This document shows positions 1-64,000 of a stretch of DNA of 64,000 nucleotides, in pieces. Source of the DNA: Chryseobacterium wanjuense (GTDB lineage: Bacteria; Bacteroidota; Bacteroidia; Flavobacteriales; Weeksellaceae); NCBI RefSeq assembly GCF_900111495.1, contig NZ_FOIU01000004.1, positions 1 to 64,000 on the forward strand, written 5' to 3'. Each line of letters begins with the position of its first letter. Position 1 is the first letter of the stretch. A model generated the notes under the pieces. That model had not been told where the DNA came from, did no database searches, and saw nothing but the letters and a program-made list of their open reading frames with translations. A program made the translations under genes and the position numbers.

Positions 1-31
1 GTCTCATAGAGTTTTCTGTGAGACTTTTTTT
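1..31 (+). terminator. Rho-independent terminator of a gene left of the window
   Basis: A 9-bp stem (bases 1-9 with 16-24, one G-T pair) closes a 6-base loop and is followed by seven T residues. It would end a plus-strand transcript entering from the left. None of that gene is visible. Confidence 0.7.
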
Positions 32-60
32 ATGCACATACCCCAAAGATTTATCTTTGC

Positions 61-137
61 TAGATGCTAGATGCTAGATGCTAGATGCTAGATGCTAGAT
101 GCTAGATGCTAGATGCTAGATGCTAGATGCTAGATGC
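61..137. repeat. 11-copy perfect heptamer tandem repeat (TAGATGC)
   Basis: Eleven exact copies of TAGATGC run head to tail over 77 bp, with a partial TTGC just before them. No reading frame uses the array. Perfect identity suggests recent expansion and probable length variation between strains. Period-7 arrays also occur at 22921-22995 and 59763-59863, so this may be one member of a genome-wide class. Confidence 0.95.
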
Positions 138-142
138 GCGGG

Positions 143-225
143 GAGCTCCGGAGGAGCGACCTGTTAATAGCCGAGGAATGTAATGTTTGGAGAGATTAGC
201 CCTGTAGGGGTGACCTGTAATAACA
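143..225. repeat. Two copies of a short palindromic (REP-like) element
   Basis: Copy 1 (143-171) has the stem GCTCC/GGAGC followed by GACCTGTTAATAGC. Copy 2 (197-225) has the stem CCC/GGG followed by TGACCTGTAATAAC. The shared tail GACCTGT(t)AATA and the compensated change in the stems show that they are diverged copies of one hairpin element. Such extragenic palindromes are common in flavobacterial genomes. No transposase is nearby. Confidence 0.7.
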
Positions 226-235
226 ACAATCGTAT

Positions 236-442
236 TTAATGTTGCATATGGAAATTAAAAAAAAAAACGAATAAGGAATGAGTAGTTTTGCTAGTGATAA
301 TTAAATGATTTGTTATTGTGAGAAGTAATCTTATGAATACATACAGACCTTCTACATTATCAATGCAAGCCTTTTTTTCTTCAGAATAATTCTCAATAAA
401 AATTTTCTTTTGGCATTCGTTTTTAAATCTATTTTTTTTCAT
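236..442 (-). CDS. Possible small hypothetical protein (68 aa), doubtful
   Basis: Open frame of 68 codons from an ATG at 442. The N-terminal half is lysine-rich and the C-terminal half hydrophobic (RLLLTITNHLIITS). No family is recognised, no clear ribosome binding site or promoter is visible, and the DNA is AT-rich enough for this to be a chance frame. It could be a tiny one-TM protein or spurious. Confidence 0.2.
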   Translation of the reverse strand: MKKNRFKNECQKKIFIENYSEEKKACIDNVEGLYVFIRLLLTITNHLIITSKTTHSLFVFFFNFHMQH

Positions 443-706
443 CAATTAGCATTTTTGTAAATTCTTAGGCGCTATTTTTTTATAGTGAATAAATTTTTAA
501 ATGTTTAATTATGAGATGTTTTGAGGGAATCAAACAGAATGAAATGATATTTTCATTTAAAATTTTTATTTTATCACAAAAATGTGATTATTTTTATTCA
601 TATTTTTTAATCGAATAATTTATAAAGAACTTAAAATTAAATATGGTTCTAAATTATTTGTTAAAACTTATTAAAATATTGCTACGTATATACCAAATTG
701 CTTTTT
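443..706. other. AT-rich intergenic region before susC
   Basis: About 260 bp, very AT-rich, with long T and A runs. It must hold the promoter of the SusC/SusD operon, but no exact TAnnTTTG element with a spaced TTTG was found. The nearest resemblance is around 651-660. No RNA gene was seen. Confidence 0.4.
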
Positions 707-3613
707 ATGAGAAAAATAACTTTTAAGATTGGACTACTCCAGTCCACATTATTCTGTTTGGGGTTGTATGGCCAAAACAGTGACTCTATTAAAACAACAA
801 AGATCGACGAAGTCGTAGTCACTGCGTATGGCGTAAAAAAAGAAAAGAAAGCTCTCGGATATTCTTTCCAGGATGTAAAAGGTCAAACACTTGTAGATGC
901 TAAAGAAACGAATGTGACCAATGCTTTAGTAGGAAAAGTTGCCGGACTACAAGTGATAAAAGGAGGCTTTGGACCTGCTTCATCTTCAAAAATTAATCTA
1001 AGGGGTCTTAATTCTTTTAAAGGAGACAATCAGCCTCTAATTGTCGTTGACGGAGTTCCACTGAGTAATAATTTAGGAACAAAGCCTAAACAAAATGATG
1101 GTTATTACAATAATGACTTTTGGAATCCTGATCTGGATATGGGAAACGGCCTGAGTGATATCAACCCCGATGATATTGAAAGTGTTTCTGTCCTTAAGGG
1201 TGGCGCGGCTTCGGCTTTGTATGGCTCAAGAGGTGGAAATGGTGTTATTTTAATTACTACAAAAAGTGGTAAGAGAAAAGGAGGCTTAGGAATTACCTAT
1301 TCTACGAGTTTAGGATTTGAGACAATTTTTATGAAGCCTGATATGCAGCATAGCTTTGCTCAAGGCAGCAATGGAGTTGCAAACCCGCCAAATGATCCTA
1401 ATGGCACAACTTCCTCATGGGGACCTGCTTTTGCAGGATCTGATATGACTGTTTACGATAATTTGAAGAGTTTTTTTAAAACCGGGATTAATTCACAACA
1501 CACTTTAAGCTTTCAGGAAAATTTGGGAGAAGGCTCCAGCTTGTATACTTCGGCGAATTATTTACATGATAATAGCCAGATTCCAAATTCGAAATACGAG
1601 CGGTTTAATTTTATGGCTAAAATGAATTCAACATTCGGAGCCAATAAAAGATGGACGTCTGAAATGAAAGCTCAGTATATCAGCACAAAGGCTAATAACA
1701 GACCTTCCGGAGGAAGTGGAGATGGGAACTATTATCCAAGAATTCTTCTCATGCCACAGAATATTGATATCAATGATTATCGTGAAGGGCAGATGCAAAA
1801 TGGCGTAAATTCCCGCTGGATTACCTCAAACGGAATCAATCCTTACTGGTCGGCCTATAATAGTCTTAATTCAGATAAAAAAGACAGGTTTTTATTAAAC
1901 GGATATCTTAAATATCAATTCAACGACTGGCTGAGCGCCGATGTGAGATTAGGAACGGATTTCTATTCTCTGAATGCAGATGCAAAAGTATGGACAGGCT
2001 CTTCCCGCAAGAACTCTTATGGAACAAGTGAAGAAAAGTTTTATGAAAATAATTATATTACAAGTCTGACGGCCAAAAAAGATAACTTATTTGGAAAATG
2101 GGGAGGCTCGCTTTCGGTATATGGTCAGATGATGGAAAGTCGAACTAAAGCTATTTACTTCTCAACACAAAACCTTATTATCCCAAATGTATTTAGTGTA
2201 GATAATACAAGTGATCTTGCTGCGGTGGCTACCAATGAGGTAGATTTTAGAAAAAAGATCAATTCCGTATTTGCGGCTGCTGAAATTAATTATGACGGCT
2301 ATTGGTATATTAATGCTACAGCTAGAAATGACTGGTCTTCAACCTTAAATATTGAAAACAGATCTTATTTTTATCCCTCAATAAGCACTTCCTTGGTCTT
2401 AACGGAAATGTTGAATAAATTAAACGGAACCACATCTAAAATTTTAACCTTCGCCAAATTACGTGCAGCATACGCGGTAACGGGAAACTCCTTAAATCCT
2501 TATGAGCTTTATAATACCTATACTCTTTCTACAGATCCCAACGGTCATATTATCTTGAGCAGAAAGAAGATATTATATAACTCAAATTTACAGGCAGAAA
2601 AGCTAAAGACCTTTGAAGTAGGGGCAGATCTTAAATTCTTTAACAAGGTTTCTTTGGATGTAAGCTATTTTAATAATAATGCTACAGGCCAATTGATAGA
2701 CCTTCCTATGAACCCTCTTTCTGGGTATGAGCAGGCAAAAATAAGTTCCGGAGGATTGCATAATAGTGGAATTGAGGTTGTTTTAAATACAGATATCTTT
2801 AAAAAAGAAAACTTTATCTGGAATATTAATGCAAATTTTTCTAAGCTTAAAAGTATAATCGATAAAATTGACGGCACTGTTTCGAAATATCCTTTGGCTG
2901 GTTTTGACAATGTCGGAATTTTTGCTGAAGTGGGAAGACCTTACGGAGCTATTTATGGAACAAAGTTTTTAAGAGTAGAAGATGTGAATAGTCCTTACTA
3001 TGGGAAACTTATTGTCGATCAAAATGGATTGCCGCAGGCAACACCCGACCAGCATTATTTGGGAGATCAATCTCCTAAAGCTTTGTTTGGGTTTACAAAT
3101 AGTTTTGTAATTAAAAATTTTGGTCTTTCTTTTTTAATTGATGGAAGAATTGGAGGTGAATTTTTCTCAGCAACCCAATCTGCATTACAAAGAGTCGGAC
3201 TTGCCGAAGATACGGCTCCGGGAGGAAGACGCGATAATATCGTACTGGATGCAGTCGTACAGGGCGGCAGTGGTTATACGGCAAATACCAAAGAAATCAC
3301 TCAACAGGATTATTGGACTGCTGTCACAACAGGAAATCTTGGAATTACGGAACAAAATATTTATGATGCCACCAATATCCGGCTTAGAAATGTACAATTA
3401 TCCTATAATTTTCCAAAAAGTATTTTTGAAAAGCTGGCCTTACAAAGTGCTAAAGTTGCGTTCACTGCAAATAATGTATGGATGATTTATAGTAAAGCAA
3501 AAGGCGTAGATCCGGAATCTGTATTTGCCATAAATTCTAATGCTGTAGGATTTGAAAACCTTGCATTTCCTACAACGAGATCATATTTATTTACTATTAC
3601 ACTAGGATTTTAA
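707..3613 (+). CDS. SusC/RagA-type TonB-linked outer-membrane transporter
   Basis: TonB-dependent nutrient transporter of the SusC/RagA family, which forms an outer-membrane barrel with a SusD lid. The ATG at 707 is preferred over an in-frame TTG at 698 because it directly begins a signal peptide (MRKITFKIGLL, ending near LYGQ). The mature N-terminus reaches the conserved EVVVTAYG segment almost at once, followed by a plug domain (LRGLNS, PLIVVDGVPL, SVLKGGAASALYGSRGGNGV) and a barrel that ends in an aromatic residue (TITLGF). At 968 aa it is shorter than many SusC proteins because it lacks the usual N-terminal carboxypeptidase-regulatory-like domain. The susD partner starts 21 bp downstream. 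No neighbouring enzyme indicates the substrate. Confidence 0.93.
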   Translation: MRKITFKIGLLQSTLFCLGLYGQNSDSIKTTKIDEVVVTAYGVKKEKKALGYSFQDVKGQTLVDAKETNVTNALVGKVAGLQVIKGGFGPASSSKINLRGLNSFKGDNQPLIVVDGVPLSNNLGTKPKQNDGYYNNDFWNPDLDMGNGLSDINPDDIESVSVLKGGAASALYGSRGGNGVILITTKSGKRKGGLGITYSTSLGFETIFMKPDMQHSFAQGSNGVANPPNDPNGTTSSWGPAFAGSDMTVYDNLKSFFKTGINSQHTLSFQENLGEGSSLYTSANYLHDNSQIPNSKYERFNFMAKMNSTFGANKRWTSEMKAQYISTKANNRPSGGSGDGNYYPRILLMPQNIDINDYREGQMQNGVNSRWITSNGINPYWSAYNSLNSDKKDRFLLNGYLKYQFNDWLSADVRLGTDFYSLNADAKVWTGSSRKNSYGTSEEKFYENNYITSLTAKKDNLFGKWGGSLSVYGQMMESRTKAIYFSTQNLIIPNVFSVDNTSDLAAVATNEVDFRKKINSVFAAAEINYDGYWYINATARNDWSSTLNIENRSYFYPSISTSLVLTEMLNKLNGTTSKILTFAKLRAAYAVTGNSLNPYELYNTYTLSTDPNGHIILSRKKILYNSNLQAEKLKTFEVGADLKFFNKVSLDVSYFNNNATGQLIDLPMNPLSGYEQAKISSGGLHNSGIEVVLNTDIFKKENFIWNINANFSKLKSIIDKIDGTVSKYPLAGFDNVGIFAEVGRPYGAIYGTKFLRVEDVNSPYYGKLIVDQNGLPQATPDQHYLGDQSPKALFGFTNSFVIKNFGLSFLIDGRIGGEFFSATQSALQRVGLAEDTAPGGRRDNIVLDAVVQGGSGYTANTKEITQQDYWTAVTTGNLGITEQNIYDATNIRLRNVQLSYNFPKSIFEKLALQSAKVAFTANNVWMIYSKAKGVDPESVFAINSNAVGFENLAFPTTRSYLFTITLGF

Positions 3614-3634
3614 CACCAAACAAAAATTGAAACA

Positions 3635-5530
3635 ATGAAAAAATATATCTTATCCTTTCTTGCAGTAACGGTACTTTCTGTTTCATGTAATGATTTTGAA
3701 GACATCAACAACGATCCGTTTTCCGTAGATATTAATAAAGCTGAACCTGAATATTTTTTAAATAATTCAATTCTCGGGGCACAGCAAGACCCCAATATTG
3801 CAGAACGTGTTTTTGTTTTATACTGGAAAACTGCAGCAAGACAACATTTGACAACCGGAATTGCGGGAGGGACATACGATGATTCATGGACTTCAGAATA
3901 CTGGAAATATATTTCAGAATGGCTTAATAATGCAAATGCAGCGATACAAATAGCTAATGAGAAAAAAGCACTCGGTCAAGGCAAACCTTATTATGACAAT
4001 ATTATTCAGGTTTCCCGAATTTGGAGGGCTTATTTAATGAGTGAATTTTCCGATAACTTCGGGCCACAGCCAATTCAGGCATTTCAGGGTACGAATCCTA
4101 CTTTTAATTCTGAAAAAGAAGTGTATTATTTTATTTTAGATGAATTAAAGGATGCAGCCGACAAAATGGATCTTAACCAGGCTGCTCCCTCAAATCCCAA
4201 TGCTTATGATATGGTGTATGGTTTTAGCTGGGGAAAATGGGTAAAATATGCCAATTCCATGAGAATGAGAATTGCAATGAGAATTTCAGAAGTAGATCCT
4301 GTAAAAGCAAAAACCGAGTTTGAAGCAGCTGCCAATTCCAATATGTTCATCGCTTCAAGCACTGATAACTTTACGGTGGCCGAAAAGCCAGGATGGGATG
4401 CCTTAACGGGCGTAATGTCCAGAGAATGGAATTCCCAGATTTTGTCGGCAACTCTTAATAATATTTATATTGGCTTAGGGGGAATTAATACTACCAGTCA
4501 GTTACCTGCAGCTCAACATCCTGCTGTAAAAGCTGCTGATTATGTAGGAATAAAATACGATCAGCAATTCACCACAATGACGAACGATCCTAGCGCGGGA
4601 TATTGGCTGGATGGGCTTCCCAACAAAATTGATCCAAGAGCTTATAAAACTTTCTATATTCCCGGAGATCTTACCAATCCTATTTATTCTCTTTATCCCA
4701 CTTATACCAATGAGGCCACAACCAATTATGGCAATCTTACTTTTGCAGATAATTCTCAGATAACAATTAATACCGTAAATACCTGGAATGCTTATACCAT
4801 TGGAAACTGGGGAGTGAAAGGACAAAGGAACGGATTAAGAAATGTAATAGGCTGTATGCCGGCTTTAGGAAAACAATATAGAGAAAGTAAAAATTCCAGG
4901 ATATTTTTTGCAAGCTGGGAATCTTATTTCCTTATCGCTGAAGCGGCTCTGAAAGGATGGGCAACACCCATGAATGATGAAGCAGCTTACAACAAAGGTA
5001 TTCAGGATAGTTTTACTTATAATAATGTTTCACAGTTTTACGGGCAATACATTGCTTCTACAGACTATAACAGGGATGGGACATCAGTTGCGTACAATCA
5101 TACAACGGAGCCGGGAGCAAGCCATACCATGCAGTATAAAGATCCGTCAACTAATAATTTAGTTTCTGTTGAAATTAAATATCCTGTCAATACCATTTAT
5201 AAAAACGGAGCCTTTAAAAATGATAAATTAACAAAGGTTATTACTCAAAAATATATTGCCAATATGCCTTGGCTGCCTTTGGAATCCTGGAGCGATCATA
5301 GAAGACTGGGACTTCCGTTCTTCGAAAATCCTGCCATTGAAGCTCCGTTGGTGAATTTACCGAATCTGAATGCTGGAAATTATATGACCAATTCAATTAA
5401 AAATTTCCCTCAAAGATTAAGATATCCGAGTACTTTCAGAAATACGGATCAGACAGGTTACGATAAAGCCGTCCAACTTCTCGGAGCCGAAGATGCTGTT
5501 CTTACTCCGCTTTGGTGGGCAAAACATTAA
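3635..5530 (+). CDS. SusD/RagB-like outer-membrane lipoprotein
   Basis: Surface lipoprotein that captures substrate for the SusC transporter encoded just upstream. The signal peptide ends in a lipobox (LSVSC, mature N-terminus CNDFEDINNDP), the usual SusD-like_2 beginning, with TPR-like helices over the first half (WLNNANAAIQIANEK, IWRAYLMSEFSDNFG). The length of 631 aa is on the long side for the family. The C-terminal region keeps the SusD signature of a QKYIANMPW helix, a WSDHRRLG stretch and RLRYPS before the end. A strong terminator follows at 5565, so the SusC/SusD pair is a complete two-gene operon. Confidence 0.93.
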   Translation: MKKYILSFLAVTVLSVSCNDFEDINNDPFSVDINKAEPEYFLNNSILGAQQDPNIAERVFVLYWKTAARQHLTTGIAGGTYDDSWTSEYWKYISEWLNNANAAIQIANEKKALGQGKPYYDNIIQVSRIWRAYLMSEFSDNFGPQPIQAFQGTNPTFNSEKEVYYFILDELKDAADKMDLNQAAPSNPNAYDMVYGFSWGKWVKYANSMRMRIAMRISEVDPVKAKTEFEAAANSNMFIASSTDNFTVAEKPGWDALTGVMSREWNSQILSATLNNIYIGLGGINTTSQLPAAQHPAVKAADYVGIKYDQQFTTMTNDPSAGYWLDGLPNKIDPRAYKTFYIPGDLTNPIYSLYPTYTNEATTNYGNLTFADNSQITINTVNTWNAYTIGNWGVKGQRNGLRNVIGCMPALGKQYRESKNSRIFFASWESYFLIAEAALKGWATPMNDEAAYNKGIQDSFTYNNVSQFYGQYIASTDYNRDGTSVAYNHTTEPGASHTMQYKDPSTNNLVSVEIKYPVNTIYKNGAFKNDKLTKVITQKYIANMPWLPLESWSDHRRLGLPFFENPAIEAPLVNLPNLNAGNYMTNSIKNFPQRLRYPSTFRNTDQTGYDKAVQLLGAEDAVLTPLWWAKH

Positions 5531-5564
5531 TGATAAACTAAGCTACAGAATTTTTTTTTTCAGG

Positions 5565-5599
5565 AGTCCTTTTCAATTTTTTTGAAAGGGACTTTTTTT
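5565..5599 (+). terminator. Rho-independent terminator after susD
   Basis: A 12-bp stem (5565-5576 with 5582-5593, one G-T pair) is followed by at least six T residues. It lies between the convergent susD and pilin-like operons and touches the last codon of the minus-strand gene. Confidence 0.85.
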
Positions 5600-6125
5600 A
5601 AAGCGCACTTATGGTAAAAACAACCCTGCTGTTATAAGTAGTTGCCGGAATAGTTACTGAAACACCGGATAATTCCAGCTGAACAGGGATATTGGTATAA
5701 GAAGCAAGCGCTACAATCGCCTGAATTCTGAATAACTCAACATCCGTCGTCAAGGGAACTGTGATATATATCGTTCCTCCCGTAATAGAGCATGTGAGAC
5801 AGGCTGTTGTTCCGTTTCCGGTTCTTCGGGCATGCAAAATCAGATTGGAATTCCAGGTAGGATTGGCCTCATAATGAACAGACACTTTTCCGCTCCCTAA
5901 CAATAATGGAACACTTGCCGCCAACAAAATTTGATTGGTCGCACTTTCATAAGTTCCTGTATAATTGCTTCCGGCTTCTGTAATCGATGGGATGGTTACT
6001 GTCCAATTAGTTCCGCCGACGGTGAGTGTCCGTTGTGATTGTAAATGACAAAATGAAATCAAAAGCACAAAGAATGCACTTTTCACGAAAAATTTAGTGT
6101 TAAAAAAATAGGTTTTAAGCTTCAT
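5598..6125 (-). CDS. Small secreted beta-rich protein, last gene of usher-like operon
   Basis: Exported 175-aa protein of unknown family. After a signal peptide ending near LQSQ the mature protein is rich in Thr, Val, Ile and Asn with alternating polarity, typical of an all-beta fold. It has one close cysteine pair (ACLTCS). Its C-terminus (VVFTISAL) resembles the last strands of the two pilin-like proteins of the operon (TYTISDN, TYTITE), although the body differs. The start lies 12 bp after the preceding stop. By position and sequence it could be a minor or tip subunit of a surface fibre. That is inference. Confidence 0.6.
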   Translation of the reverse strand: MKLKTYFFNTKFFVKSAFFVLLISFCHLQSQRTLTVGGTNWTVTIPSITEAGSNYTGTYESATNQILLAASVPLLLGSGKVSVHYEANPTWNSNLILHARRTGNGTTACLTCSITGGTIYITVPLTTDVELFRIQAIVALASYTNIPVQLELSGVSVTIPATTYNSRVVFTISAL

Positions 6126-6137
6126 TTTAAATCATTT

Positions 6138-6671
6138 TTATTCGGTGATGGTGTATGTGATGACGACCGGAGTATTTGTCCGAGCCGATAAATTGGCGTA
6201 CGTATTTGCAGATAAAGTAATGGTCAGTCGATGTCCGTTATTGGCGCCGGTTCCGGTGAAGGCTCCTCCGATTCCGCTAATGATGGTTTGCGCAGTGGTG
6301 GTCAGCGTTACCTGAGCCGAAGGGGTTCCCAGTGTTCCTCCCCCCGATCCGGAAGCTGTTGCCGCCTGAATCTTTATATCAATTCCTGGAAGAACTTGGT
6401 TAATAGAAGCTGTAATTCTCCTGGAAAGCCCTCCCGGAGCAATAGCAGAAGTATAATTGATCCATTTTGCAGTATTGGCTGCAGGTGCAGTGACGGGTCT
6501 TCCTGCATCGGTGGGTGCTACAAAATTTATAGCGATGGTTCCTGCGGGTTCTACGTCCATGAGTGTCACAACGGGCAAGGTTACAGCAACAGTCCGGTTT
6601 CCTGTGGTTTGTGAAAATATTGTACAGGAAAAGCCTAAAAAGATTAAAAATAATAATTTGAATAATTTCAT
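6138..6671 (-). CDS. Pilin-like secreted protein B (paralogue of 10296-10874)
   Basis: Secreted 177-aa protein with a signal peptide ending near TIFSQ. It is clearly paralogous to the first gene of the operon, sharing TVxVxxPxVxLxDxEP at the mature N-terminus, a W-x-N-Y motif (KWINYTS), GTLGTPSAQ, QTIISGIG, a GANNGH block and a final TYTIT strand. The N-terminal segment alternates polar and hydrophobic residues, as does the C-terminal strand. Pilins assembled by donor-strand exchange have the same layout. The ATG overlaps the stop of the usher-like gene by 4 bp, so translation is probably coupled. Role as a fibre subunit is inferred; a spore-coat-U or DUF4402-type fold is the main alternative. 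Confidence 0.6.
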   Translation of the reverse strand: MKLFKLLFLIFLGFSCTIFSQTTGNRTVAVTLPVVTLMDVEPAGTIAINFVAPTDAGRPVTAPAANTAKWINYTSAIAPGGLSRRITASINQVLPGIDIKIQAATASGSGGGTLGTPSAQVTLTTTAQTIISGIGGAFTGTGANNGHRLTITLSANTYANLSARTNTPVVITYTITE

Positions 6672-9406
6672 TTCCGCTTTTTTGTTTCGTTGTAACTTAC
6701 TTTTATGGTTTCCTGTTGATATTTTACTTCTGTTTGCTGCTTAATGACATGTATGGTTAATTTTTTTATTTCAGAAGGTTTTAAATTAAATCGAAATTCA
6801 TCAATCGGAATTTTATACCTTTTGTCCAATCCGTTTCGGTAGATTTTCACTTTCCATTCTCCAGGACGCAGGTAGGTAAAATCAAAATTTTCTCCGATCA
6901 CCGCCATTTTACGATAAGTTTGATCACCGTTTGAGGCTTCGATAATAAGGTTTTCTTTCTTTTTCTTATCTTTTTTAATAGCAAGTTGCGCAAAGCTCGC
7001 CTGGTTTTCAGAATATTGGATATTTCCTTCAATATTGGCTGCACTGGTCAATCCGAAATTGAAAATATTTTCTTTTTCGGTAAGAACTAACGAGGCAGGA
7101 ACATTTACATCCGGAATATCACCGATTTCCGTTGTAGACCGATCCATTTCTAAAACATAATCTCCCGGAATCACATTTTTAAATATAAAATTTCCGCTTC
7201 TGTCTGTGATGGATAAATGATTTCCCAGCATGAGCCGGATGCCGTCGACTTTTTTCACACCAAGATTTTTAATATTTCCTGAAAGCGTCGTGTATTCTGC
7301 AATTTTCTGTGTCGGAACATTCATGCGCAAGGTGTAACGCAGGGAGAAAATAAAATCTTTATTTCCCAATTCTCCACGCTGCAAAGTATATCTTCCGGAA
7401 AGATCAATTTCATGACCGCGAAAAATCTGTTGATGAAAAAGTATTTCAAAAAGATTCCGGTCGGTATAATAATCTTCAGGCATATAATTGTTCTGATAAA
7501 ATAAGCTGAAACTTGTTGTATCTGAAAATCTGCTTAAAATTCTTGCACCATAATATACCTGCTTCTGGTTTTGCAATTGATACCGTGAAGTAATCGCATA
7601 GCTTCCATATATATTAAATGAAGTTTTAAATTTTTCAAAGCCAATATTCGCGGTATAAAAACTCGAATTCCCGGAAAATCCCGTTAAATAATTGTCGGTT
7701 TTTCCAAATTGCCCTTCCAGATTCAACTGGAAAATCCCAATTTGCTGGTCTATACTTACCTTAAAAAAACGTTCTTTATAATCAAATTCTTTGGGCATCA
7801 AACGGTCTTCATATCTTTGAAATCCGTTGTAAAGCATGACAGAACCACTTTTCATGTATCTGTACTGAATTCCGTATTGTAAGAATTTCCGGTAAGGAGC
7901 CGCCAAAAATAGGGTGTCGCGCTGAAAATTTCTGGCGTCCTGAACATACGTCGCAAGTACATTTATTTTCTTTGAAAGGTTGTACTGAAGATTTCCGTTG
8001 AAAGTACTGGTATTGTTAAAATATCCTGCATATTCCGGACTGGCTTTCATGTACATCACATTCCCGCTGATCTTTTCAAAACTCGCAATAGCCTGAAGCA
8101 TGAATGCATTTCCGTCTGTTTTATCTGTTTTGCTGTAAGAGGCTTCCCCAGAAATCTCAAAATTTTTCGTCAACTGAAATTTTCCGGCAACATAGGGCAA
8201 ATGGGCATTGGAATCCAATCTGAAATTTGAAAAACTTACATCTACATTCTCTGTTCTTGGGATTTTGTATAAATATCCGGTGGTAATTTCCGATTCTTTA
8301 GCAATTTTAAATTTTGAATACACATTAAATTCATCTTTAATATCCCTGAAAAATCTGGGATGATTGTAAAAACCGCCAAAACTTATTTTTTTTAAATCAA
8401 AACGAATTTCTGCGCCGCGACCATACCTTGCATATTCCGTTAAAAACGAAGATGAATAATTTTTATCTCCGAGATGAACAAAGAAATTATCTCTCTTATA
8501 ATTCACAAAATATTCTTCGTATTGGGTGAAAGAATTAAATTCTACCGGATTTTTCGTTATGGCATGGAACTCAAGAAGATTTTTATTGTCTTTGTCTAAA
8601 CTTCCTTTGCCGTAAATTTCACCCTGAAAACCATCGTCATATTCACCGCGGTTTCGCATTCCGATGAAAGAAATCGAAGCTGCCACCGGAAATCTGTGAA
8701 AAATATCTTCTTCAACAGGTTTTACCGAAATGATTTTCACACTTGTATACGCTGTCTGATTTTCCGAAGGGTTATCAAGTGAGTATACCGAAAGATTTAG
8801 GTTTTGATATTCATTTTTTCCTAAATCCGGATTGGTGATTTTATTGATAGTAATTATTTTACTTTCTCCGGGAGGAAGTACTAGTGAAGTATTTTCTTCA
8901 ACAACGGCATTTTTACTTTCAAGGATTAAATTTTCAGAAAGATTTCCGTTATTTTTTAATAAAAAAGTAGCTTTAATGGTTTCTCCTGCTTTTACAAATT
9001 CTGGATAATGTAAAGTTGTCAGGGAAATTTTTCTCGTACCTGAAACAAAAAACGCTGAACTTTTAACGAATTTTTCACCCGTATTTTTTTCAATTCCACT
9101 TAAAAACACAGAATATTTTCCTTGCGGAGTTTCTGTTGCTATTTTTAAAGGAACAATATAAACACTTTTTTCATTTGCTGAAATTTTCAATTCTCCATTG
9201 GTAAGAATCGGAGTGATATGTGAGCTTGATGTCTCGACTTTCAGGTCATAGATTTTACTTTCGGGAGCCGTATTTTCTATCGTAAAGGAAATAGAGGTAG
9301 AGGTTCCCGGCAGCAGACTATCTTTTTTGTTGACAAAATCTTTTTTTTGAGCAAAAATTAGTACTGGGAATAGTAAAATAAGATATAAAATCCAATTTTT
9401 AATCAT
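6668..9406 (-). CDS. Usher-like outer-membrane protein with Ig-like N-domains and C-terminal domains
   Basis: Secreted 912-aa protein (signal peptide ends near LIFAQ). Visible order: two Ig/NEW3-like beta domains at about 25-120 and 125-228 (SISFTIENTAPES, KAGETIKATFLLKNNG); a long barrel-like region at about 235-695 with many aromatic, alternating strands; a carboxypeptidase-regulatory/CNA-B-like domain at about 705-785 (ITDRSGNFIFKNVIPGDYVL); and a last beta domain at about 790-890. Fimbrial ushers have a comparable plan (periplasmic N-domain, barrel, C-terminal Ig-like domains), but no classical usher signature is recognised. It overlaps the chaperone-like gene by 8 bp and the pilin-like gene by 4 bp. 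Function as a secretion pore for the small subunits is inference. Confidence 0.6.
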   Translation of the reverse strand: MIKNWILYLILLFPVLIFAQKKDFVNKKDSLLPGTSTSISFTIENTAPESKIYDLKVETSSSHITPILTNGELKISANEKSVYIVPLKIATETPQGKYSVFLSGIEKNTGEKFVKSSAFFVSGTRKISLTTLHYPEFVKAGETIKATFLLKNNGNLSENLILESKNAVVEENTSLVLPPGESKIITINKITNPDLGKNEYQNLNLSVYSLDNPSENQTAYTSVKIISVKPVEEDIFHRFPVAASISFIGMRNRGEYDDGFQGEIYGKGSLDKDNKNLLEFHAITKNPVEFNSFTQYEEYFVNYKRDNFFVHLGDKNYSSSFLTEYARYGRGAEIRFDLKKISFGGFYNHPRFFRDIKDEFNVYSKFKIAKESEITTGYLYKIPRTENVDVSFSNFRLDSNAHLPYVAGKFQLTKNFEISGEASYSKTDKTDGNAFMLQAIASFEKISGNVMYMKASPEYAGYFNNTSTFNGNLQYNLSKKINVLATYVQDARNFQRDTLFLAAPYRKFLQYGIQYRYMKSGSVMLYNGFQRYEDRLMPKEFDYKERFFKVSIDQQIGIFQLNLEGQFGKTDNYLTGFSGNSSFYTANIGFEKFKTSFNIYGSYAITSRYQLQNQKQVYYGARILSRFSDTTSFSLFYQNNYMPEDYYTDRNLFEILFHQQIFRGHEIDLSGRYTLQRGELGNKDFIFSLRYTLRMNVPTQKIAEYTTLSGNIKNLGVKKVDGIRLMLGNHLSITDRSGNFIFKNVIPGDYVLEMDRSTTEIGDIPDVNVPASLVLTEKENIFNFGLTSAANIEGNIQYSENQASFAQLAIKKDKKKKENLIIEASNGDQTYRKMAVIGENFDFTYLRPGEWKVKIYRNGLDKRYKIPIDEFRFNLKPSEIKKLTIHVIKQQTEVKYQQETIKVSYNETKKRK

Positions 9407-10196
9407 TCTTTACTTCCAATTCCACATTGAGAGCAAATGCGTTTTCATCTTCATCGGTGGCTATGAGTACGGCATTGTATCGGGCAGCAGGCATTTTGCT
9501 TATATCGATATGGAACGATTTTGAGGTTTGTGGTAATAATCCCATTGGCTGGCTGGAAAAAACGCCCAGCTTTTGGCCATCTTTTTTGTAGATTTCTATG
9601 GTTGCGGTTGGTTTGCAATAGAGATTTCCATTGTTGGCAATGGCAACTTTCAGAATCTGGCTTCCGTTTTCTCTTTCGATTTTTAAGCCTTCAAATTTTA
9701 AGTCAGGTTTTGCTTTTTCAGAATCAAAATCTGTAATCACCTGAATGGCATATCGAACGATCGACGTAATATTTATCCCTTCTTTTTCGTTGCTCGGCTT
9801 TATATTTTCCACAGGTTCTACCATGATCACGCTCCAATAGCTTCCCGCATTGGAAAGCTGTTTGGGTACTGTGATCTCGTAGAAGACTTCTGTTTTTTCT
9901 TTTGCTTTTAAAGTGATAAGATTGGTGTTAAGCTTAATCCATTCTGCATTGGTTTTTACATTCGTATTGGGAGCGGTATAGCTGATAGAGCCATCCGACT
10001 GATACGTGAAATCCTGCAAAAATAATTTTACACTTTGTGGCTGACTGCTTGTATTTTCTAGGGAAATTTTTCCTTTATAGACTTGTCCGTTTTCTACTTT
10101 ATAATTGTGGGTAAGACCGTTAAGAATTACAATATTAGCCCGTAAAAGACAGACTGGTAACAGAAAAATAAGCAAAAGGGAAATATGCTTTATCAT
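9399..10196 (-). CDS. Periplasmic two-domain Ig-like protein, chaperone-like or DUF916-like
   Basis: Protein of 265 aa from the ATG at 10196, which directly precedes a signal peptide (MIKHISLLLIFLL). An upstream in-frame start would add an unlikely tail. The mature part looks like two Ig-like beta domains. The first (about 20-135) has KGKISLENTSSQPQSVKL, a DGSISY segment and SNAGSYWSVIMVEP, recalling the DUF916 domain of WxL operons and more loosely PapD-type chaperones. The second (about 150-260) ends VLIATDEDENAF. No membrane anchor is visible after the signal peptide. The downstream usher-like gene overlaps it. A chaperone role for the small subunits is suggested by gene order, not by a conserved catalytic motif. 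Confidence 0.55.
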   Translation of the reverse strand: MIKHISLLLIFLLPVCLLRANIVILNGLTHNYKVENGQVYKGKISLENTSSQPQSVKLFLQDFTYQSDGSISYTAPNTNVKTNAEWIKLNTNLITLKAKEKTEVFYEITVPKQLSNAGSYWSVIMVEPVENIKPSNEKEGINITSIVRYAIQVITDFDSEKAKPDLKFEGLKIERENGSQILKVAIANNGNLYCKPTATIEIYKKDGQKLGVFSSQPMGLLPQTSKSFHIDISKMPAARYNAVLIATDEDENAFALNVELEVKND

Positions 10197-10295
10197 TTTT
10201 AATGTAAAGTTTGGGTTGAAACAAAGACAAAAGAACAAGGAAGAAACTGCTGAGCGATTTCTCCGTATTAAATTTTAAGGGTTTTCAGACGATGA

Positions 10296-10874
10296 TTAAT
10301 TATCCGAAATGGTGTAGGTTACCGTAGCGACAGCTGTTGCAGTGGCTTCCAGATCGGCATAACTGGCGACTGTTCCGGGGCCGCTTCCGGGAGCTAAAGC
10401 ATATGTAAGGTTATGACCATTGTTGGCACCATCACCAGTGTACGCACTTCCGATTCCGGAAATGATGGTTTGATCTGCTGCACTTAATGTCAATTGCGCT
10501 GAAGGCGTTCCTAATGTTCCTCCGCCGGCTCCGGTTGCCGCTGCAGCCGTTACTCTGATGTCAATTCCGGGGATGATGGCATTTACTTTTACAGAAACAT
10601 TACGGGTGGCATCCGCAACAGATTTGATGGATGAATAGTTCAGCCAAAGGGTGTTGTTGGTGCCGGTAGGTGTTACAGGAAGACCAGCTTCTGTAGGCGC
10701 CGTAAATCCTAAAGTAATGTTTTTGTTTGCTGCCGGTTCGATATCTACCAAAGCAACTTCCGGAACAGAGATGGTTACCGTGTGATTGTCTGTGTTCGTG
10801 TCTTGTGCACTCAGGTTGGCAGAAATTGCCACTGCCACTATAGACAAAGCTAAAGTGAATTTGATTCTTTTCAT
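10296..10874 (-). CDS. Pilin-like secreted protein A, first gene of usher-like operon
   Basis: Protein of 192 aa from the ATG at 10874 (MKRIKFTLALSI), chosen over an in-frame upstream start because it begins the signal peptide, which ends near NLSAQ. The mature N-terminus (HTVTISVPEVALVDIEP) alternates hydrophobic residues; the C-terminus VTYTISDN does so too and resembles the chaperone-recognised last strand of pilins. Gly/Ala/Thr-rich and without cysteine in the mature part. It shares at least five motifs with the 6138-6671 product. As first gene it may be the most highly expressed, which would suit a major subunit. No database family is firmly recognised; a spore-coat-U-like beta sandwich is possible. 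Confidence 0.6.
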   Translation of the reverse strand: MKRIKFTLALSIVAVAISANLSAQDTNTDNHTVTISVPEVALVDIEPAANKNITLGFTAPTEAGLPVTPTGTNNTLWLNYSSIKSVADATRNVSVKVNAIIPGIDIRVTAAAATGAGGGTLGTPSAQLTLSAADQTIISGIGSAYTGDGANNGHNLTYALAPGSGPGTVASYADLEATATAVATVTYTISDN

Positions 10875-11054
10875 GATGTTATGATTTGGTAATGTGAAGT
10901 TAGTAAAATTCATCATAGTTTGAAATATTTTTAACTCTTTTTTTAATGGTTATAGTTCATTTTCAATATTTTAACATTTCAATTTTTAATGGTTAAAATA
11001 TTTCTGCATTTTATAACTTTTTAATTTAAATTTTTATGATTAAACTCAATAACT

Positions 11055-11088
11055 AAAAAAGTCTTACGTTTTTTAACATAAGACTTTA
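11055..11088 (-). terminator. Terminator after the phospholipase C gene
   Basis: Read on the minus strand, AAAGTCTTA pairs with TAAGACTTT around a loop of about 12 bases and is followed by a short T run. It lies 26 bp beyond the phospholipase stop and isolates that operon from the pilin-like operon downstream. Confidence 0.75.
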
Positions 11089-11113
11089 CATTGTTTTTTG
11101 AAATATTATAAGC

Positions 11114-13465
11114 TTAGGCCCAGTGTGGATCTGAAACTGTAGGCTTTCCGGATTCTATTCTTCCTGCAAAATGCCAGCTGTTTTTCCCTGAAACAAGTTT
11201 TATATCGTACCAGCCTTTCATTTTATTTAAATCAATAATGATTTTTTCCTGTATCATGGTTAAGGTAATTTCCGTTTTTTTCTTTTCATAGCCATTTTCC
11301 AGATCAAGACGTATATCGGCACTCTCTTTTTTATTCTTTTTAATTAATAATTCAAGCTGATTTTTTGATGAAATGTTATTCAACGAAATTTCTAGTTGAG
11401 GATCATCTTCTCCTTTAAAATGCCTGTAAAAACCATTCGGGCCAAAAACTTCCATGTCATATTTTCCGGGCTTTACAGCGTGAGATAACTCCTGTTTAGA
11501 ATATAAAGCATACGAAAAATGGAAATTATCATTGTTAAATTGCGTTCTGTCATAGATCAATAACGGAACGGCTCTTTCTTTTACATTGATCATGGAAATT
11601 TTTCCACTCCCAAAATTCACGTGATAATTATAAGGCAAAGGGTTTGATGGCTTCAATCCTCTCTCCTGAATTTCCAAGAGATTATTATTCAATTCATTTT
11701 CTGAATACCATTTTAAATTCGGAACAGGTTTGTTTTTCGCGGAATTGATGGTCTTAGCGTAATCTTTTTGGTTTAAATAATCGATCTGCGGAATTTTTAC
11801 ATTAGATGAATTAAAAGAGGAAGTCAGATCCCCGCAAATTGCTCTTCTCCAGTCACTGATATTATCTACTGTAACATTTTTATTAAATTTTTTCTGAATA
11901 AATTTCTCCAAAAACTGCAACACCGAAGTATGGTCCGAAACTTCAGAATTGACAAATCCGCCTCTTGTCCATGGTGATGCGATAATCATCGGAACTCTGT
12001 ATCCCAAGCCCACTGTTCCTTCTATTTTTTCTTTATCCTTTATATTTGGCGAAGCCATATATTCCTGATTTATACTTACATATTCCACGCCTTCTTTTCC
12101 ATCAAAATCTACCAGTTGACTTGGATTCATCGGTGGCGCAAAAGGTAAAACGTGATCGAAATAGCCGTCATTTTCATCATAATTAATAATGAAGATCGTT
12201 TTTTTCCAGGTTTCCGGATCTTTGGTTAAAATGTTTAATACTTCAGAAATGTACCATGCTCCATACCACGGCGAACCAGGATGGTCCGAAAAATGCTCAG
12301 GCGCAACCAGCCACGAAACCAACGGCAGTTTTTTATCCTCAACATCTTTTCTGAATTGAAATAAAACATCACCTTTCGGAACTACCAATTTGTCGCCATT
12401 TTCATCTTGTCCCTCTTCCAGATTCCAATAATCGGGATCGTTGATATTTGTGGTAAAGGCTTTCTCATGAAGATTTTTTTCTGTTGGTGAAAGTTTAGCA
12501 AAATTATCAGGATGATATTTAATCTTATCTTCTTCAAGCTCGGCGATCAGAGTTTCGAATCTCTCTTTTTGCTTCGGATTTTTTTCAATTTCTTTTTTTA
12601 AATAAGAAATAATATTCGGAATGTTCTGATAATATCCCCTTGAAAATTTTACATTAAATTTTGAAAACCATTCAATCGGATTATCCGTAAAGTTGCTCAG
12701 CCAAGCTTCCTGTTCACCAGACATCCCTTTTGGAAGACTGATTTCATTCTGATAAATTTTCCATGAAATCGTGTTTTCTTCTAAAATTTCGGGGAAACTT
12801 TTCCATCTTGCCTGATGGTTTTTATCGTAATCGATATTTTCGTTGTAAACATTTGCTTTTACTTTTCCGTTTTTCTGTTCTCTGATGGTTCCTGACCAAT
12901 GAAAAAGACGGTTGGGAGTAGTTCCCGTTAAAGACGAACAAAAATATTGGTCGAAAATGGTAAACGCATCCGCCAGTTGATAATAAAACGGTAAATCTTC
13001 GCGGTTGTAATATCCCAATGTCAATGGAATATCTTTGTAATCTTTGTTTCCGGAAGCTTTTGCCTGAAGCCATTGGTCGTATTTTCCTTTATTCAGTGCT
13101 TTTTGCTGATCACTCCATGAGTGGGGAAGTGAGCTCATCCACGTTGATTTTGTATTTCTCAGATCCAGACGTGCGGGAGCGGCATATTTTCCGGAATCAC
13201 CTTTTTGAAAAAACGCAGAATGACCGTCCGGTTTTATGAAAGTTCTTTGATCTAAAAATCCTCTAACCCCTTTCATTGCTCCGAAAGCATGATCGAAAGA
13301 ACGGTTTTCCTGCATTAAAATCACCACATGTTCAGCATCATAAAAAGTTGATTCAGCGGCGGGAGCGATGGTTAAAGCTTTTAAAATGGAAGGATGCAGA
13401 ACATTGGAAGTTCCCAAACCAGCCAGCAAAAGACCCGATTTTTCTAAAAATTCTCTTCTTTTCAT
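11114..13465 (-). CDS. Phosphocholine-type phospholipase C, Tat-exported
   Basis: Bacterial phospholipase C, which hydrolyses phosphatidylcholine or sphingomyelin to phosphocholine and a lipid. The N-terminus is a twin-arginine signal (KRREFLEKSGLLLAG). The phosphoesterase domain opens with EHVVILMQENRSFDHAFG, carries CSSLTGTTPNR, which should hold the nucleophile threonine, and continues with WLVAPEHFSDHPGSPWYGA. Two smaller beta domains of the PLC C-terminal type follow from about residue 575. The length of 783 aa fits the family. It is the third gene of a minus-strand set with susC and susD (80 bp from susD), suggesting joint expression and a role in using phospholipid-derived phosphate or headgroups. 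Substrate preference is not visible. Confidence 0.93.
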   Translation of the reverse strand: MKRREFLEKSGLLLAGLGTSNVLHPSILKALTIAPAAESTFYDAEHVVILMQENRSFDHAFGAMKGVRGFLDQRTFIKPDGHSAFFQKGDSGKYAAPARLDLRNTKSTWMSSLPHSWSDQQKALNKGKYDQWLQAKASGNKDYKDIPLTLGYYNREDLPFYYQLADAFTIFDQYFCSSLTGTTPNRLFHWSGTIREQKNGKVKANVYNENIDYDKNHQARWKSFPEILEENTISWKIYQNEISLPKGMSGEQEAWLSNFTDNPIEWFSKFNVKFSRGYYQNIPNIISYLKKEIEKNPKQKERFETLIAELEEDKIKYHPDNFAKLSPTEKNLHEKAFTTNINDPDYWNLEEGQDENGDKLVVPKGDVLFQFRKDVEDKKLPLVSWLVAPEHFSDHPGSPWYGAWYISEVLNILTKDPETWKKTIFIINYDENDGYFDHVLPFAPPMNPSQLVDFDGKEGVEYVSINQEYMASPNIKDKEKIEGTVGLGYRVPMIIASPWTRGGFVNSEVSDHTSVLQFLEKFIQKKFNKNVTVDNISDWRRAICGDLTSSFNSSNVKIPQIDYLNQKDYAKTINSAKNKPVPNLKWYSENELNNNLLEIQERGLKPSNPLPYNYHVNFGSGKISMINVKERAVPLLIYDRTQFNNDNFHFSYALYSKQELSHAVKPGKYDMEVFGPNGFYRHFKGEDDPQLEISLNNISSKNQLELLIKKNKKESADIRLDLENGYEKKKTEITLTMIQEKIIIDLNKMKGWYDIKLVSGKNSWHFAGRIESGKPTVSDPHWA

Positions 13466-13483
13466 ATTGAATAGTAATAGAAA

Positions 13484-13517
13484 GAAACCGCAAGTTAATT
13501 TCTTTTCCTGCGATTTC
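13484..13517 (-). terminator. Weak intercistronic hairpin between susD and phospholipase C
   Basis: On the minus strand GAAATCGCA pairs with TGCGGTTTC around a loop of about 16 bases, followed by a T-rich but interrupted tract. It could reduce read-through from susD into the phospholipase gene, or stabilise the susCD transcript 3' end. Confidence 0.35.
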
Positions 13518-13545
13518 TTTAATGTTTAAAAAAATAATTTAGATT

Positions 13546-15021
13546 TTATTGCAACCACCACGGTTTAGAATTGATGTTATCATTTCCTCCGTATTGTGAT
13601 GCCAATGCAGCCTTAAGATTAGCATTGTTGTAATTGTACTCAGATTGTGGATACCGGAATCTGAAAGGTGCTGAAACTCCTGTCTGTAAAGGGAAGTTTG
13701 GGTAACCTGTTCTCAGATAATCGTAATAGGAAGTCCATTGTGACTGATGGAACATTGTCATGTATTTTTGTGTCATGATTCTTTCCAGTTGTGTTGCCAA
13801 AGGAGCTGAATTATCATACACAACCAGAGGAGTCGCCAGATAATTATTAACATCAAATCCTGAAAAATACAGACCAGGATTTTTTACATAAGTCTGATAA
13901 AAACTAAAACTGGCTTTAATGGCATTGTCGTAATGTGTTTTTGCCGATCCTGAAATCCAACCTCTTGCCGTAGCTTCAGCTAAAATAAATTCTAGTTCCG
14001 AATAGCTTAATACTGATGAAGGCTCGTTGGTAGCATCTTTGTAGAAACGGTCGTTTACTTTAGAAATGTTTTTTGCTGTAATTAAAGCTGCATTATCAGA
14101 ATAAGGAGAAGTTGGGTTTCCTCCGTTATACCCTGTAAAATCAGTGATGGGTTTTCCTGCTTCTTTTGCTCCGGTTGTCTGCGCTGCAAAAGTGAATAAA
14201 CGTGGATCTTGTCTTGTTTTGAATAAATCAATAAAATAATTGGCCATGTACAAACTCGACCCGTAACCACTGTTGTTGAACATCGTGTATCGGCTGTCTG
14301 CAGCGTCTACGAATTTTAATTCTCCGTTGTCTGCAATAGATGTCATTAAAGTCTGGCTTCCTGCGATGGATGCGAATTCCGTTGCAACGTTGTAACTTCC
14401 AATGGTCGCTTTTTTAGACATTGTTATCAAAATTTTCAATCGGAAAGAATTGATCAGTTTTTTCCATTTTGTTGCGTCGCCGTTGTAGATGATATCGCCT
14501 TCGATTTTATCGTTTTGATTGATTAAATCGTTGGCTTCTTTTAATTCCGTTAAAATTCCCGCCATCACGGTTTCCTGAGAATCGTACTTTGGCTGGGTAA
14601 TTCCTGATTCTCCTTTTACGGCTTCAGAATAAGGGATGCTTCCGAATTTTAAACTTAAATTAAAGAAATACAAAGCCCTGTAAAATTTACCGATGGCCTG
14701 GTAATTTTTATTGTTAAGTTTTTCTGCTTCCTGCATCATTTTCACCGTATTCAGAAGGCCTTTTGTGTAAACATCGAATGAGGCATCGCTCCACTTCATG
14801 TACTGATAAGTATTTTCACCGTCTGTCCCGATCATCATTCTGGAAGCATACATATTGTCGCCATTCACCTGAAAAGCATTGGAAGAAACGTAGGTCAACA
14901 AATATTTCGGATCTACACTTGCCTGATCATTCGGGTTTTCATTGATGGTGTCAAGATTAGATTCGCAAGAAGTCAACGCTAATAATCCAACTACAAAAAT
15001 TGATTTTATAATATTTTTCAT
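13546..15021 (-). CDS. SusD/RagB-like lipoprotein beside phospholipase C
   Basis: Outer-membrane SusD-family lipoprotein of 491 aa. The signal peptide ends with a lipobox (LALTSC) and the mature N-terminus has the typical DTINENPND. Helical TPR-like repeats follow (YQAIGKFYRALYFFNLSLKFG), and the C-terminal part has the family's QKYMTMFHQSQWTSYYDYLRTG and FRFRYPQSEYNYN. It starts 17 bp after the susC stop on the same strand, the standard paired arrangement. Ligand unknown; the downstream phospholipase C makes a lipid headgroup or phosphate-containing ligand a reasonable guess. Confidence 0.93.
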   Translation of the reverse strand: MKNIIKSIFVVGLLALTSCESNLDTINENPNDQASVDPKYLLTYVSSNAFQVNGDNMYASRMMIGTDGENTYQYMKWSDASFDVYTKGLLNTVKMMQEAEKLNNKNYQAIGKFYRALYFFNLSLKFGSIPYSEAVKGESGITQPKYDSQETVMAGILTELKEANDLINQNDKIEGDIIYNGDATKWKKLINSFRLKILITMSKKATIGSYNVATEFASIAGSQTLMTSIADNGELKFVDAADSRYTMFNNSGYGSSLYMANYFIDLFKTRQDPRLFTFAAQTTGAKEAGKPITDFTGYNGGNPTSPYSDNAALITAKNISKVNDRFYKDATNEPSSVLSYSELEFILAEATARGWISGSAKTHYDNAIKASFSFYQTYVKNPGLYFSGFDVNNYLATPLVVYDNSAPLATQLERIMTQKYMTMFHQSQWTSYYDYLRTGYPNFPLQTGVSAPFRFRYPQSEYNYNNANLKAALASQYGGNDNINSKPWWLQ

Positions 15022-15038
15022 TTTGATTTTTCTTTTAA

Positions 15039-18000
15039 TTAAAATTTAAGATTAAACCCTACTCCGATCCATCTGCTTGAAGGATCCTGAATATCATTTC
15101 CTGTCCCGATTTTGTAATCCGGATCCGAATAAAGATTTTTAGATTTTTTCCACATCGCCAGATTGTATCCTGAAATATTTGCCGTGAAGCCTTTTACCAT
15201 ACCTCTTGGGTTTAATAAATAAGAGAAGTCATATTCCAGAACTACGGATCTTAATTTCACGAAAGTTCTGTCGAAAACGTTGGCAAATTCTTCACTTTCA
15301 TCTTCTGTCACTCTCGCCTGATAAGGATAATTCTGTGCCCAATCCTGGAAGCTGATGGCTTTGGTGTGTGGCGTGTACGTTCCTGTTGCTGCATTATAAT
15401 TTACACCATCCGGAACAAAATAATACGTTCCCGGATTTGCATATTCCAGATCTCTGTATTGTGTAGAATTCGGATGCTTTCCGCCCCACCACATTTTTTC
15501 TACCACCTGCGATCTCATGACACCACCGACACTTCCGTCGATTCCGATATTCAAAGTGAATTTTTTATATTTAAATGTATTGTTGAAACCAAACGTCCAA
15601 TCCGGATTGAAATGTCCTAGATTTGTCGGTGTGTTTGCTCTTGTCGGCATTCCTGTTTCGGCATTCAGGATCACTTTTCCGTCTGGGGATTTTTGCCAAG
15701 TGTAGTCGTAGTAACTATCCATTCTCTCTCCAAGTTTGATATTGTTGTAAACCGGCATATTGTCGTAAATGGAAGTCAGTTTCTGTTCGTAAGTACTCCA
15801 GTTGATCAATGATTTCCATGTAAAATCGGATGTTTTAACTGGTGTTAATCCTAATGAAATTTCAAGACCTTTCGTAGTGTATTCGTTTCCGTTCACATAT
15901 TTTGAGGTAAAACCTGAAGGTTGCGCGCTTGGGAACTGAAGGATATTATTATAATCCAATGTTCTAAAATAAGTAGCGTCCAACGTAATTCTATTGTCGA
16001 AGAAACCTGCACTTAATCCTAATTCATAAGATTTTGTCTGTTCCGGCTTTAATGTATTTTCAACATTTAAAGTAGTTGGATAATAATAGGTAGGATTTCC
16101 GTTGAATGTAATTCCGCCATTGTTTACATAATAATTTCTGATCGAGTAAGGCTGAAAATCATACGCTACCTTTGCCCACGAAGCGGATAATTTTAACAGG
16201 CTGATGGATTCCGGCATTTTAATTAAATTCGAAACAACAGCACTCAATGAAGCGGAAGGGTAGAAATATGATCTGTTGGCTTTCGGGAGGGTAGAAGACC
16301 AGTCGTTACGACCAGAAACGTTTAAGAAAAAAGCATTGTACAAACCAACGTCAATCGTTGTATAGGCACTGTAAATTAACTTTTCTTTTAAATAATCATA
16401 ATATTTTACAGCTCCGACAGAATTATCCAAAGTATATAATTCCGGAATTTTCAAGCCATCTGTTGAAGCATTATCCACATCATTTTTATAGTAAAAAGCA
16501 GAACCTCCAGCATTGATCGTGAAATCAAAATTTTCAGAAATTTTCTTTTTATACGTTGCTAAAACATCATAGTTGAGGTTCCAGGTTTTGGTATCGTTCA
16601 AAATATAGCCACCACTTCTCGGTGCACTGTAATTAAAATAAGAATATGGGCTTAGAATTTCCTGTTTGTTGTGGTTTTCCACAATGGAAATTTTCCCTTT
16701 TACCGAAAAATCTTTCGTTGCTTTATATTCTAAACCTGTCTGTGCATTGATAATGTTGGTTCGGTTTTTATTTTTATAATATTCTGCTCCAAACCATGGG
16801 TTGTTGTACCATGCGTAGTTCCAGTTGGCTTGTGCAGTTCCTTCTTTTCCGGGAATCCACATATGATTTTTAAGATCTCTTCCGTCTACATCGCCTCCCA
16901 TCCAGATCAGAATCGTGTACATGTGACCACTTGGGTTGTAATCGTAATTCGGAATATTTGGGGTAAAAGTCTGATTAAAATTAAATTTAGTATCAAAAAT
17001 TAATTTTTCGCCTAAATGATTTTCAGATGAAAAATTTACACCATAACGCTGAAGATAAGACTCAGGAACCCGGTCGTCATAGTTCATGAAATTTCCTGAA
17101 AGTCTGTAAACATCTTTATTATTTTTATAACTAATCGAAAAATTGTTATTATTAATTACCGCTGGTTTCAGGAAAGTATCCAGGTTATCATGATATTTCC
17201 AATCGATCGGAACTCTTTCGTATCTTGATTTGTCATCATACTGAGTTCCCGTCACTGCTCCATACCACGGCGTTACCTGTCCTGTCACTTTATCTCGGAT
17301 CGGGCTGTTCCATTGTGCGATTTTCAATCCGGGAGTAAATTTCGGACCCCAGATCATATCTCCATCGTTCACACCGCCATCGGCTCCGTCCCAGAATTCA
17401 TATTTTCCGTGCGAACCGTTTCCGTATTCTGTCTGAGTTTTCGGAAGGTTGGTAAATCCCGCTGTGACCATTGTGTTTTGAGAAAATTCAACTGTGAAGC
17501 CTTTCTTTTTTGCACTTTTTGTAGTAATCAAAACAGCGCCGTAACGGCCTCGCGAACCGTAAAGAGCGGAAGCAGTTGCTCCTTTCAATACGTTGATATT
17601 GTCAATATTATTTGGATCTAAATTTTGGAAAACTTCTTTTTCAACAATCACTCCGTCGATTACAAAAACGAGATTTGAATTTCCTCTTAACGTAAATTGC
17701 GGAGCCTGTTGCATTCCTGTTGGGTTTGAAACATTTAATCCGGCAACCTGCCCTGAGAATAGATTTCCGATGCTTGGAGTTGTGATTGTTTCAAATTGTT
17801 TTGTTCCAACTTCCTGAGTTGAGTAACCGATTTTTTCTTTCTTTTTTGCAATACCTAAAGCGGTGATGACAACACCCTCGATCTGTTTTTCATTAACCTT
17901 TTTTAATACAACAGAATAATTTCTTTTGTTTGAAACTTCGATAGTATACGTGGAAAATTCCGGTGAAAAAAACTCAAGGACATCTTTCGGATTGGCTGAG

Positions 18001-18179
18001 ATGGTGAAATTTCCGTTTTCATCGGTGGTAGCCGTTTTTCCGGTGTTTTTGTCGGTAACATTGACGCCTGAAACACCAGAGCCGTTTTCGGATTTTACAT
18101 TTCCGGAAATGTTGATTTCTTGAGCAGTAAGATAAAGGGGAAGTAAAAAAACCGCAAAAGTAGCTAAAGTCTTCTTCAT
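15039..18179 (-). CDS. SusC/RagA-type TonB-linked transporter beside phospholipase C
   Basis: Full-length SusC-family transporter (1046 aa). The signal peptide ends near LTAQ, then comes a carboxypeptidase-regulatory-like domain at about 20-100 (NISGNVKSENGSGVSGVNV, TTDENGNFTISA). A TonB-box-like segment (VVITALGI) and a plug domain (GQVAGLNV, LVFVIDGVIVEKE, NVLKGATASALYGSRGR) follow, and the barrel ends GVGFNLKF. Unlike the transporter at 707-3613 it keeps the N-terminal accessory domain. It is the first gene of susC-susD-phospholipase C. A TAAATTTG box at 18191-18198 lies only 11 bp before the ATG, implying a very short leader if used. Confidence 0.94.
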   Translation of the reverse strand: MKKTLATFAVFLLPLYLTAQEINISGNVKSENGSGVSGVNVTDKNTGKTATTDENGNFTISANPKDVLEFFSPEFSTYTIEVSNKRNYSVVLKKVNEKQIEGVVITALGIAKKKEKIGYSTQEVGTKQFETITTPSIGNLFSGQVAGLNVSNPTGMQQAPQFTLRGNSNLVFVIDGVIVEKEVFQNLDPNNIDNINVLKGATASALYGSRGRYGAVLITTKSAKKKGFTVEFSQNTMVTAGFTNLPKTQTEYGNGSHGKYEFWDGADGGVNDGDMIWGPKFTPGLKIAQWNSPIRDKVTGQVTPWYGAVTGTQYDDKSRYERVPIDWKYHDNLDTFLKPAVINNNNFSISYKNNKDVYRLSGNFMNYDDRVPESYLQRYGVNFSSENHLGEKLIFDTKFNFNQTFTPNIPNYDYNPSGHMYTILIWMGGDVDGRDLKNHMWIPGKEGTAQANWNYAWYNNPWFGAEYYKNKNRTNIINAQTGLEYKATKDFSVKGKISIVENHNKQEILSPYSYFNYSAPRSGGYILNDTKTWNLNYDVLATYKKKISENFDFTINAGGSAFYYKNDVDNASTDGLKIPELYTLDNSVGAVKYYDYLKEKLIYSAYTTIDVGLYNAFFLNVSGRNDWSSTLPKANRSYFYPSASLSAVVSNLIKMPESISLLKLSASWAKVAYDFQPYSIRNYYVNNGGITFNGNPTYYYPTTLNVENTLKPEQTKSYELGLSAGFFDNRITLDATYFRTLDYNNILQFPSAQPSGFTSKYVNGNEYTTKGLEISLGLTPVKTSDFTWKSLINWSTYEQKLTSIYDNMPVYNNIKLGERMDSYYDYTWQKSPDGKVILNAETGMPTRANTPTNLGHFNPDWTFGFNNTFKYKKFTLNIGIDGSVGGVMRSQVVEKMWWGGKHPNSTQYRDLEYANPGTYYFVPDGVNYNAATGTYTPHTKAISFQDWAQNYPYQARVTEDESEEFANVFDRTFVKLRSVVLEYDFSYLLNPRGMVKGFTANISGYNLAMWKKSKNLYSDPDYKIGTGNDIQDPSSRWIGVGFNLKF

Positions 18180-18190
18180 TTTTTTGAGGA

Positions 18191-18198
18191 CAAATTTA
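18191..18198 (-). promoter_or_regulatory. Candidate -7 element (TAAATTTG) for susC-susD-phospholipase operon
   Basis: On the minus strand this is an exact TAnnTTTG box, the Bacteroidota -7 element. No TTTG is found at the expected -33 distance, and the distance to the ATG is very short. It is a plausible but incomplete promoter. Confidence 0.35.
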
Positions 18199-18364
18199 GC
18201 GGTGTACTGTTACCTGAACTTTAATGTGGTATTACGATAAATATATCATTTCAGTAGGAGACAATAGAAAAATTAATGAAATTATAAACATAAAAATTAT
18301 GATTACCTCAGAGATTTTTGCTTTTTTATATAGTGTTATTATAAGGTATAATGCAGTTTTCAGG

Positions 18365-19969
18365 CTAAAACCTGCTCAAAATTCCCCAATGAATTTTTAT
18401 ATCATTAAACTTAAACGGATTTCCAAACTCATTACCATTGGAAAGCTGAAAACTCATCAGCCCGATCGGAATAAAGAAATTGAAACCGAGCCCGACACTG
18501 TAGAGTTTGGGTTTTACATTTAAAGATTTGTTATTGAGTTGCCCGTACTGTCCGAAGACGTCAAAGAAGGCCTGATTCCCGATGAGATACCGGTATTCCA
18601 GACTTCCGTAATAGTAAAAATCGGCGGCGAGGGAGTTTTCATTGAAACCCCGCATGGAATTCCAGCCTCCGAAACGGTACAATTCGTTGGCCGAAAACTC
18701 GATCTTTGAGTCCATCATGGCTCCTTCCGCTTTGATATTGAGGAAATGATTTCCGTTGATATGGTAATTGTGTTCCCCGAAAAAGTAGAACTGATTTTGC
18801 GGAGATTTAATATTATCTTTCGTATAAGTCGTTGTCAGATAGTCATATCCGGCATTGATTTTTGTTTTATAAAGAAAAAGGTCGATATCCGTCGGTTCAA
18901 TCATTTCAAACCAAATCCCGATTCCTTTTTTGTTGTAATCTTTTCCCTGCACATACAGCGTATCAATGATGCTTGAGCTTTCAAAAGTTCCTCTCAACCC
19001 GATTTTGTTTCTGGAATTGAGATGGTAATAAAGAGCCGGAAGTGCCTTTACATTGGCAAAAGTAGAGTCTTGTCTGAAGATATTTACCTTCATGTTCAAA
19101 CCGACATTCGATTTGAAAAGATAAGGAATATCAGTCTGAAGATCAAACGTCTGTCCTTTGTCCGGGTTTCTCTGCCAATACAGATTGATGGATTCAAAAC
19201 TGTTAAATATATTTTTAAAATTGACATTCAGAGTTCCGTTTAATGTAAATTTATCAGATTTATCATTTCCAAAACCGATCACACCATCGAAACTGTTGGT
19301 CTTTTTCTTTTCCATGAAAAGATAAATGCTGGTGGAATCTTTTGTAAACAATGTTTGCGGAGGGCGTTCCAGGGTGATAAACTGGTGACTTTGAAAGGAT
19401 TTATTAATGGCAATAAGATTTTTGTCGTCGTAGGTTTTTCCCTTGAATTCTTTTTCAAGATTTTTTATAAACCTCTTCGGAACATTGGTGTAGCCTTTTA
19501 CCACAAAACCATTGATGGTTCTTTTATCATTTTTATTAATATCTAATTCTACGATTGGATAGCCGTTCTTTTGACCTTTGTATTTTGATTTGATCCTGCT
19601 GAACGCAAACCCGTCATCAATATATTGTTTATTAATATTTTTCTTTGTTGAGTCTAAATTTTTAGTAAAAAATTCTTTCTGATTTTTAGTTTTCTGAACA
19701 ATCGAATCTGTCAGGCTGACGTAAGTTTCATTGAAATTTTTTCCTTTGTCGTAAATAATTTCCGTGCTGTCTCCCTTGATGTTTACTTCTTTTAATTGAG
19801 TGAAAAAGTAATTGTTTTGCGCCAGAGAATCCAGAAATTTCGCTGCAGATAAAGAATCTTTCACCTTTTTCTTCACCTTTGTTTCAGAATCTATGAGAAA
19901 ATAATGCTTCTTCTGCGCCTGTACAAAAACGCAAAACAGTACAAAAAATATTTTTAAAATTAATTTCAA
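18365..19969 (-). CDS. Omp85-family outer-membrane protein (BamA/TamA-like), TTG start
   Basis: Outer-membrane beta-barrel protein of 534 aa of the Omp85/TpsB superfamily. The signal peptide is KLILKIFFVLFCVFVQAQ. A periplasmic part (about 20-215) contains at least one POTRA-like unit (INGFVVKGYTNVPKRFIKNL). The barrel follows, with the diagnostic loop motif near residue 438 (FGGWNSMRGFNENS), which contains the conserved RGF. The only start in frame before the signal peptide is TTG; no upstream ATG exists before non-coding repeat DNA. It lies downstream of an SDR gene and is separated from it by a large inverted repeat. It may insert or export proteins or lipids; the exact role is unclear. 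Confidence 0.8.
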   Translation of the reverse strand: MKLILKIFFVLFCVFVQAQKKHYFLIDSETKVKKKVKDSLSAAKFLDSLAQNNYFFTQLKEVNIKGDSTEIIYDKGKNFNETYVSLTDSIVQKTKNQKEFFTKNLDSTKKNINKQYIDDGFAFSRIKSKYKGQKNGYPIVELDINKNDKRTINGFVVKGYTNVPKRFIKNLEKEFKGKTYDDKNLIAINKSFQSHQFITLERPPQTLFTKDSTSIYLFMEKKKTNSFDGVIGFGNDKSDKFTLNGTLNVNFKNIFNSFESINLYWQRNPDKGQTFDLQTDIPYLFKSNVGLNMKVNIFRQDSTFANVKALPALYYHLNSRNKIGLRGTFESSSIIDTLYVQGKDYNKKGIGIWFEMIEPTDIDLFLYKTKINAGYDYLTTTYTKDNIKSPQNQFYFFGEHNYHINGNHFLNIKAEGAMMDSKIEFSANELYRFGGWNSMRGFNENSLAADFYYYGSLEYRYLIGNQAFFDVFGQYGQLNNKSLNVKPKLYSVGLGFNFFIPIGLMSFQLSNGNEFGNPFKFNDIKIHWGILSRF

Positions 19970-19983
19970 TTCTGGTATGTTTA

Positions 19984-20088
19984 AACCATTAAGATTTATT
20001 TAAGGAGTTAAGAATATTAAGTTTGCTGCTTAAAAATCAGAATGATTATCTTAATTAAGCTTAACTCCTTAAATAAATCTTAATGGTT
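19984..20088. repeat. Perfect 29-bp inverted repeat with 47-bp spacer (MITE-like)
   Basis: The left arm 19984-20012 (AACCATTAAGATTTATTTAA...) is the exact reverse complement of 20060-20088. TTAAG recurs several times in the left arm and spacer. The element fills the gap between two minus-strand genes. Perfect arms of this length are far beyond a normal terminator and suggest a small non-autonomous mobile element or a genome-wide palindromic repeat. It could also act as a transcription stop for the SDR gene. Confidence 0.9.
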
Positions 20089-20127
20089 CAAAATATATAT
20101 AATTAAAAATTTGTTTAATAACTGAAA

Positions 20128-20916
20128 CTAAGCCAGTTTATTATATTTCTTCATTAAATTTTCATAAGTTCCCTGCGGAAGAATCCATTTCAGAGGAACT
20201 CCGATTTTCTGTCCGAACTTTCCAAAATAATAATGAGCTTTCCATTTATTTTTAGCTAAAAGGGTATCAATATATTCTGCAACTTCCAAAGGTTCGGTTC
20301 CGTCGCCAACATGAGAATTCATTAAAGCATAGACTTTATCAAAAACATTTTTATAAGGCTCAGAAACTTTTGTTCTTACGCGGTTTTCTGCGATATTGGT
20401 TTTAATATCACCCAAATGCAGTGAGCAAACGTCAATATTCCAAGGATAAACTTCATATCTCATCGCTTCAGTTACTTTATCCAAAGCCGATTTTGATGCT
20501 GAATAAAACCCGCGGAAGGGCAGTCCCATTTCACTTCCGATACTGGAAACATTGATGATTTTCCCGAATTTGTTTTCCCGCATTTTCGGCATTACGGCAC
20601 TCATCATCTGAACAGCTCCCACCAAATTGAGGTTGAACAATTTTAAAATATCTTCCTTTGAAGAATCTTCCACAGCTCCTACCATTCCCATTCCGGCATT
20701 GTTGATCAGAACATCGATTCTGGTTTCTGTCTTCAAAACTTCTGCGATGGCATTCTGTACCGCATCGTTATCCGTAACATCGGTAGGAATCGATTTGAAG
20801 TGCTGACTTTCAGTGTGTTTCCTGCTCAAGCCATATACATGATGACCTTTCTTTCCGAAATATTCTGCTAATACGAAACCAATTCCTGATGAGGTTCCTG
20901 TGATAATGATGACCAT
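20128..20916 (-). CDS. Short-chain dehydrogenase/reductase (SDR)
   Basis: Classical NAD(P)-dependent SDR of 262 aa. The ATG at 20916 is chosen because it begins MVIIITGTSSGIG, the Rossmann glycine motif; the longer frame would start with TTG. Other motifs are NNAG at about residue 81, a catalytic serine in INVSSIGS, and the YSASK active site (Tyr and Lys). PTDVTD near residue 45 fits a cofactor-binding region. The C-terminal tail is of the type seen in SDRs acting on lipid or retinol-like substrates, but the substrate cannot be told. It is in line with marC and aroA on the same strand. Confidence 0.9.
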   Translation of the reverse strand: MVIIITGTSSGIGFVLAEYFGKKGHHVYGLSRKHTESQHFKSIPTDVTDNDAVQNAIAEVLKTETRIDVLINNAGMGMVGAVEDSSKEDILKLFNLNLVGAVQMMSAVMPKMRENKFGKIINVSSIGSEMGLPFRGFYSASKSALDKVTEAMRYEVYPWNIDVCSLHLGDIKTNIAENRVRTKVSEPYKNVFDKVYALMNSHVGDGTEPLEVAEYIDTLLAKNKWKAHYYFGKFGQKIGVPLKWILPQGTYENLMKKYNKLA

Positions 20917-20967
20917 TAGTTTAAAAATTTTGAACAAAAATAAACAAAAGAAAAGTACTTTAGAGAA

Positions 20968-21654
20968 CTATTTACCAATATGTTCCATCACTAATGTCTG
21001 AATGCCGCTCACCGCAATTTGCAGACCGACACAAAAGATGAGAAAAGAGGTAAGTCTGTTTACGATTTTCTCGCCGCTGCTTCCCAGAAATGTGATGATT
21101 TTTTTAGTATTCAGATAAAAAATATAGATCAGAATACACATGAATAGTACGGCTGCGATAATGGCTAAGATATTAATAAGATAATTATTGATACTCAGTG
21201 CTTTGCTGTGTGCACTCAAGGTAAAAAGTACTGAAATAGTACCCGCTCCGGTAGTGACAGGAAAAGTAACGGGATAAAAAAGTTTATTGCTGATATCACT
21301 TTGAGCTCCCATATCATTTTGCATATCATTTTTGTCTACATCAGACTTTTCATCATTTTTGGCAGATAAAAATTCCCAGCCCATTTTGCAGATCATGATG
21401 CCTCCTGCCAATTGGATAACCGGTATTGAAATACCAAACAACTCGAGGATATAATGACCGGCCAATAAAGACATTACACAAACGCAAAAAGCGTAAAGGG
21501 TAATTTTTTTTACTGCTGCTTTTTTATCCTCATTGCTTAGATGCTGAAGATAAGGATTTACCATAAAAGCACTTCCAATAGGATTCACAACTGGAAAAAG
21601 GGCAATAATTCCTGTAAAAAGCAAATGGATAAAAGTGTGAATAGACGTTTCCAT
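20968..21654 (-). CDS. MarC family integral membrane protein
   Basis: Inner-membrane protein of the MarC/UPF0056 family, 228 aa, close to family length. Six hydrophobic segments are visible, with the family start FIHLLFTGIIALFPVVNPIG, a central QLAGGIMICKMGWEFL helix and the conserved PVTFPVTTGAGTIS motif in the second half. A charged insert rich in Asp and Lys (about 97-118) separates the halves. Despite its name MarC is not established as a drug-resistance pump and its substrate is unknown. It starts 31 bp after the aroA stop, so it is likely co-transcribed. Confidence 0.92.
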   Translation of the reverse strand: METSIHTFIHLLFTGIIALFPVVNPIGSAFMVNPYLQHLSNEDKKAAVKKITLYAFCVCVMSLLAGHYILELFGISIPVIQLAGGIMICKMGWEFLSAKNDEKSDVDKNDMQNDMGAQSDISNKLFYPVTFPVTTGAGTISVLFTLSAHSKALSINNYLINILAIIAAVLFMCILIYIFYLNTKKIITFLGSSGEKIVNRLTSFLIFCVGLQIAVSGIQTLVMEHIGK

Positions 21655-21684
21655 AAAGGGTATAATATAATTGTTTTAAATATT

Positions 21685-22908
21685 CTATGTTTCGAGCAGG
21701 CTGTCCAAATCCTTCCAAAAGTCGGGGTAGGATTTTTCGACAACGTCCTCGTCCTCAATATTTAATTCTTTGATCAGGCAAAACGGCGCAAAACTCATGG
21801 CCATTCTGTGATCCTGATAGGTTTTAATGGAAATGTTTTTTTTGGGTTCGTTGAAGCTGACAGATTGTATCGTTAAATCTGTAATTTCAGTTTCCGTTCC
21901 CAGTTTTTTTAGTTCATTATACAAAGCCTGCAGCCTGTCGGTTTCTTTTACCCTCAATGTTCCCAACCCTGAAATTTCAAAAGGAATTTTCAGGGCAGCG
22001 GCGGTTACACACAGTGTTTGTGCGATATCGGGGCAATTATTCATATCCAGGACAATTTTTTCCGGAAATTGAAAATTGGGTTGTGGTATAAGGCTGAGTT
22101 TGTGTTCTTCTTCAGTGAAAATTGTTTTAATTCCAAAGAAATCTTCATAAATTTTTGCAATCGCAGAATCTCCCTGTGTCGATTCTTTGTAAAAGCTTTT
22201 CAGGTAAATGGTTTCCCTTCCCAACGCTGCAAACGAATAGAAATAGGAGGCCGAACTCCAGTCGCTTTCCACTTCATAATCAATGATTGATGAATGATTG
22301 TGGGTAAAAGGTTCTACTTTTATAGTGTTTCCGGTAAAGCTGTTTTTAATTCCGAATTTGGTTAAAATATCCAGCGTCATTTCAATGTACGACCTTGAGG
22401 TTACTTCGCCTACCAGATTTATTTCCAGTCCGTTTTCCAGTTTTCCGGCAATTAATAGAAGGGAAGTGATAAACTGGCTTGAAATATTGGATGGAACATC
22501 AACTGTCGTCTGAGTAATTTTTCTTCCTGTAATTTTCAGAGGAGGAAAGCCTTCATTTTCAAGATATTCGATTTCTACTCCCAGATTTTGCAGAGCCGTC
22601 ACTAGGTTTTTGATGGGTCTTTCTTTCATCCTTTTAGAACCGGTAAGGATGGTCGTTTTCCCTTCCATGATTGAGTAGTAGGAAGTAAGGAAACGCATCG
22701 CCGTTCCCGCATGATGAATATCTACTATTTCGGTATCTTCAGACAATGCTTTTTTCAGCAATTGGGTATCCTGAGAGTTGGAAAGATTACCGATTTTAAT
22801 ATTTTTAAATAAACTTTCTAAAATCAACAAACGATTCGAAATACTTTTCGAACCGCTGATCTGTATGGTTTTATTTCCTGTTAATTTTGATTTTTCTAGC
22901 GTCTTCAT
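21685..22908 (-). CDS. aroA: 3-phosphoshikimate 1-carboxyvinyltransferase (EPSP synthase)
   Basis: Sixth step of the shikimate pathway: transfers enolpyruvyl from PEP to shikimate-3-phosphate, leading to chorismate and aromatic amino acids. The sequence shows the N-terminal substrate loop GSKSISNRLLIL, AGTAMRFL with the usual T-x-R, the PIKNLVTALQNLGVEIE block, and VKETDRLQAL and YQDHRMAMSFA near the C-terminus. At 407 aa it is a little shorter than the typical 420-440 aa. A heptamer-based palindrome lies between it and the MazG-like gene upstream. The neighbours are not aromatic-pathway genes. Confidence 0.95.
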   Translation of the reverse strand: MKTLEKSKLTGNKTIQISGSKSISNRLLILESLFKNIKIGNLSNSQDTQLLKKALSEDTEIVDIHHAGTAMRFLTSYYSIMEGKTTILTGSKRMKERPIKNLVTALQNLGVEIEYLENEGFPPLKITGRKITQTTVDVPSNISSQFITSLLLIAGKLENGLEINLVGEVTSRSYIEMTLDILTKFGIKNSFTGNTIKVEPFTHNHSSIIDYEVESDWSSASYFYSFAALGRETIYLKSFYKESTQGDSAIAKIYEDFFGIKTIFTEEEHKLSLIPQPNFQFPEKIVLDMNNCPDIAQTLCVTAAALKIPFEISGLGTLRVKETDRLQALYNELKKLGTETEITDLTIQSVSFNEPKKNISIKTYQDHRMAMSFAPFCLIKELNIEDEDVVEKSYPDFWKDLDSLLET

Positions 22909-22917
22909 TGTTCTTCT

Positions 22918-22995
22918 AAGTTGGAAGCTCGAAGCTGGAAGATGGAGGTGAAAAGTTTAGTTTAAAACTTCCGGCTTCCAACTTCCGGCATCCAG
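22918..22995. repeat. Palindrome built from facing period-7 arrays (GGAAG/CTTCC)
   Basis: The left arm is four heptamers (TTGGAAG, CTCGAAG, CTGGAAG, ATGGAGG at 22921-22948). The right arm is four complementary heptamers (CTTCCGG, CTTCCAA, CTTCCGG, CATCCAG at 22968-22995). An AT-rich centre has its own AAGTTT/AAACTT symmetry. The element ends immediately at the stop codon of the MazG-like gene and sits before aroA. Confidence 0.85.
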
Positions 22996-23322
22996 CTATT
23001 TTAATTTCTCATTATTCTGATGACGATCTTTATCACGATCCGTCTTTACCTTCATTTTTTTGTCAAAAGCTTCCTGCAGGTTTACGCCGGTTTGGTTGGC
23101 AAGGCACAACGTTACAAACAAAACATCTGCCAATTCTTCGCCCAGATCTTTGCTTTTATCACTTTCCTTTTCGCTTTGTTCGCCGTATCTTCTGGCAATG
23201 ATTCTGGCAACTTCGCCCACCTCTTCCGTCAGCATAGCCATATTGGTCAATTCATTGAAATAACGGACACCAATTGTTTTTATCCATTCATCAACTTGCT
23301 GTTGCAGATTTGTAATTTCCAT
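22996..23322 (-). CDS. MazG-like nucleotide pyrophosphohydrolase
   Basis: Small all-alpha NTP pyrophosphohydrolase of 108 aa that would hydrolyse non-canonical or excess nucleotides to the monophosphate. The metal-binding acidic motif is clear: EEVGEVARII and, after a charged stretch, DLGEELADVLFVTLCLAN, giving the EExxE...ExxD pattern of MazG and dUTPase-like folds. One-domain length matches the short MazG/YpjD type rather than full two-domain MazG. Its ATG shares a base with the stop of the preceding 65-aa gene, so translation is probably coupled. Confidence 0.88.
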   Translation of the reverse strand: MEITNLQQQVDEWIKTIGVRYFNELTNMAMLTEEVGEVARIIARRYGEQSEKESDKSKDLGEELADVLFVTLCLANQTGVNLQEAFDKKMKVKTDRDKDRHQNNEKLK

Positions 23323-23519
23323 TATTTTTTCAGCTGTTCTTCCAGGGAAGCGATTTTGTTATTCAGTCTTTTGATTTCTCCTTCCTTTTCTTGTTTGGTT
23401 TCTAGAGATTCTCCTGCGGTTTCAGTGTAATTGGCCACTCTCTTGAAAAATCTTCTGACAAAAATGTAGCAGATGATTAATGAAATTAAACCAACTATTT
23501 TGATAATATTAAAATCCAT
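23322..23519 (-). CDS. Small membrane protein with coiled-coil tail
   Basis: Protein of 65 aa, family not recognised. It has one N-terminal transmembrane helix (IIKIVGLISLIICYIFV), a basic patch (RRFFKR) that should face the cytoplasm, and a charged heptad-like tail (IKRLNNKIASLEEQLKK) likely to form a coiled coil. It lies between the beta-helix lipoprotein and the MazG-like gene with a one-base overlap to the latter, supporting a real translated gene. Function unknown. Confidence 0.7.
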   Translation of the reverse strand: MDFNIIKIVGLISLIICYIFVRRFFKRVANYTETAGESLETKQEKEGEIKRLNNKIASLEEQLKK

Positions 23520-23540
23520 TTTTTAATTATTCTTAAAATA

Positions 23541-24953
23541 TTATTGATACTGATAAGCTCCCAACGTAGGATTTGAAGTTCTTGAAACATTGGCAATATC
23601 TGTAGGAACTGTCGCTGCAACCGCAGGGCTTCCTTTACCGATTGCCGGAGAATTCTGCTTCACTCTCAATTGCATCTGAGCTGCAAAATAGTTCACAAAT
23701 AATGGATCCTGATTCTTGATGGACTGTATCACGCTCGGATTACTGTCAAACGGGAATCCTGCCTCTGATGTGTTGGAATATTTTAATAAACAGTTTTCAA
23801 ACACAAAATTGAATAACTGTCCCGGAGTCTGCTCAAAATTCACAGAATTATCCCTGTCAGAATAAATAATACTGTTTCTTACATTGAGAATTAATGCGCC
23901 CTGTTCGGTTTGCCCGGAAGTGTTTGTCCATTCGTTGGTGGCAAAAATTCCGTTCCTGTTGTAAGAATGCAATAAATTTGAATAGTTTGCAATCGTAGAA
24001 TGAATATAATTATGCGTTCCCCCTTTGAAAATTCCGATGGCAGATTCTCCACAGTTGTTCATCACTAAGTTTTTAGCATTTACTGTAGAAGCTACAGCAT
24101 AAATTCCGTATTCCTGGAAGGTATGGATGAAAGAATTGCTGATCACAGCGTTGGTCTGTTTCATATCTAAACCTCTTGTTCCACCGAGAAGCCTTGCATA
24201 ATTCATAGTAAGATTCGAGCCTGCTTCCATTCTGATGGAGTTCCAGTTTTTTGGAATCGTATCGTAAGCCGGATCATTTCTGTCGCCACGCAGAACGACG
24301 TTATTGGCTAAAGTTCCGTTAATATTTAAAGAAGCTCCGGATAAAACTTTCATTCCGCTGTTTTTATGGAAATAAACTTTTGTTCCGGGCTGTATATCTA
24401 AATTCACGTTTTGATCGATGGTAAGATCTCCGTAAATAATTTTAACTTTATTATTAGTCCAGGTCGCATCAGCGGAAATTACATTCGGATTGGTGGGTGT
24501 TTCTATGAAAAATTCGGCATCCTGAACCACCGAGAATAGAACAACCTGTTGATTACCTGCAGGACTCTCGAATAAGACCTTATCTTCGGCAATAGCTTCC
24601 GGACCGGTAGCTTCTGGGGCAATTTCAATGAAAATATATAAGCTGTCTTTTTTTCTTAAAGGAACATCTTTAAAATCGTAGCCGGGCTTTCCGTCCACAT
24701 TTATCTTATATAAAGAAGTAGCGCCTTTTTCGAGGTGAATTCTTGGGATCAGGATATCTTTGTCTTCATTATTATACACTTTTACGGCGTACGTTTCAGA
24801 ACGAACCTGATGATAAACCGTGTCACAAAAAACCGTATCTTTTGAAAAACTCAATTCTTGTGAAGGTGCATCAAAACTAATATCATCCTTATTACAAGAT
24901 ACAGCCATAATGAGCATCCAGAAAGAAAAAGCCAGTAATAATTTGAATTTCAT
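23541..24953 (-). CDS. Lipoprotein with right-handed beta-helix domain
   Basis: Exported lipoprotein of 470 aa; the signal peptide ends in a lipobox (LIMAVSC) followed by NKDD. The N-terminal third (about 25-150) is a beta-sandwich-like region. From about 165 the protein has repeated short turns rich in Asn, Gly, Ile and Val (LNINGTLANNVVLRG, AVISNSFIHTF, NAKNLVMNN), the pattern of a parallel beta-helix. It ends with DPLFVNY...SPAIGKG...LGAYQYQ, a common C-terminus of flavobacterial beta-helix proteins. No catalytic pectate-lyase residues are evident, so binding or structural roles are as likely as polysaccharide cleavage. It is the first gene of the minus-strand run. Confidence 0.8.
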   Translation of the reverse strand: MKFKLLLAFSFWMLIMAVSCNKDDISFDAPSQELSFSKDTVFCDTVYHQVRSETYAVKVYNNEDKDILIPRIHLEKGATSLYKINVDGKPGYDFKDVPLRKKDSLYIFIEIAPEATGPEAIAEDKVLFESPAGNQQVVLFSVVQDAEFFIETPTNPNVISADATWTNNKVKIIYGDLTIDQNVNLDIQPGTKVYFHKNSGMKVLSGASLNINGTLANNVVLRGDRNDPAYDTIPKNWNSIRMEAGSNLTMNYARLLGGTRGLDMKQTNAVISNSFIHTFQEYGIYAVASTVNAKNLVMNNCGESAIGIFKGGTHNYIHSTIANYSNLLHSYNRNGIFATNEWTNTSGQTEQGALILNVRNSIIYSDRDNSVNFEQTPGQLFNFVFENCLLKYSNTSEAGFPFDSNPSVIQSIKNQDPLFVNYFAAQMQLRVKQNSPAIGKGSPAVAATVPTDIANVSRTSNPTLGAYQYQ

Positions 24954-24979
24954 CGAAATTTAAGTTTAAATATTGATTT

Positions 24980-24987
24980 CAAATGTA
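24980..24987 (-). promoter_or_regulatory. Candidate -7 element (TACATTTG) for the beta-helix lipoprotein operon
   Basis: Exact TAnnTTTG box on the minus strand, 26 bp before the ATG at 24953. A matching TTTG at -33 is not seen. It is part of a 231-bp divergent intergenic region that also holds the rpmE2 promoter. Confidence 0.45.
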
Positions 24988-25035
24988 ACGAAAATACTTT
25001 AATTTTCTTATCAAGAAAAAATTATTGATTCCATA

Positions 25036-25066
25036 TTTGCAAATTCAAAAAAATATTGTACTTTTG
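25036..25066 (+). promoter_or_regulatory. Bacteroidota sigma-70 promoter of rpmE2
   Basis: TTTG at 25036-25039, a 19-bp spacer, then TACTTTTG at 25059-25066. This is an exact match to the Bacteroidota consensus TTTG-N19-TAnnTTTG. It predicts a leader of about 110 nt before the rpmE2 ATG, long enough for regulation by ribosomal protein, although no strong hairpin was identified. Confidence 0.85.
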
Positions 25067-25184
25067 CAACCTAAAATTAGCAGAGAAATATCCATTACTA
25101 TTTCGAAAGCAAACTTTAATTTTTAAAATTGTATTATGAAACCGCAAGGTTACATGTGACATTAACAAAAAAAGAAATTTACAC

Positions 25185-25436
25185 ATGAAAAACGGAATCC
25201 ACCCAGAAAATTATAGACTTGTTGTTTTCAAAGATATGAGTAACGACGAGGTGTTTCTTTGCAAGTCTACTGCAGAAACAAAAGATACTATCGAGTACGA
25301 AGGACAAGAGTACCCATTGATCAAAATGGAAATCTCTTCAACTTCTCACCCTTTCTACACTGGTAAAACGAAATTGGTTGACACTGCAGGTAGAGTTGAT
25401 AAGTTTATGAACAAATACAAAAAATTCGCTAAATAA
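25185..25436 (+). CDS. rpmE2: 50S ribosomal protein L31, type B
   Basis: Large-subunit ribosomal protein of 83 aa. The N-terminal [19 protein letters not shown] and the later [11 protein letters not shown] and RVDKFMNKY motifs identify L31. The zinc-binding cysteine set of type A is missing (only one Cys, in FLCKST), and the length fits type B. It has its own strong promoter and a terminator immediately downstream, so it is a single-gene unit. Confidence 0.97.
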
Positions 25437-25460
25437 TTTTTTGAAATTAAAAATATTTAA

Positions 25461-25489
25461 AGTCTTCCGATTTTCGGGAGACTTTTTTT
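25461..25489 (+). terminator. Rho-independent terminator after rpmE2
   Basis: Stem AGTCTTCCGA with TCGGGAGACT (one G-T pair) around a tiny loop, followed by seven T residues. Confidence 0.88.
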
Positions 25490-25550
25490 ATTGTAATTTT
25501 GTTTAGACTTTAAACTTTGAATTTTTAAACTATAAACACAGAACTGAACG

Positions 25551-26711
25551 ATGCAATTAGTATTTTCAGATGCGCAATACTGGGAAGATTTTCTTCCGCT
25601 TACATTTACAAGACCTGTCGCAGAGATGCGATGCGGAATTCTTACATTCTCCGAGAGATGGCAGAAAATTTTAGACAACACGGAAATTTCGTATTTCACG
25701 GAAAATTACCTTCAAAACAAATTCAGAAATCCTGAAGAAAAGGAAAGCCTTTTTCTGGTGACGAATTTTCTACCGACGCAACAGGTGATCCAGCAAATTA
25801 AAGACCTGAAACAAGGAGAAGCTTTGGTGTATGAAGATGAACTGATCGCAGCGAGAATCAACATGAAAGATTTTTCGCTAAACCAGATCGAAAAAATGAC
25901 GGACATCAAAGAAGAACTCACCTTTTTCAAAAAGCCGACCGATCTTTTTACCTATAATGACAAAGCTATTGATTTTGATTTTGAATTATTAACAAAAGGG
26001 AAAACCTCACAGGAACTTTCGTCTACCAACGGATTTTTAGGAGATAAAAAAGACCTGTTTATAGAAGAAGGCGCACAGATTGAGTTTTCTACCCTGAATA
26101 CCAAAACCGGAAAAATCTACATCGGGAAAAACGCTGATGTCATGGAAGGCTGCAATCTTCGTGGCCCGATTGCCCTTTGCGAAGATTCCCAGCTAAAGTT
26201 AGGCGCTAAAGTGTATGGTGCGACGACGGTTGGCCCTCATTCCAAAGTTGGTGGTGAGGTTAACAATATCATTATTTTCGGATATTCAAGTAAAGGACAC
26301 GACGGGTTTTTAGGAAATTCTGTAGTCGGGGAGTGGTGTAATTTTGGAGCAGATACCAATTCTTCCAACCTTAAAAACAATTACAGCAATGTGAAACTCT
26401 GGAATTACAGAACAAAATCCTTCGAAGATACAGGCTTACAATTCGCTGGACTGATTATGGGAGATCATTCTAAAACAGCGATCAATACCCAGCTGAATAC
26501 CGGAACGGTTGTCGGTGTTGCCTCGAATATTTTTAAAGAAGGCTTCCCTCCGAATCTGGTAGAGAATTTTTCATGGGGAGGTTTTAAAGATGATGAAAGA
26601 TTTAAATTAGACAAAGCCTACGAAGTTGCAGAGCGAGCCATGGCCAGAAGAAAAGTGGCTTTAACGGACGATGATAAGGCTATTTTTAAATATATTTTTG
26701 ATACATATTAA
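25551..26711 (+). CDS. GlmU-like putative sugar nucleotidyltransferase/acetyltransferase
   Basis: Bacteroidota-specific GlmU-like protein of 386 aa. It probably acts in UDP-N-acetylglucosamine supply, by uridylyl transfer at the N-terminus and acetyl transfer at the C-terminus. The N-terminus (MQLVFSDAQYWEDFLPLTFT then RPVAEMRCGILT) matches the alternative nucleotidyltransferase family, with the RPV-EMR-GI motif in place of the usual GTRM loop. From about residue 165 there are hexapeptide repeats of a left-handed beta helix (IYIGKNADVMEGCNLRGPIA, GAKVYGATTVGPHSKVGG). It is flanked by terminators and so transcribed alone. True dual activity is not proven by sequence. Confidence 0.87.
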   Translation: MQLVFSDAQYWEDFLPLTFTRPVAEMRCGILTFSERWQKILDNTEISYFTENYLQNKFRNPEEKESLFLVTNFLPTQQVIQQIKDLKQGEALVYEDELIAARINMKDFSLNQIEKMTDIKEELTFFKKPTDLFTYNDKAIDFDFELLTKGKTSQELSSTNGFLGDKKDLFIEEGAQIEFSTLNTKTGKIYIGKNADVMEGCNLRGPIALCEDSQLKLGAKVYGATTVGPHSKVGGEVNNIIIFGYSSKGHDGFLGNSVVGEWCNFGADTNSSNLKNNYSNVKLWNYRTKSFEDTGLQFAGLIMGDHSKTAINTQLNTGTVVGVASNIFKEGFPPNLVENFSWGGFKDDERFKLDKAYEVAERAMARRKVALTDDDKAIFKYIFDTY

Positions 26712-26726
26712 TGTGACTATAAAAGG

Positions 26727-26753
26727 AACTTCAAAATATTTTGAAGTTTTTTT
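26727..26753 (+). terminator. Rho-independent terminator after the GlmU-like gene
   Basis: Perfect palindrome AACTTCAAAAT/ATTTTGAAGTT followed by a run of T residues. Confidence 0.85.
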
Positions 26754-26809
26754 GTTTTTGATGTAATAAAACTGAAATTTTAATTGTCTTACCTATAGAA
26801 ACAAAACTT

Positions 26810-27319
26810 ATGACCCAAGAAACTTTCAAGAATACGGTATTTATTCTCAAAAATGAGATGTATCGCTTTGCGAAAAGATTTGTCATGAGTAGTGATGAAG
26901 CAGAAGATGTTGTGCAGGATCTGATGATCAAATTCTGGCAGAAGAAAGATGAGCTGGAGCAGTTCGGGAATTTAAAATCCTATGCATTGAAAGCCGTCAG
27001 GAACGAATGCCTGAACAGACTCAAGCATCACGATGTAAAAAGGGGGTTTGCAGATATGCAGTTGCATCGATCCGAGCTTTACAGTATGGAGGTGAATAAT
27101 TTGAAAGAACACATTATCAGTTTTATCAATCAGCTTCCGGAAAAACAAAAGATGGTGATTCACCTGAAAGATGTAGAAGAATATGAAGTTTCGGAAATAG
27201 CAGAAATGCTGGAAATGGAAGAAAATGCGGTAAGAGTAAATCTTATGCGGGCCAGACAAAAAGTAAAAGAACAAATTTCACAATTGATGAGCTATGAGCA
27301 ACGACAAATTTCAAAATAA
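26810..27319 (+). CDS. ECF-type RNA polymerase sigma factor
   Basis: Sigma-70 family factor of 169 aa with only regions 2 and 4, as in ECF factors. Region 2 is seen at about 20-75 (EMYRFAKRFVMSSDEAEDVV, DLMIKFW, LKSYALKAVRNECLNRLK). Region 4 is at about 110-160 (INQLPEKQKMVIHLKDVEEY, VSEIAEMLEMEENAVRVNLM, RARQKVKEQ). The 3' end overlaps the next gene, a putative anti-sigma factor, by 26 bp. It starts the four-gene block up to 29832 and probably controls it together with other envelope genes. The stimulus is unknown. Confidence 0.93.
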   Translation: MTQETFKNTVFILKNEMYRFAKRFVMSSDEAEDVVQDLMIKFWQKKDELEQFGNLKSYALKAVRNECLNRLKHHDVKRGFADMQLHRSELYSMEVNNLKEHIISFINQLPEKQKMVIHLKDVEEYEVSEIAEMLEMEENAVRVNLMRARQKVKEQISQLMSYEQRQISK

Positions 27320-27977
27320 ATACGACGAGATCTTCCAAAATATAAAGGAAGAGAAAATGGACTGGGATTTTGAAGATTTCCTGAAAAAAGCAGAAGGAAA
27401 GGAAGATGAGGTTCAGAAAGATGAAACCCCGATTATCCCGATCGATACAAAAACAAAGCCTTCGTTCCCGAAATGGTTCTGGATGGCAGCGGGTGTAATT
27501 TTGCTGTTGAGTATCGGGCTTATTTTTAACATCAATAAAAATTCTGATGTAGAAGATCAGGCTCAGCTTGTGGAAAACCAGATCAAGGATCAGAAAAATG
27601 ATTTTATTGAAGAAAATAGCGAACATCAGGAACAGGTAGCGGTGAACAATACTACAGATTCGATTTCCGGAACTAAAAAAGATTCGATTTTTCAGGAAAA
27701 TACGGTAGCTGAAAAGGATGTTTTAGATGAAATTTTACCAAAAAGAGGAAGACTGAAAAAAGAAAGAAAACCAAAGTATGTAGATAATTCCTCTTACAGA
27801 AAGTATAAAAAAGCTTCAGATTCTACAGGGTACAAAGATTCTTACGTGATCGTAAACGGCAAAAGAATCGACAATGTAGAGGAAGCCATTAATGTGACTA
27901 AGTATTCATTCCAAATATTTGCAAATAATGTCAGTGAAAAATTAGTACAGCCAAAAGTCGTTGACGACGATTATTAA
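27294..27977 (+). CDS. Single-pass membrane protein, putative anti-sigma factor
   Basis: Protein of 227 aa with an acidic N-terminal cytoplasmic part (MSNDKFQNKYDEIFQNIKEE), one transmembrane helix at about residues 60-80 (FPKWFWMAAGVILLLSIGLI) and a charged periplasmic part. No zinc-binding anti-sigma His-Cys motif is seen. The call rests on topology and on the 26-bp overlap with the ECF sigma gene, the normal layout of sigma/anti-sigma pairs. It contains FEDFLKKAEGKEDE just before the membrane and a VIVNGKRI motif near the C-terminus, found in other flavobacterial proteins of this kind. The alternative is an unrelated envelope protein of the same operon. Confidence 0.65.
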   Translation: MSNDKFQNKYDEIFQNIKEEKMDWDFEDFLKKAEGKEDEVQKDETPIIPIDTKTKPSFPKWFWMAAGVILLLSIGLIFNINKNSDVEDQAQLVENQIKDQKNDFIEENSEHQEQVAVNNTTDSISGTKKDSIFQENTVAEKDVLDEILPKRGRLKKERKPKYVDNSSYRKYKKASDSTGYKDSYVIVNGKRIDNVEEAINVTKYSFQIFANNVSEKLVQPKVVDDDY

Positions 27978-28045
27978 TTAACCTTTAAAAAAGATATTAT
28001 GCACCTGATCAGGCACTAATAATCAAAAAAAATAAAAATTGACTC

Positions 28046-29320
28046 ATGAAAAAAATAATATTAATATTTGCACTTGCTTTTTCCCATTTCTTCAATGTGT
28101 ATGGGCAGAAAGATAAAGACAAACTAGACCAGCTTTTTGAGAAATACCAGGAAGTGGAAGGAGTGACCTCCATTAAAATTGCAAAACCCATGTTCGGGAT
28201 GTTGAGCAATCTGGATTTAGGAGATGCAGAACTGGATCAGATCAAACCTTTATTGGCAAAAATTACCGGATTAAAAATTTTAATTGCTGAAAGACCTGCG
28301 AATGCAACCAATGCAAAAGAACAGAAGCTTACTCAGATCAATAAAGATATTTCCTCTTATCTGAGTAATCTGAACTACAGCGAAATCATGACAGTGAACA
28401 GCAATGGCGCAAAAATAAAATTCCTTTCTGCGGAAGAAAAAAACGGGATTTTGGATGATCTTTTGTTAAGCATCGACAGCGGTGGTGAAGAAAATATCCT
28501 GATGAAACTGGATGGAAAACTTTCAATGGATGATATTAATAAAATTATCAATTCCAGCGAAACCAATACCAATCCTATTACCAATACAAGAAGCAGTTTA
28601 ACTTCTGAAAATACCTCTTCTTACTTAAGTGGAGAATCCAGAAGTGTGGGAGAATTTTCAGGAATTCAGGTAAGTACCGGGGTGAATGTGGTTTTCAAAC
28701 AGGAAAGCCCGACCAATGTGAAGGTAATTGCCGATGCAGATAAGCTTCAGTACATCGTAACGAAAGTGGACAATGGAGTTTTGAAAGTATATGTTGATAA
28801 TAAAGGACAGAAAAATTTAAAGTTCAAAAACATCAGCGTAAATGTTTCTTCCCCAAGAATGGATAACATCAAGACTTCTTCAGGATCAACTTTTACGACC
28901 ATTAATTCTGTAAGAGAAAATAATCTTAGCATCGATGCTTCATCAGGGTCTATAGTGAAAGGGAAATTCAATATTGCCAATGATACGAAAGTAGAAGCGA
29001 CATCGGGATCAGATATTAAAATTGATATTAATTCTAAAAACTTCGATTTCAAAGGATCTAGCGGTTCTAGTACAAAATTCGACGGACAGGCAGGAATGGC
29101 AAACTTTGATATCAGCAGCGGCGCACTTTGCAAAGCGGATAATCTGAGAACCAATCAGGTAGAGGCAGAATCTACTTCGGGAGGAAGTCTATCTATCAAT
29201 GTTGTGGATAAATTAAAAGCCAGAGCTTCTTCAGGAGGATTGATCAAGTACAGAGGAAATCCGGAGATCACCTCAGATATCAATAAAATCTCAGGAGGAA
29301 CTTTAAAACAAATTGACTAA
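28046..29320 (+). CDS. Secreted DUF4252 plus GIN (DUF2807) fusion protein
   Basis: Exported protein of 424 aa (signal peptide ends near NVYGQ). Residues about 22-165 resemble DUF4252 (LDQLFEKYQEVEGVTSIKIA, ILMKLDGKLSMDDINKIIN). Residues about 195-424 resemble a GIN/DUF2807 beta-helix (GEFSGIQVSTGVNVVFKQES, then repeated SSGS-type turns such as KTSSGSTFTT, DASSGSIVKG, EATSGSDIKI). GIN domains are putative auto-transporter-adhesin heads of unknown function. Fusion of the two domains and a separate DUF4252 protein next door suggest they work together in the envelope. It lies 68 bp after the putative anti-sigma gene. Confidence 0.8.
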   Translation: MKKIILIFALAFSHFFNVYGQKDKDKLDQLFEKYQEVEGVTSIKIAKPMFGMLSNLDLGDAELDQIKPLLAKITGLKILIAERPANATNAKEQKLTQINKDISSYLSNLNYSEIMTVNSNGAKIKFLSAEEKNGILDDLLLSIDSGGEENILMKLDGKLSMDDINKIINSSETNTNPITNTRSSLTSENTSSYLSGESRSVGEFSGIQVSTGVNVVFKQESPTNVKVIADADKLQYIVTKVDNGVLKVYVDNKGQKNLKFKNISVNVSSPRMDNIKTSSGSTFTTINSVRENNLSIDASSGSIVKGKFNIANDTKVEATSGSDIKIDINSKNFDFKGSSGSSTKFDGQAGMANFDISSGALCKADNLRTNQVEAESTSGGSLSINVVDKLKARASSGGLIKYRGNPEITSDINKISGGTLKQID

Positions 29321-29331
29321 AATTAATCACC

Positions 29332-29832
29332 ATGAAAATTTTAAAAAACATTTTTCTGATCGCTTGTATGATGTTGCTACTACAGTCATGCGTGGTATCA
29401 GAAAGACCCAATATGGCCTTCTTTTCAGAGTCGGGACACGATTTTAAAGGAGCGAAGTTTGTGAGTATTAATGTTCCGATGCTTCTGGCAAAGCCTTATA
29501 TCAAAAAAGCATTGAAGGAAGATGGCGAAAGTGAAGAGATCATTAATCTTGTAAAAAAAGTGTCAAAAATAAAAGTCATGACCGTGGAAAATGGCGACAG
29601 ACAAATGCTGAAAGATTTTGCAAGCTATTTAAATGACAACAATTACGAAGAATGGGCAACCATAAAGCACGACGGTGATAATGTAAACATCCGTGTAAAA
29701 CAAAAAGGTGATGCTATTAAAAATATGCTCATCACAGTGAACTCTGACAAAGAATTGGTTTTTGTAGATGTAAAGGGAAGTTTCACTGCCGATGATATTT
29801 CAAAGATGATAGCTTCCGCTACCGATAAATAA
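29332..29832 (+). CDS. DUF4252 lipoprotein
   Basis: Lipoprotein of 166 aa with a lipobox (LLLQSC) and a DUF4252-like body: FVSINVPMLLAKPYIKKAL, IKVMTVENGDRQML, then IKNMLITVNSDKELVFVDVK and a final FTADDISKMIA that parallels LSMDDINKIIN in the preceding protein. It starts 11 bp after that gene, so the pair shares translation context. Known family members are small secreted proteins in ECF-sigma neighbourhoods of Bacteroidota without assigned function. It is the last gene of the block; a terminator follows at 29881. Confidence 0.82.
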   Translation: MKILKNIFLIACMMLLLQSCVVSERPNMAFFSESGHDFKGAKFVSINVPMLLAKPYIKKALKEDGESEEIINLVKKVSKIKVMTVENGDRQMLKDFASYLNDNNYEEWATIKHDGDNVNIRVKQKGDAIKNMLITVNSDKELVFVDVKGSFTADDISKMIASATDK

Positions 29833-29880
29833 GGACTTTCATATTCAAATTCATATACTAATTTTATTTTGTACAAAATG

Positions 29881-29907
29881 CCGTTCCGCAATTCGGGGCG
29901 GTTTTTT
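29881..29907 (+). terminator. Terminator after the sigma/DUF4252 block
   Basis: Stem CCGTTCCG with CGGGGCGG (two G-T pairs) followed by six T residues. Confidence 0.8.
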
Positions 29908-29955
29908 CATTTAAGTTATTGATTATTAAGTTTTATTTAAACTATTAAAATCGAT

Positions 29956-29986
29956 TTTCGTATTTCGATAAAATACCTTAATTTTG
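29956..29986 (+). promoter_or_regulatory. Promoter of guaB
   Basis: TAATTTTG at 29979-29986 is an exact -7 box. TTTC at 29956-29959 lies 19 bp upstream, one base off the -33 TTTG. The ATG follows only 13 bp after the box, so the leader is nearly absent. Confidence 0.65.
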
Positions 29987-29999
29987 CAAGAAAGTAAAG

Positions 30000-31460
30000 A
30001 TGTCTATTCATAACAAAATTGTAGAGACAGCCATCACTTTCGATGACGTGCTTCTAGTCCCTTCTTATTCAGAAGTTTTACCTAATCAGGTTTCATTAAA
30101 ATCAAGACTTACCGACAAAATTACGCTTAATGTTCCGATAGTTTCTGCTGCGATGGACACCGTTACAGAAGCTGAATTGGCAATTGCTTTGGCCAGAGTG
30201 GGCGGTTTGGGTTTCATTCACAAAAATATGCCGATCGCTGAGCAGGCTGCACAGGTAAACAGAGTAAAGCGTTCTGAAAACGGAATGATCTCCGATCCTG
30301 TTACCCTTTCAAAAGATCATACATTAGGCGAGGCCAGAGAAATGATGGCGAAGTTCAAAATTTCAGGTCTTCCGGTTGTAGATGCAGAAAATACGCTGAT
30401 CGGAATCATCACAAACAGAGACGTAAAATATCAGGAAAAACTTGACATGAAAGTTGAGGAGATCATGACGAAAGATAATCTGATCACTTCCGATAAAAAT
30501 ACAAACTTAGAACAGGCAAAGGAAATCCTTCTTAAAAATAGAGTTGAAAAACTGCCGATCGTTGATAAAAACAACAAATTGGTTGGTTTAATTACGATTA
30601 AAGATATCGACAATCAATTAGAATACCCGAATGCCAACAAAGACGGGAGCGGACGTTTGATCGTGGGAGCCGGAGTTGGTGTAGGAGAAGATACATTGGA
30701 TAGAATTGCAGCTTTGGTTCAGGCCGGGGTTGATATTATCGGTATCGATTCTGCTCACGGACATTCGAAAGGAGTGTTGGATAAAATTGCTGAAATCAGA
30801 AGAACGTATCCGGATTTGGATATCGTTGGAGGAAATATTGTAACGGCTGAAGCTGCTGAAGATCTGATTAAAGCAGGAGCAAATGTATTAAAAGTAGGTG
30901 TTGGTCCCGGTTCTATCTGTACAACGAGAGTAGTTGCAGGAGTTGGAGTTCCTCAGTTATCTGCTATTTACAACGTGTACGAATATGCTAAATCTAAAAA
31001 TGTAGCAGTAATTGCCGATGGTGGAATCAAGCTTTCAGGTGATATCGTAAAAGCGATTGCAAGTGGAGCAGGAGCAGTAATGTTGGGTTCACTGTTAGCC
31101 GGAACTGATGAGGCGCCAGGTGAAGAAATTATCTTCCAGGGCAGAAAATTCAAATCTTACCAGGGAATGGGAAGTCTTTCTGCAATGAAGAGAGGTGGAA
31201 AAGAGAGATATTTCCAGAGTGAGGCTAAAAAATTCGTTCCGGAAGGTATTGAAGGAAGAGTTCCGCACAAAGGAAAATTGGAAGATGTGATTTTTCAGTT
31301 GACAGGGGGTCTAAGAGCAGGTATGGGATATTGTGGAGCTAAAGATATTGAAGCTTTGCAAAAAGATACCAAAATGGTAATGATCACAGGAAGCGGATTG
31401 AAAGAATCTCATCCTCATGATGTTATCATCACGCAGGAAGCTCCGAATTATTCTTTATAA
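30000..31460 (+). CDS. guaB: IMP dehydrogenase
   Basis: NAD-dependent oxidation of IMP to XMP, the committed step of guanine nucleotide synthesis in the cytoplasm. The 486-aa protein has the standard N-terminus ([16 protein letters not shown]) and two CBS domains inserted at about 95-205 ([40 protein letters not shown]). The catalytic loop is [11 protein letters not shown] with the active cysteine, and the substrate flap [11 protein letters not shown] and the C-terminal [12 protein letters not shown] are present. Length and motifs are complete. It is flanked by its own promoter and terminator. Confidence 0.98.
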
Positions 31461-31478
31461 TAATAAATAAATATAATG

Positions 31479-31517
31479 AACAAGGCTGTCTCAACATTGA
31501 GACAGCCTTGTTTTTTT
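31479..31517 (+). terminator. Strong terminator after guaB
   Basis: A perfect 16-bp stem (31479-31494 with 31497-31512) and a minimal loop, followed by further T residues to 31517. Confidence 0.92.
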
Positions 31518-31527
31518 GTTATCAATA

Positions 31528-31590
31528 GGAGCGGACTTTAGTCCGCTTTAATATGTTTAACGCTTGATTGGCTTTAGCCGAAACTTAAAA
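31528..31590. repeat. Two-hairpin palindromic repeat element
   Basis: The first hairpin is GCGGAC-TTTA-GTCCGC (31531-31546). The second is TTGGCT-TT-AGCCGAA around 31569-31582, after a short AT linker. A paired CTTTAG-centred hairpin of this kind looks like an interspersed extragenic element. It sits directly behind the guaB terminator in a convergent gene gap. Confidence 0.65.
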
Positions 31591-31601
31591 TAAATCTTCA
31601 A

Positions 31602-32120
31602 CTAAGAAATTAGTTCAACGAAAGAATCATACGTTCCGTCATAATCTTCCCATTTCTGATTATTCACAAAAAATGAGGGAGTTCCGTTCACTCCGCTTCT
31701 CACACCGCCTTCAAAATCATTTTCAATTTTATCCTGCAGATCGGCTGTGTTGATGTCGTTTTCAATTTTATTAAAATCAAGACCTAAAGATTTTACAGAT
31801 TCTTTCAGCATTTCTTCATTCAAATGATTCTGATTTTCGTAGATGAGGTCGTGCATTTCCCAGAATTTTCCCTGTTTTCCAGCTGCTTCAGCGATCGTTG
31901 CGGCTGCCATTGCATATTGATGAGAATCTGTCAAAGGAAAATTTCTGAATACAAAAGCTACTTCATCGCCATATTCTTCAACAAATCTTTTTACCAAAGG
32001 ATAAGCGTGTCCACAGTAAGGACACTGATAATCTCCGTATTCAACTAAAACAATTTTCGCGGTTTCCAAATTTCCCTGAACGTGATCATTCGACCCGACC
32101 GGAATTCTTAATGTAGACAT
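31602..32120 (-). CDS. DsbA-family thioredoxin-fold protein (CPYC), cytoplasmic
   Basis: DsbA-like oxidoreductase of 172 aa. The active site is QCPYCGHAYP near residue 33. The helical insert (AMAAATIAEAAGKQGKFWEM) and the cis-proline loop GVNGTPSFFVN are typical of the DsbA/FrnE class. There is no signal peptide, so it should act in the cytoplasm, unlike periplasmic DsbA. It starts 15 bp after the stop of the upstream peroxiredoxin gene, so both probably act in one thiol or peroxide response. Substrate unknown. Confidence 0.88.
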   Translation of the reverse strand: MSTLRIPVGSNDHVQGNLETAKIVLVEYGDYQCPYCGHAYPLVKRFVEEYGDEVAFVFRNFPLTDSHQYAMAAATIAEAAGKQGKFWEMHDLIYENQNHLNEEMLKESVKSLGLDFNKIENDINTADLQDKIENDFEGGVRSGVNGTPSFFVNNQKWEDYDGTYDSFVELIS

Positions 32121-32135
32121 AATGGATAAGTTTTT

Positions 32136-32594
32136 TTATTTTAAATTTTCTAATGCATCAATGATTCCGTCTGCTCCGGGATTAATTCCGTCCGGCGACA
32201 AATAACTCCACTGAATTGTTCCTTCTTTATCAATGACAAACAAAGCTCTTTTTGAAGTTCCGTTTTCTTCATTGTAGACGCCATATTTTTTTGCAATTTC
32301 TCCTTTTGGATTAAAATCCGCAAGCAATGGAAAGTGCAGTTTTCTGTCTCCCATAAAGGCATCATGACACCATGAGCTGTCTACGGAAATTCCCAGGATA
32401 TCTGCATTGTATTTATGAAAAATACTGAGCATCTCGTTATATAAAGTCACCTGATCTCCGCAAACAGGGCTCCAGTCGGCGGGGTAGAAAACTAAAATTA
32501 AATTTTTTCCTAAAAAATCCGAACGTTTCAATTTCTGATCCGGTGTAGAGTGAAGTTCAAATTCCGGAGCAGGAGTTCCTTTTTCTAATATCAT
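32136..32594 (-). CDS. Peroxiredoxin (AhpC/TSA family, AhpE/BCP-like)
   Basis: Thiol peroxidase of 152 aa reducing hydrogen peroxide or organic peroxides. The family core FYPADWSPVCGDQ holds the peroxidatic cysteine near residue 45. A second cysteine occurs in DSSWCHDAFMG, and PLLADFNPKGEIAKKYGVY is the usual later block. It is one-domain length and lacks the C-terminal resolving-cysteine tail of typical 2-Cys enzymes. The adjacent DsbA-like protein could be its reducing partner; that is inference. Confidence 0.92.
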   Translation of the reverse strand: MILEKGTPAPEFELHSTPDQKLKRSDFLGKNLILVFYPADWSPVCGDQVTLYNEMLSIFHKYNADILGISVDSSWCHDAFMGDRKLHFPLLADFNPKGEIAKKYGVYNEENGTSKRALFVIDKEGTIQWSYLSPDGINPGADGIIDALENLK

Positions 32595-32711
32595 ATTTGA
32601 GTGGTTTTTGGTTAAAGAAAATAGTGTAATCGATTAATTTGTAGAATAAAATTAGGAATAAGAATCCAATTATTAGCCATTGCTTTACTTAAATTAATAT
32701 TAAAGTTTGAT

Positions 32712-32909
32712 CTATTCTACTTTCCTGTATTTAAATTTGGGTTTAATCACATAATTTAAAAACCGGCCTTTGGATTGTACGGATCTGAACCTATCAAAGA
32801 TTTCCTGAGGTACATCGAGATAATCATATACTGCTCCCGACTGATATATGATTCGCAATATTTCAGTCTCCGGGAAGTACAGATAATGATTGATTACTGA
32901 TGAGGGCAT
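32712..32909 (-). CDS. KTSC domain protein
   Basis: Small cytoplasmic protein of 65 aa consisting of one KTSC domain. Visible motifs: the SSVINHYLYFPETEILRIIY beginning, the SGAVYDYLDVPQEIFDRF centre, and SKGRFLNYVIKPKFKYRKV at the end. The domain is named for its occurrence at the C-terminus of some lysyl-tRNA synthetases and is also found alone; its role is unknown. It has no close operon partner. Confidence 0.85.
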   Translation of the reverse strand: MPSSVINHYLYFPETEILRIIYQSGAVYDYLDVPQEIFDRFRSVQSKGRFLNYVIKPKFKYRKVE

Positions 32910-33238
32910 GCATAATTTTCTGCAAAAAGTGTTCCTTGGTTGGAGTGGAATCTTTATTTTATTCCTACATTTTTATAATGAAAGGGGATTTTAGATTAAA
33001 AATAATAAAAGTATAAATTGCTCTATAAAGGTTATCATTTAATAATAAACTCACCAACATTATAATAATCATAATCATCAAATAAAAAAAGCAAGGGTAA
33101 AAATTTGTTGTCCTGTATATTGCTGTATTACCCTAAGCATCTTTAAAGAACGCTAATCTGATATTTCCTATCTGGTCTTTCTAACTATAAAACCACCGCA
33201 TAAAGCAGTGGTTTACTTTAATTTATTACTAGAATCGA
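32910..33238. other. Gene-free AT-rich region
   Basis: About 330 bp with no open frame of note. It carries the upstream region of the KTSC gene and, at its right end, a hairpin that probably ends the RHS operon. No tRNA, riboswitch or repeat was recognised. Confidence 0.5.
33188..33216 (-). terminator. Probable terminator of the RHS operon
   Basis: On the minus strand AAACCACTGC faces GCGGTGGTTT with one A-C mismatch around a short AT loop, and a T-rich tail follows. It lies about 20 bp past the small membrane-protein gene. Confidence 0.6.
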
Positions 33239-33478
33239 CTACCAATCTTGTCTTAAAGCAACTCCAAAAGAGAAGCAGATAATTAGAAATATAAATAATA
33301 ACCCATTAAAAATATAGTTTAGTATTTTACTATTATATCTATAAATCAAATAAAAATTAATTGTCAGTAAAATAATAATTATTGGAGTTAATTTTAAAAA
33401 ATAATCATACTGAAAATATAATAATAATGCAGTATAAATTAATGAAATAATTAAAATTATTTGTGTGATTTTTTTCAT
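33239..33478 (-). CDS. Small membrane protein, candidate immunity protein
   Basis: Very hydrophobic 79-aa protein with three predicted transmembrane segments (ITQIILIISLIYTALLLYF, LTPIIIILLTINFYLIY, ILNYIFNGLLFIFLIICFSF). No family is recognised. It starts 6 bp after the stop of the RHS gene, whose C-terminus looks like a toxin domain, and it is followed by a terminator. The DNA is extremely AT-rich, like the toxin tip. In polymorphic toxin loci this position is normally held by the immunity gene, and a membrane location would suit protection against a lipase. The function is inferred from position only. Confidence 0.6.
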   Translation of the reverse strand: MKKITQIILIISLIYTALLLYFQYDYFLKLTPIIIILLTINFYLIYRYNSKILNYIFNGLLFIFLIICFSFGVALRQDW

Positions 33479-33484
33479 TAGAGA

Positions 33485-36400
33485 TTATTTTGGTTTATTA
33501 ATTTCATCTTTAACAGTTTTAACAATTTTCTTACTTAAATCATTATCAATACTTTTATGAGTTGATTTGGGAGCATGTATATTAGTAACTTTAGTTTTTT
33601 TATTATCTTCTGAAACTGTTACTTTCTCACCACCATAAAAATCTTTTGTTTGATAATAATTCATAACTTTCGAAACATTTTTAGATTTTATTGTTGTATC
33701 TGAGTAAAAATCCATAATATCTAAAGTTATCATCAAATTGATTTTCAAATCCTTGTTTTCATTTGTTTTTTCAATTAAATTATCTCCACCTAAACTATGC
33801 CCCACAGCAGTTACATCACCATCAGGATGATTTTTGTTAAAACTTGAAATTGTTGAGTTTATATCATCTTTTGTATTTTCATTTTGGGAGGAATCAAAAA
33901 TTACTACTCGAGTATCTTTACTGCTTAATTGATTTAATGCTCCTAACCCATTTTTATCAACAGAACCATCTCCTCGATTTCTTGCTTGGGTATGTCCTTT
34001 AACAGTATCACCTGAATGCCCCTGCACTACAACAACTAAATTTTTATATCCATCATTTTTCCTAAAGTCTACAGCTTCCAATCCTTCTAATTCTCGAGCA
34101 TCAATAACCCTATTTTCAGAGAAATTATAATGAGACTGATAAGCATATTTTTCAGAAAGTGGATCAACATTGAAGAATCTTCCAATAGAAGGGTCGTAAT
34201 TTCGCCACTTAAAAGAACTCCAGCCTGTATGTATTTGTTTTTCCTGTCCTTGAAAACTATATTTATAGGAAGGAGTGACAATTGATGTAGCGATAGTCCC
34301 ATGCTCTAATCCAAATGGATAAAAATCAACTGCATCATCTATTACTGCATTTCCATTTGTGTCTTTATAAAAAGAAACTCTAATATTTCCAACTTGATCT
34401 TTATATTGATAAATATACTTATTATTTTCAAAACTATAATATCCTTCTGTTGTTGGCACAAATTTTAAATCGGGTGTTGTCGGTAATAGAGAACTATGCT
34501 CATATTGAAAACCATCTAAATAATCTGTGGTAATAAATGTTGAGCCTCTCATATATTGCTTTTGATGTTTAACTCCATCAGCTCTATAAATATGATTAAG
34601 TGTATATCCAACGCCAATTGCAGCATTCATTTGAATACTATTAGGAAGATTTAAAAAGTTATAATCAATTTGCTTTATTCTTTTATCAAGCATACTGGTC
34701 ATATTACCACTTGTGTCATAGGTAATTATATTTCCACCTCCAGGATAACCGGAAGTATTTCCAGTTTCATCTGTGATTGTAATAAGTTTGTTCCCTTCAT
34801 AATTATAAGTTAGATTATCAATTACCTCAGTGATTGATGTATTCCCTGTTCCTTTTTTTCCACGTACTAGATTAGCAATATTCCCATTATTATCATACTC
34901 TATATCTTCATAATAGTCGATATTCAAAGTAGTAGATAAAGGTTGATAACTTTTTCCATATATAAGCCTGTTAAGGCCATCATATTTATAAGTATACCTT
35001 TTAAGGATTCCGTCGGTTGCTGTTTTCCAGTCAACCTCAGAAATATTCCCGTTATACTTAGCCTCCTGAATTCCCAATAAAGGATCGGGATTATGATACT
35101 TAATTTTATAGCCAAATAATTTACCTCCTAAATTTGCTGGATCATTGATTTTAGTTAACCACCCTCTTACATCGTACTCATAATCGATACTTTGTAGATT
35201 GTTTCCTAACTTTTGATTAGATAGTAAAGAACGTTCATTGTATGTGTTATCCGTCAAAAGTTCAGGAATTCCATTATTTACCTGATGCCAGTGTTTCTTT
35301 AGCCTTTTTAAATTATCATATTCAAAATCTTCTTTGATGACTACTTCCGTATCTGTCGTACTTCTTTTATGAAACGTTTTGGTCTGCTTGGTTTGTCCTA
35401 TAAAATCAAGTTCATTTTCAAGACGGGTATATCCGTCTAAATAGTTAATGGTATTAAGACCAATTACCCGACCTTTTTTATCATAATAGGTATATTTTTT
35501 AGTCCATCTGTCATCTTCAATATTTTTAATCAGATTCAGTACAGGAAGACTTTTTGTACTTACATTTTCCGAAACCTCATTTTGTGTTAAGGTAGGTTCA
35601 CCTAGTATAGATGTCGGAAAAGTCGGGTTGAAATCATATGCAGGATATTGATCGTAGTAATTTAAAGTAAGAATTTTAAACCACTTTGTGGAATTAGGAT
35701 AAGTCGAGTCCTGATTGTTATAATAAACATCCATTCCCTCTCGGTTAAAGACCGATGAGCCAGTTCTCTCTACATTATTTGAGTTCAAGCCGTCAACAAT
35801 ATTTTGCTCCGCTAATCTTGTTGTAGCCCCTGTTCCAATTCCTGTGATGGCAACTCTTCCAAATTTATCATATTTGGTGTAAAGCCATCTTCCCTGTGCT
35901 CTGAGATTAGCATCCTGAGTGGCTACTACACGATCTTGTTTATCATACAGAATAAACTCCCAACCTTTACCCGGCAGTTTCTTTTCTACCATCCTATATC
36001 TGCCATCATATTTGTATTGATAGCATAAATCAGCTTGCCTCGTAGTATTTGTTACAAGATCAGAATAAATATTCGCCTGAGACGGAATAATAAATACAAG
36101 CTGATCATACTCATTGTATACATAATAAGTATCAACGTAATCACCCACTGTGATTTCCCTTCTTTCAAGAATAAGCTGACCATTAGTATTGGTAAATTCG
36201 ATTGTAGAATAACCGTCTTCGTCGATTACTGTTTCTTTGCTCAACTGATTTGCAATGTAGTTCCCAGCTGTTCCCAATGTACTTTTGGTAGCATTATTTT
36301 CCCAAGTGGTTGAGGTGGTGAATTTCCTTACACCATCTGCAACTGTATTCGCGCCATAGGTATAGTTTTCAGGATGTGAAGTCCAGTCATTTCCGAACTG

Positions 36401-36814
36401 TATTCTTTGTTTAATTCTATCTAATGGTGAATTTTCCGGCACATTTTCGGAATAGATTTTTTCTGGCCCATAAACAGTTGAGGCATTTAAAAGTGGAGAT
36501 GTATAAATAGCTCCGTTTTGTGTTCCACTTTGAGGAACCGGAAGATAATTTTTAATTTGTCTGCCGAATGCATCATACTCGAAATGCGTAACAACATCTT
36601 TTTCGGTTGGTGATGCTTTTACTCCGACAGTTTGTTTTGATCTTCCTAAACCATCAAAATAATTAATGGTTTCAGTGTTTTTTACACAGTCAGCATCGAA
36701 GCAAGTTTTTTCTGATATATAGTTTTCTGTATTGCTTGCCTGTGCTATTAAAGTGTTGCTCACAAGTAATACGGAAAGAACTGTGGTTATTTTTTCTGTT
36801 ATATATTTTTTCAT
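33485..36814 (-). CDS. RHS-repeat secreted protein with lipase-like C-terminal tip
   Basis: Protein of 1109 aa with a signal peptide (ends near LIAQA) and an N-terminal DUF6443-type segment (NYFDGLGRSKQTVGV, FEYDAFGRQIKNYLPVPQ). Many YD repeats follow (YDKFGRVAITG, YDVRGWLTKI, YKYDGLNRLIYG) up to the conserved RHS core end WRNYDPSIGRFFNVDPLSEK near residue 890. The last about 195 residues are unrelated to RHS: they contain VVVVQGHSGD, the nucleophile elbow GHSLGGD with Ser at about 1007, DIMDFY and a late HAPKSTHKS, giving a possible Ser-Asp-His triad of an alpha/beta hydrolase. This is the layout of polymorphic toxins with a variable tip. It lies 10 bp behind its YD-repeat partner. Confidence 0.85.
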   Translation of the reverse strand: MKKYITEKITTVLSVLLVSNTLIAQASNTENYISEKTCFDADCVKNTETINYFDGLGRSKQTVGVKASPTEKDVVTHFEYDAFGRQIKNYLPVPQSGTQNGAIYTSPLLNASTVYGPEKIYSENVPENSPLDRIKQRIQFGNDWTSHPENYTYGANTVADGVRKFTTSTTWENNATKSTLGTAGNYIANQLSKETVIDEDGYSTIEFTNTNGQLILERREITVGDYVDTYYVYNEYDQLVFIIPSQANIYSDLVTNTTRQADLCYQYKYDGRYRMVEKKLPGKGWEFILYDKQDRVVATQDANLRAQGRWLYTKYDKFGRVAITGIGTGATTRLAEQNIVDGLNSNNVERTGSSVFNREGMDVYYNNQDSTYPNSTKWFKILTLNYYDQYPAYDFNPTFPTSILGEPTLTQNEVSENVSTKSLPVLNLIKNIEDDRWTKKYTYYDKKGRVIGLNTINYLDGYTRLENELDFIGQTKQTKTFHKRSTTDTEVVIKEDFEYDNLKRLKKHWHQVNNGIPELLTDNTYNERSLLSNQKLGNNLQSIDYEYDVRGWLTKINDPANLGGKLFGYKIKYHNPDPLLGIQEAKYNGNISEVDWKTATDGILKRYTYKYDGLNRLIYGKSYQPLSTTLNIDYYEDIEYDNNGNIANLVRGKKGTGNTSITEVIDNLTYNYEGNKLITITDETGNTSGYPGGGNIITYDTSGNMTSMLDKRIKQIDYNFLNLPNSIQMNAAIGVGYTLNHIYRADGVKHQKQYMRGSTFITTDYLDGFQYEHSSLLPTTPDLKFVPTTEGYYSFENNKYIYQYKDQVGNIRVSFYKDTNGNAVIDDAVDFYPFGLEHGTIATSIVTPSYKYSFQGQEKQIHTGWSSFKWRNYDPSIGRFFNVDPLSEKYAYQSHYNFSENRVIDARELEGLEAVDFRKNDGYKNLVVVVQGHSGDTVKGHTQARNRGDGSVDKNGLGALNQLSSKDTRVVIFDSSQNENTKDDINSTISSFNKNHPDGDVTAVGHSLGGDNLIEKTNENKDLKINLMITLDIMDFYSDTTIKSKNVSKVMNYYQTKDFYGGEKVTVSEDNKKTKVTNIHAPKSTHKSIDNDLSKKIVKTVKDEINKPK

Positions 36815-36824
36815 GATTTGCTTT

Positions 36825-39800
36825 TTAAGGTTTATAGTTATACTTAAATTCTTTCAACAATTTTCCATTGACATCCTCTATTCTTTCCAGTCTGCTATTG
36901 CTGTCATACTTATAAACCTCTTTAACTCCTGATGGCGGGGTAATGCTTCTTACACCAATAACTGGATCATAAGAATAGGTTGTGATCTGATACCCTAAAA
37001 GTGCCGGATTTTTTCTAAAAATATTTAAGGCTTCTACCATTGCTGTTTCCGTTTGGTCTGAGGTCATTCCGGCTGGCGGCATAAAATCATTTTCCGACGC
37101 AGTAAGTATACCTGTAATATAGGGTTGTACTTGGTCATAGGTAGCACCTTCAATTTTTGCAATAGGTTGTGTTTTGCTATAACCCCATATAATGGTTGTA
37201 GGAACATCATCTTTGGTGGTGAACTGAACTACATTTCCATCAGTATCATACTTATCATAAGTAATTTCTGTACTTGGCGCAATGTTTTGCGGATCAAAAT
37301 AAGTTTCCGACAGAGGTAACAGTAAATTCCCAGTTTGTGTTGTTGGCAAAGATGTTGGATACACTGTTTCCGTTTTTGAAAGAACAATATTGTTCTTTTT
37401 TATTTCTTGTCCAACAGGAACCCCAACCATATAAGCATTAAGCATTGCCGTATTATTTGTATCGGATGCATATTTATAATTCGTTACATAAATAGTGCCG
37501 TCACTTTGGGTTTTCCATGTTGAGGTTGGGGTATTGTAAGTATAATTATAAAAGTTTTGTACTGTCGATTCTACATTTTCAAAAACTGTTTTCTTTTGAG
37601 ATAAGAAGCTTGAATTAAAATTTATATTATGAGCATCTAATAAAGCTCCATAGGAGACACCTCCTGCATTGCTCCAAGGCCCCCATGCTTGTACCTGTCC
37701 AAATTGTTTTGAATTAAATGCATACGCTCTTAAATAATCAGTCTGTTGAGTGTAAGTATATGTAGTTTCACTTATTTTATTAGTATCGGAATAAACTATC
37801 TCTTTTAATGGCTTACCCCTCATTAGTGAGTATGATAAATACGGAAGTTGTTTAAATAATATAGGAGATAGCCAGCCATAATACCTATTTCCAGATTTAT
37901 CTTTGTAGTCGGTTTGCTCCAAGTTCGTATAATAAGTCTCTTTTTTTCCTCCATTATCATCTATCTCTGTGACCTTACTGTACCCGATAGAATTGTCTTC
38001 ATTTTTTAAACTTTGAAACGAATTGTAATTAAACTCCCAGAAGCTCAAATTTACAGATGGCTCATATCCATCTAATAAATATATAGGTTTGTACGGAAGT
38101 ACTCCACTAGAAGTAATACCATCATCATTTAAATAAGAATATGTCTTATTAATACAATTGTTATTCTCATTACATGATTTAATTTTCTTGATCCTTAAAC
38201 CACCGGCAATCTCATTAGTACTTGTTGGGTATATTTTGAGGTATGTTTCGTTTATATCCTTATCTCCATATTTAGAGTAATCATTTAGTTCATATTCAAA
38301 GGTTGTAGTTCCTCCTGTTGGATAAGTAATCTGTTCAAGGGTTTGAGCCTTACTCAAGTTTAAATTAGGAACTTTGTAAGTGGGATATACATTTAAAAAT
38401 ATATTTTTCATTTGATCCTGAGGAACATTCAAATTGACGTTGGATTCATAAAAACTTGTTCCGTTATAATATCCCCAATGGTCAGTGGCGTCAGATATAT
38501 ATTTGGGGAGTTTTTGGGAGTTATATGCGAAATTATATTTTTCAATAGTATTAATTGTTACATTATTCAGCATAAGCCTGTCAGTAGGATCATTATTATA
38601 ATTAAAAACTATATTTTTAATTATTTTTCCGGCCTTATCTGTAACTGTTACATTGTCTAATTTATACCAATGTTTAAAATTATAGTAGGCTGAAATATGA
38701 TGTGTGTAGGGTGGAACCCATTCATTCGTTGGTACATCAAACTGTTCATATTCTTTTTGATTGGCTAGAGATCTGTTAAGATTAACGATAAAGTCCTCAC
38801 CTTCAACTTTCTTTAAAAAAACATTATTCAATCTGTTAGAATGCAATGCCAACAAATTACCAGAAGACGCTGAGTTTCCAATAGATCCGGAACTTGAGCC
38901 TTGAGAATAATATGATCTATTTCCACTTCTATTTACTACAAATACACTTCGCTCATCACGTTCGTAAGTAAATTTTGTGCTTTTCCCAGTAGGGTAAATT
39001 ATTTCTTTTATGTTCCAGGCTGAAGGAACGATATGAGGATTAAAACTCAGATCAACTGTTTCAGGATTTGAAGAAAACTCTATTGCCGTATCATCCAAGC
39101 CGAAAATATATTTTGTGCCATCGTCTGTAGTAACAGCAAATCCATATAACATTCTTTTAAGATTATGTGAGGTTGTACCAATGTAACTTGAACCTAATAT
39201 TGTTTTTTCTGGTAAAACATAATCAAATTTATATTGATGTTCTATTTTTAATGTACGCCCATCTCTAGTTCTCCCAATCCATTTTCCTTTTTCATTAAGG
39301 TAAAAACTTCCGGTCAGACCACCAACATTAACTATAAACTCATCTGGATTTGGTACAACATTAGGTTCAGACTGCAATATCACTTGTAAATTAGCACTAT
39401 AATAATTTTGCAAAGCGGACTGGCTGTCCCAATTAGAATTGTCCAAGGTAGAATAATTATCCAAATATGAATATCTATTGTTGGGAACTACACCGCTAAC
39501 ATATACTTCATCTACTCCTCCGTTAACTATTCTTGTAATTGAACCTCCAATATCCAGGTTCCAACCTAATCCAACCCATGTAGGAACTGTTGATGGTTTT
39601 ACAGATTTTACATTGTAACTAAGGGACATTGTAAAATTGCTTTCGCCATGTTCTTCATTAAACAAAGGGACATTAATTATGGGAACTCCTCTGTACATAT
39701 TGATCGGATATTTGCCTGCAACTGCAAATGGTGTGGAATTAGGACTTTGCGGGAAGAAATTTCCTCCAAAGTTTTGGTAGTTTTGTATTCCTTGTGCATT

Positions 39801-39848
39801 AAGTAGCGATGCCAGTAATGCAGAGACTAATATTAATCTTTTTTTCAT
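36825..39848 (-). CDS. Secreted YD-repeat partner protein of the RHS gene
   Basis: Protein of 1007 aa with a signal peptide (MKKRLILVSALLASLLNAQ). The N-terminal region (FGGNFFPQSPNSTPFAVAGK, VPLFNEEHGESNFTMSLSYN, PTWVGLGWNLDIGGSITRIV) resembles the start of SpvB/TcB-like and other RHS-associated secreted proteins. The C-terminal part has YD-type repeats (TYSYDPVIGVRSI, VYKYDSNSRLERIEDVNG). It has no toxin-like tip. Gene order (this protein, then the RHS toxin, spaced by 10 bp) matches the split-cage arrangement of TcB and TcC in toxin complexes. A joint shell is an inference; no TcA-like gene is present. Confidence 0.75.
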   Translation of the reverse strand: MKKRLILVSALLASLLNAQGIQNYQNFGGNFFPQSPNSTPFAVAGKYPINMYRGVPIINVPLFNEEHGESNFTMSLSYNVKSVKPSTVPTWVGLGWNLDIGGSITRIVNGGVDEVYVSGVVPNNRYSYLDNYSTLDNSNWDSQSALQNYYSANLQVILQSEPNVVPNPDEFIVNVGGLTGSFYLNEKGKWIGRTRDGRTLKIEHQYKFDYVLPEKTILGSSYIGTTSHNLKRMLYGFAVTTDDGTKYIFGLDDTAIEFSSNPETVDLSFNPHIVPSAWNIKEIIYPTGKSTKFTYERDERSVFVVNRSGNRSYYSQGSSSGSIGNSASSGNLLALHSNRLNNVFLKKVEGEDFIVNLNRSLANQKEYEQFDVPTNEWVPPYTHHISAYYNFKHWYKLDNVTVTDKAGKIIKNIVFNYNNDPTDRLMLNNVTINTIEKYNFAYNSQKLPKYISDATDHWGYYNGTSFYESNVNLNVPQDQMKNIFLNVYPTYKVPNLNLSKAQTLEQITYPTGGTTTFEYELNDYSKYGDKDINETYLKIYPTSTNEIAGGLRIKKIKSCNENNNCINKTYSYLNDDGITSSGVLPYKPIYLLDGYEPSVNLSFWEFNYNSFQSLKNEDNSIGYSKVTEIDDNGGKKETYYTNLEQTDYKDKSGNRYYGWLSPILFKQLPYLSYSLMRGKPLKEIVYSDTNKISETTYTYTQQTDYLRAYAFNSKQFGQVQAWGPWSNAGGVSYGALLDAHNINFNSSFLSQKKTVFENVESTVQNFYNYTYNTPTSTWKTQSDGTIYVTNYKYASDTNNTAMLNAYMVGVPVGQEIKKNNIVLSKTETVYPTSLPTTQTGNLLLPLSETYFDPQNIAPSTEITYDKYDTDGNVVQFTTKDDVPTTIIWGYSKTQPIAKIEGATYDQVQPYITGILTASENDFMPPAGMTSDQTETAMVEALNIFRKNPALLGYQITTYSYDPVIGVRSITPPSGVKEVYKYDSNSRLERIEDVNGKLLKEFKYNYKP

Positions 39849-39852
39849 CTTT

Positions 39853-41421
39853 CTATTTCTTTATTAATTTGGAGTTAGCCGTTTTATTGGTATCAGTTTT
39901 TATAGTGATGAGATAAGCCCCCTGAATCAAAGCTTGAGTATTAATCTTCGTCACTTTATTCTTAGTTTTCAGACTTTGCAACTGTCTTCCTCCCATATCA
40001 TACAAAACAATATCAGCTTCTTTAAAATCAAAACCAATTTCTATATAAGCATAGTCTGTCACCGGATTCGGATAGATCTTAATATCCTGTTTTTCGATCA
40101 ACTGATCAATCTGCTTATCACCCAGTTTTACAATCTTCCAGTTTTCCTTTCCAAGTTCCTCTGCGCTGGTGCCTGCTAAAATAATCGAACCGTCTTTGTT
40201 GAGTTTAATATCAGACAATCTTTCCTCTTTCTTTCTGGATTCTCCTTTTACATGTTTTCTCCATTGCTCATTACCATTTTGATCTAAGTACAACATCCAA
40301 AAAGTTTCATCGTCATTTTCAATCCTTCCTTCTGCCTGAGTATAGCCGCCTAACAAAATTCCTTTTGACTTCCCGCTTCCATCTTCCATCATCCCGCTTA
40401 TCCCACTCATTCCCATTAAAACATCCCTGTTTTTGAAATTGTAAGATTTCTGCCAGATTTCTTCACCTCTTTCATCGAGTGAAATCAACCATAAATCTGT
40501 TCCTTCTTCGATTCCTACAGATTTATTGCCTGATCTTTCAGATCTCGATTCTCCGCCAATTAAATATCCGGTTGATGTTAAAGCCAACGTTCTCAAATGA
40601 TCATCACCTTTTCCTCCAAAGTTCTTTTCCCATTCAACTTTTCCATCTTTTGAAAGCTTAATGATCCAATAATCACCTTCACCAAAGTTTTCTGTCTTCT
40701 TTGATCCTTCTTGATTACTTCTGGAATAAATTCCGAGTAAAGCTCCACCATCCTTTGTTGGAATCATTTTTTCAACTTCATCGAGTCCTTTTCCTCCTAA
40801 AGTAAGTTGTGATAGCTCTTTTCCGTTTTTATCCAGTCTTACAATGAGAACATCCTTTGAGCCGTAACCCTTCATTTTAGAGTCCTGAGCGGAGACGAAG
40901 GATCCGGCCACAAAAAATCCGAAATCTGTGGTTTGAATAACAGCTCTTGCTTCCTCGTCAGAAGCTCCACCAATGGTTTTCTGCCACAATTCATCCCCGA
41001 ATTCATTGAGTCTAATCAGCCAAATATCTGTTCCTCCTTTAGAATCGTCTTTTTTATCCAATCCTTTTCCTGAATAAGAAGTTCCTGCTGCTAAAAATCC
41101 TCCTTCCTGAGTAGCAACAGTAGCCGACAAAAAATCATGATTCTGTCCTGAGAAATATTTCTCCCAGACTTCTTCTCCTTGCTGGTTTAATTTTATAAAA
41201 TGATAGTCGTAACCGTTATTCTGCTTACTTCCAGCTCCTATCTTCTGGCCTCCAGCCTGAATCGAGCTTCCTGAAATAAGATATTGCTGATCGATAGTTG
41301 TCGTAACCTGACTTAGAAAATCCTGTGTCGAGGATTTAATGTCTTTCTGCCAGACTACTTCCTGAGCAGATGTACTCAGAATTGTGCACAAGAAAAGTGC
41401 ACCTGTGTAGTTTTTTTTCAT
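39853..41421 (-). CDS. T9SS type A sorted protein with propeller-like repeats
   Basis: Secreted 522-aa protein. After the signal peptide (ends near STSAQ) there are about six repeats of a blade-like unit around W-L-I-R/K-L-D-x-x-G-x-x-x-W-x-K (WLIRLNEFGDELWQKTIGG, YWIIKLSKDGKVEWEKNFGG). Each is followed by a GG/G-x-S segment, which suggests a beta-propeller. The C-terminus is a type A T9SS sorting domain (IKIYPNPVTDYAYIEI ... GAYLITIKTD), so the protein should cross the outer membrane and be attached to or released from the surface. It is the first gene of the RHS operon, 4 bp before the next start. Confidence 0.85.
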   Translation of the reverse strand: MKKNYTGALFLCTILSTSAQEVVWQKDIKSSTQDFLSQVTTTIDQQYLISGSSIQAGGQKIGAGSKQNNGYDYHFIKLNQQGEEVWEKYFSGQNHDFLSATVATQEGGFLAAGTSYSGKGLDKKDDSKGGTDIWLIRLNEFGDELWQKTIGGASDEEARAVIQTTDFGFFVAGSFVSAQDSKMKGYGSKDVLIVRLDKNGKELSQLTLGGKGLDEVEKMIPTKDGGALLGIYSRSNQEGSKKTENFGEGDYWIIKLSKDGKVEWEKNFGGKGDDHLRTLALTSTGYLIGGESRSERSGNKSVGIEEGTDLWLISLDERGEEIWQKSYNFKNRDVLMGMSGISGMMEDGSGKSKGILLGGYTQAEGRIENDDETFWMLYLDQNGNEQWRKHVKGESRKKEERLSDIKLNKDGSIILAGTSAEELGKENWKIVKLGDKQIDQLIEKQDIKIYPNPVTDYAYIEIGFDFKEADIVLYDMGGRQLQSLKTKNKVTKINTQALIQGAYLITIKTDTNKTANSKLIKK

Positions 41422-41643
41422 ATTATAGTTATTGAAGTTGCGAACTTATATTATTTGTTCTTATTATACAATAGGTAAAAGCCCCATACTTGATAATACT
41501 TTAATGGAAACAATTTTATTGTATCATTTTAAATTTAATTCTATACTTTACAATTACTGCAAATATATAATTGCAAAGCGACAGAACTTGTCATATTATT
41601 AATCGAGTTTTTCTGTTAATACAAATACCTATAATATTAAAAC

Positions 41644-41672
41644 AAAAACCTCCGGAAAAACTCCAGAGGCTT
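41644..41672 (-). terminator. Terminator after the T9SS protein at 41710
   Basis: On the minus strand CCTCTGGA pairs with TCCGGAGG (one G-T pair) and TTTTTGTTTT follows. The remaining DNA to 41421 is AT-rich and must hold the RHS-operon promoter; no exact consensus was found there. Confidence 0.8.
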
Positions 41673-41709
41673 TCAATATAATTGTAAATTTATAGAGACA
41701 TTGTGTGTT

Positions 41710-42411
41710 TTATTTTTTCACGAACTTAAATTCATGAGTCTGGAAGTTTTTGGTATTAATTTTTAGCAAATAAATACCGGAAGTAAGTTGAGAAACATTG
41801 ATTTTTTGGTCAAATACTTCTGATTTTACAAGCTGTCCGGCCATATTATAAATCTGAACAGACTGCCCATTATCAATACCCGAAATGCGGATCACATCAG
41901 CAACAGGATTCGGGAAAATCTGAATTTTAGAATCAGCTTTCACATCCGAAACGGCAAGAGATGTACTGTGGACATCACCGGTCATCGTGGAGTTTGAAGG
42001 AGTAAGGTTTCCTCCACATCCTCCTGCAGGCTGGGTAACAGCTGTATTTTCAACCCATGTTCCAAAGGTAATGGAAGGTGGATTTCCTACAAAATTATTA
42101 TTTCCTGTAGAGTTGTAATAGATTAAAAGAGGATTGGTGAAAGTTCCGTAGCCTTCATCAGCAAGAAATTCCCATCTTGTCAGGGCATTGTTCCACTGAA
42201 TCTTAAATTCACATATTCCTAACCCACTGCAAGATTGCTGATCGTTGATGGGTGTTGTCATGTAAATATTCTTGTTGTAAGCATCTACTCCTATTTTATT
42301 GAAGATAAATGTGTTATCGGCGTCAAACAAATTATGACATCCATTAAAGGTAATGGTTTGTGCAAATGCCGAACTCCCCAGAGCCAGGCATAATAAGTAT
42401 AAACTTTTCAT
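41710..42411 (-). CDS. T9SS type A sorting domain protein
   Basis: Secreted 233-aa protein; the signal peptide ends near SAFAQ. The N-terminal 125 residues are an unrecognised beta-rich domain with paired cysteines (GCHNLF, SCSGLGICEF) and tryptophans (WNNALTRWEF). It carries a type A sorting domain at about 160-233 (IQIFPNPVADVIRIS, VQIYNMAGQLVKS, LTSGIYLLKI). It begins 4 bp after the stop of the tail-collar gene, so the two are co-translated and probably function together at the surface. Function unknown. Confidence 0.82.
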   Translation of the reverse strand: MKSLYLLCLALGSSAFAQTITFNGCHNLFDADNTFIFNKIGVDAYNKNIYMTTPINDQQSCSGLGICEFKIQWNNALTRWEFLADEGYGTFTNPLLIYYNSTGNNNFVGNPPSITFGTWVENTAVTQPAGGCGGNLTPSNSTMTGDVHSTSLAVSDVKADSKIQIFPNPVADVIRISGIDNGQSVQIYNMAGQLVKSEVFDQKINVSQLTSGIYLLKINTKNFQTHEFKFVKK

Positions 42412-42415
42412 ATGT

Positions 42416-43009
42416 TTAGAATTGTGATGGATAGACTCCCACTAGAGAAATAATACATTTCAATGTAACAAATGGCGGTCTGTTTTCATGAGGCTGAGTT
42501 CCTCCTGTAGGATTTACCATTGTAGATTTCATTGTTGTATTTGCGGTTGCGTCAGAATATTCTTTGTCCAATCCTTTTGTATCGGCGGGAAGATTATTGG
42601 TCGGAGTATTCTGATTTCCTTCTGCAGTTACTGCATTTACGGTATGCGAGTGAGCAGGCATTTGTGTTACCAGTAAAGTCACACTTTCTGCTCCGCCGGT
42701 TTGCCCCATTGTATAGTTGGTAGCGCCTCCGGGAGCCTGACCTTCATGTACAAGTACTCTTCCTCTCATATCCGGCAATGCGAAGGTGGTTGTTCCGTTT
42801 CCGCCGTATGTAGTTCCTAAAAGAGAAAATAATGCCTGATTTTGAGCGATGGATAATAATTGTCCGTTACAAGCAGCCCAGTTTTTCGGAACGAAATTGT
42901 AAGGTACGAATGCGATTTGTCCAAGATAAGGGTCAGAAGCCTGTGCTTTTAGAGAAGGTGCTAATGCATAGCTGATCAGCAGCGTGCATGCTAATGCTAG
43001 TTTTTTCAT
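42416..43009 (-). CDS. Exported phage tail-collar domain protein
   Basis: Protein of 197 aa with a signal peptide (ends near SLKAQ) and a tail-collar (microcystin-dependent protein-like) domain: YLGQIAFVPYNFVPKNWAAC, NQALFSLLGTTYGGNGTTTF, LPDMRGR, then MPAHSHTV and a final NRPPFVTLKCIIS. These are the hallmarks of the short tail-fibre fold. Tail-collar proteins without a phage are widespread in Bacteroidota and are thought to be surface or secreted proteins. No phage genes are nearby, and the signal peptide argues against a virion protein. Confidence 0.9.
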   Translation of the reverse strand: MKKLALACTLLISYALAPSLKAQASDPYLGQIAFVPYNFVPKNWAACNGQLLSIAQNQALFSLLGTTYGGNGTTTFALPDMRGRVLVHEGQAPGGATNYTMGQTGGAESVTLLVTQMPAHSHTVNAVTAEGNQNTPTNNLPADTKGLDKEYSDATANTTMKSTMVNPTGGTQPHENRPPFVTLKCIISLVGVYPSQF

Positions 43010-43075
43010 GATGTTAGTTTTAGTTTAGGTTATGCCAAAGGTAAAAAATATTTAATATATTTTGATTATAAAAAT

Positions 43076-43104
43076 AAAAAACCTTTCAGAATTAACTGAA
43101 AGGT
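43076..43104 (-). terminator. Terminator after the DUF4407 gene
   Basis: On the minus strand ACCTTTCAG pairs with CTGAAAGGT around a 6-base loop and is followed by a T tract. Confidence 0.85.
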
Positions 43105-43127
43105 AAACTTATCTTAATGTAAATGAA

Positions 43128-44198
43128 TTATTTGTGTAAATTATCTTTAAAATCATCAATCCTGAAATCGGTGAGTGCGTTTCCTTTTTCGATCTTCTCT
43201 TTGGAGTAGAGACGGAAGTCGTTTTCTGTTTTTTCTAAAAGATAATCGTAAGGTCCGACGTGGGAAATTAATTTAACCAAAACCGGCGAAATCTCCAGAC
43301 AAATAAAAAGTCCCATAATAAAAGCTGCAGCCAAGCCAATAATCGCCGAATTTTTTCCTAATTCATCCAATGCCTGCAATCTCGCTGCAAAACCATTGAA
43401 TTTATCTTCAAAGGTTTCCGTAGATTTTCTTTCGGTTTCGAGATTGGTGTATACTTTTGAGATTTCTTTGTCTAAATATTCCAGTCTGGGAGCGACCTGT
43501 TTTTGGTAAGTTTCCAGATCCTGTCTTCTTTGTTCTTTCAGTTCCTGTTTACGTTTCGCATTGGGTCCAAAACCTTCTTTACCACTCGTTAACCCCGATT
43601 GTTTTCCTAAAATTTCTTTCTCAAGCTCCACTGCCGCAGAATCATAAGATTTTTGGTATTGAGCGATTTTGTCCGAAATCTGTTTTTTCTCTGTTTCAAA
43701 AGGCCCGCTCTGCTGAAGAATTCTTCCGTTCATTTCGCCCTGAAGCTGTTTTTTATTCCTTTGAATGATGGTATTTAATTGTTTATTGACCTCTTTTTCA
43801 AAAATTTTAAGCTCTAAAGGTTTAGAAATAATAATTCCCAGAAAAGTAGCCAGAACCAAACGAGGAATGGCCATTAAAATCTGATTTCCCCACGTTCCTG
43901 TTTTCTTGATGGAAGAAACAATGTAACGGTCTAGGTTAAAGATCATTAATCCCCACAAAATTCCGAAGCCGATAGAAGCCCAGATATTGTCGAACACCGT
44001 ATACATCGCATAACCTGCAGAAAGTGTAGCAAAAACGGCGGTAAAGAGAACAATGCCTCCGATACCCGAAAATTTGTTCCATTCGCTTGGGGTTTTCCTC
44101 AAAATATGAATGTTTCCTCCGGAACAGACCATCAGAAATTTTTGGAACCAATTTATTTTATGATTCACCTGATTTATAGTTGGTTGGTTATTTTTCAT
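43128..44198 (-). CDS. DUF4407 membrane protein
   Basis: Membrane protein of 356 aa from the ATG at 44198; the longer frame would start with TTG. Four transmembrane segments are visible: two early (IGGIVLFTAVFATLSAGYAM, IGFGILWGLMIFNLDRYIV), one at about 112-130 (PRLVLATFLGIIIS) and one near 290 (IIGLAAAFIMGLFICLEI). A long basic/acidic coiled-coil region lies between the third and fourth (about 140-280). The FNLDRYIVSSIKK motif after the second helix is typical of DUF4407. Function unknown; it stands alone between terminators. Confidence 0.9.
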   Translation of the reverse strand: MKNNQPTINQVNHKINWFQKFLMVCSGGNIHILRKTPSEWNKFSGIGGIVLFTAVFATLSAGYAMYTVFDNIWASIGFGILWGLMIFNLDRYIVSSIKKTGTWGNQILMAIPRLVLATFLGIIISKPLELKIFEKEVNKQLNTIIQRNKKQLQGEMNGRILQQSGPFETEKKQISDKIAQYQKSYDSAAVELEKEILGKQSGLTSGKEGFGPNAKRKQELKEQRRQDLETYQKQVAPRLEYLDKEISKVYTNLETERKSTETFEDKFNGFAARLQALDELGKNSAIIGLAAAFIMGLFICLEISPVLVKLISHVGPYDYLLEKTENDFRLYSKEKIEKGNALTDFRIDDFKDNLHK

Positions 44199-44421
44199 GA
44201 TAGAAAATTTATACAAAGGTAATACTAAAAATTATACCAATGTTTAAGATAGTATTATGTTTTACCAAGTAAGTTGTTGTTGTTTTTGAAAAGATATTGA
44301 AAATCAACCAATTATAGTTGTAAATTTTAAAAAAATAAATTTTAAATATTTTATTAAATAATTATAAAATAAGTTTTAAAATTAATATATTCGCGTTGAT
44401 TTTAATAAAAAAACAAAAATA

Positions 44422-46320
44422 ATGAAGAAAAATGTATTTTTATTTGCATTAATGATTTTTTTTAATGCTTTTTCTCAGAACACACAAAAATATTGCGGTT
44501 TTGATGATGTGATGCAAAAAATGGACAGCAAATTTCCTAATTTAAAGAAAATTAGAAATGAAGCTGATACGAGGTTCAGTACCATGGACAAGAATTCTTA
44601 CCTTAATAAAGCGGGAGCTACAACTTCATGGAATGGCTTATACACAGGGCAGATTTATGAAATTCCGGTAGTTGTTCATGTAATAGAATCCAATGCCTCG
44701 GCTAATGCAAATCTGGCTCTTACCGACCAGGAAATCATCAACTGGATAGACAGAGCCAATAAAATGTATGCCACCACTTACGGAAACGGTTTTTACCCTG
44801 AAGGATCCGGACCAACAGGTGGCAATGTGATTCCTTTTAAACTTGTTTTGGCTAAAAGATCACCAAGTTGTACTCCTACAACGGGAATTGTAAGATACAA
44901 CGGAAGCTCTCTTACAGGATATGATGCTTACGGTGTAAAAGCGCAGGGTGCTAATGGTGCTCCGGATTATATGATTAAAAATCAATTGGCTCCACACTGG
45001 CCGGAAACTTCATATTTTAATATTTATGTAGTGATTGGATTTGACGGACAGCAGCAATTGACTTATGGATTGATGGGATATGCGACCTTCCCGGATACGT
45101 ATGATTATAACTACGAAAGCTTTATGAAAGTGGCAACCATTAAAAATAATAATGATACTACTCTTACCCACGAGTTGGGACACGCGTTCGGATTGTACCA
45201 TACTTTTGAAGGGGTAAATTACAACAACCAGACCAGCTGTCCGGCAAATAACAACTGTGCTACGGATGGAGACAGAGTATGTGATACATCGCCGTCAAGA
45301 AGTATGTACGGAGTTGCTGTTCCGGATAACACGGCTACGGATCCTTGTACAGGACAAAACTATGACGGAACCCAGTATAACATTATGAATTATACCAACT
45401 CTAATAAAAAATTTACAGGGGGACAAAGAGACAGAGCTTTACTAATGATGATGGAGTATAGAAAAAATCTTCTTAATTCTTTGGCAGGAAAAGATCCTTC
45501 TATTGTTGTACCATCTCCGGTTTCTGTGGCCAGTGCACAATGTAATCCTGCAGGAACTGCGCATCCTGCCAACAATAATTTTGCGATTGGGCCATACAGA
45601 GTGGTTTTAGGGTCAATAAATAGTATCACAAATGGATATGATTCCGATGAACCGGCTCCGATATTCTATGCAGATTACTCTACAGCGACTTGTATAAGAC
45701 CTGCTTATTATACAGATATTCCGGCAAACACTGCGACGCCCCTTAAAGTGTATTCTATGAACGGATTTCCACAATCGGATAAATTTAAAACAAAAGTTTG
45801 GATAGATTACAATAACAACGGAGCTTTTGAAGCTTCTGAATTGGTTGTTGATAATACATCAGCGGTAATGACTTCTGGAGCCACCAATACGGTTACGACC
45901 AATATTACACCTCCGGCAGGTGCTGTGAAAAACACATATCTGAGAATGAGGGTAGGAGTGGATGCAGCAACGTACACTTCAGCACCACTTCCTGATTTCG
46001 GCGCTTGTTCGCAGGTGCAGTATGGGCAGATGGAAGATTATGCAGTAAGAATTATGGATGTTTTGGGAACTTCTGAAGTGAAGGATCATACGGAAACCAA
46101 AATAGTATTTGTAAAAGCAGAAAATAAATTGAAACTATTTGGAAATAAGAATGATATCTTCGGAGATTATCAGATTCTGGATATGAGTGGAAAAATCATT
46201 CAGAAAGGAAATTCGAAAACCAATGAAGTTCAGATAATTCAGGAGCTTCCAAAAGGAGGATATATTGTTAGTTTCTCCAACAACAATAAAAAAGAATCTA
46301 AGAAATTTTTAAATAACTAA
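44422..46320 (+). CDS. M43-family zinc metalloprotease, T9SS-secreted
   Basis: Secreted protease of 632 aa; the signal peptide ends near AFSQ. The pappalysin-type (M43) catalytic domain has the zinc motif HELGHAFGLYH at about 250-260 and a Met-turn IMNYTN further on. Paired cysteines (SCPANNNCATDGDRVCDTSP) sit between them, as in this family. A GEVED-type domain follows (FKTKVWIDYNNNGAFEASEL, QYGQMEDYAVRI), then a short C-terminal sorting-like domain (YQILDMSGKIIQKG, LPKGGYIVSFS). It should digest extracellular protein. A terminator directly follows. Confidence 0.93.
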   Translation: MKKNVFLFALMIFFNAFSQNTQKYCGFDDVMQKMDSKFPNLKKIRNEADTRFSTMDKNSYLNKAGATTSWNGLYTGQIYEIPVVVHVIESNASANANLALTDQEIINWIDRANKMYATTYGNGFYPEGSGPTGGNVIPFKLVLAKRSPSCTPTTGIVRYNGSSLTGYDAYGVKAQGANGAPDYMIKNQLAPHWPETSYFNIYVVIGFDGQQQLTYGLMGYATFPDTYDYNYESFMKVATIKNNNDTTLTHELGHAFGLYHTFEGVNYNNQTSCPANNNCATDGDRVCDTSPSRSMYGVAVPDNTATDPCTGQNYDGTQYNIMNYTNSNKKFTGGQRDRALLMMMEYRKNLLNSLAGKDPSIVVPSPVSVASAQCNPAGTAHPANNNFAIGPYRVVLGSINSITNGYDSDEPAPIFYADYSTATCIRPAYYTDIPANTATPLKVYSMNGFPQSDKFKTKVWIDYNNNGAFEASELVVDNTSAVMTSGATNTVTTNITPPAGAVKNTYLRMRVGVDAATYTSAPLPDFGACSQVQYGQMEDYAVRIMDVLGTSEVKDHTETKIVFVKAENKLKLFGNKNDIFGDYQILDMSGKIIQKGNSKTNEVQIIQELPKGGYIVSFSNNNKKESKKFLNN

Positions 46321-46333
46321 TTAAATCCTAAAG

Positions 46334-46363
46334 GAGTCCTTTGTAAAAAGGGCTCTTTTTTTT
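46334..46363 (+). terminator. Terminator after the M43 protease gene
   Basis: GAGTCCTTT pairs with AAAGGGCTC (one G-T pair) around a 4-base loop, followed by eight T residues. The next ATG is only 5 bp away, so the next gene may depend on read-through or on a promoter inside the protease gene. Confidence 0.85.
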
Positions 46364-46367
46364 AACA

Positions 46368-46802
46368 ATGAAAACATTACTATTAGCTTTTCTGTTGTGT
46401 GCATTGACTTTTAATTGTCAGTCACAAAAAAATATTTCGAAGACAAATAAAAATTATTTTATCGGCAACTGGATATTAAAAGAAAGAAACTATATGGATG
46501 GAAACAGCAAAAAATCTTATCCACTTCAAGAATGTGAAAAGAAATACAGTCTGGTTTTTGAAAAATCAAATAACAATATTATTTTAACTAAAAACTATGC
46601 AGCGGGAAAAGATTGTAAGCTCAAAAGCAATTCTGGAAAAATTTCAATCATAATTGAGGAAAGTTCATTTTCTTATCTCGATTTAGATCTAAAAAGAAAA
46701 GACCAATACAAAATTCTATCGAAAAACAAATTCTCCATCTTGTACAGCGAGATTTTAGACGGAAAGGTAAGAGAAATAGAAGACCTGTATGAAAGACAGT
46801 GA
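46368..46802 (+). CDS. Small lipocalin-like secreted protein
   Basis: Exported 144-aa protein with a signal peptide (MKTLLLAFLLCALTFNCQSQ). NCQS could be a lipobox, although Asn before Cys is unusual. The mature part begins NYFIGNWILKERNYM, the G-x-W start of lipocalin-like small beta-barrels, and continues with short strands (YSLVFEK, NIILTKNY, KISIIIEE). Two further cysteines (LQECEKK, KDCKLK) could form a disulphide. It ends 69 bp before the start chosen for the next lipoprotein. Ligand and role unknown. Confidence 0.65.
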   Translation: MKTLLLAFLLCALTFNCQSQKNISKTNKNYFIGNWILKERNYMDGNSKKSYPLQECEKKYSLVFEKSNNNIILTKNYAAGKDCKLKSNSGKISIIIEESSFSYLDLDLKRKDQYKILSKNKFSILYSEILDGKVREIEDLYERQ

Positions 46803-46870
46803 TTTTGCAAGAAAAATCTATTTATAAAAATTATCTTACCTTTATAATACCAACCTACAAAAATAGTATT

Positions 46871-47281
46871 ATGAAAAACGTAACAAGATTTTCATTAGTT
46901 TGCTTAATCATGGTTTTAATTTCCTGCAAAAAAGAGAAAACCATCGATGACGAACTAAAAGAGGCCGCTGCCAATATGAACAAAATGACCCCTCAAATTC
47001 TGAATGAAGGTGTGCGACTCGACAGTGTTTCGGTTTTACCCAATAAAGTTTTTAAATACAATTATACCTTAACGGATGATGTAAAAGAAAACGTAACTCC
47101 CGAAGAAATAGAAACATTTAAAAAAGAAGCTAAAGAAGAAGCATTAAAAGTTGTAAGAAACTCCGGAGATATGCAGGAGTTTCGGAATAATGACGTCACT
47201 TTACAATATTCCTATTTTGATAAAAACGGAAAACCTACGGCAGATTTCATCATCGCTCCCGCAGAATATAAGGGTAAATAA
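46871..47281 (+). CDS. Small lipoprotein of unknown function
   Basis: Lipoprotein of 136 aa from the ATG at 46871, which directly begins the signal peptide (MKNVTRFSLVCLIMVLISC); the longer frame upstream would add non-signal sequence. After the lipobox cysteine there is KKEKTIDDELKEAAANMNK and then an alpha/beta domain (VFKYNYTLTDDVKENVTPEE, LKVVRNSGDMQEFRNNDVTL, YSYFDKNGKPTADFII). This pattern is seen in small flavobacterial periplasmic lipoproteins. No named family is recognised. It is convergent with ruvC across an AT-rich 27-bp gap. Confidence 0.72.
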   Translation: MKNVTRFSLVCLIMVLISCKKEKTIDDELKEAAANMNKMTPQILNEGVRLDSVSVLPNKVFKYNYTLTDDVKENVTPEEIETFKKEAKEEALKVVRNSGDMQEFRNNDVTLQYSYFDKNGKPTADFIIAPAEYKGK

Positions 47282-47308
47282 TTTCTTGAAATTTTAGAAT
47301 AAAGAAAA

Positions 47309-47863
47309 TTATTTTAAACGACCAGGATTTTGCTTTAAAAAACTTTCCCAGCCGGTATAGGATTTGGTGTCTGCAATTGTTCCGGAATTGAAATGATGAC
47401 AGACGGCAACCGCCAAACCGTCGGAAGCGTCGAGATATTTTGTAGGGAATTCCTTTAAATTCAAGAGATTTTGAAGCATTCCCGCAACCTGTTCTTTACT
47501 CGCATTTCCGTTTCCGGTGATCGCCATTTTTATTTTTTTCGGAGAATATTCGGTGATCGGGATATTTCGGTAAAGACTTGCAGCCATCGCAACCCCCTGT
47601 GCACGGCCGAGCTTTAGCATACTTTGAACATTTTTCCCGTAGAAAGGAGCTTCAAGAGCGACTTCATCGGGATGAAATTCATCAATTAAAGCTAAGGTTT
47701 TATCAAAAATGTATTTAAGCTTGGTTTCGTGATTGGGATATTTTTTCAGCAAAAGCTCGTGGATGGAGATCATTTCCATTTTACCTTTTTTTACGGAAAT
47801 AATTCCAAAACCCATTACCGTTGTTCCCGGGTCGATTCCTAAAATAATTTTCTCTGCAATCAT
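47309..47863 (-). CDS. ruvC: Holliday junction resolvase RuvC
   Basis: Crossover junction endonuclease of 184 aa that cuts four-way DNA junctions with RuvAB. The RNase-H-like catalytic acids are in place: Asp in ILGIDPGTT near residue 10, Glu in VALEAPFYGKN near 70, and the late pair in DASDGLAVAVCHH near 145. The junction-binding GRAQGVAMAASL helix and PKKIKMAITGNGNASKEQV segment are conserved. The length is slightly above the enterobacterial protein. A TATCTTTG -7-like box lies just upstream on the minus strand (47869-47876), implying a very short leader. Confidence 0.96.
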   Translation of the reverse strand: MIAEKIILGIDPGTTVMGFGIISVKKGKMEMISIHELLLKKYPNHETKLKYIFDKTLALIDEFHPDEVALEAPFYGKNVQSMLKLGRAQGVAMAASLYRNIPITEYSPKKIKMAITGNGNASKEQVAGMLQNLLNLKEFPTKYLDASDGLAVAVCHHFNSGTIADTKSYTGWESFLKQNPGRLK

Positions 47864-47959
47864 TAGGTCAAAGATATGACTTTCTAAAATTTTTAGTCAT
47901 GAAAAAATTCATCAAGTATTCTTATTTAAAATCTTATTAACTTAATCAAAAATATATCC

Positions 47960-48451
47960 ATGAAAAATTTAATGATCTTTTTAACGCTGCCTTTTTATTT
48001 CTTTTACAGCTTTTTACAGGTAAAAGAAGTAAAGGATACGGGGGAAAACCCCGCTATGAGAACTTTGAGTAAAAGCCCGCAGATTGTTTATCTTTTTTTT
48101 AAAGTAGAAAAAACAAATTCCGGTGTGGAAAAAATCACGCTGCAGGAGAAGAAAATCACAGAAGGAAAATTGAAATCTGTACCGAATTCAGATGAAAATA
48201 ATGGTCAGAACGGAGATTTTATTGTTTCATTTACGAACGCAAACGGAAAAGAAATCATCAAACAAATTGTGGAAGATCCTTTGAATCCGTCAAGAGAAGT
48301 GTATGACAGAGATCAAATCAGCAGAAATAAAATTTCATTACAAAATGCTGAATTCAGTGTAAGATATTCACATTCTGACGAAATCCAAATGGTGAAAATC
48401 CAAAAGATCTCTGAAACCGGAAAGCAATTATTATTCACTCAAAAACTATAA
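47960..48451 (+). CDS. Hypothetical exported protein
   Basis: Protein of 163 aa with an N-terminal hydrophobic stretch (MKNLMIFLTLPFYFFYSFLQ) that could be a signal peptide or a membrane anchor. The rest is a soluble beta-rich domain (QIVYLFFKVEKTNSGVEKIT, GDFIVSFTNANGKEIIKQIV, FSVRYSHSDEIQMVKIQK). No cysteine and no known motif. It starts a two-gene unit: the M64 peptidase ATG follows 2 bp after its stop. It might be an accessory protein of that protease; this rests on position only. Confidence 0.65.
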   Translation: MKNLMIFLTLPFYFFYSFLQVKEVKDTGENPAMRTLSKSPQIVYLFFKVEKTNSGVEKITLQEKKITEGKLKSVPNSDENNGQNGDFIVSFTNANGKEIIKQIVEDPLNPSREVYDRDQISRNKISLQNAEFSVRYSHSDEIQMVKIQKISETGKQLLFTQKL

Positions 48452-48453
48452 CC

Positions 48454-49812
48454 ATGAAGAAAATTTTATTATCACTTTTTATCGGAAGCTTTTGTTTTGC
48501 TCAGGTTTTTGAGACGGTTCCTGTTTTACAGAACGGGACAAACGACAAACGCATTAATATTGCGGTGTTGGGAGACGGATTTACAACGGCACAGCTTTCG
48601 ACATTTGTCACTTCGGCACAGAATACGGTGAATTATCTTTTCACAAAAAGCCCTTATACAGAATATAAAAATTATTTTAATGCTTATGCCATAAAAGTGG
48701 TTTCTCCCGAATCGGGGGTGAAGCATCCGGGAACAGCTTCGGACGTTACAGAACCCGTTTTCCCTGTTTCGAATCCCAATAACTATTTCAATTCTACCTT
48801 TGATAATGGGGTTCACAGATGTTATTACGGAAATACAACGAAAGTTACGCAGGTTTTAGCGGCCAATCTTCCCGACTTTGATGTTGCGTATGTTCTTGGA
48901 AATTCCCCGGAATATGGAGGCTGCGGCGGAACGTATGCTTTTGCTTCACTAAATTCTTCGTCGAACGAAATTGTTGTGCATGAATTGGGGCATTCTTTTG
49001 GGAAATTAGCCGATGAATATTGGTTTTCCGGGTCGGGAGAATCGGCGAATAAAACACAAACATCCAATCCAGCAACGATAAAATGGAAAAACTGGATCGG
49101 CCTTAATGGAGTAGGCGTTTATGCTCACGCAGAAAGCCCGAGTTGGTACCGTCCGCACCAAAGTTGTGAGATGAGGTATCTCAATCAGCAGTTTTGCTCG
49201 GTTTGTAAAGAGGCGATTATTGAGAAAATTCATGCGCTGGTTTCCCCAGTGGATTCCTATACACCAGCAAACAGCTCCACTGTAAACGCGAATTCTAATG
49301 TAACTTTTACCGTAACTGAAATTCTTCCGATTCCTAATACATTGGTGAATTCATGGACGTTGAACGGAACGCCTTTGGCTTCTACCAGCAATTCGGTTAC
49401 GATTACTCCAAGTCAGCTGAATAACGGAAACAACACACTTCTTTTTTCGGTGAATGATAATAATCCTCTTCTTAAAATCAATAATCACAGCACGATTCAT
49501 TTCACAAATGTGACCTGGACATTGAATAAATCTACTTTGAAAACAGTTGATATTAAAGCAAAAGAAAGAAGATTCTCCGTATATCCGAATCCTGCAGAAA
49601 ATGAATTCTATATTAAGGGAAAACAGGATTTTTCTAAAAATGTAAATGTTATTTTACACGATATGTCAGGAAAGTTGATTCCGGTGAAATTTGACCTGAA
49701 GGATGCTTCAACATTATCTGTAGATATTAATAATTTGCCTGTAGGAACCTATTCTCTGAGTGTAACGGATGATAAAGAATTAATTATTTCTCAGAAGATT
49801 ATTAAAGAATAA
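48454..49812 (+). CDS. M64-family (IgA peptidase-type) metalloprotease, T9SS-sorted
   Basis: Secreted zinc protease of 452 aa; the signal peptide ends near CFAQ. The M64 domain shows RINIAVLGDGFTTAQLSTF near the start, the zinc motif HELGHSFGKLADEYWF at about 175-190 and the later CEMRYLNQQFCSVCKEAI cysteine cluster. An Ig-like region (about 270-355) precedes a type A T9SS sorting domain (FSVYPNPAENEFYIKG, VGTYSLSVTDD). The family includes a Clostridium IgA1 protease, but specificity cannot be transferred on family alone. A terminator follows. Confidence 0.92.
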   Translation: MKKILLSLFIGSFCFAQVFETVPVLQNGTNDKRINIAVLGDGFTTAQLSTFVTSAQNTVNYLFTKSPYTEYKNYFNAYAIKVVSPESGVKHPGTASDVTEPVFPVSNPNNYFNSTFDNGVHRCYYGNTTKVTQVLAANLPDFDVAYVLGNSPEYGGCGGTYAFASLNSSSNEIVVHELGHSFGKLADEYWFSGSGESANKTQTSNPATIKWKNWIGLNGVGVYAHAESPSWYRPHQSCEMRYLNQQFCSVCKEAIIEKIHALVSPVDSYTPANSSTVNANSNVTFTVTEILPIPNTLVNSWTLNGTPLASTSNSVTITPSQLNNGNNTLLFSVNDNNPLLKINNHSTIHFTNVTWTLNKSTLKTVDIKAKERRFSVYPNPAENEFYIKGKQDFSKNVNVILHDMSGKLIPVKFDLKDASTLSVDINNLPVGTYSLSVTDDKELIISQKIIKE

Positions 49813-49835
49813 TTTAATTTTAAATATTGTTTTTA

Positions 49836-49862
49836 AATCGGCTCTCTGAGTCGATTTTTTTT
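49836..49862 (+). terminator. Terminator after the M64 peptidase gene
   Basis: AATCGGCTC pairs with GAGTCGATT (one G-T pair) around a 3-base loop and is followed by a T run. Confidence 0.82.
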
Positions 49863-49872
49863 GTTTTAAACC

Positions 49873-50400
49873 TTAATGAATGCTTAGCTTTTTTTCTGCT
49901 ATCGGAACCCATTTCTGATCATGGCGGAGCAGTAATATTTTGTCAACTAAAAATCTAGTTTTGTATTCTTTCTCCTGATAAACTTCCCAAGCTTTTAAGT
50001 AATTATCATACGTAAGATCTCTGTAGCCAACGGTCATATGCGGATTAAAAGAATAACTCATAAAATTGAATCTTTCCCGAACTCTCAAATACAAGTCTTT
50101 TAGCTGATTATTATTTTCGGGCTGAACAAAAAGCACAGGGTTTTTCGGATTTCCAAAACTTCCAAAACCATTCAGTGTAAGCTCAAAAGGTGAAATATTG
50201 GTATCAATTTTTTGAAATGCTTCATGAATATCGCGTTCAAGATCCAGCTCCCTAGAAAATGGCGGAAATAGGGTAATGTGAGCGTCATTTTTCAACGCTT
50301 TTGAATTCCCATAGTTGAGAGCAAGATCTTTTTTAAAGACTTTTACTTCTTCAATAATTTCCTGAGGCGGATAAATAGCTATGAAATACATTTTTTTCAT
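49873..50400 (-). CDS. 2H phosphoesterase, 2'-5' RNA ligase (LigT)-like
   Basis: Cytoplasmic protein of 175 aa with the two H-x-T-x motifs of the 2H superfamily: HITLFPPF near residue 42 and HMTVGYRD near residue 120. The strand FELTLNGFGSFGNPKNPVLF between them is typical of LigT/CPDase-type enzymes. Known members ligate or hydrolyse 2'-5' bonds or cyclic phosphates in RNA; the natural substrate here is not indicated. It follows the serine hydrolase gene by 29 bp on the same strand. Confidence 0.9.
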   Translation of the reverse strand: MKKMYFIAIYPPQEIIEEVKVFKKDLALNYGNSKALKNDAHITLFPPFSRELDLERDIHEAFQKIDTNISPFELTLNGFGSFGNPKNPVLFVQPENNNQLKDLYLRVRERFNFMSYSFNPHMTVGYRDLTYDNYLKAWEVYQEKEYKTRFLVDKILLLRHDQKWVPIAEKKLSIH

Positions 50401-50429
50401 GAACTGAATTTAAGAAAACTAAAATGAAA

Positions 50430-51569
50430 TTAATGCACAGCTAAAACATTGGTTGTATCCTTCTTCATCTGAACAACAGAATTTTCAATGGCATCCGTTA
50501 TCTTTTTAATGTCAGCATATGGTTTGAAAATAAGGTTTTTCCCTTTTTCTTCATCGGCGATATTTGATAAAATAATTACTGAAGTTTTTGTTTCTGGATA
50601 AAAAATATTCAGTGACGGAGAACCTTTTACATACCCGCTGTGATAATAAGTCACGGGCTTTTCAACATTTGTCATGATTCCGTAGCCATAGCCCATTTTT
50701 CCAAAGACGGGATGGTGTCTTTCGGCGCTTTGGGATGTGAATTTTTTTAAAGTTTCTTTGGTTAATATTTTTCCGTTGTAAAGGGCATTATTCCAGGTGT
50801 GAAGATCATCGATTGTAGAAAGGATTCCACCGGCGGGAATTCCAATATCTTTGCTGGCTAACCTTTTCGGCATATTTTGTATTTCAACGAATTTTTTTCC
50901 GTTTCTGAGGTGGGCTCCTGCAAAGTCATTTCCTTTAAACAGATTTCCAGTAGAAGAGTGCAGCATCCCGGCTTTTTTGAAAAGTTCCATTACATTTTCA
51001 TCATAAGACTTTCCTGAAACTTTTTCTATAATTTTTCCTAACGCATTAAAACCTTCATTTGAATATAGAAAATCGGTACCGCTCTTAAAATGCAGTTTTT
51101 CACCCAAAGTATTCAATCCGGAAGTGTGGTTCAATAGCTGATGAATTGTAATATTTTGGTAATCTTTATTTTGAAAATCAGGTAAGTACTTTGAAACTTT
51201 GTCATCTGTCTGTAGTTTTCCCTGCTCCATCTGAAGCAGCACCAAAGCAGCAGTGAATTGTTTACTCACCGATCCGATCGCAAAAACGGTATTGCTGTCA
51301 ATTTTAATTTTATTCTTAAAATCAGAAAAGCCCTGATCTTTGCGATACAACTGAACCGAATCTTTAAAAACCGCAACACTTCCGTTAAAATTATACTTTT
51401 TAAAAACAGAATCGATTTGATTCTTTAAAAGGTTTTTCTGGAAAACAGTAATTGTGCTATCAACTATGGCTTTTTTGTCAACGGGTTTTACTTTAACTTC
51501 ATTTTTGCATGAAATTAAATTAATCAGAATAGAAATAATTAAGAATATGCGAAGTGTTTTTATGATCAT
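50430..51569 (-). CDS. Class C beta-lactamase-like serine hydrolase (lipoprotein)
   Basis: Exported lipoprotein of 379 aa from the ATG at 51569, chosen because it begins the signal peptide (MIIKTLRIFLIISILINLISC). The serine beta-lactamase/DD-peptidase fold is marked by the SVSK active site near residue 100, YSN as the second motif near 170 and HSG near 308. A FTAALVLLQMEQGKLQ helix follows the nucleophile. Such proteins in Bacteroidota may be peptidases, esterases or D-amino-acid hydrolases; beta-lactam resistance cannot be inferred. It lies behind the terminator of the PP-loop gene. Confidence 0.9.
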   Translation of the reverse strand: MIIKTLRIFLIISILINLISCKNEVKVKPVDKKAIVDSTITVFQKNLLKNQIDSVFKKYNFNGSVAVFKDSVQLYRKDQGFSDFKNKIKIDSNTVFAIGSVSKQFTAALVLLQMEQGKLQTDDKVSKYLPDFQNKDYQNITIHQLLNHTSGLNTLGEKLHFKSGTDFLYSNEGFNALGKIIEKVSGKSYDENVMELFKKAGMLHSSTGNLFKGNDFAGAHLRNGKKFVEIQNMPKRLASKDIGIPAGGILSTIDDLHTWNNALYNGKILTKETLKKFTSQSAERHHPVFGKMGYGYGIMTNVEKPVTYYHSGYVKGSPSLNIFYPETKTSVIILSNIADEEKGKNLIFKPYADIKKITDAIENSVVQMKKDTTNVLAVH

Positions 51570-51616
51570 TTGGTGTATGGAATAAATTTTTAAACATTGG
51601 TTGTCTATCAAAAATA

Positions 51617-51650
51617 AGAAAAACCTCTTAATTTTATGTAAGAGGTTTTT
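51617..51650 (-). terminator. Terminator after the Dph6-like gene
   Basis: AAACCTCTTA and TAAGAGGTTT form a 10-bp stem around an 8-base loop; on the minus strand it is followed by T-rich sequence. It is nearly symmetrical. Confidence 0.82.
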
Positions 51651-51670
51651 AATAGTTTGTTTAAATTATT

Positions 51671-52381
51671 CTATTTTGAGATTAAATCACAGAACCAGAA
51701 AATATATTCTCCGGTTTCATCATTTTCATCTGATTTTGGTTTTGGATATGTTTTTTTTACGGTTTCTCCCACTTCAAACTGAACCGGATTTTTAAATATC
51801 GGTCCGTCAAAAGTAAAAGTGTGAAACTCTCCGTTTTCTCCGCAAGGATCAACATTTTCGGGTAAATCTTTAATGAAATGTTTATCAATAATTCTTCCGG
51901 CAAAACTTTTATCAAGATACGTTTCATTCACGCAGGTGACGATGGTTTTAAAACCTAAATTTAAAAACTCATGAATAAGGTTGGTGGTGTCGATTTTCCA
52001 GAGCGGGAAGACACCTTCCATTCCGATTGTTTTTAATTGATCTTCGCGGTATTTTCTTAAATCTTCCAGGAAAATATCTCCAAAAATTGAATGAATTACG
52101 CCCTGAGATTTTATTTCGTTCATCGTTTTACCCATAATTTCCCGATATTCTTCCATAGTCGGTTCTTTCGGAAGCTCCATTTTTATTAAAGGAAATCCCA
52201 AACTTTCAGCCTGCTTTTCCAACAATGAAACATGAACACCGTGCATGGAAATTCTTTGAAATTCCTTATTAATGCTTGTTAGCAAAGATGTAACTTCAAA
52301 TTTTCCTTCTTGTAAAGTTTTGTATAATGCAAGCGCAGAATCTTTTCCGCTGCTCCAGTTGAAGATGGCTTTTGGTTTCAT
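51671..52381 (-). CDS. PP-loop ATPase, diphthine-ammonia ligase (Dph6)-like
   Basis: Cytoplasmic ATP-pyrophosphatase of 236 aa from the ATG at 52381, which begins KPKAIFNWSSGKDSALALYK with the SGKDS PP-loop near residue 14. The rest matches the ATP_bind_4/Dph6-like family: ISMHGVHVSLLEKQAESLGF, IFGDIFLEDLRKYREDQLK, and VDPCGENGEFHTFTFDGPIF, the most diagnostic block. Bacteria lack diphthamide, so the true substrate must be different; members may amidate another acid. It is in its own unit between two terminators. Confidence 0.88.
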   Translation of the reverse strand: MKPKAIFNWSSGKDSALALYKTLQEGKFEVTSLLTSINKEFQRISMHGVHVSLLEKQAESLGFPLIKMELPKEPTMEEYREIMGKTMNEIKSQGVIHSIFGDIFLEDLRKYREDQLKTIGMEGVFPLWKIDTTNLIHEFLNLGFKTIVTCVNETYLDKSFAGRIIDKHFIKDLPENVDPCGENGEFHTFTFDGPIFKNPVQFEVGETVKKTYPKPKSDENDETGEYIFWFCDLISK

Positions 52382-52389
52382 GTTAAAAT

Positions 52390-52415
52390 AAAAATCTCCC
52401 AAAAGTAGGGAGATT
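52390..52415 (-). terminator. Terminator after the unknown secreted protein at 52423
   Basis: AATCTCCC and GGGAGATT form an 8-bp stem followed on the minus strand by TTTTATTTT. Confidence 0.82.
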
Positions 52416-52422
52416 CTGTGAA

Positions 52423-53466
52423 TTAATATTTTTTAGATTGAATTTCTTTAATGGGAATAAAAGCTCCGTTGATATAATCTATTTTCTGTTCGAACGGATA
52501 AGCCGGATTGGATGCTAGCAAAACACCAACAGCTCCGAAAAACATTCCGATGCTTAGATTAGCCATATTTGGGCCTCCGGATCTTAATTTTCCTACGAAA
52601 TAATAATCGTTATCTCTTTTTTCTGCTTTGGTAAAAAGATTTTCTATAGGAAGATAAATATAAGGTTCGCCTTTATAAATTATTGCATAGATATCGTCTT
52701 TCTTTATTTCTCTTTCTTTTCCGTCGACAGTTTCATAGATTCTTACAATTTTTGGCATATTGCCATAAAATTTCACATTGGTGATTTCCTGCTGAGGCTG
52801 CTGACTTTTAAAAGAAAGATAATCCTTATAAACACCATCTTTTAATTGAGATGAATTAAATAAACTTATAGACTGTTTATCAATATCATCAAATTTTTTA
52901 ATCTGATCAAAGGTGTAGTGAGGTTCCGTGGTTTCGGGTTTCCTGGATGCATTTTTAGCAATAAACTCACCAAGCATGTCGCTGCCTTTTCTTAAAATTT
53001 CTTTGGTAACATCTGCGGCTTTATGATCAACCACTGTATCTGTTTTCTCAAGCAGAGAATATGTCCCGTCTTCGTTTTTAGCAAATAAAAAGCCTTGAAA
53101 GTAGCAATAACCAAATTCTGTAAATGCTTTGGAAACTTCTGCGAAATACAATTGTTTAAGATACAAAACTAAGCTTCCGTCTTCTGCATTTTCTCCATTT
53201 ACACTATTCAAAACACTTTGGAATTGATTTGAAAGCGGGGATGTAGGAACTACTCTTGCTTTTGCGTTCAATGCACCTTGTTGTACAATTCCTATTGAAG
53301 CAGTATCGATTCTGTTATCAATTACGGTAATGGTTTTGTAAAAACTTCTATTTAATTTTTGAGTAGGAAGGCTTATTGTAAAATCTTCCGTACGTTTTTG
53401 TGCAAATAAGATGGATGATAAACTAATAGTTATTAAAAATGATATTCCCTTAAAACTGATTTTCAT
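52423..53466 (-). CDS. Secreted protein of unknown function
   Basis: Protein of 347 aa with a signal peptide (MKISFKGISFLITISLSSILFAQ). The mature part is a mixed alpha/beta domain without recognised motif: DFTISLPTQKLNRSFYKTI, GSLVLYLKQLYFAEVSKAFT, FQGFLFAKNEDGTYSLLEK. A second region near 200-290 contains VYKDYLSFKSQQPQ and IYAIIYKGEPYIYLP. A hydrophobic glycine-rich stretch near 305-320 (NLSIGMFFGAVGVLLASNPA) could be a membrane segment or buried helix. It is a single-gene unit with terminators on both sides. Confidence 0.7.
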   Translation of the reverse strand: MKISFKGISFLITISLSSILFAQKRTEDFTISLPTQKLNRSFYKTITVIDNRIDTASIGIVQQGALNAKARVVPTSPLSNQFQSVLNSVNGENAEDGSLVLYLKQLYFAEVSKAFTEFGYCYFQGFLFAKNEDGTYSLLEKTDTVVDHKAADVTKEILRKGSDMLGEFIAKNASRKPETTEPHYTFDQIKKFDDIDKQSISLFNSSQLKDGVYKDYLSFKSQQPQQEITNVKFYGNMPKIVRIYETVDGKEREIKKDDIYAIIYKGEPYIYLPIENLFTKAEKRDNDYYFVGKLRSGGPNMANLSIGMFFGAVGVLLASNPAYPFEQKIDYINGAFIPIKEIQSKKY

Positions 53467-53523
53467 AATGGCTATTTTGTAGTTTAGTAACGAATAAAAT
53501 GGATGATTAGTTTATAAAAATAC

Positions 53524-53555
53524 AAAAAACCTCAAAGAAATTCCTTGAGGTTTTA
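53524..53555 (-). terminator. Terminator after icmF
   Basis: AACCTCAA faces TTGAGGTT with an AT loop, and on the minus strand a T6 run follows. Confidence 0.85.
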
Positions 53556-53587
53556 ATTTTTAAATTGTCTGTCTAATATGAGTCGGA

Positions 53588-56500
53588 CTACATATTCCTT
53601 CTATACTTACCCCCCACTTCAAACAAAGCATTGGTAATCTGCCCAAGAGAACAGTATTTCACGGCATCCATCATCACTTCGAATAAGTTTTGCTGGTTGA
53701 TGGCAGCGTGCTGTAGCTTTCTTAATGCTTCTTCAGACTTGCTTTCATTGGCCTTTTGGAAGTTGTGCAGCGTTTCGATCTGAGCTTGTTTTTCTTCTTC
53801 GGTCGAACGGATAACTTCACCAGGAAGTACCGTTGGTGAACCGTCTTTTCCAAGGAAAGTATTCACCCCGATAATCGGATACTCTCCGGTGTGTTTCAAC
53901 CATTCGTAATGCATGGATTCTTCCTGGATTTTTGAACGTTGATACATCGTTTCCATCGCACCAAGAACACCTCCTCTTTCTGTAATTCTGTCGAATTCTG
54001 CATAAACAGCTTCTTCCACCAAATCCGTTAATTCTTCAATAATAAATGAACCTTGAAGCGGATTTTCGTTTTTCGCTAATCCTAATTCTTTATTGATAAT
54101 CAACTGGATTGCCATTGCTCTTCTCACAGACTGCTCAGTCGGCGTTGTAATCGCCTCGTCATAAGCATTCGTGTGCAATGAGTTACAGTTGTCATAAATG
54201 GCGTAAAGCGCCTGTAAAGTTGTTCTGATATCGTTGAAATCAATTTCCTGAGCGTGAAGCGAACGTCCCGAAGTCTGGATGTGATATTTCAACATCTGGC
54301 TTCTTTCATCGGCTCCGTATTTCAGTTTCATGGCTTTTGCCCAGATTCTTCTTGCTACACGTCCGATTACTGAATATTCAGGGTCGATACCATTGGAGAA
54401 GAAGAATGACAGGTTCGGTGCAAAATCATTGATATCCATTCCTCTGGACAAATAATATTCCACATACGTGAAACCGTTTGCCAATGTAAATGCCAACTGA
54501 GAAACCGGATTTGCACCCGCTTCCGCAATGTGATATCCTGAGATAGAAACCGAGTAGAAATTTCTTACTTTTTCTGTGATAAAATACTCCTGAACGTCAC
54601 CCATTAATCTTAAGGCAAATTCAGTAGAGAAAATACAGGTATTCTGAGCCTGATCTTCTTTTAAAATATCTGCCTGAACCGTTCCACGAACTGTTGCGAT
54701 GGTTTTAGCCTTAATTTCTGCATAAGCTTCAGCAGGGATAATTTCATCACCCGTGATTCCTAATAATTTTAATCCTAAACCGTTATTTGATGGAGGCAAT
54801 TCTCCGTTATATCTTGGTCTTGCCAATCCTTTATCGTCGAATTTCTCTTTAAGTTTAGCCTCAACTTTAGCTTCAAGATTATTTTCTGCAATATATTTTT
54901 CAACATTCTGATCAATAGCTGCATTCATAAAGAAAGCCAGCAACATCGGAGCCGGTCCGTTGATCGTCATTGAAACAGAAGTCATAGCATTCACCAGATC
55001 AAAACCGGAATACAGTTTTTTAGCATCATCCAATGTCGCAATAGAAACTCCTGCATTTCCGATCTTACCATAAATATCCGGTGGTAAAGCTGGATCTTGT
55101 CCGTACAAAGTTACCGAGTCAAAAGCCGTAGACAAACGTTTTGCAGGCATTTCCGCAGAAACATAATGGAATCTTCTGTTGGTTCTTTCCGGGCCTCCTT
55201 CTCCGGCGAACATCCTTGTCGGATCTTCTCCCGTTCTTTTGAAAGGATAAATTCCCGCTGTATAAGGGAAGCTTCCCGGAAGGTTTTCCTGTCCTTTCCA
55301 TTTGATCAGATCACCCCAATCGTTATATTTTGGTAAAGCGATTTTTGGAATTCTTAAATGAGATAAAGATTCTGTTGAAGTTTCAACTTTAATTTCTTTT
55401 CCTCTTACGAAATAGGAGTAAAATTCTTCATGGAAAGCCTTTTTCGTATCATCCCAAGATTTTAGGAAGTCGATATTTTCCTGTTGAAGGTCTTTTTCAG
55501 CTTTTTGATATTCGGCGTCTAAAGTTTCATTAGAAAGGAAATTTTTCACCCCTTCGATATGATACATTTTTCTCGCCAATTCAGCCTGTTTTTCAACATT
55601 GGCATCGTATTGTCTGTTGTTTTCAACAATTTCAGATAAATAACGAACTCTTTTTGGAGGAATGATCGTCACTTCGTCTGTAATTTCCTGTTCAACAAAA
55701 CCTTGCAGGTTTAAGCCTGAAAATTTATCGTTTACTTTAGAAACAAGTCTGTTGTATAATTCCGTTGTTCCATGATCGTTGAATTGAGATGCCTTTGTTG
55801 CATAAACCGGCATTTCGTCCAATTGCTGATCCCACAGTAAATGGTTTCTCTGGAACTGTTTTCTTACAGCCTGAAGTGCATCAAGAGCCCCTCTTTTATC
55901 AGATTTATTTAAAGCAACTAAATCTGCATAATCCAGCATGTCGATTTTTTCCAGCTGTGTTGAAGCTCCATATTCAGGAGTCATCACGTACATAGAAACA
56001 TCTGCGAAATCAGAAACTTCCGAGCCGGATTGTCCGATACCTGAAGTTTCCAGAATGATAACATCCGGATGAGCTAATTTCAATACATTCAAAGCTGAAT
56101 GAATGAACGGAGAAACGGAAACGTTGTTTTCCCTTGTCGCCATAGAACGCATATAAACTCTCGGATCGTTGATCGCATTCATACGAATTCTGTCACCCAA
56201 AAGTGCACCTCCGGTTTTCTTTTTCGAAGGGTCAATCGAGATGATGGCAATTTTTTTATCTGTATTGGAACGTAGAAAACGTCTTACCAATTCGTCTGTT
56301 AATGAAGATTTCCCTGCTCCACCCGTACCTGTGATACCGATAATCGGGATATTTAAATCTTTTGATTTTTCGTCAATCGCCTGCACCAATTCCGGTTTTT
56401 CATCTGAAAAATTTTCTACTGCCGAAATGATTTTTGCGATGCTTGTAGGATTTTCAAAATTAATTGAATCCAAATCTTTTTCCGTAACATCTTTTCCGGT

Positions 56501-56935
56501 TGCGAAATCTGATCTGTTTACCAAATCATCAATCATACCTTGCAAGCCAAGTTCACGACCGTCGTCCGGAGAATAAATTCTGTCGATTCCGTAAGACATA
56601 AGATCTTTGATTTCTTCAGGTAAGATCACTCCACCGCCGCCACCAAAAATTTTGATCTGCGGAGAATTTTTTTCTCTTAAAAGGTCGTAGATATATTTAA
56701 AATATTCGTTGTGACCTCCCTGATATGAAGTGAGGGCAATTGCGTTGGCATCTTCCTGAATCGCTGTGTTTACAACTTCTTCAGCAGATTTGTCGTGGCC
56801 AAGGTGGATCACTTCACATCCTGTTCCCTGGATGACACGACGCATGATATTAATCGCAGCATCATGACCGTCGAATAACGACGCGGCTGTTACGATTCTT
56901 ACTTTGTTTTTAGGAGTATATTTTTGGGTTTCCAT
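53588..56935 (-). CDS. icmF: Fused acyl-CoA mutase (IcmF-type, isobutyryl-CoA mutase)
   Basis: Cobalamin-dependent carbon-skeleton mutase with its G-protein chaperone in one chain of 1115 aa. The ATG at 56935 precedes [18 protein letters not shown]. The B12-binding domain comes first (about 10-145; [31 protein letters not shown]). A MeaB-like GTPase domain follows (about 190-420; P-loop GTGGAGKSS near 203, [20 protein letters not shown]), then the TIM-barrel mutase domain (about 540-1060; [31 protein letters not shown]). This domain order defines IcmF rather than methylmalonyl-CoA mutase. It would interconvert isobutyryl- and butyryl-CoA or similar acyl-CoAs; the exact substrate depends on active-site residues not resolved here. 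Confidence 0.93.
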
Positions 56936-56962
56936 AAAAAATCTAGAGAATTTCTGAATTTC

Positions 56963-56970
56963 CAAATATA
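56963..56970 (-). promoter_or_regulatory. Candidate -7 element (TATATTTG) for icmF
   Basis: Exact TAnnTTTG on the minus strand 27 bp before the icmF ATG. No TTTG is seen at the -33 distance. Confidence 0.45.
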
Positions 56971-57086
56971 ACAATAAAATAGTAACCTTTGATTTTGATT
57001 TAAATTGTTGAATTTTAAATATTTATTTCAAATTAATTAATTAAATGTTTACCCAATAGAACAAACATTCGTTTAAAAATGACTTA

Positions 57087-57122
57087 GGTGAGGGTAAGGT
57101 TAAGATTAAGGTTGAGGTTGAG
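57087..57122. repeat. Six-copy hexamer array (consensus GTTAAG/GTTGAG)
   Basis: GGTGAG, GGTAAG, GTTAAG, ATTAAG, GTTGAG and GTTGAG run head to tail. This is a period-6 purine-rich array between icmF and the small membrane gene. It is imperfect, unlike the heptamer array at 61-137. Confidence 0.7.
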
Positions 57123-57185
57123 TTTTGCGCTACTCTTCAAATTCTCAGATTAAATTTTCTACTTTTGCATCATATTATATTACGT

Positions 57186-57518
57186 ATGAAAAAAGCGCTG
57201 CTGTATTTTGCATTGGGAACTGTTTTGAGTTTTTTAATTAATTATTTTTTTTACAGCTCCAAAAATATAGGTCTTGATTTATATTATGCCCTTGCTTTTG
57301 GCTTTGCGTGGGGAATTGCCTATTACCTTGATACTCCGAATTTCTCATTACCGCAAAAACTGGGCTTGTCTTTCCTGGCAATGGGAGTAATGGTGGCGAT
57401 AGGAACGTTGATTTTCAACCTCGAACAGGCCATTCCGTCTGTATTGAAGTTCTCGACAGTTTTCGTGGCGTATTACTTGATTGCAAGCTTCCGAGCCAAC
57501 AAAACGCTTCGTGATTAA
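57186..57518 (+). CDS. Small four-helix membrane protein
   Basis: Integral membrane protein of 110 aa from the ATG at 57186; the longer frame would put MHHIILR, from sequence overlapping the promoter, in front. Four hydrophobic segments are visible (LLYFALGTVLSFLINYFFY, LYYALAFGFAWGIAYYL, LGLSFLAMGVMVAIGTLIF, LKFSTVFVAYYLIASF). No family name is known to me. A TACTTTTG -7 box lies at 57160-57167, 19 bp before the ATG. Its stop codon overlaps the stop of the convergent DUF3667 gene (TTAA at 57515-57518). Confidence 0.75.
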   Translation: MKKALLYFALGTVLSFLINYFFYSSKNIGLDLYYALAFGFAWGIAYYLDTPNFSLPQKLGLSFLAMGVMVAIGTLIFNLEQAIPSVLKFSTVFVAYYLIASFRANKTLRD

Positions 57519-58627
57519 TGCATCATAAGAAAACTTACATACATTAATATTAAGAACATACACATAATCCCAATAGAATTGATCAGGAATAAAAATATTC
57601 CTTTGAAAACACTCATCGTCCTGGAGCTTTCATATACCCTGTGATGTGCCACAAAAAAATAAAGAGAAATATATAAAATGGCTGCAGTATAGATGATTAT
57701 ATTTAATATAGTCAAGAAACCATTATCAGGAAGAAGATTTGAAAGTTTTGAGTAAAATATTAAAATAAGGGTTCCTAATAATAAGAAGGAAAAATAATGC
57801 AGGCTGAAGATTCCGTGGTCGAAAAACCACCATTTCTTTTTATTATGAAAGATCCAGAGGAAAAACGCGAATAGAGGAAGATAGACAAATAATGCTTTTG
57901 GAATGGTATGGACAAACGTGTCGCTGAACCTGTCAAAAATCTGATCTTTGTTCATTCCCTGTTCCTGCATGTGAAATATTTTCTCTGCGAAAGGTTTTAA
58001 AAAAACAAAAACGGGACGATTTCTACTGTTTATATTATGCAGAGAATCGTATTGTTTCATATTTTTTGCGCCCAAGACCATCATTTTCCCATCTTCGGTT
58101 TCTTCCAAAGCGTCGGTTTCAATATCATTACCGTTGATTTCGCTTACTTTGATGTCTTGTACTTTAGTTAGTGAATCTTTTTGTAATTGGTCCTTAGAAA
58201 AATGCTGTGCTAAACTGTCTGTAAATTTTGCAATTTTCTCTTCCCTTGCTTTTTCTTTATCAATTTCCTGAGAAGCATGGGTTTTCTTCTTATGATCTTG
58301 CGCTTCTTCTGAGTCTCCAAACAGTGACGGAAGAAAAAAGGTAATGAAACTTATAAAGATATAAAGTTTTACGGGAGCTACATAGCTTTGTCTTTTCCCT
58401 TCAAGATATTCTTTGGTTAATCTCCCAGGACGGATTAACAGATATTTTATCGTTTTCCAGAACTGCCCGTCATAGTGTGTGAAATCTTCAATAAAATGAG
58501 TAAACAGATAATGAAAAGGCTGTTTTGGCTGAATATTTTCCTGCCCGCAGTGTGGGCAAAACCTTTCTTCTACCAGATGTCCGCAATTAAGGCAGTTTTT
58601 TTCTTCTCTCAGTTTTCCGTGGCTCAT
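57515..58627 (-). CDS. DUF3667 membrane protein with N-terminal zinc ribbon
   Basis: Membrane protein of 370 aa from the ATG at 58627. The N-terminus is a treble-clef/zinc-ribbon (NCLNCGHLVEERFCPHCGQE, four cysteines in two C-x-x-C pairs). The DUF3667 core (HYDGQFWKTIKYLLIRPGRL, EYLEGKRQSYVAPVKLYIFI) runs into the first membrane helix. A charged loop (about 105-240) separates it from four more helices in the C-terminal third. A TATATTTG box at 58646-58653 on the minus strand is a likely -7 element. Function unknown; zinc-ribbon membrane proteins of this family are common in Bacteroidota. Confidence 0.9.
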   Translation of the reverse strand: MSHGKLREEKNCLNCGHLVEERFCPHCGQENIQPKQPFHYLFTHFIEDFTHYDGQFWKTIKYLLIRPGRLTKEYLEGKRQSYVAPVKLYIFISFITFFLPSLFGDSEEAQDHKKKTHASQEIDKEKAREEKIAKFTDSLAQHFSKDQLQKDSLTKVQDIKVSEINGNDIETDALEETEDGKMMVLGAKNMKQYDSLHNINSRNRPVFVFLKPFAEKIFHMQEQGMNKDQIFDRFSDTFVHTIPKALFVYLPLFAFFLWIFHNKKKWWFFDHGIFSLHYFSFLLLGTLILIFYSKLSNLLPDNGFLTILNIIIYTAAILYISLYFFVAHHRVYESSRTMSVFKGIFLFLINSIGIMCMFLILMYVSFLMMH

Positions 58628-58828
58628 AGTTTTAAGAAATTTGAACAAATATAATTATTTCAGGAAAACGAAAAGATTTTTGGTTTTAAATTAATATAAA
58701 TTCTGTTTTCATATAATATTAGTAATATACTTTACATTTGATCTTCTGAAGAATCTTATCCGGCTATTTAAAATGTTGAAAATCGAGCTGTGAAAGACAG
58801 GATTAAGCAGTTTAAATAAAAATATGTT

Positions 58829-58858
58829 TTTGCATTCCAAAAATAATTTGTACCTTTG
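58829..58858 (+). promoter_or_regulatory. Promoter of the rplM-rpsI operon
   Basis: TTTG at 58829-58832, an 18-bp spacer, then TACCTTTG at 58851-58858: a near-perfect Bacteroidota promoter. The leader to the GTG start is about 40 nt. It contains a small CCC-TTTTA-GGG hairpin and a four-codon reading frame (58881-58895), which may be incidental. Confidence 0.82.
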
Positions 58859-58904
58859 CACACCCTTTTAGGGGGAAATTATGTTTAATCTTTAACTAAA
58901 ACGT

Positions 58905-59360
58905 GTGAATACATTAAGTTACAAAACTGTTTCAGCGAACAAAGCTACTGCTAATAAAGAATGGGTTGTGGTAGACGCTGAAGGACAGCCGTTAGGAAGA
59001 CTAGCTTCTACGGTTGCGAAGATTTTGAGAGGTAAGCACAAAACGAACTACACACCTCACGTAGATTGTGGTGATAACGTAATCGTTTTGAACGCTGGGA
59101 AAGTTACTCTTTCTGGAAATAAGTGGAACGACAAGACTTATATCTGGCATACAGGTTATCCTGGAGGTCAAAAGTCTATGACTGCAGCTGAACTTCAAAA
59201 GAAGGATTCTTTAAAAGTATTAGAAAAATCAGTAAAAGGAATGTTACCAAAAAACAAACTTGGAGCTGCTATTCTTAAGAATCTTTATTTATATGAAGGA
59301 ACTGAGCACAAACATGAAGCTCAACAGCCTAAAACAATTAATGTTAACGAATTTAAATAA
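58905..59360 (+). CDS. rplM: 50S ribosomal protein L13
   Basis: Large-subunit ribosomal protein of 151 aa, encoded first in the classical rplM-rpsI pair. Diagnostic motifs are [50 protein letters not shown] and the late [20 protein letters not shown]. The start is GTG, as no ATG in frame lies closer to the conserved N-terminus [14 protein letters not shown]. rpsI starts 5 bp after its stop. Confidence 0.98.
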
Positions 59361-59365
59361 TTAAT

Positions 59366-59752
59366 ATGTCTACAGTTCACAAAATCGGAAGAAGAAAAAC
59401 TTCTGTAGCAAGAGTTTACGTAAAGCCAGGTACTGGTAACATTACAGTAAACGGTAAAGATGCTAAAGAATACTTCTCTACAGATGTAATGGTTTACAAA
59501 TTAAACCAACCATTTATCCTTTCTGAAACTGTTGGTCAGTATGACGTTACCGTAAACGTATTCGGTGGTGGAAATACAGGACAGGCAGAAGCTATCAGAT
59601 TAGGTATTTCAAGAGCTTTATGCGAGATCAACGCTGAGTTCAGACTAGCATTGAAGCCAGCTGGTTTACTTACAAGAGATGCAAGAATGGTGGAAAGAAA
59701 GAAGCCAGGTCAGAAAAAAGCAAGAAAGAGATTCCAATTCTCAAAACGTTAA
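59366..59752 (+). CDS. rpsI: 30S ribosomal protein S9
   Basis: Small-subunit ribosomal protein of 128 aa. [19 protein letters not shown] at the start, [20 protein letters not shown] in the middle and the basic tail [12 protein letters not shown] are invariant S9 features; the terminal lysine-arginine reaches the P-site tRNA in known ribosomes. It is in an operon with rplM. rpsB follows only after a 200-bp gap filled by a repeat and a leader. Confidence 0.98.
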
Positions 59753-59753
59753 G

Positions 59754-59863
59754 AATTGCGGTAAGCTTAAAGCAATATGCAATAAGCTATTTGAAAAACT
59801 TATTAAACTTTTTAACTCGCTTGAAGCTTACAGCTTAGTGCCTAAAGCCTAAAGCAAATTGCC
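59754..59863. repeat. Palindrome built from facing period-7 arrays, between rpsI and rpsB
   Basis: The left arm has four heptamers (AAGCTTA, AAGCAAT, ATGCAAT, AAGCTAT at 59763-59790). The right arm has AAGCTTA, CAGCTTA, GTGCCTA, AAGCCTA and AAGCAAA at 59824-59858, then TTGC. The outer ends AATTGC and GCAAATT are complementary. It separates two ribosomal genes that are often contiguous. Confidence 0.8.
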
Positions 59864-59952
59864 CGTTACGTTTAGCATCCAAACGCTTCTCCCATCTAAA
59901 GAAGTTGTTGATTGTTTAAAAGACGGAAAGTAAACTAACAAAAACAAAAAAC
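59864..59952 (+). promoter_or_regulatory. Possible 5' leader of rpsB
   Basis: About 90 nt with two short hairpins (GTTT-AGCATCC-AAAC, and CTTC around CCCATCTAAA with GAAG), then an A-rich approach to the ATG. It may be the site of S2 feedback regulation. No exact promoter box is seen, so rpsB may rely on read-through from rplM-rpsI. Confidence 0.35.
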
Positions 59953-60714
59953 ATGGCAAAAGCAAATGTAAAAGACCTTCTAGAGGCTGGCGTACACTTC
60001 GGTCACATGACTAGAAAGTGGAACCCAAATATGGCTCCATACATTTTTATGGAGAAAAATGGTATTCACATTGTAGACTTACATAAAACAGCTGTTAAAT
60101 TGGATGAAGCTTGTAACGCTTTAGAAAAATTAACGTCTGCAGGTAAAAAAGTTCTTTTCGTAGCTACTAAAAAGCAAGCGAAAGAAGTGGTTGCAAAACA
60201 CGCTTCTGAACTTAATATGCCTTATATTACAGAAAGATGGCCGGGTGGTATGTTGACGAACTTCGTTACAATCAGAAAGGCTGTAAAGAAAATGAACTCT
60301 ATCGACAAAATGAAAAAAGACGGTACGTTCGAAACTTTATCTAAAAAAGAAAGATTACAGGTAGACAGACAAAGAGCTAACCTTGAGAAGAACTTAGGTT
60401 CTATCGCTGACATGGTGAGACTTCCATCTGCTGTATTTGTAGTTGATATCTTAAGAGAACACATCGCTGTGACTGAAGCTAAAAAACTAGGTATCCCAGT
60501 TTTCGGTATCGTTGATACAAACTCTGATCCTAGAAAAGTAGACTTCGTTATCCCAGGAAACGATGATGCTTCTAAATCTATTGACATGATCCTTAGCGTA
60601 GTTTCTGAAGCTATCAAAGAAGGTCAGTCTCAAAGAAAAGCTGATAAAGAAAAATCTAAAGAAGAAGGAGAAAAAGTATCTGCTGATACAGATGCTGATT
60701 TCGATGGAGAATAA
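59953..60714 (+). CDS. rpsB: 30S ribosomal protein S2
   Basis: Small-subunit ribosomal protein of 253 aa. VKDLLEAGVHFGHMTRKWNP, YIFMEKNGIHIVDLHKT, TERWPGGMLTNFVTIRK, and IPVFGIVDTNSDPRKVDFVI with PGNDDASKSIDMI are the S2 signatures. The C-terminal tail after residue 225 is charged and low-complexity (KADKEKSKEEGEK), as in other flavobacteria. A strong terminator follows within 21 bp; the usual partner tsf is not present in the window. Confidence 0.98.
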   Translation: MAKANVKDLLEAGVHFGHMTRKWNPNMAPYIFMEKNGIHIVDLHKTAVKLDEACNALEKLTSAGKKVLFVATKKQAKEVVAKHASELNMPYITERWPGGMLTNFVTIRKAVKKMNSIDKMKKDGTFETLSKKERLQVDRQRANLEKNLGSIADMVRLPSAVFVVDILREHIAVTEAKKLGIPVFGIVDTNSDPRKVDFVIPGNDDASKSIDMILSVVSEAIKEGQSQRKADKEKSKEEGEKVSADTDADFDGE

Positions 60715-60734
60715 GTAAAGATTTTCTTGAAAAT

Positions 60735-60768
60735 AAAAAAAGCGTTGGGTTTTCCCGACGCTTTTTTG
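60735..60768. terminator. Bidirectional terminator between rpsB and DUF6759-like gene
   Basis: AAAAAAGCGTTGGG and CCCGACGCTTTTTT form a long stem with a TTTT loop, with A and T tracts on both sides. It can serve rpsB (+) and the lipoprotein gene at 60786 (-). Confidence 0.9.
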
Positions 60769-60785
60769 TTTTATATTTTTTAAGA

Positions 60786-61244
60786 TTAATTTGATATTGT
60801 AATATTATACGAACTGGTAACAAACTTAGTTTTCTGGTAAACAGAATTGCAAACCATTCCGGAAAGATTATAGTTTTGATTTTTCAGTACCATTGCAGAG
60901 CCAATTTTATTCGCTCCGATCGGGATTTTCTTAAAATAATTATTTCCGCTTATGGTAAGCACCATATTACAAGGGGATTTATTTTCCACCGTAATGGCTG
61001 TTTTTGGGCTGTCCGATGAATCATTCAAAAGATCCGTTAAAACTTCTGCCGTTTCAGATTTATAGGTCTTTATTAAAGCCTGATATTCCCTTTCAACCTG
61101 TGTGGCTGAGGTATTGCTGCTTCCGGTGTTTGAAGTAGGGTAAGACGGTTTTCTGACAGGCTGTTTGGTATTGTAATTTGTACTACCGCAACTTGTCAGG
61201 AATACAGCAATAAGAGCTGTGGAAAAAGGTAATAGCTTTTTCAT
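60786..61244 (-). CDS. DUF6759-like lipoprotein
   Basis: Lipoprotein of 152 aa: the signal peptide ends with a lipobox (VFLTSC), a Ser/Thr/Pro/Asn-rich linker follows (about 20-50), then a beta domain TAITVENKSPCNMVLTISGN, KKIPIGANKIGSAMVLKNQN and YNLSGMVCNSVYQ. Two cysteines in the domain (SPCNM, GMVCN) match those of the paralogues at 61701 and 63306 (SDCNL/SNVCD, SDCNI/SIVCG). This is the shortest of the three, without the PRR-VLKP region. Function unknown. A TATTTTTG box lies upstream on the minus strand (61263-61270). Confidence 0.78.
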   Translation of the reverse strand: MKKLLPFSTALIAVFLTSCGSTNYNTKQPVRKPSYPTSNTGSSNTSATQVEREYQALIKTYKSETAEVLTDLLNDSSDSPKTAITVENKSPCNMVLTISGNNYFKKIPIGANKIGSAMVLKNQNYNLSGMVCNSVYQKTKFVTSSYNITISN

Positions 61245-61329
61245 TTATTAGTATTTGATTGTCAAAAATACAAAACATGGAATAAAAAAGAGACTGATTT
61301 TCAGTCTCTGCTTTTTTCTTAAATTTCAA

Positions 61330-61572
61330 TTATGGGCATCCTGCCATATTTCCATTTGGAGTCCATCCACATATGTGTGCATTATTTGCATCTGCTGGTG
61401 GTTGAGCTGTACCAACATGCCACACAATAGGCGCAGTATCACTAGCTGATGTTGAATAACAATAAAGAAGACTGTAGCACATTGTAATTTGATCTTCAGC
61501 TTCATGAGGATTTCTTATTCCTCCAACAATGTTTTTTAACCCTTCTCTCGAGATTTTTTTAAAATTTTTCAT
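61330..61572 (-). CDS. GG-leader bacteriocin-like peptide
   Basis: Peptide precursor of 80 aa. The N-terminal MKNFKKISREGLKNIVGG is a double-glycine leader like those of class II bacteriocins and the related Chryseobacterium bacteriocin-like peptides. Cleavage after GG (residue 18) would release a 62-residue product with four cysteines (MCYS, LYCYS, HICGW, AGCP), enough for two disulphides. No processing peptidase-ABC transporter or immunity gene is adjacent; those could be elsewhere. Antibacterial activity is not proven; signalling or another secreted role is possible. Confidence 0.7.
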   Translation of the reverse strand: MKNFKKISREGLKNIVGGIRNPHEAEDQITMCYSLLYCYSTSASDTAPIVWHVGTAQPPADANNAHICGWTPNGNMAGCP

Positions 61573-61700
61573 ATTTGTTTCATTTGTTGTTTCCTACTCT
61601 CTAAGCTTTTCGGATCCCGCTTTTTATGTTTTTTCTTTAAGGCAAATAACGCACCATATTGTGTTTTATTATTTAATTTTATAAAAAACAATAAAATAAT

Positions 61701-62348
61701 TTACTTTTTACTCAAAGAATTTTTAGTTCCAATATGTTCCGGATTGTTTATGGTTAAAAAAATACTTTTATTAATTTCTTTTTTAGAAGAATAAACAACG
61801 TCGCATACATTGCTTGTTAATGTATAATTTCCTTTATTAATTACAATGAAATTTTCTCCTTTCGCCGGAACTGCCATATTATAGAAATCCTTTCCCTGAA
61901 TCCTTAACACCAGATTACAGTCCGACTGATTTTTAAATAAAAGAATAACTTCCTTGCTGCTGATGTCTTCATTAAACATGGCATTAAGCAGTTTTACAGT
62001 TTTATCCTTATGTTCTTTTGAAGTGGATGCAATTAAATTTTTAAACTCTTCAGCTTCTGCCGAATTAGAGTTTTTCATAACACTGTTGGGAATTTCGGAA
62101 ATCACAGGTCTTGCTTCCATTGGTTTGGCGTCCTTCTTACCTTTTGTCCATTCCAGATTTTTTAAAGCAATAAGTTTGGGTTTTAAAACTCTTCTTCTGG
62201 GATCTTCGGGATGCGCTGTTTTCAGGAAATTTTCAATTTCAGCAATATTTTTACTTTCAAGAATGTTGGCATTTTTGTGAGCGTTTTTGTTGGTACTACA
62301 TGAAATGAGCATTAAACATAGTGAAACAACAACATGAATTTTTTTCAT
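61701..62348 (-). CDS. DUF6759-like lipoprotein (paralogue)
   Basis: Lipoprotein of 215 aa; the lipobox is LMLISC. It shares with the gene at 63306 the segments IENFLKTAHPEDPRRRVLKP, AEAEEFKNLIASTSKEHKDK and TVKLLNAMFNEDISSKEVIL, and the C-terminal beta domain with SDCNLVLRIQGKDFYNMAVP and NYTLTSNVCDVVY. The C-terminal domain also matches 60786-61244. A role as a surface or periplasmic lipoprotein is likely; molecular function unknown. The upstream 195 bp contains two palindromes. Confidence 0.78.
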   Translation of the reverse strand: MKKIHVVVSLCLMLISCSTNKNAHKNANILESKNIAEIENFLKTAHPEDPRRRVLKPKLIALKNLEWTKGKKDAKPMEARPVISEIPNSVMKNSNSAEAEEFKNLIASTSKEHKDKTVKLLNAMFNEDISSKEVILLFKNQSDCNLVLRIQGKDFYNMAVPAKGENFIVINKGNYTLTSNVCDVVYSSKKEINKSIFLTINNPEHIGTKNSLSKK

Positions 62349-62543
62349 AAATGGGGATTTTTAATAAATTAATTTTCATTTGTTAGAGTGTGTGTTCTAT
62401 TTGTAAGGTATACATACCAAAGACCGGGTTGCAAAATGACAACCGGAATTGCTAAGTGAAAAATTTTCACTTAAAAACCTTAAAATTTACTTAGATGTGT
62501 TTGCGGAATTTTTCATAATTTTTTTTCAATCTGTGTACTGTTT
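62349..62543. other. Intergenic region with two palindromes before 62348 gene
   Basis: CCGGGTTGCAAAATGACAACCGG (about 62424-62446) and AAGTGAAAAATTTTCACTT (about 62455-62473) lie close together between trmB and the lipoprotein gene. On the minus strand the first could be a weak trmB terminator; the second has no T tail and could be an operator-like site. Confidence 0.4.
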
Positions 62544-63221
62544 TTAATTAATTCTAAACTTGATATAAGTAATTGTTTTGCCCTTTGCAGAAAACAATTC
62601 TTCATAATAGGTTCTGATATCTCTTAAATGCTCTGTTTTCGGATCGTACTCCGGTGCACCATAGATATCGTGGTGAGCGGTAAGAATTTCATATCCCAAC
62701 CCTTGCAGCAGGCCTAAAGTATATCCGTGAAGGAATTCGGAATCTGTCTTTAGATGGATAATCCCACCCGGTTTCAGGAATTTTTTGTACCTGTTCAGGA
62801 AGTCAGGATGTGTCAATCTGTGCTTTGTACGTTTGTATTTGATCTGAGGATCCGGGAACGTGATCCAAATTTCATCTACTTCATTTTCTCCGAAAAAATA
62901 TTCTACAAGCTCGATTTGAGATCTTAGAAAAGCAACATTATTCATCCCGGCTTCGACTGCTTCTTTAGCGCCAAACCAGAACCTTGCTCCTTTAATGTCA
63001 ATACCGATAAAGTTTTTCTCTGGGAACGTTTTGGCAAGACCTACAGAATATTCTCCTTTTCCACAGCCTAGTTCCAGAACGATGGGATGGTCATTCTTGA
63101 AAAAATCTGTGCGCCATTTACCTTTAAGTTCGAAGCCGTTTAAAGCATCTTCCCTTGTGGGCTGAATGACGTTTGGTAATATTTTGTTTTCTGCGAATCT
63201 TGCTAATTTATTTTTACCCAT
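62544..63221 (-). CDS. trmB: tRNA (guanine-N7-)-methyltransferase
   Basis: SAM-dependent methyltransferase that makes 7-methylguanosine at position 46 of tRNA. The ATG at 63221 (MGKNKLARFAENKILPNVIQ) is the family start; an upstream in-frame extension is rejected. The SAM site is VLELGCGKGEYSVGLA near residue 55, followed by FIGIDIKGARFW. The diagnostic TrmB motif is IWITFPDPQIKYKRTKHRLT near 130, and TDSEFLHGYTL and YYEELF come late. The length of 225 aa is normal. It sits alone between lipoprotein genes. Confidence 0.96.
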   Translation of the reverse strand: MGKNKLARFAENKILPNVIQPTREDALNGFELKGKWRTDFFKNDHPIVLELGCGKGEYSVGLAKTFPEKNFIGIDIKGARFWFGAKEAVEAGMNNVAFLRSQIELVEYFFGENEVDEIWITFPDPQIKYKRTKHRLTHPDFLNRYKKFLKPGGIIHLKTDSEFLHGYTLGLLQGLGYEILTAHHDIYGAPEYDPKTEHLRDIRTYYEELFSAKGKTITYIKFRIN

Positions 63222-63305
63222 GAGTAATTTCTGAATCGGCAAAAATAATGAAAATTTATGCAAATGCCTTGTTTTTAGCCACGAAAAAATCGAAACAAAA
63301 GGGTT

Positions 63306-64000
63306 TTATTTTTTTGCAGAACTTCCTAAAGCTACCATGAGAGCCTTTTGTATGGTCTTTTGGGAGGCATACTGAGCACCGCAGACGATACTGGTAAACA
63401 GGTAATCTCCTTTTTGTACTACAACCGAATTGTCACCGTGCGCAGGAACGGGAAGTCTGTATTTCGTATTACCGATTCCATCCATTCTTACGATGATGTT
63501 ACAGTCGGATTTGTTTTCGATCATTACGATGCATTCTTTTGTATTCGGGTCGTTGTCGAAAAGAGAATTAAGAATTTTCACCGTTTTATTTTTATGTTCT
63601 ACCGGATTTTCCGCCATCAGCATATTGAATTCAGAAGCTTCTGCATCGGGAATTGCCGCCGAAGGTTTGGCCACTTCAGGAGTTGTAGGTTCGATAAAAA
63701 CATTTTTTGGAGTACTTGGTGTATAAACCACTGCAGCCTGGCCCATCTGCAACTGTTTTTGATACTTTGCTATCTGCTTTTGTTTAATGATAGCATTCAT
63801 TTCTTCGAAAGATATTTTGGTGGATGGCCTTCTTTTAAGCATGGCAAGCCAATCCTGCATTTGCTTTACTTTCTGATCTCCGGGCTTGGCATTTTTGATG
63901 TACTCTTTCATCATGTCCATCACGCGGGGTTTCAGGACAGATCTTCGTGGATCGTCGGGATGGGCATCCCTCAGGAAAGCATTGATCTCGTAGATGCTTT
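63306..64000 (-). CDS. DUF6759-like protein, 5' end beyond the window
   Basis: The frame stays open from the stop at 63306 to the window edge, and the bases past the first listed ATG translate as IYEINAFLRDAHPDDPRRSV and LKPRVMD. These match the conserved region of the paralogue at 61701, so the true start lies outside the window. The visible part has PSTKISFEEMNAIIKQKQIA, a linker and the C-terminal beta domain (SDCNIIVRMDGIGNTKYRLP, DYLFTSIVCGAQYA). At least 231 codons are present. Signal peptide not visible. Function unknown. Confidence 0.8.
   Translation of the reverse strand, partial: SIYEINAFLRDAHPDDPRRSVLKPRVMDMMKEYIKNAKPGDQKVKQMQDWLAMLKRRPSTKISFEEMNAIIKQKQIAKYQKQLQMGQAAVVYTPSTPKNVFIEPTTPEVAKPSAAIPDAEASEFNMLMAENPVEHKNKTVKILNSLFDNDPNTKECIVMIENKSDCNIIVRMDGIGNTKYRLPVPAHGDNSVVVQKGDYLFTSIVCGAQYASQKTIQKALMVALGSSAKK

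Follow-up and report, generated by a model that had tools for sequence, protein, structure and literature searches.

Layout and conservation of the operon

Five linked genes lie on the minus strand of the window, the whole 64,000-nucleotide stretch of Chryseobacterium wanjuense DNA that was analysed. In order, they encode pilin-like subunit A of 192 aa (10296..10874, from an ATG at 10874; the mechanical ORF begins at 10916), a WxLIP-type chaperone candidate of 265 aa (9399..10196 from its ATG; the mechanical ORF begins at a TTG at 10238), an usher-like outer-membrane protein (OMP) of 912 aa (6668..9406), pilin-like subunit B of 177 aa (6138..6671), and a terminal small beta protein of 175 aa, a candidate tip or cap subunit (5598..6125), the last three delimited by their ORFs. 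The successive junctions are a 99-bp gap, an 8-bp overlap, a 4-bp overlap and a 12-bp gap, and both these and the coordinates agree with the first-pass annotation of this DNA. The overlaps suggest that the genes may be translationally coupled. The 912-aa gene is present in a single copy in the genome.

The first-pass annotation had proposed a check of neighbourhood conservation. A profile of the 912-aa protein found 116 loci, and we made this check on the best 80 of them. All five genes occurred in the same order in 76 of these 80 loci; gene 1 was absent in L011 and L048 (the latter a short contig piece), and genes 4 and 5 were fused in L068 and L070. The 8-bp overlap between the chaperone and OMP genes (genes 2 and 3) was found in 80/80 of the loci, and the 4-bp ATGA overlap between genes 3 and 4 in 68/80. 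Because gene order and overlaps are kept across the 80 related loci, these results provide strong evidence that the five genes form a real unit, not a chance arrangement.

The operon is flanked by a TonB-receptor/SusD pair on the plus strand (698-5530) and by a SusC/SusD-type pair on the minus strand (13546-18179). An AT-rich inverted repeat, seen by eye at 5545-5600 between the operon end and the convergent SusD-type gene, is possibly a shared terminator. A phosphoesterase/phospholipase C-like gene (PF04185, PF05506; 11114-13465) lies directly upstream of the operon, as it does in many Chryseobacterium loci, and a promoter scan of the region gave 16 matches where 17.9 were expected by chance. 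At the place of the TonB-receptor/SusD pair, two other loci, L040 (9809-14727) and L075 (10535-14751), carry a convergent downstream rRNA operon, which is not present in L042. Such an rRNA operon may be the reason why 58 of the best 80 loci extend over less than 11 kb. The chaperone gene of L058 (5275-6008) is broken across two frames, which is either real or a sequencing error.

Domains and folds of the encoded proteins

Both WxLIP domains were present in the 265-aa protein, each above its Pfam cut-off: PF06030 (WxLIP_PGBD) scored 29.4 bits (cut-off 27.3) and PF11797 (WxLIP_HBD) 31.9 bits (cut-off 28.9). Its only solved relatives by sequence were two EfmWxLIP1 chains (E = 3e-6 for 9i25_C and 3.4e-6). 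A 13-sequence chaperone profile matched EfmWxLIP1 chains at 1.5e-7 and 1.7e-7, with the next of the seven matches listed at 0.18. HHalign comparison of 15 window-type chaperones with seven Lactobacillales WxLIPs gave a probability of 97.3% over 219 columns, compared with at most 2.4% in 70 reversed-profile comparisons and 48.5% over 67 columns when the WxLIP set was compared with the Ig domains of the usher, a control for mere Ig likeness. The DUF916/WxL look noted at first pass is thus, as judged from profile and sequence comparison, real homology. Relatedness to the E. coli chaperones was much less evident: PF00345 (PapD_N) was not found in the 265-aa protein by Pfam search, and direct profile probabilities against E. 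coli chaperones were 3.9% for the window-type chaperones and 0.7% for Gram-positive WxLIPs.

The operon shares the PGBD and HBD domains with the WxL/WxLIP clusters of Lactobacillales and Bacillales, but differs from them in having an outer-membrane barrel and a diderm host. The 265-aa protein ends after its second Ig domain, whereas all seven Lactobacillales WxLIPs carry a hydrophobic C-terminal helix (read from the tails); without this helix, it fits a free periplasmic protein. The WxL domain (PF13731) was not found in the genome, with a positive Lactococcus control. As neither a membrane helix nor a WxL domain was found, the operon is not filed as a WxL cluster.

An AF2 model of the 912-aa protein (mff30cf0fd242; pLDDT 76.7, pTM 0.52) predicts N-terminal Ig-like domains at residues 31-226 (8729..9316, assigned by DSSP of the model), a 26-strand barrel at residues 234-704 (7295..8707) and C-terminal beta domains at residues 723-890 (6737..7240), all on the minus strand. 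The first C-terminal domain has a pLDDT below 60, and a weak Pfam match to CarboxypepD_reg falls in the C-terminal domains. This predicted architecture agrees with the one originally proposed, except for the lumen plug, whose absence had been listed at that stage as part of what would speak against an usher: the longest gap between the 26 modelled strands is 17 residues, leaving no plug-sized insert. The FimD barrel has 24 strands.

Whole-chain Foldseek search against the PDB, the fold search initially proposed, placed FimD first and PapC next, among Ig-repeat proteins, with a TM of about 0.3. VIA found the barrel about equally like many outer-membrane proteins and did not separate FimD from porins. 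PF00577 was matched neither in the 912-aa protein at E ≤ 1 nor anywhere in the genome, with a positive E. coli control, and canonical FimD membership was therefore ruled out. By profile, the window-type OMP matched E. coli K-12 ushers at a low probability of 19.7%, in the C-terminal register; the highest of 70 reversed pairs reached 2.4% and a SusC control (two sequences) at most 7.7%.

Subunit A has a signal peptide (by eye), an alternating-hydrophobic N-terminal strand and conserved W-L-N-Y and TEAG motifs, and matched no Pfam family. Its alignment with subunit B gave 48% identity, in keeping with the paralogy first suggested. The pilin-domain fold of subunit B was taken from the model of a fused homologue; in a structural search with this domain, 12 of the first 14 rows were chaperone-usher pilins, with modest Z. 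WxLIP and WxL structures were absent among the 50 rows listed, which excludes nothing. Sequence profiles of the pilins gave no detectable match to E. coli pilins and none to WxL domains. The pilins had been considered as WxL domains, as their C-terminal strands are alike by eye (YTISD vs TWTLSD), but this was rejected at a profile probability of 1.1% for the window type. The first WxL set of seven included one non-WxL protein (L202:4927-5601, no PF13731); in the second set, this protein was removed, the large WxL domain of L199 was added and L196 was kept though below cut-off (17.5 of 25 bits), and window-type pilins reached 0.5% and other types at most 3.3%. When PDB sequences were searched with a pilin profile, the matches were one triosephosphate isomerase and several profilins, the latter with E values from 0.02 upwards, and all were taken as chance.

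The terminal 175-aa protein, initially described simply as a third small beta protein, is indeed one, and it also looks like a remote pilin relative, sharing by eye the TEAG motif and the C-terminal strand with the pilins. Most of its relatives contain a CxxC, and in some species it is naturally fused to subunit B. In a model of such a fusion, built on an alignment with rows picked for alignment correctness and 29 cap rows on the second half, the linker (residues 180-220) had low confidence, and a donor strand was neither seen nor ruled out.

Proposed assembly pathway and alternatives

The gene logic of subunit, chaperone and usher suggested by the first-pass annotation was supported, and we consider it likely that the operon is a divergent chaperone-usher-like pathway assembling a surface fibre with a WxLIP-type chaperone. 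As in the chaperone-usher pathway (FimC/FimD, PapD/PapC, and the archaic and alternative classes), a two-Ig chaperone candidate adjoins a predicted Ig-plus-barrel OMP; the OMP has FimD and PapC as its best Foldseek matches, and the best structural rows of the pilin domain are mostly chaperone-usher pilins. The window proteins differ from them in the lack of PF00577 and PapD_N matches, in the N-terminal Ig domains, in a modelled barrel with no plug and two more strands than FimD, and in low profile similarity to the E. coli ushers. Because PF00577 was not matched and the model has no plug, the operon is not filed as chaperone-usher.

We infer that strands are donated and exchanged, that the chaperone docks on the usher-like protein, and that subunits leave through its barrel to form a fibre. 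All five proteins would cross into the periplasm via Sec. There, the WxLIP-type protein would lend a hairpin strand to the incomplete pilin fold, keeping the pilin soluble, and would dock at the N-terminal Ig domains of the usher-like protein. The N-terminal extension of each subunit would then take the place of the strand that the chaperone lends to the neighbouring subunit. The fibre would be driven outwards through the 26-strand barrel, with the C-terminal domains holding it and the fifth protein as its cap or tip. With no plug in the model, gating would have to differ from that of FimD.

By homology, the chaperone candidate stands closest to WxLIP, and PMC10599100 includes the proposal that WxLIP remains bound to its partner on the surface. 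Both points favour a WxL-like surface coat or adhesion complex of the WxLIP-type and small beta proteins, with the barrel as an anchor or one-step secretion pore and no strand-exchange fibre. We regard such a complex as unlikely, as no WxL domain was found in the genome, the window-type pilins reach only 0.5% against a WxL profile, the WxLIP-type protein has no membrane helix and many loci carry two or more pilin-like genes. A secretion pore exporting single adhesin subunits, escorted by the Ig protein without polymerisation, would suit the undiscriminating VIA result and an N-terminal extension visible in sequence and model only; it appears improbable against the paralogous subunits in one operon, the natural subunit-cap fusions and the ushers as best whole-chain fold matches. 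An electron conduit like the Mtr complex would fit the VIA ranking of the barrel, in which chain B of that complex (the 26-strand MtrB) came first, but it is very improbable, as none of the five proteins contains a CxxCH haem motif.

The proposed chaperone-usher-like pathway would share its phylum and its surface-fibre role, as deduced here, with type V (Mfa/FimA) fimbriae. None of the five proteins matched an Mfa or FimA Pfam family at E ≤ 1. A Deinococcus deserti homologue is annotated FimB/Mfa2, at 21.7 bits against a cut-off of 21.2 and matching 58 of 277 positions only.

Distribution and related locus types

The chaperone profile (E ≤ 1e-5) matched 44/395 Bacteroidota genomes and 24/170 genera, all locus types pooled. 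When only the chaperone was used to fetch Bacteroidota loci (L148-L187), 34 of the 40 were followed within 3 kb by an ORF of 750 aa or more on the same strand. For comparison, 86 of 365 other ORFs of 200-400 aa had such a large neighbour, although this background comes from the same loci, all 57 of them. The six loci without a large downstream ORF were L177 (contig edge), L160, L165, L166, L169 and L179. The last four are loci of one genus group and match the chaperone well (E = 7e-66 to 2e-74), and L173, of the same group, was counted positive only via a 759-aa stop-to-stop frame; in three of the four, genes of about 200-620 aa lie downstream instead. Of thirteen loci fetched by the OMP (L105-L117), one ends at a contig edge (L110) and 11 of the other 12 had a chaperone ORF (all except L111); because these loci were fetched by the OMP, the pairing tells no more than that the chaperone lies beside it. 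A search with a single OMP query found 17/296 genomes and misses relatives found by the chaperone profile.

The chaperone thus occurs in about a ninth of the sampled Bacteroidota genomes, mostly beside a large OMP-type protein annotated with names such as 'COG1470 family protein', and could mark an overlooked class of surface fibre. WxL research would also gain a testable mechanism, the WxLIP hairpin donating a strand to a pilin-like partner, and a plugless usher would reveal which usher parts are dispensable. Among the papers listed in a literature search, no title or abstract described this operon. Archaic chaperone-usher systems are known from Proteobacteria, Cyanobacteria and Deinococcus-Thermus, with no mention of Bacteroidetes in the excerpted text (PMC4654587).

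Outside Bacteroidota, the chaperone profile also matched four Deinococcus plasmids. The Deinococcus deserti plasmid carries an operon of pilin, chaperone (29.8% identity, 5e-27), 839-aa OMP and pilin, and the three further plasmids carry chaperone and OMP with one gene between; by profile, these three matched the window type at 99.2-99.5% for the chaperone and 98.2-99.2% for the OMP. In further searches of plasmids, neither the type 2 chaperone nor the window OMP gave a match, and the OMP of family f23 matched three proteobacterial plasmids.

The chaperones of type 2, type 3 (Chryseobacterium and relatives) and f23 loci matched the window type at 98.9, 99.4 and 99.5%, respectively, over nearly full length. 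Type 2 and type 3 OMPs matched the window OMP at 98.2 and 99.8% over 840 and 854 columns, and representatives of the two (L152:6852-9656, 934 aa; L153:2087-4882, 931 aa) had no Pfam usher domain at E ≤ 0.1. The profile probability of the type 2 chaperones against Gram-positive WxLIPs was only 15.4%, even though one of these chaperones scores above the PF06030 cut-off (32.2 bits). The f23 OMP matched the window OMP in the C-terminal domains only (94.5%, 170 columns) and the E. coli K-12 ushers at 84.5% over columns 129-404, which include the plug. In a Polaromonas relative of the f23 type, the subunits are of the DUF4402 kind and the chaperone passes PapD_N (25.3 bits, cut-off 23), so that the f23 chaperones link the window type to a PapD_N-positive protein by a chain of profiles; the Polaromonas OMP alone matched E. 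coli ushers at 0.4%. The initial statement that chaperone-usher systems are not normally credited to Bacteroidota therefore needs qualification for the f23 loci, in both OMP and chaperone. The f23 chaperones matched those of E. coli at 72.6%, or 89.0% with Polaromonas added, which is no better than the 75.1 and 87.6% obtained against the usher's own Ig domains, and direct links are also low. Common descent of the window chaperone with PapD is a plausible possibility.

It is possible, and we suggest it tentatively, that the Gram-positive WxL/WxLIP system and Gram-negative chaperone-usher descend from one donor-strand assembly system, with the Bacteroidota and Deinococcota operons as the surviving link, in which a plugless usher and its pilins still go together with a chaperone of WxLIP type.

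In type 3 loci, the chaperone and OMP genes are separated by a further gene of about 340-376 aa. In a same-genus genome, a second chaperone-OMP locus (L152:3160-5961) contains four nearly identical tandem 181-aa pilin-like genes, which suggests recent duplication or gene conversion.
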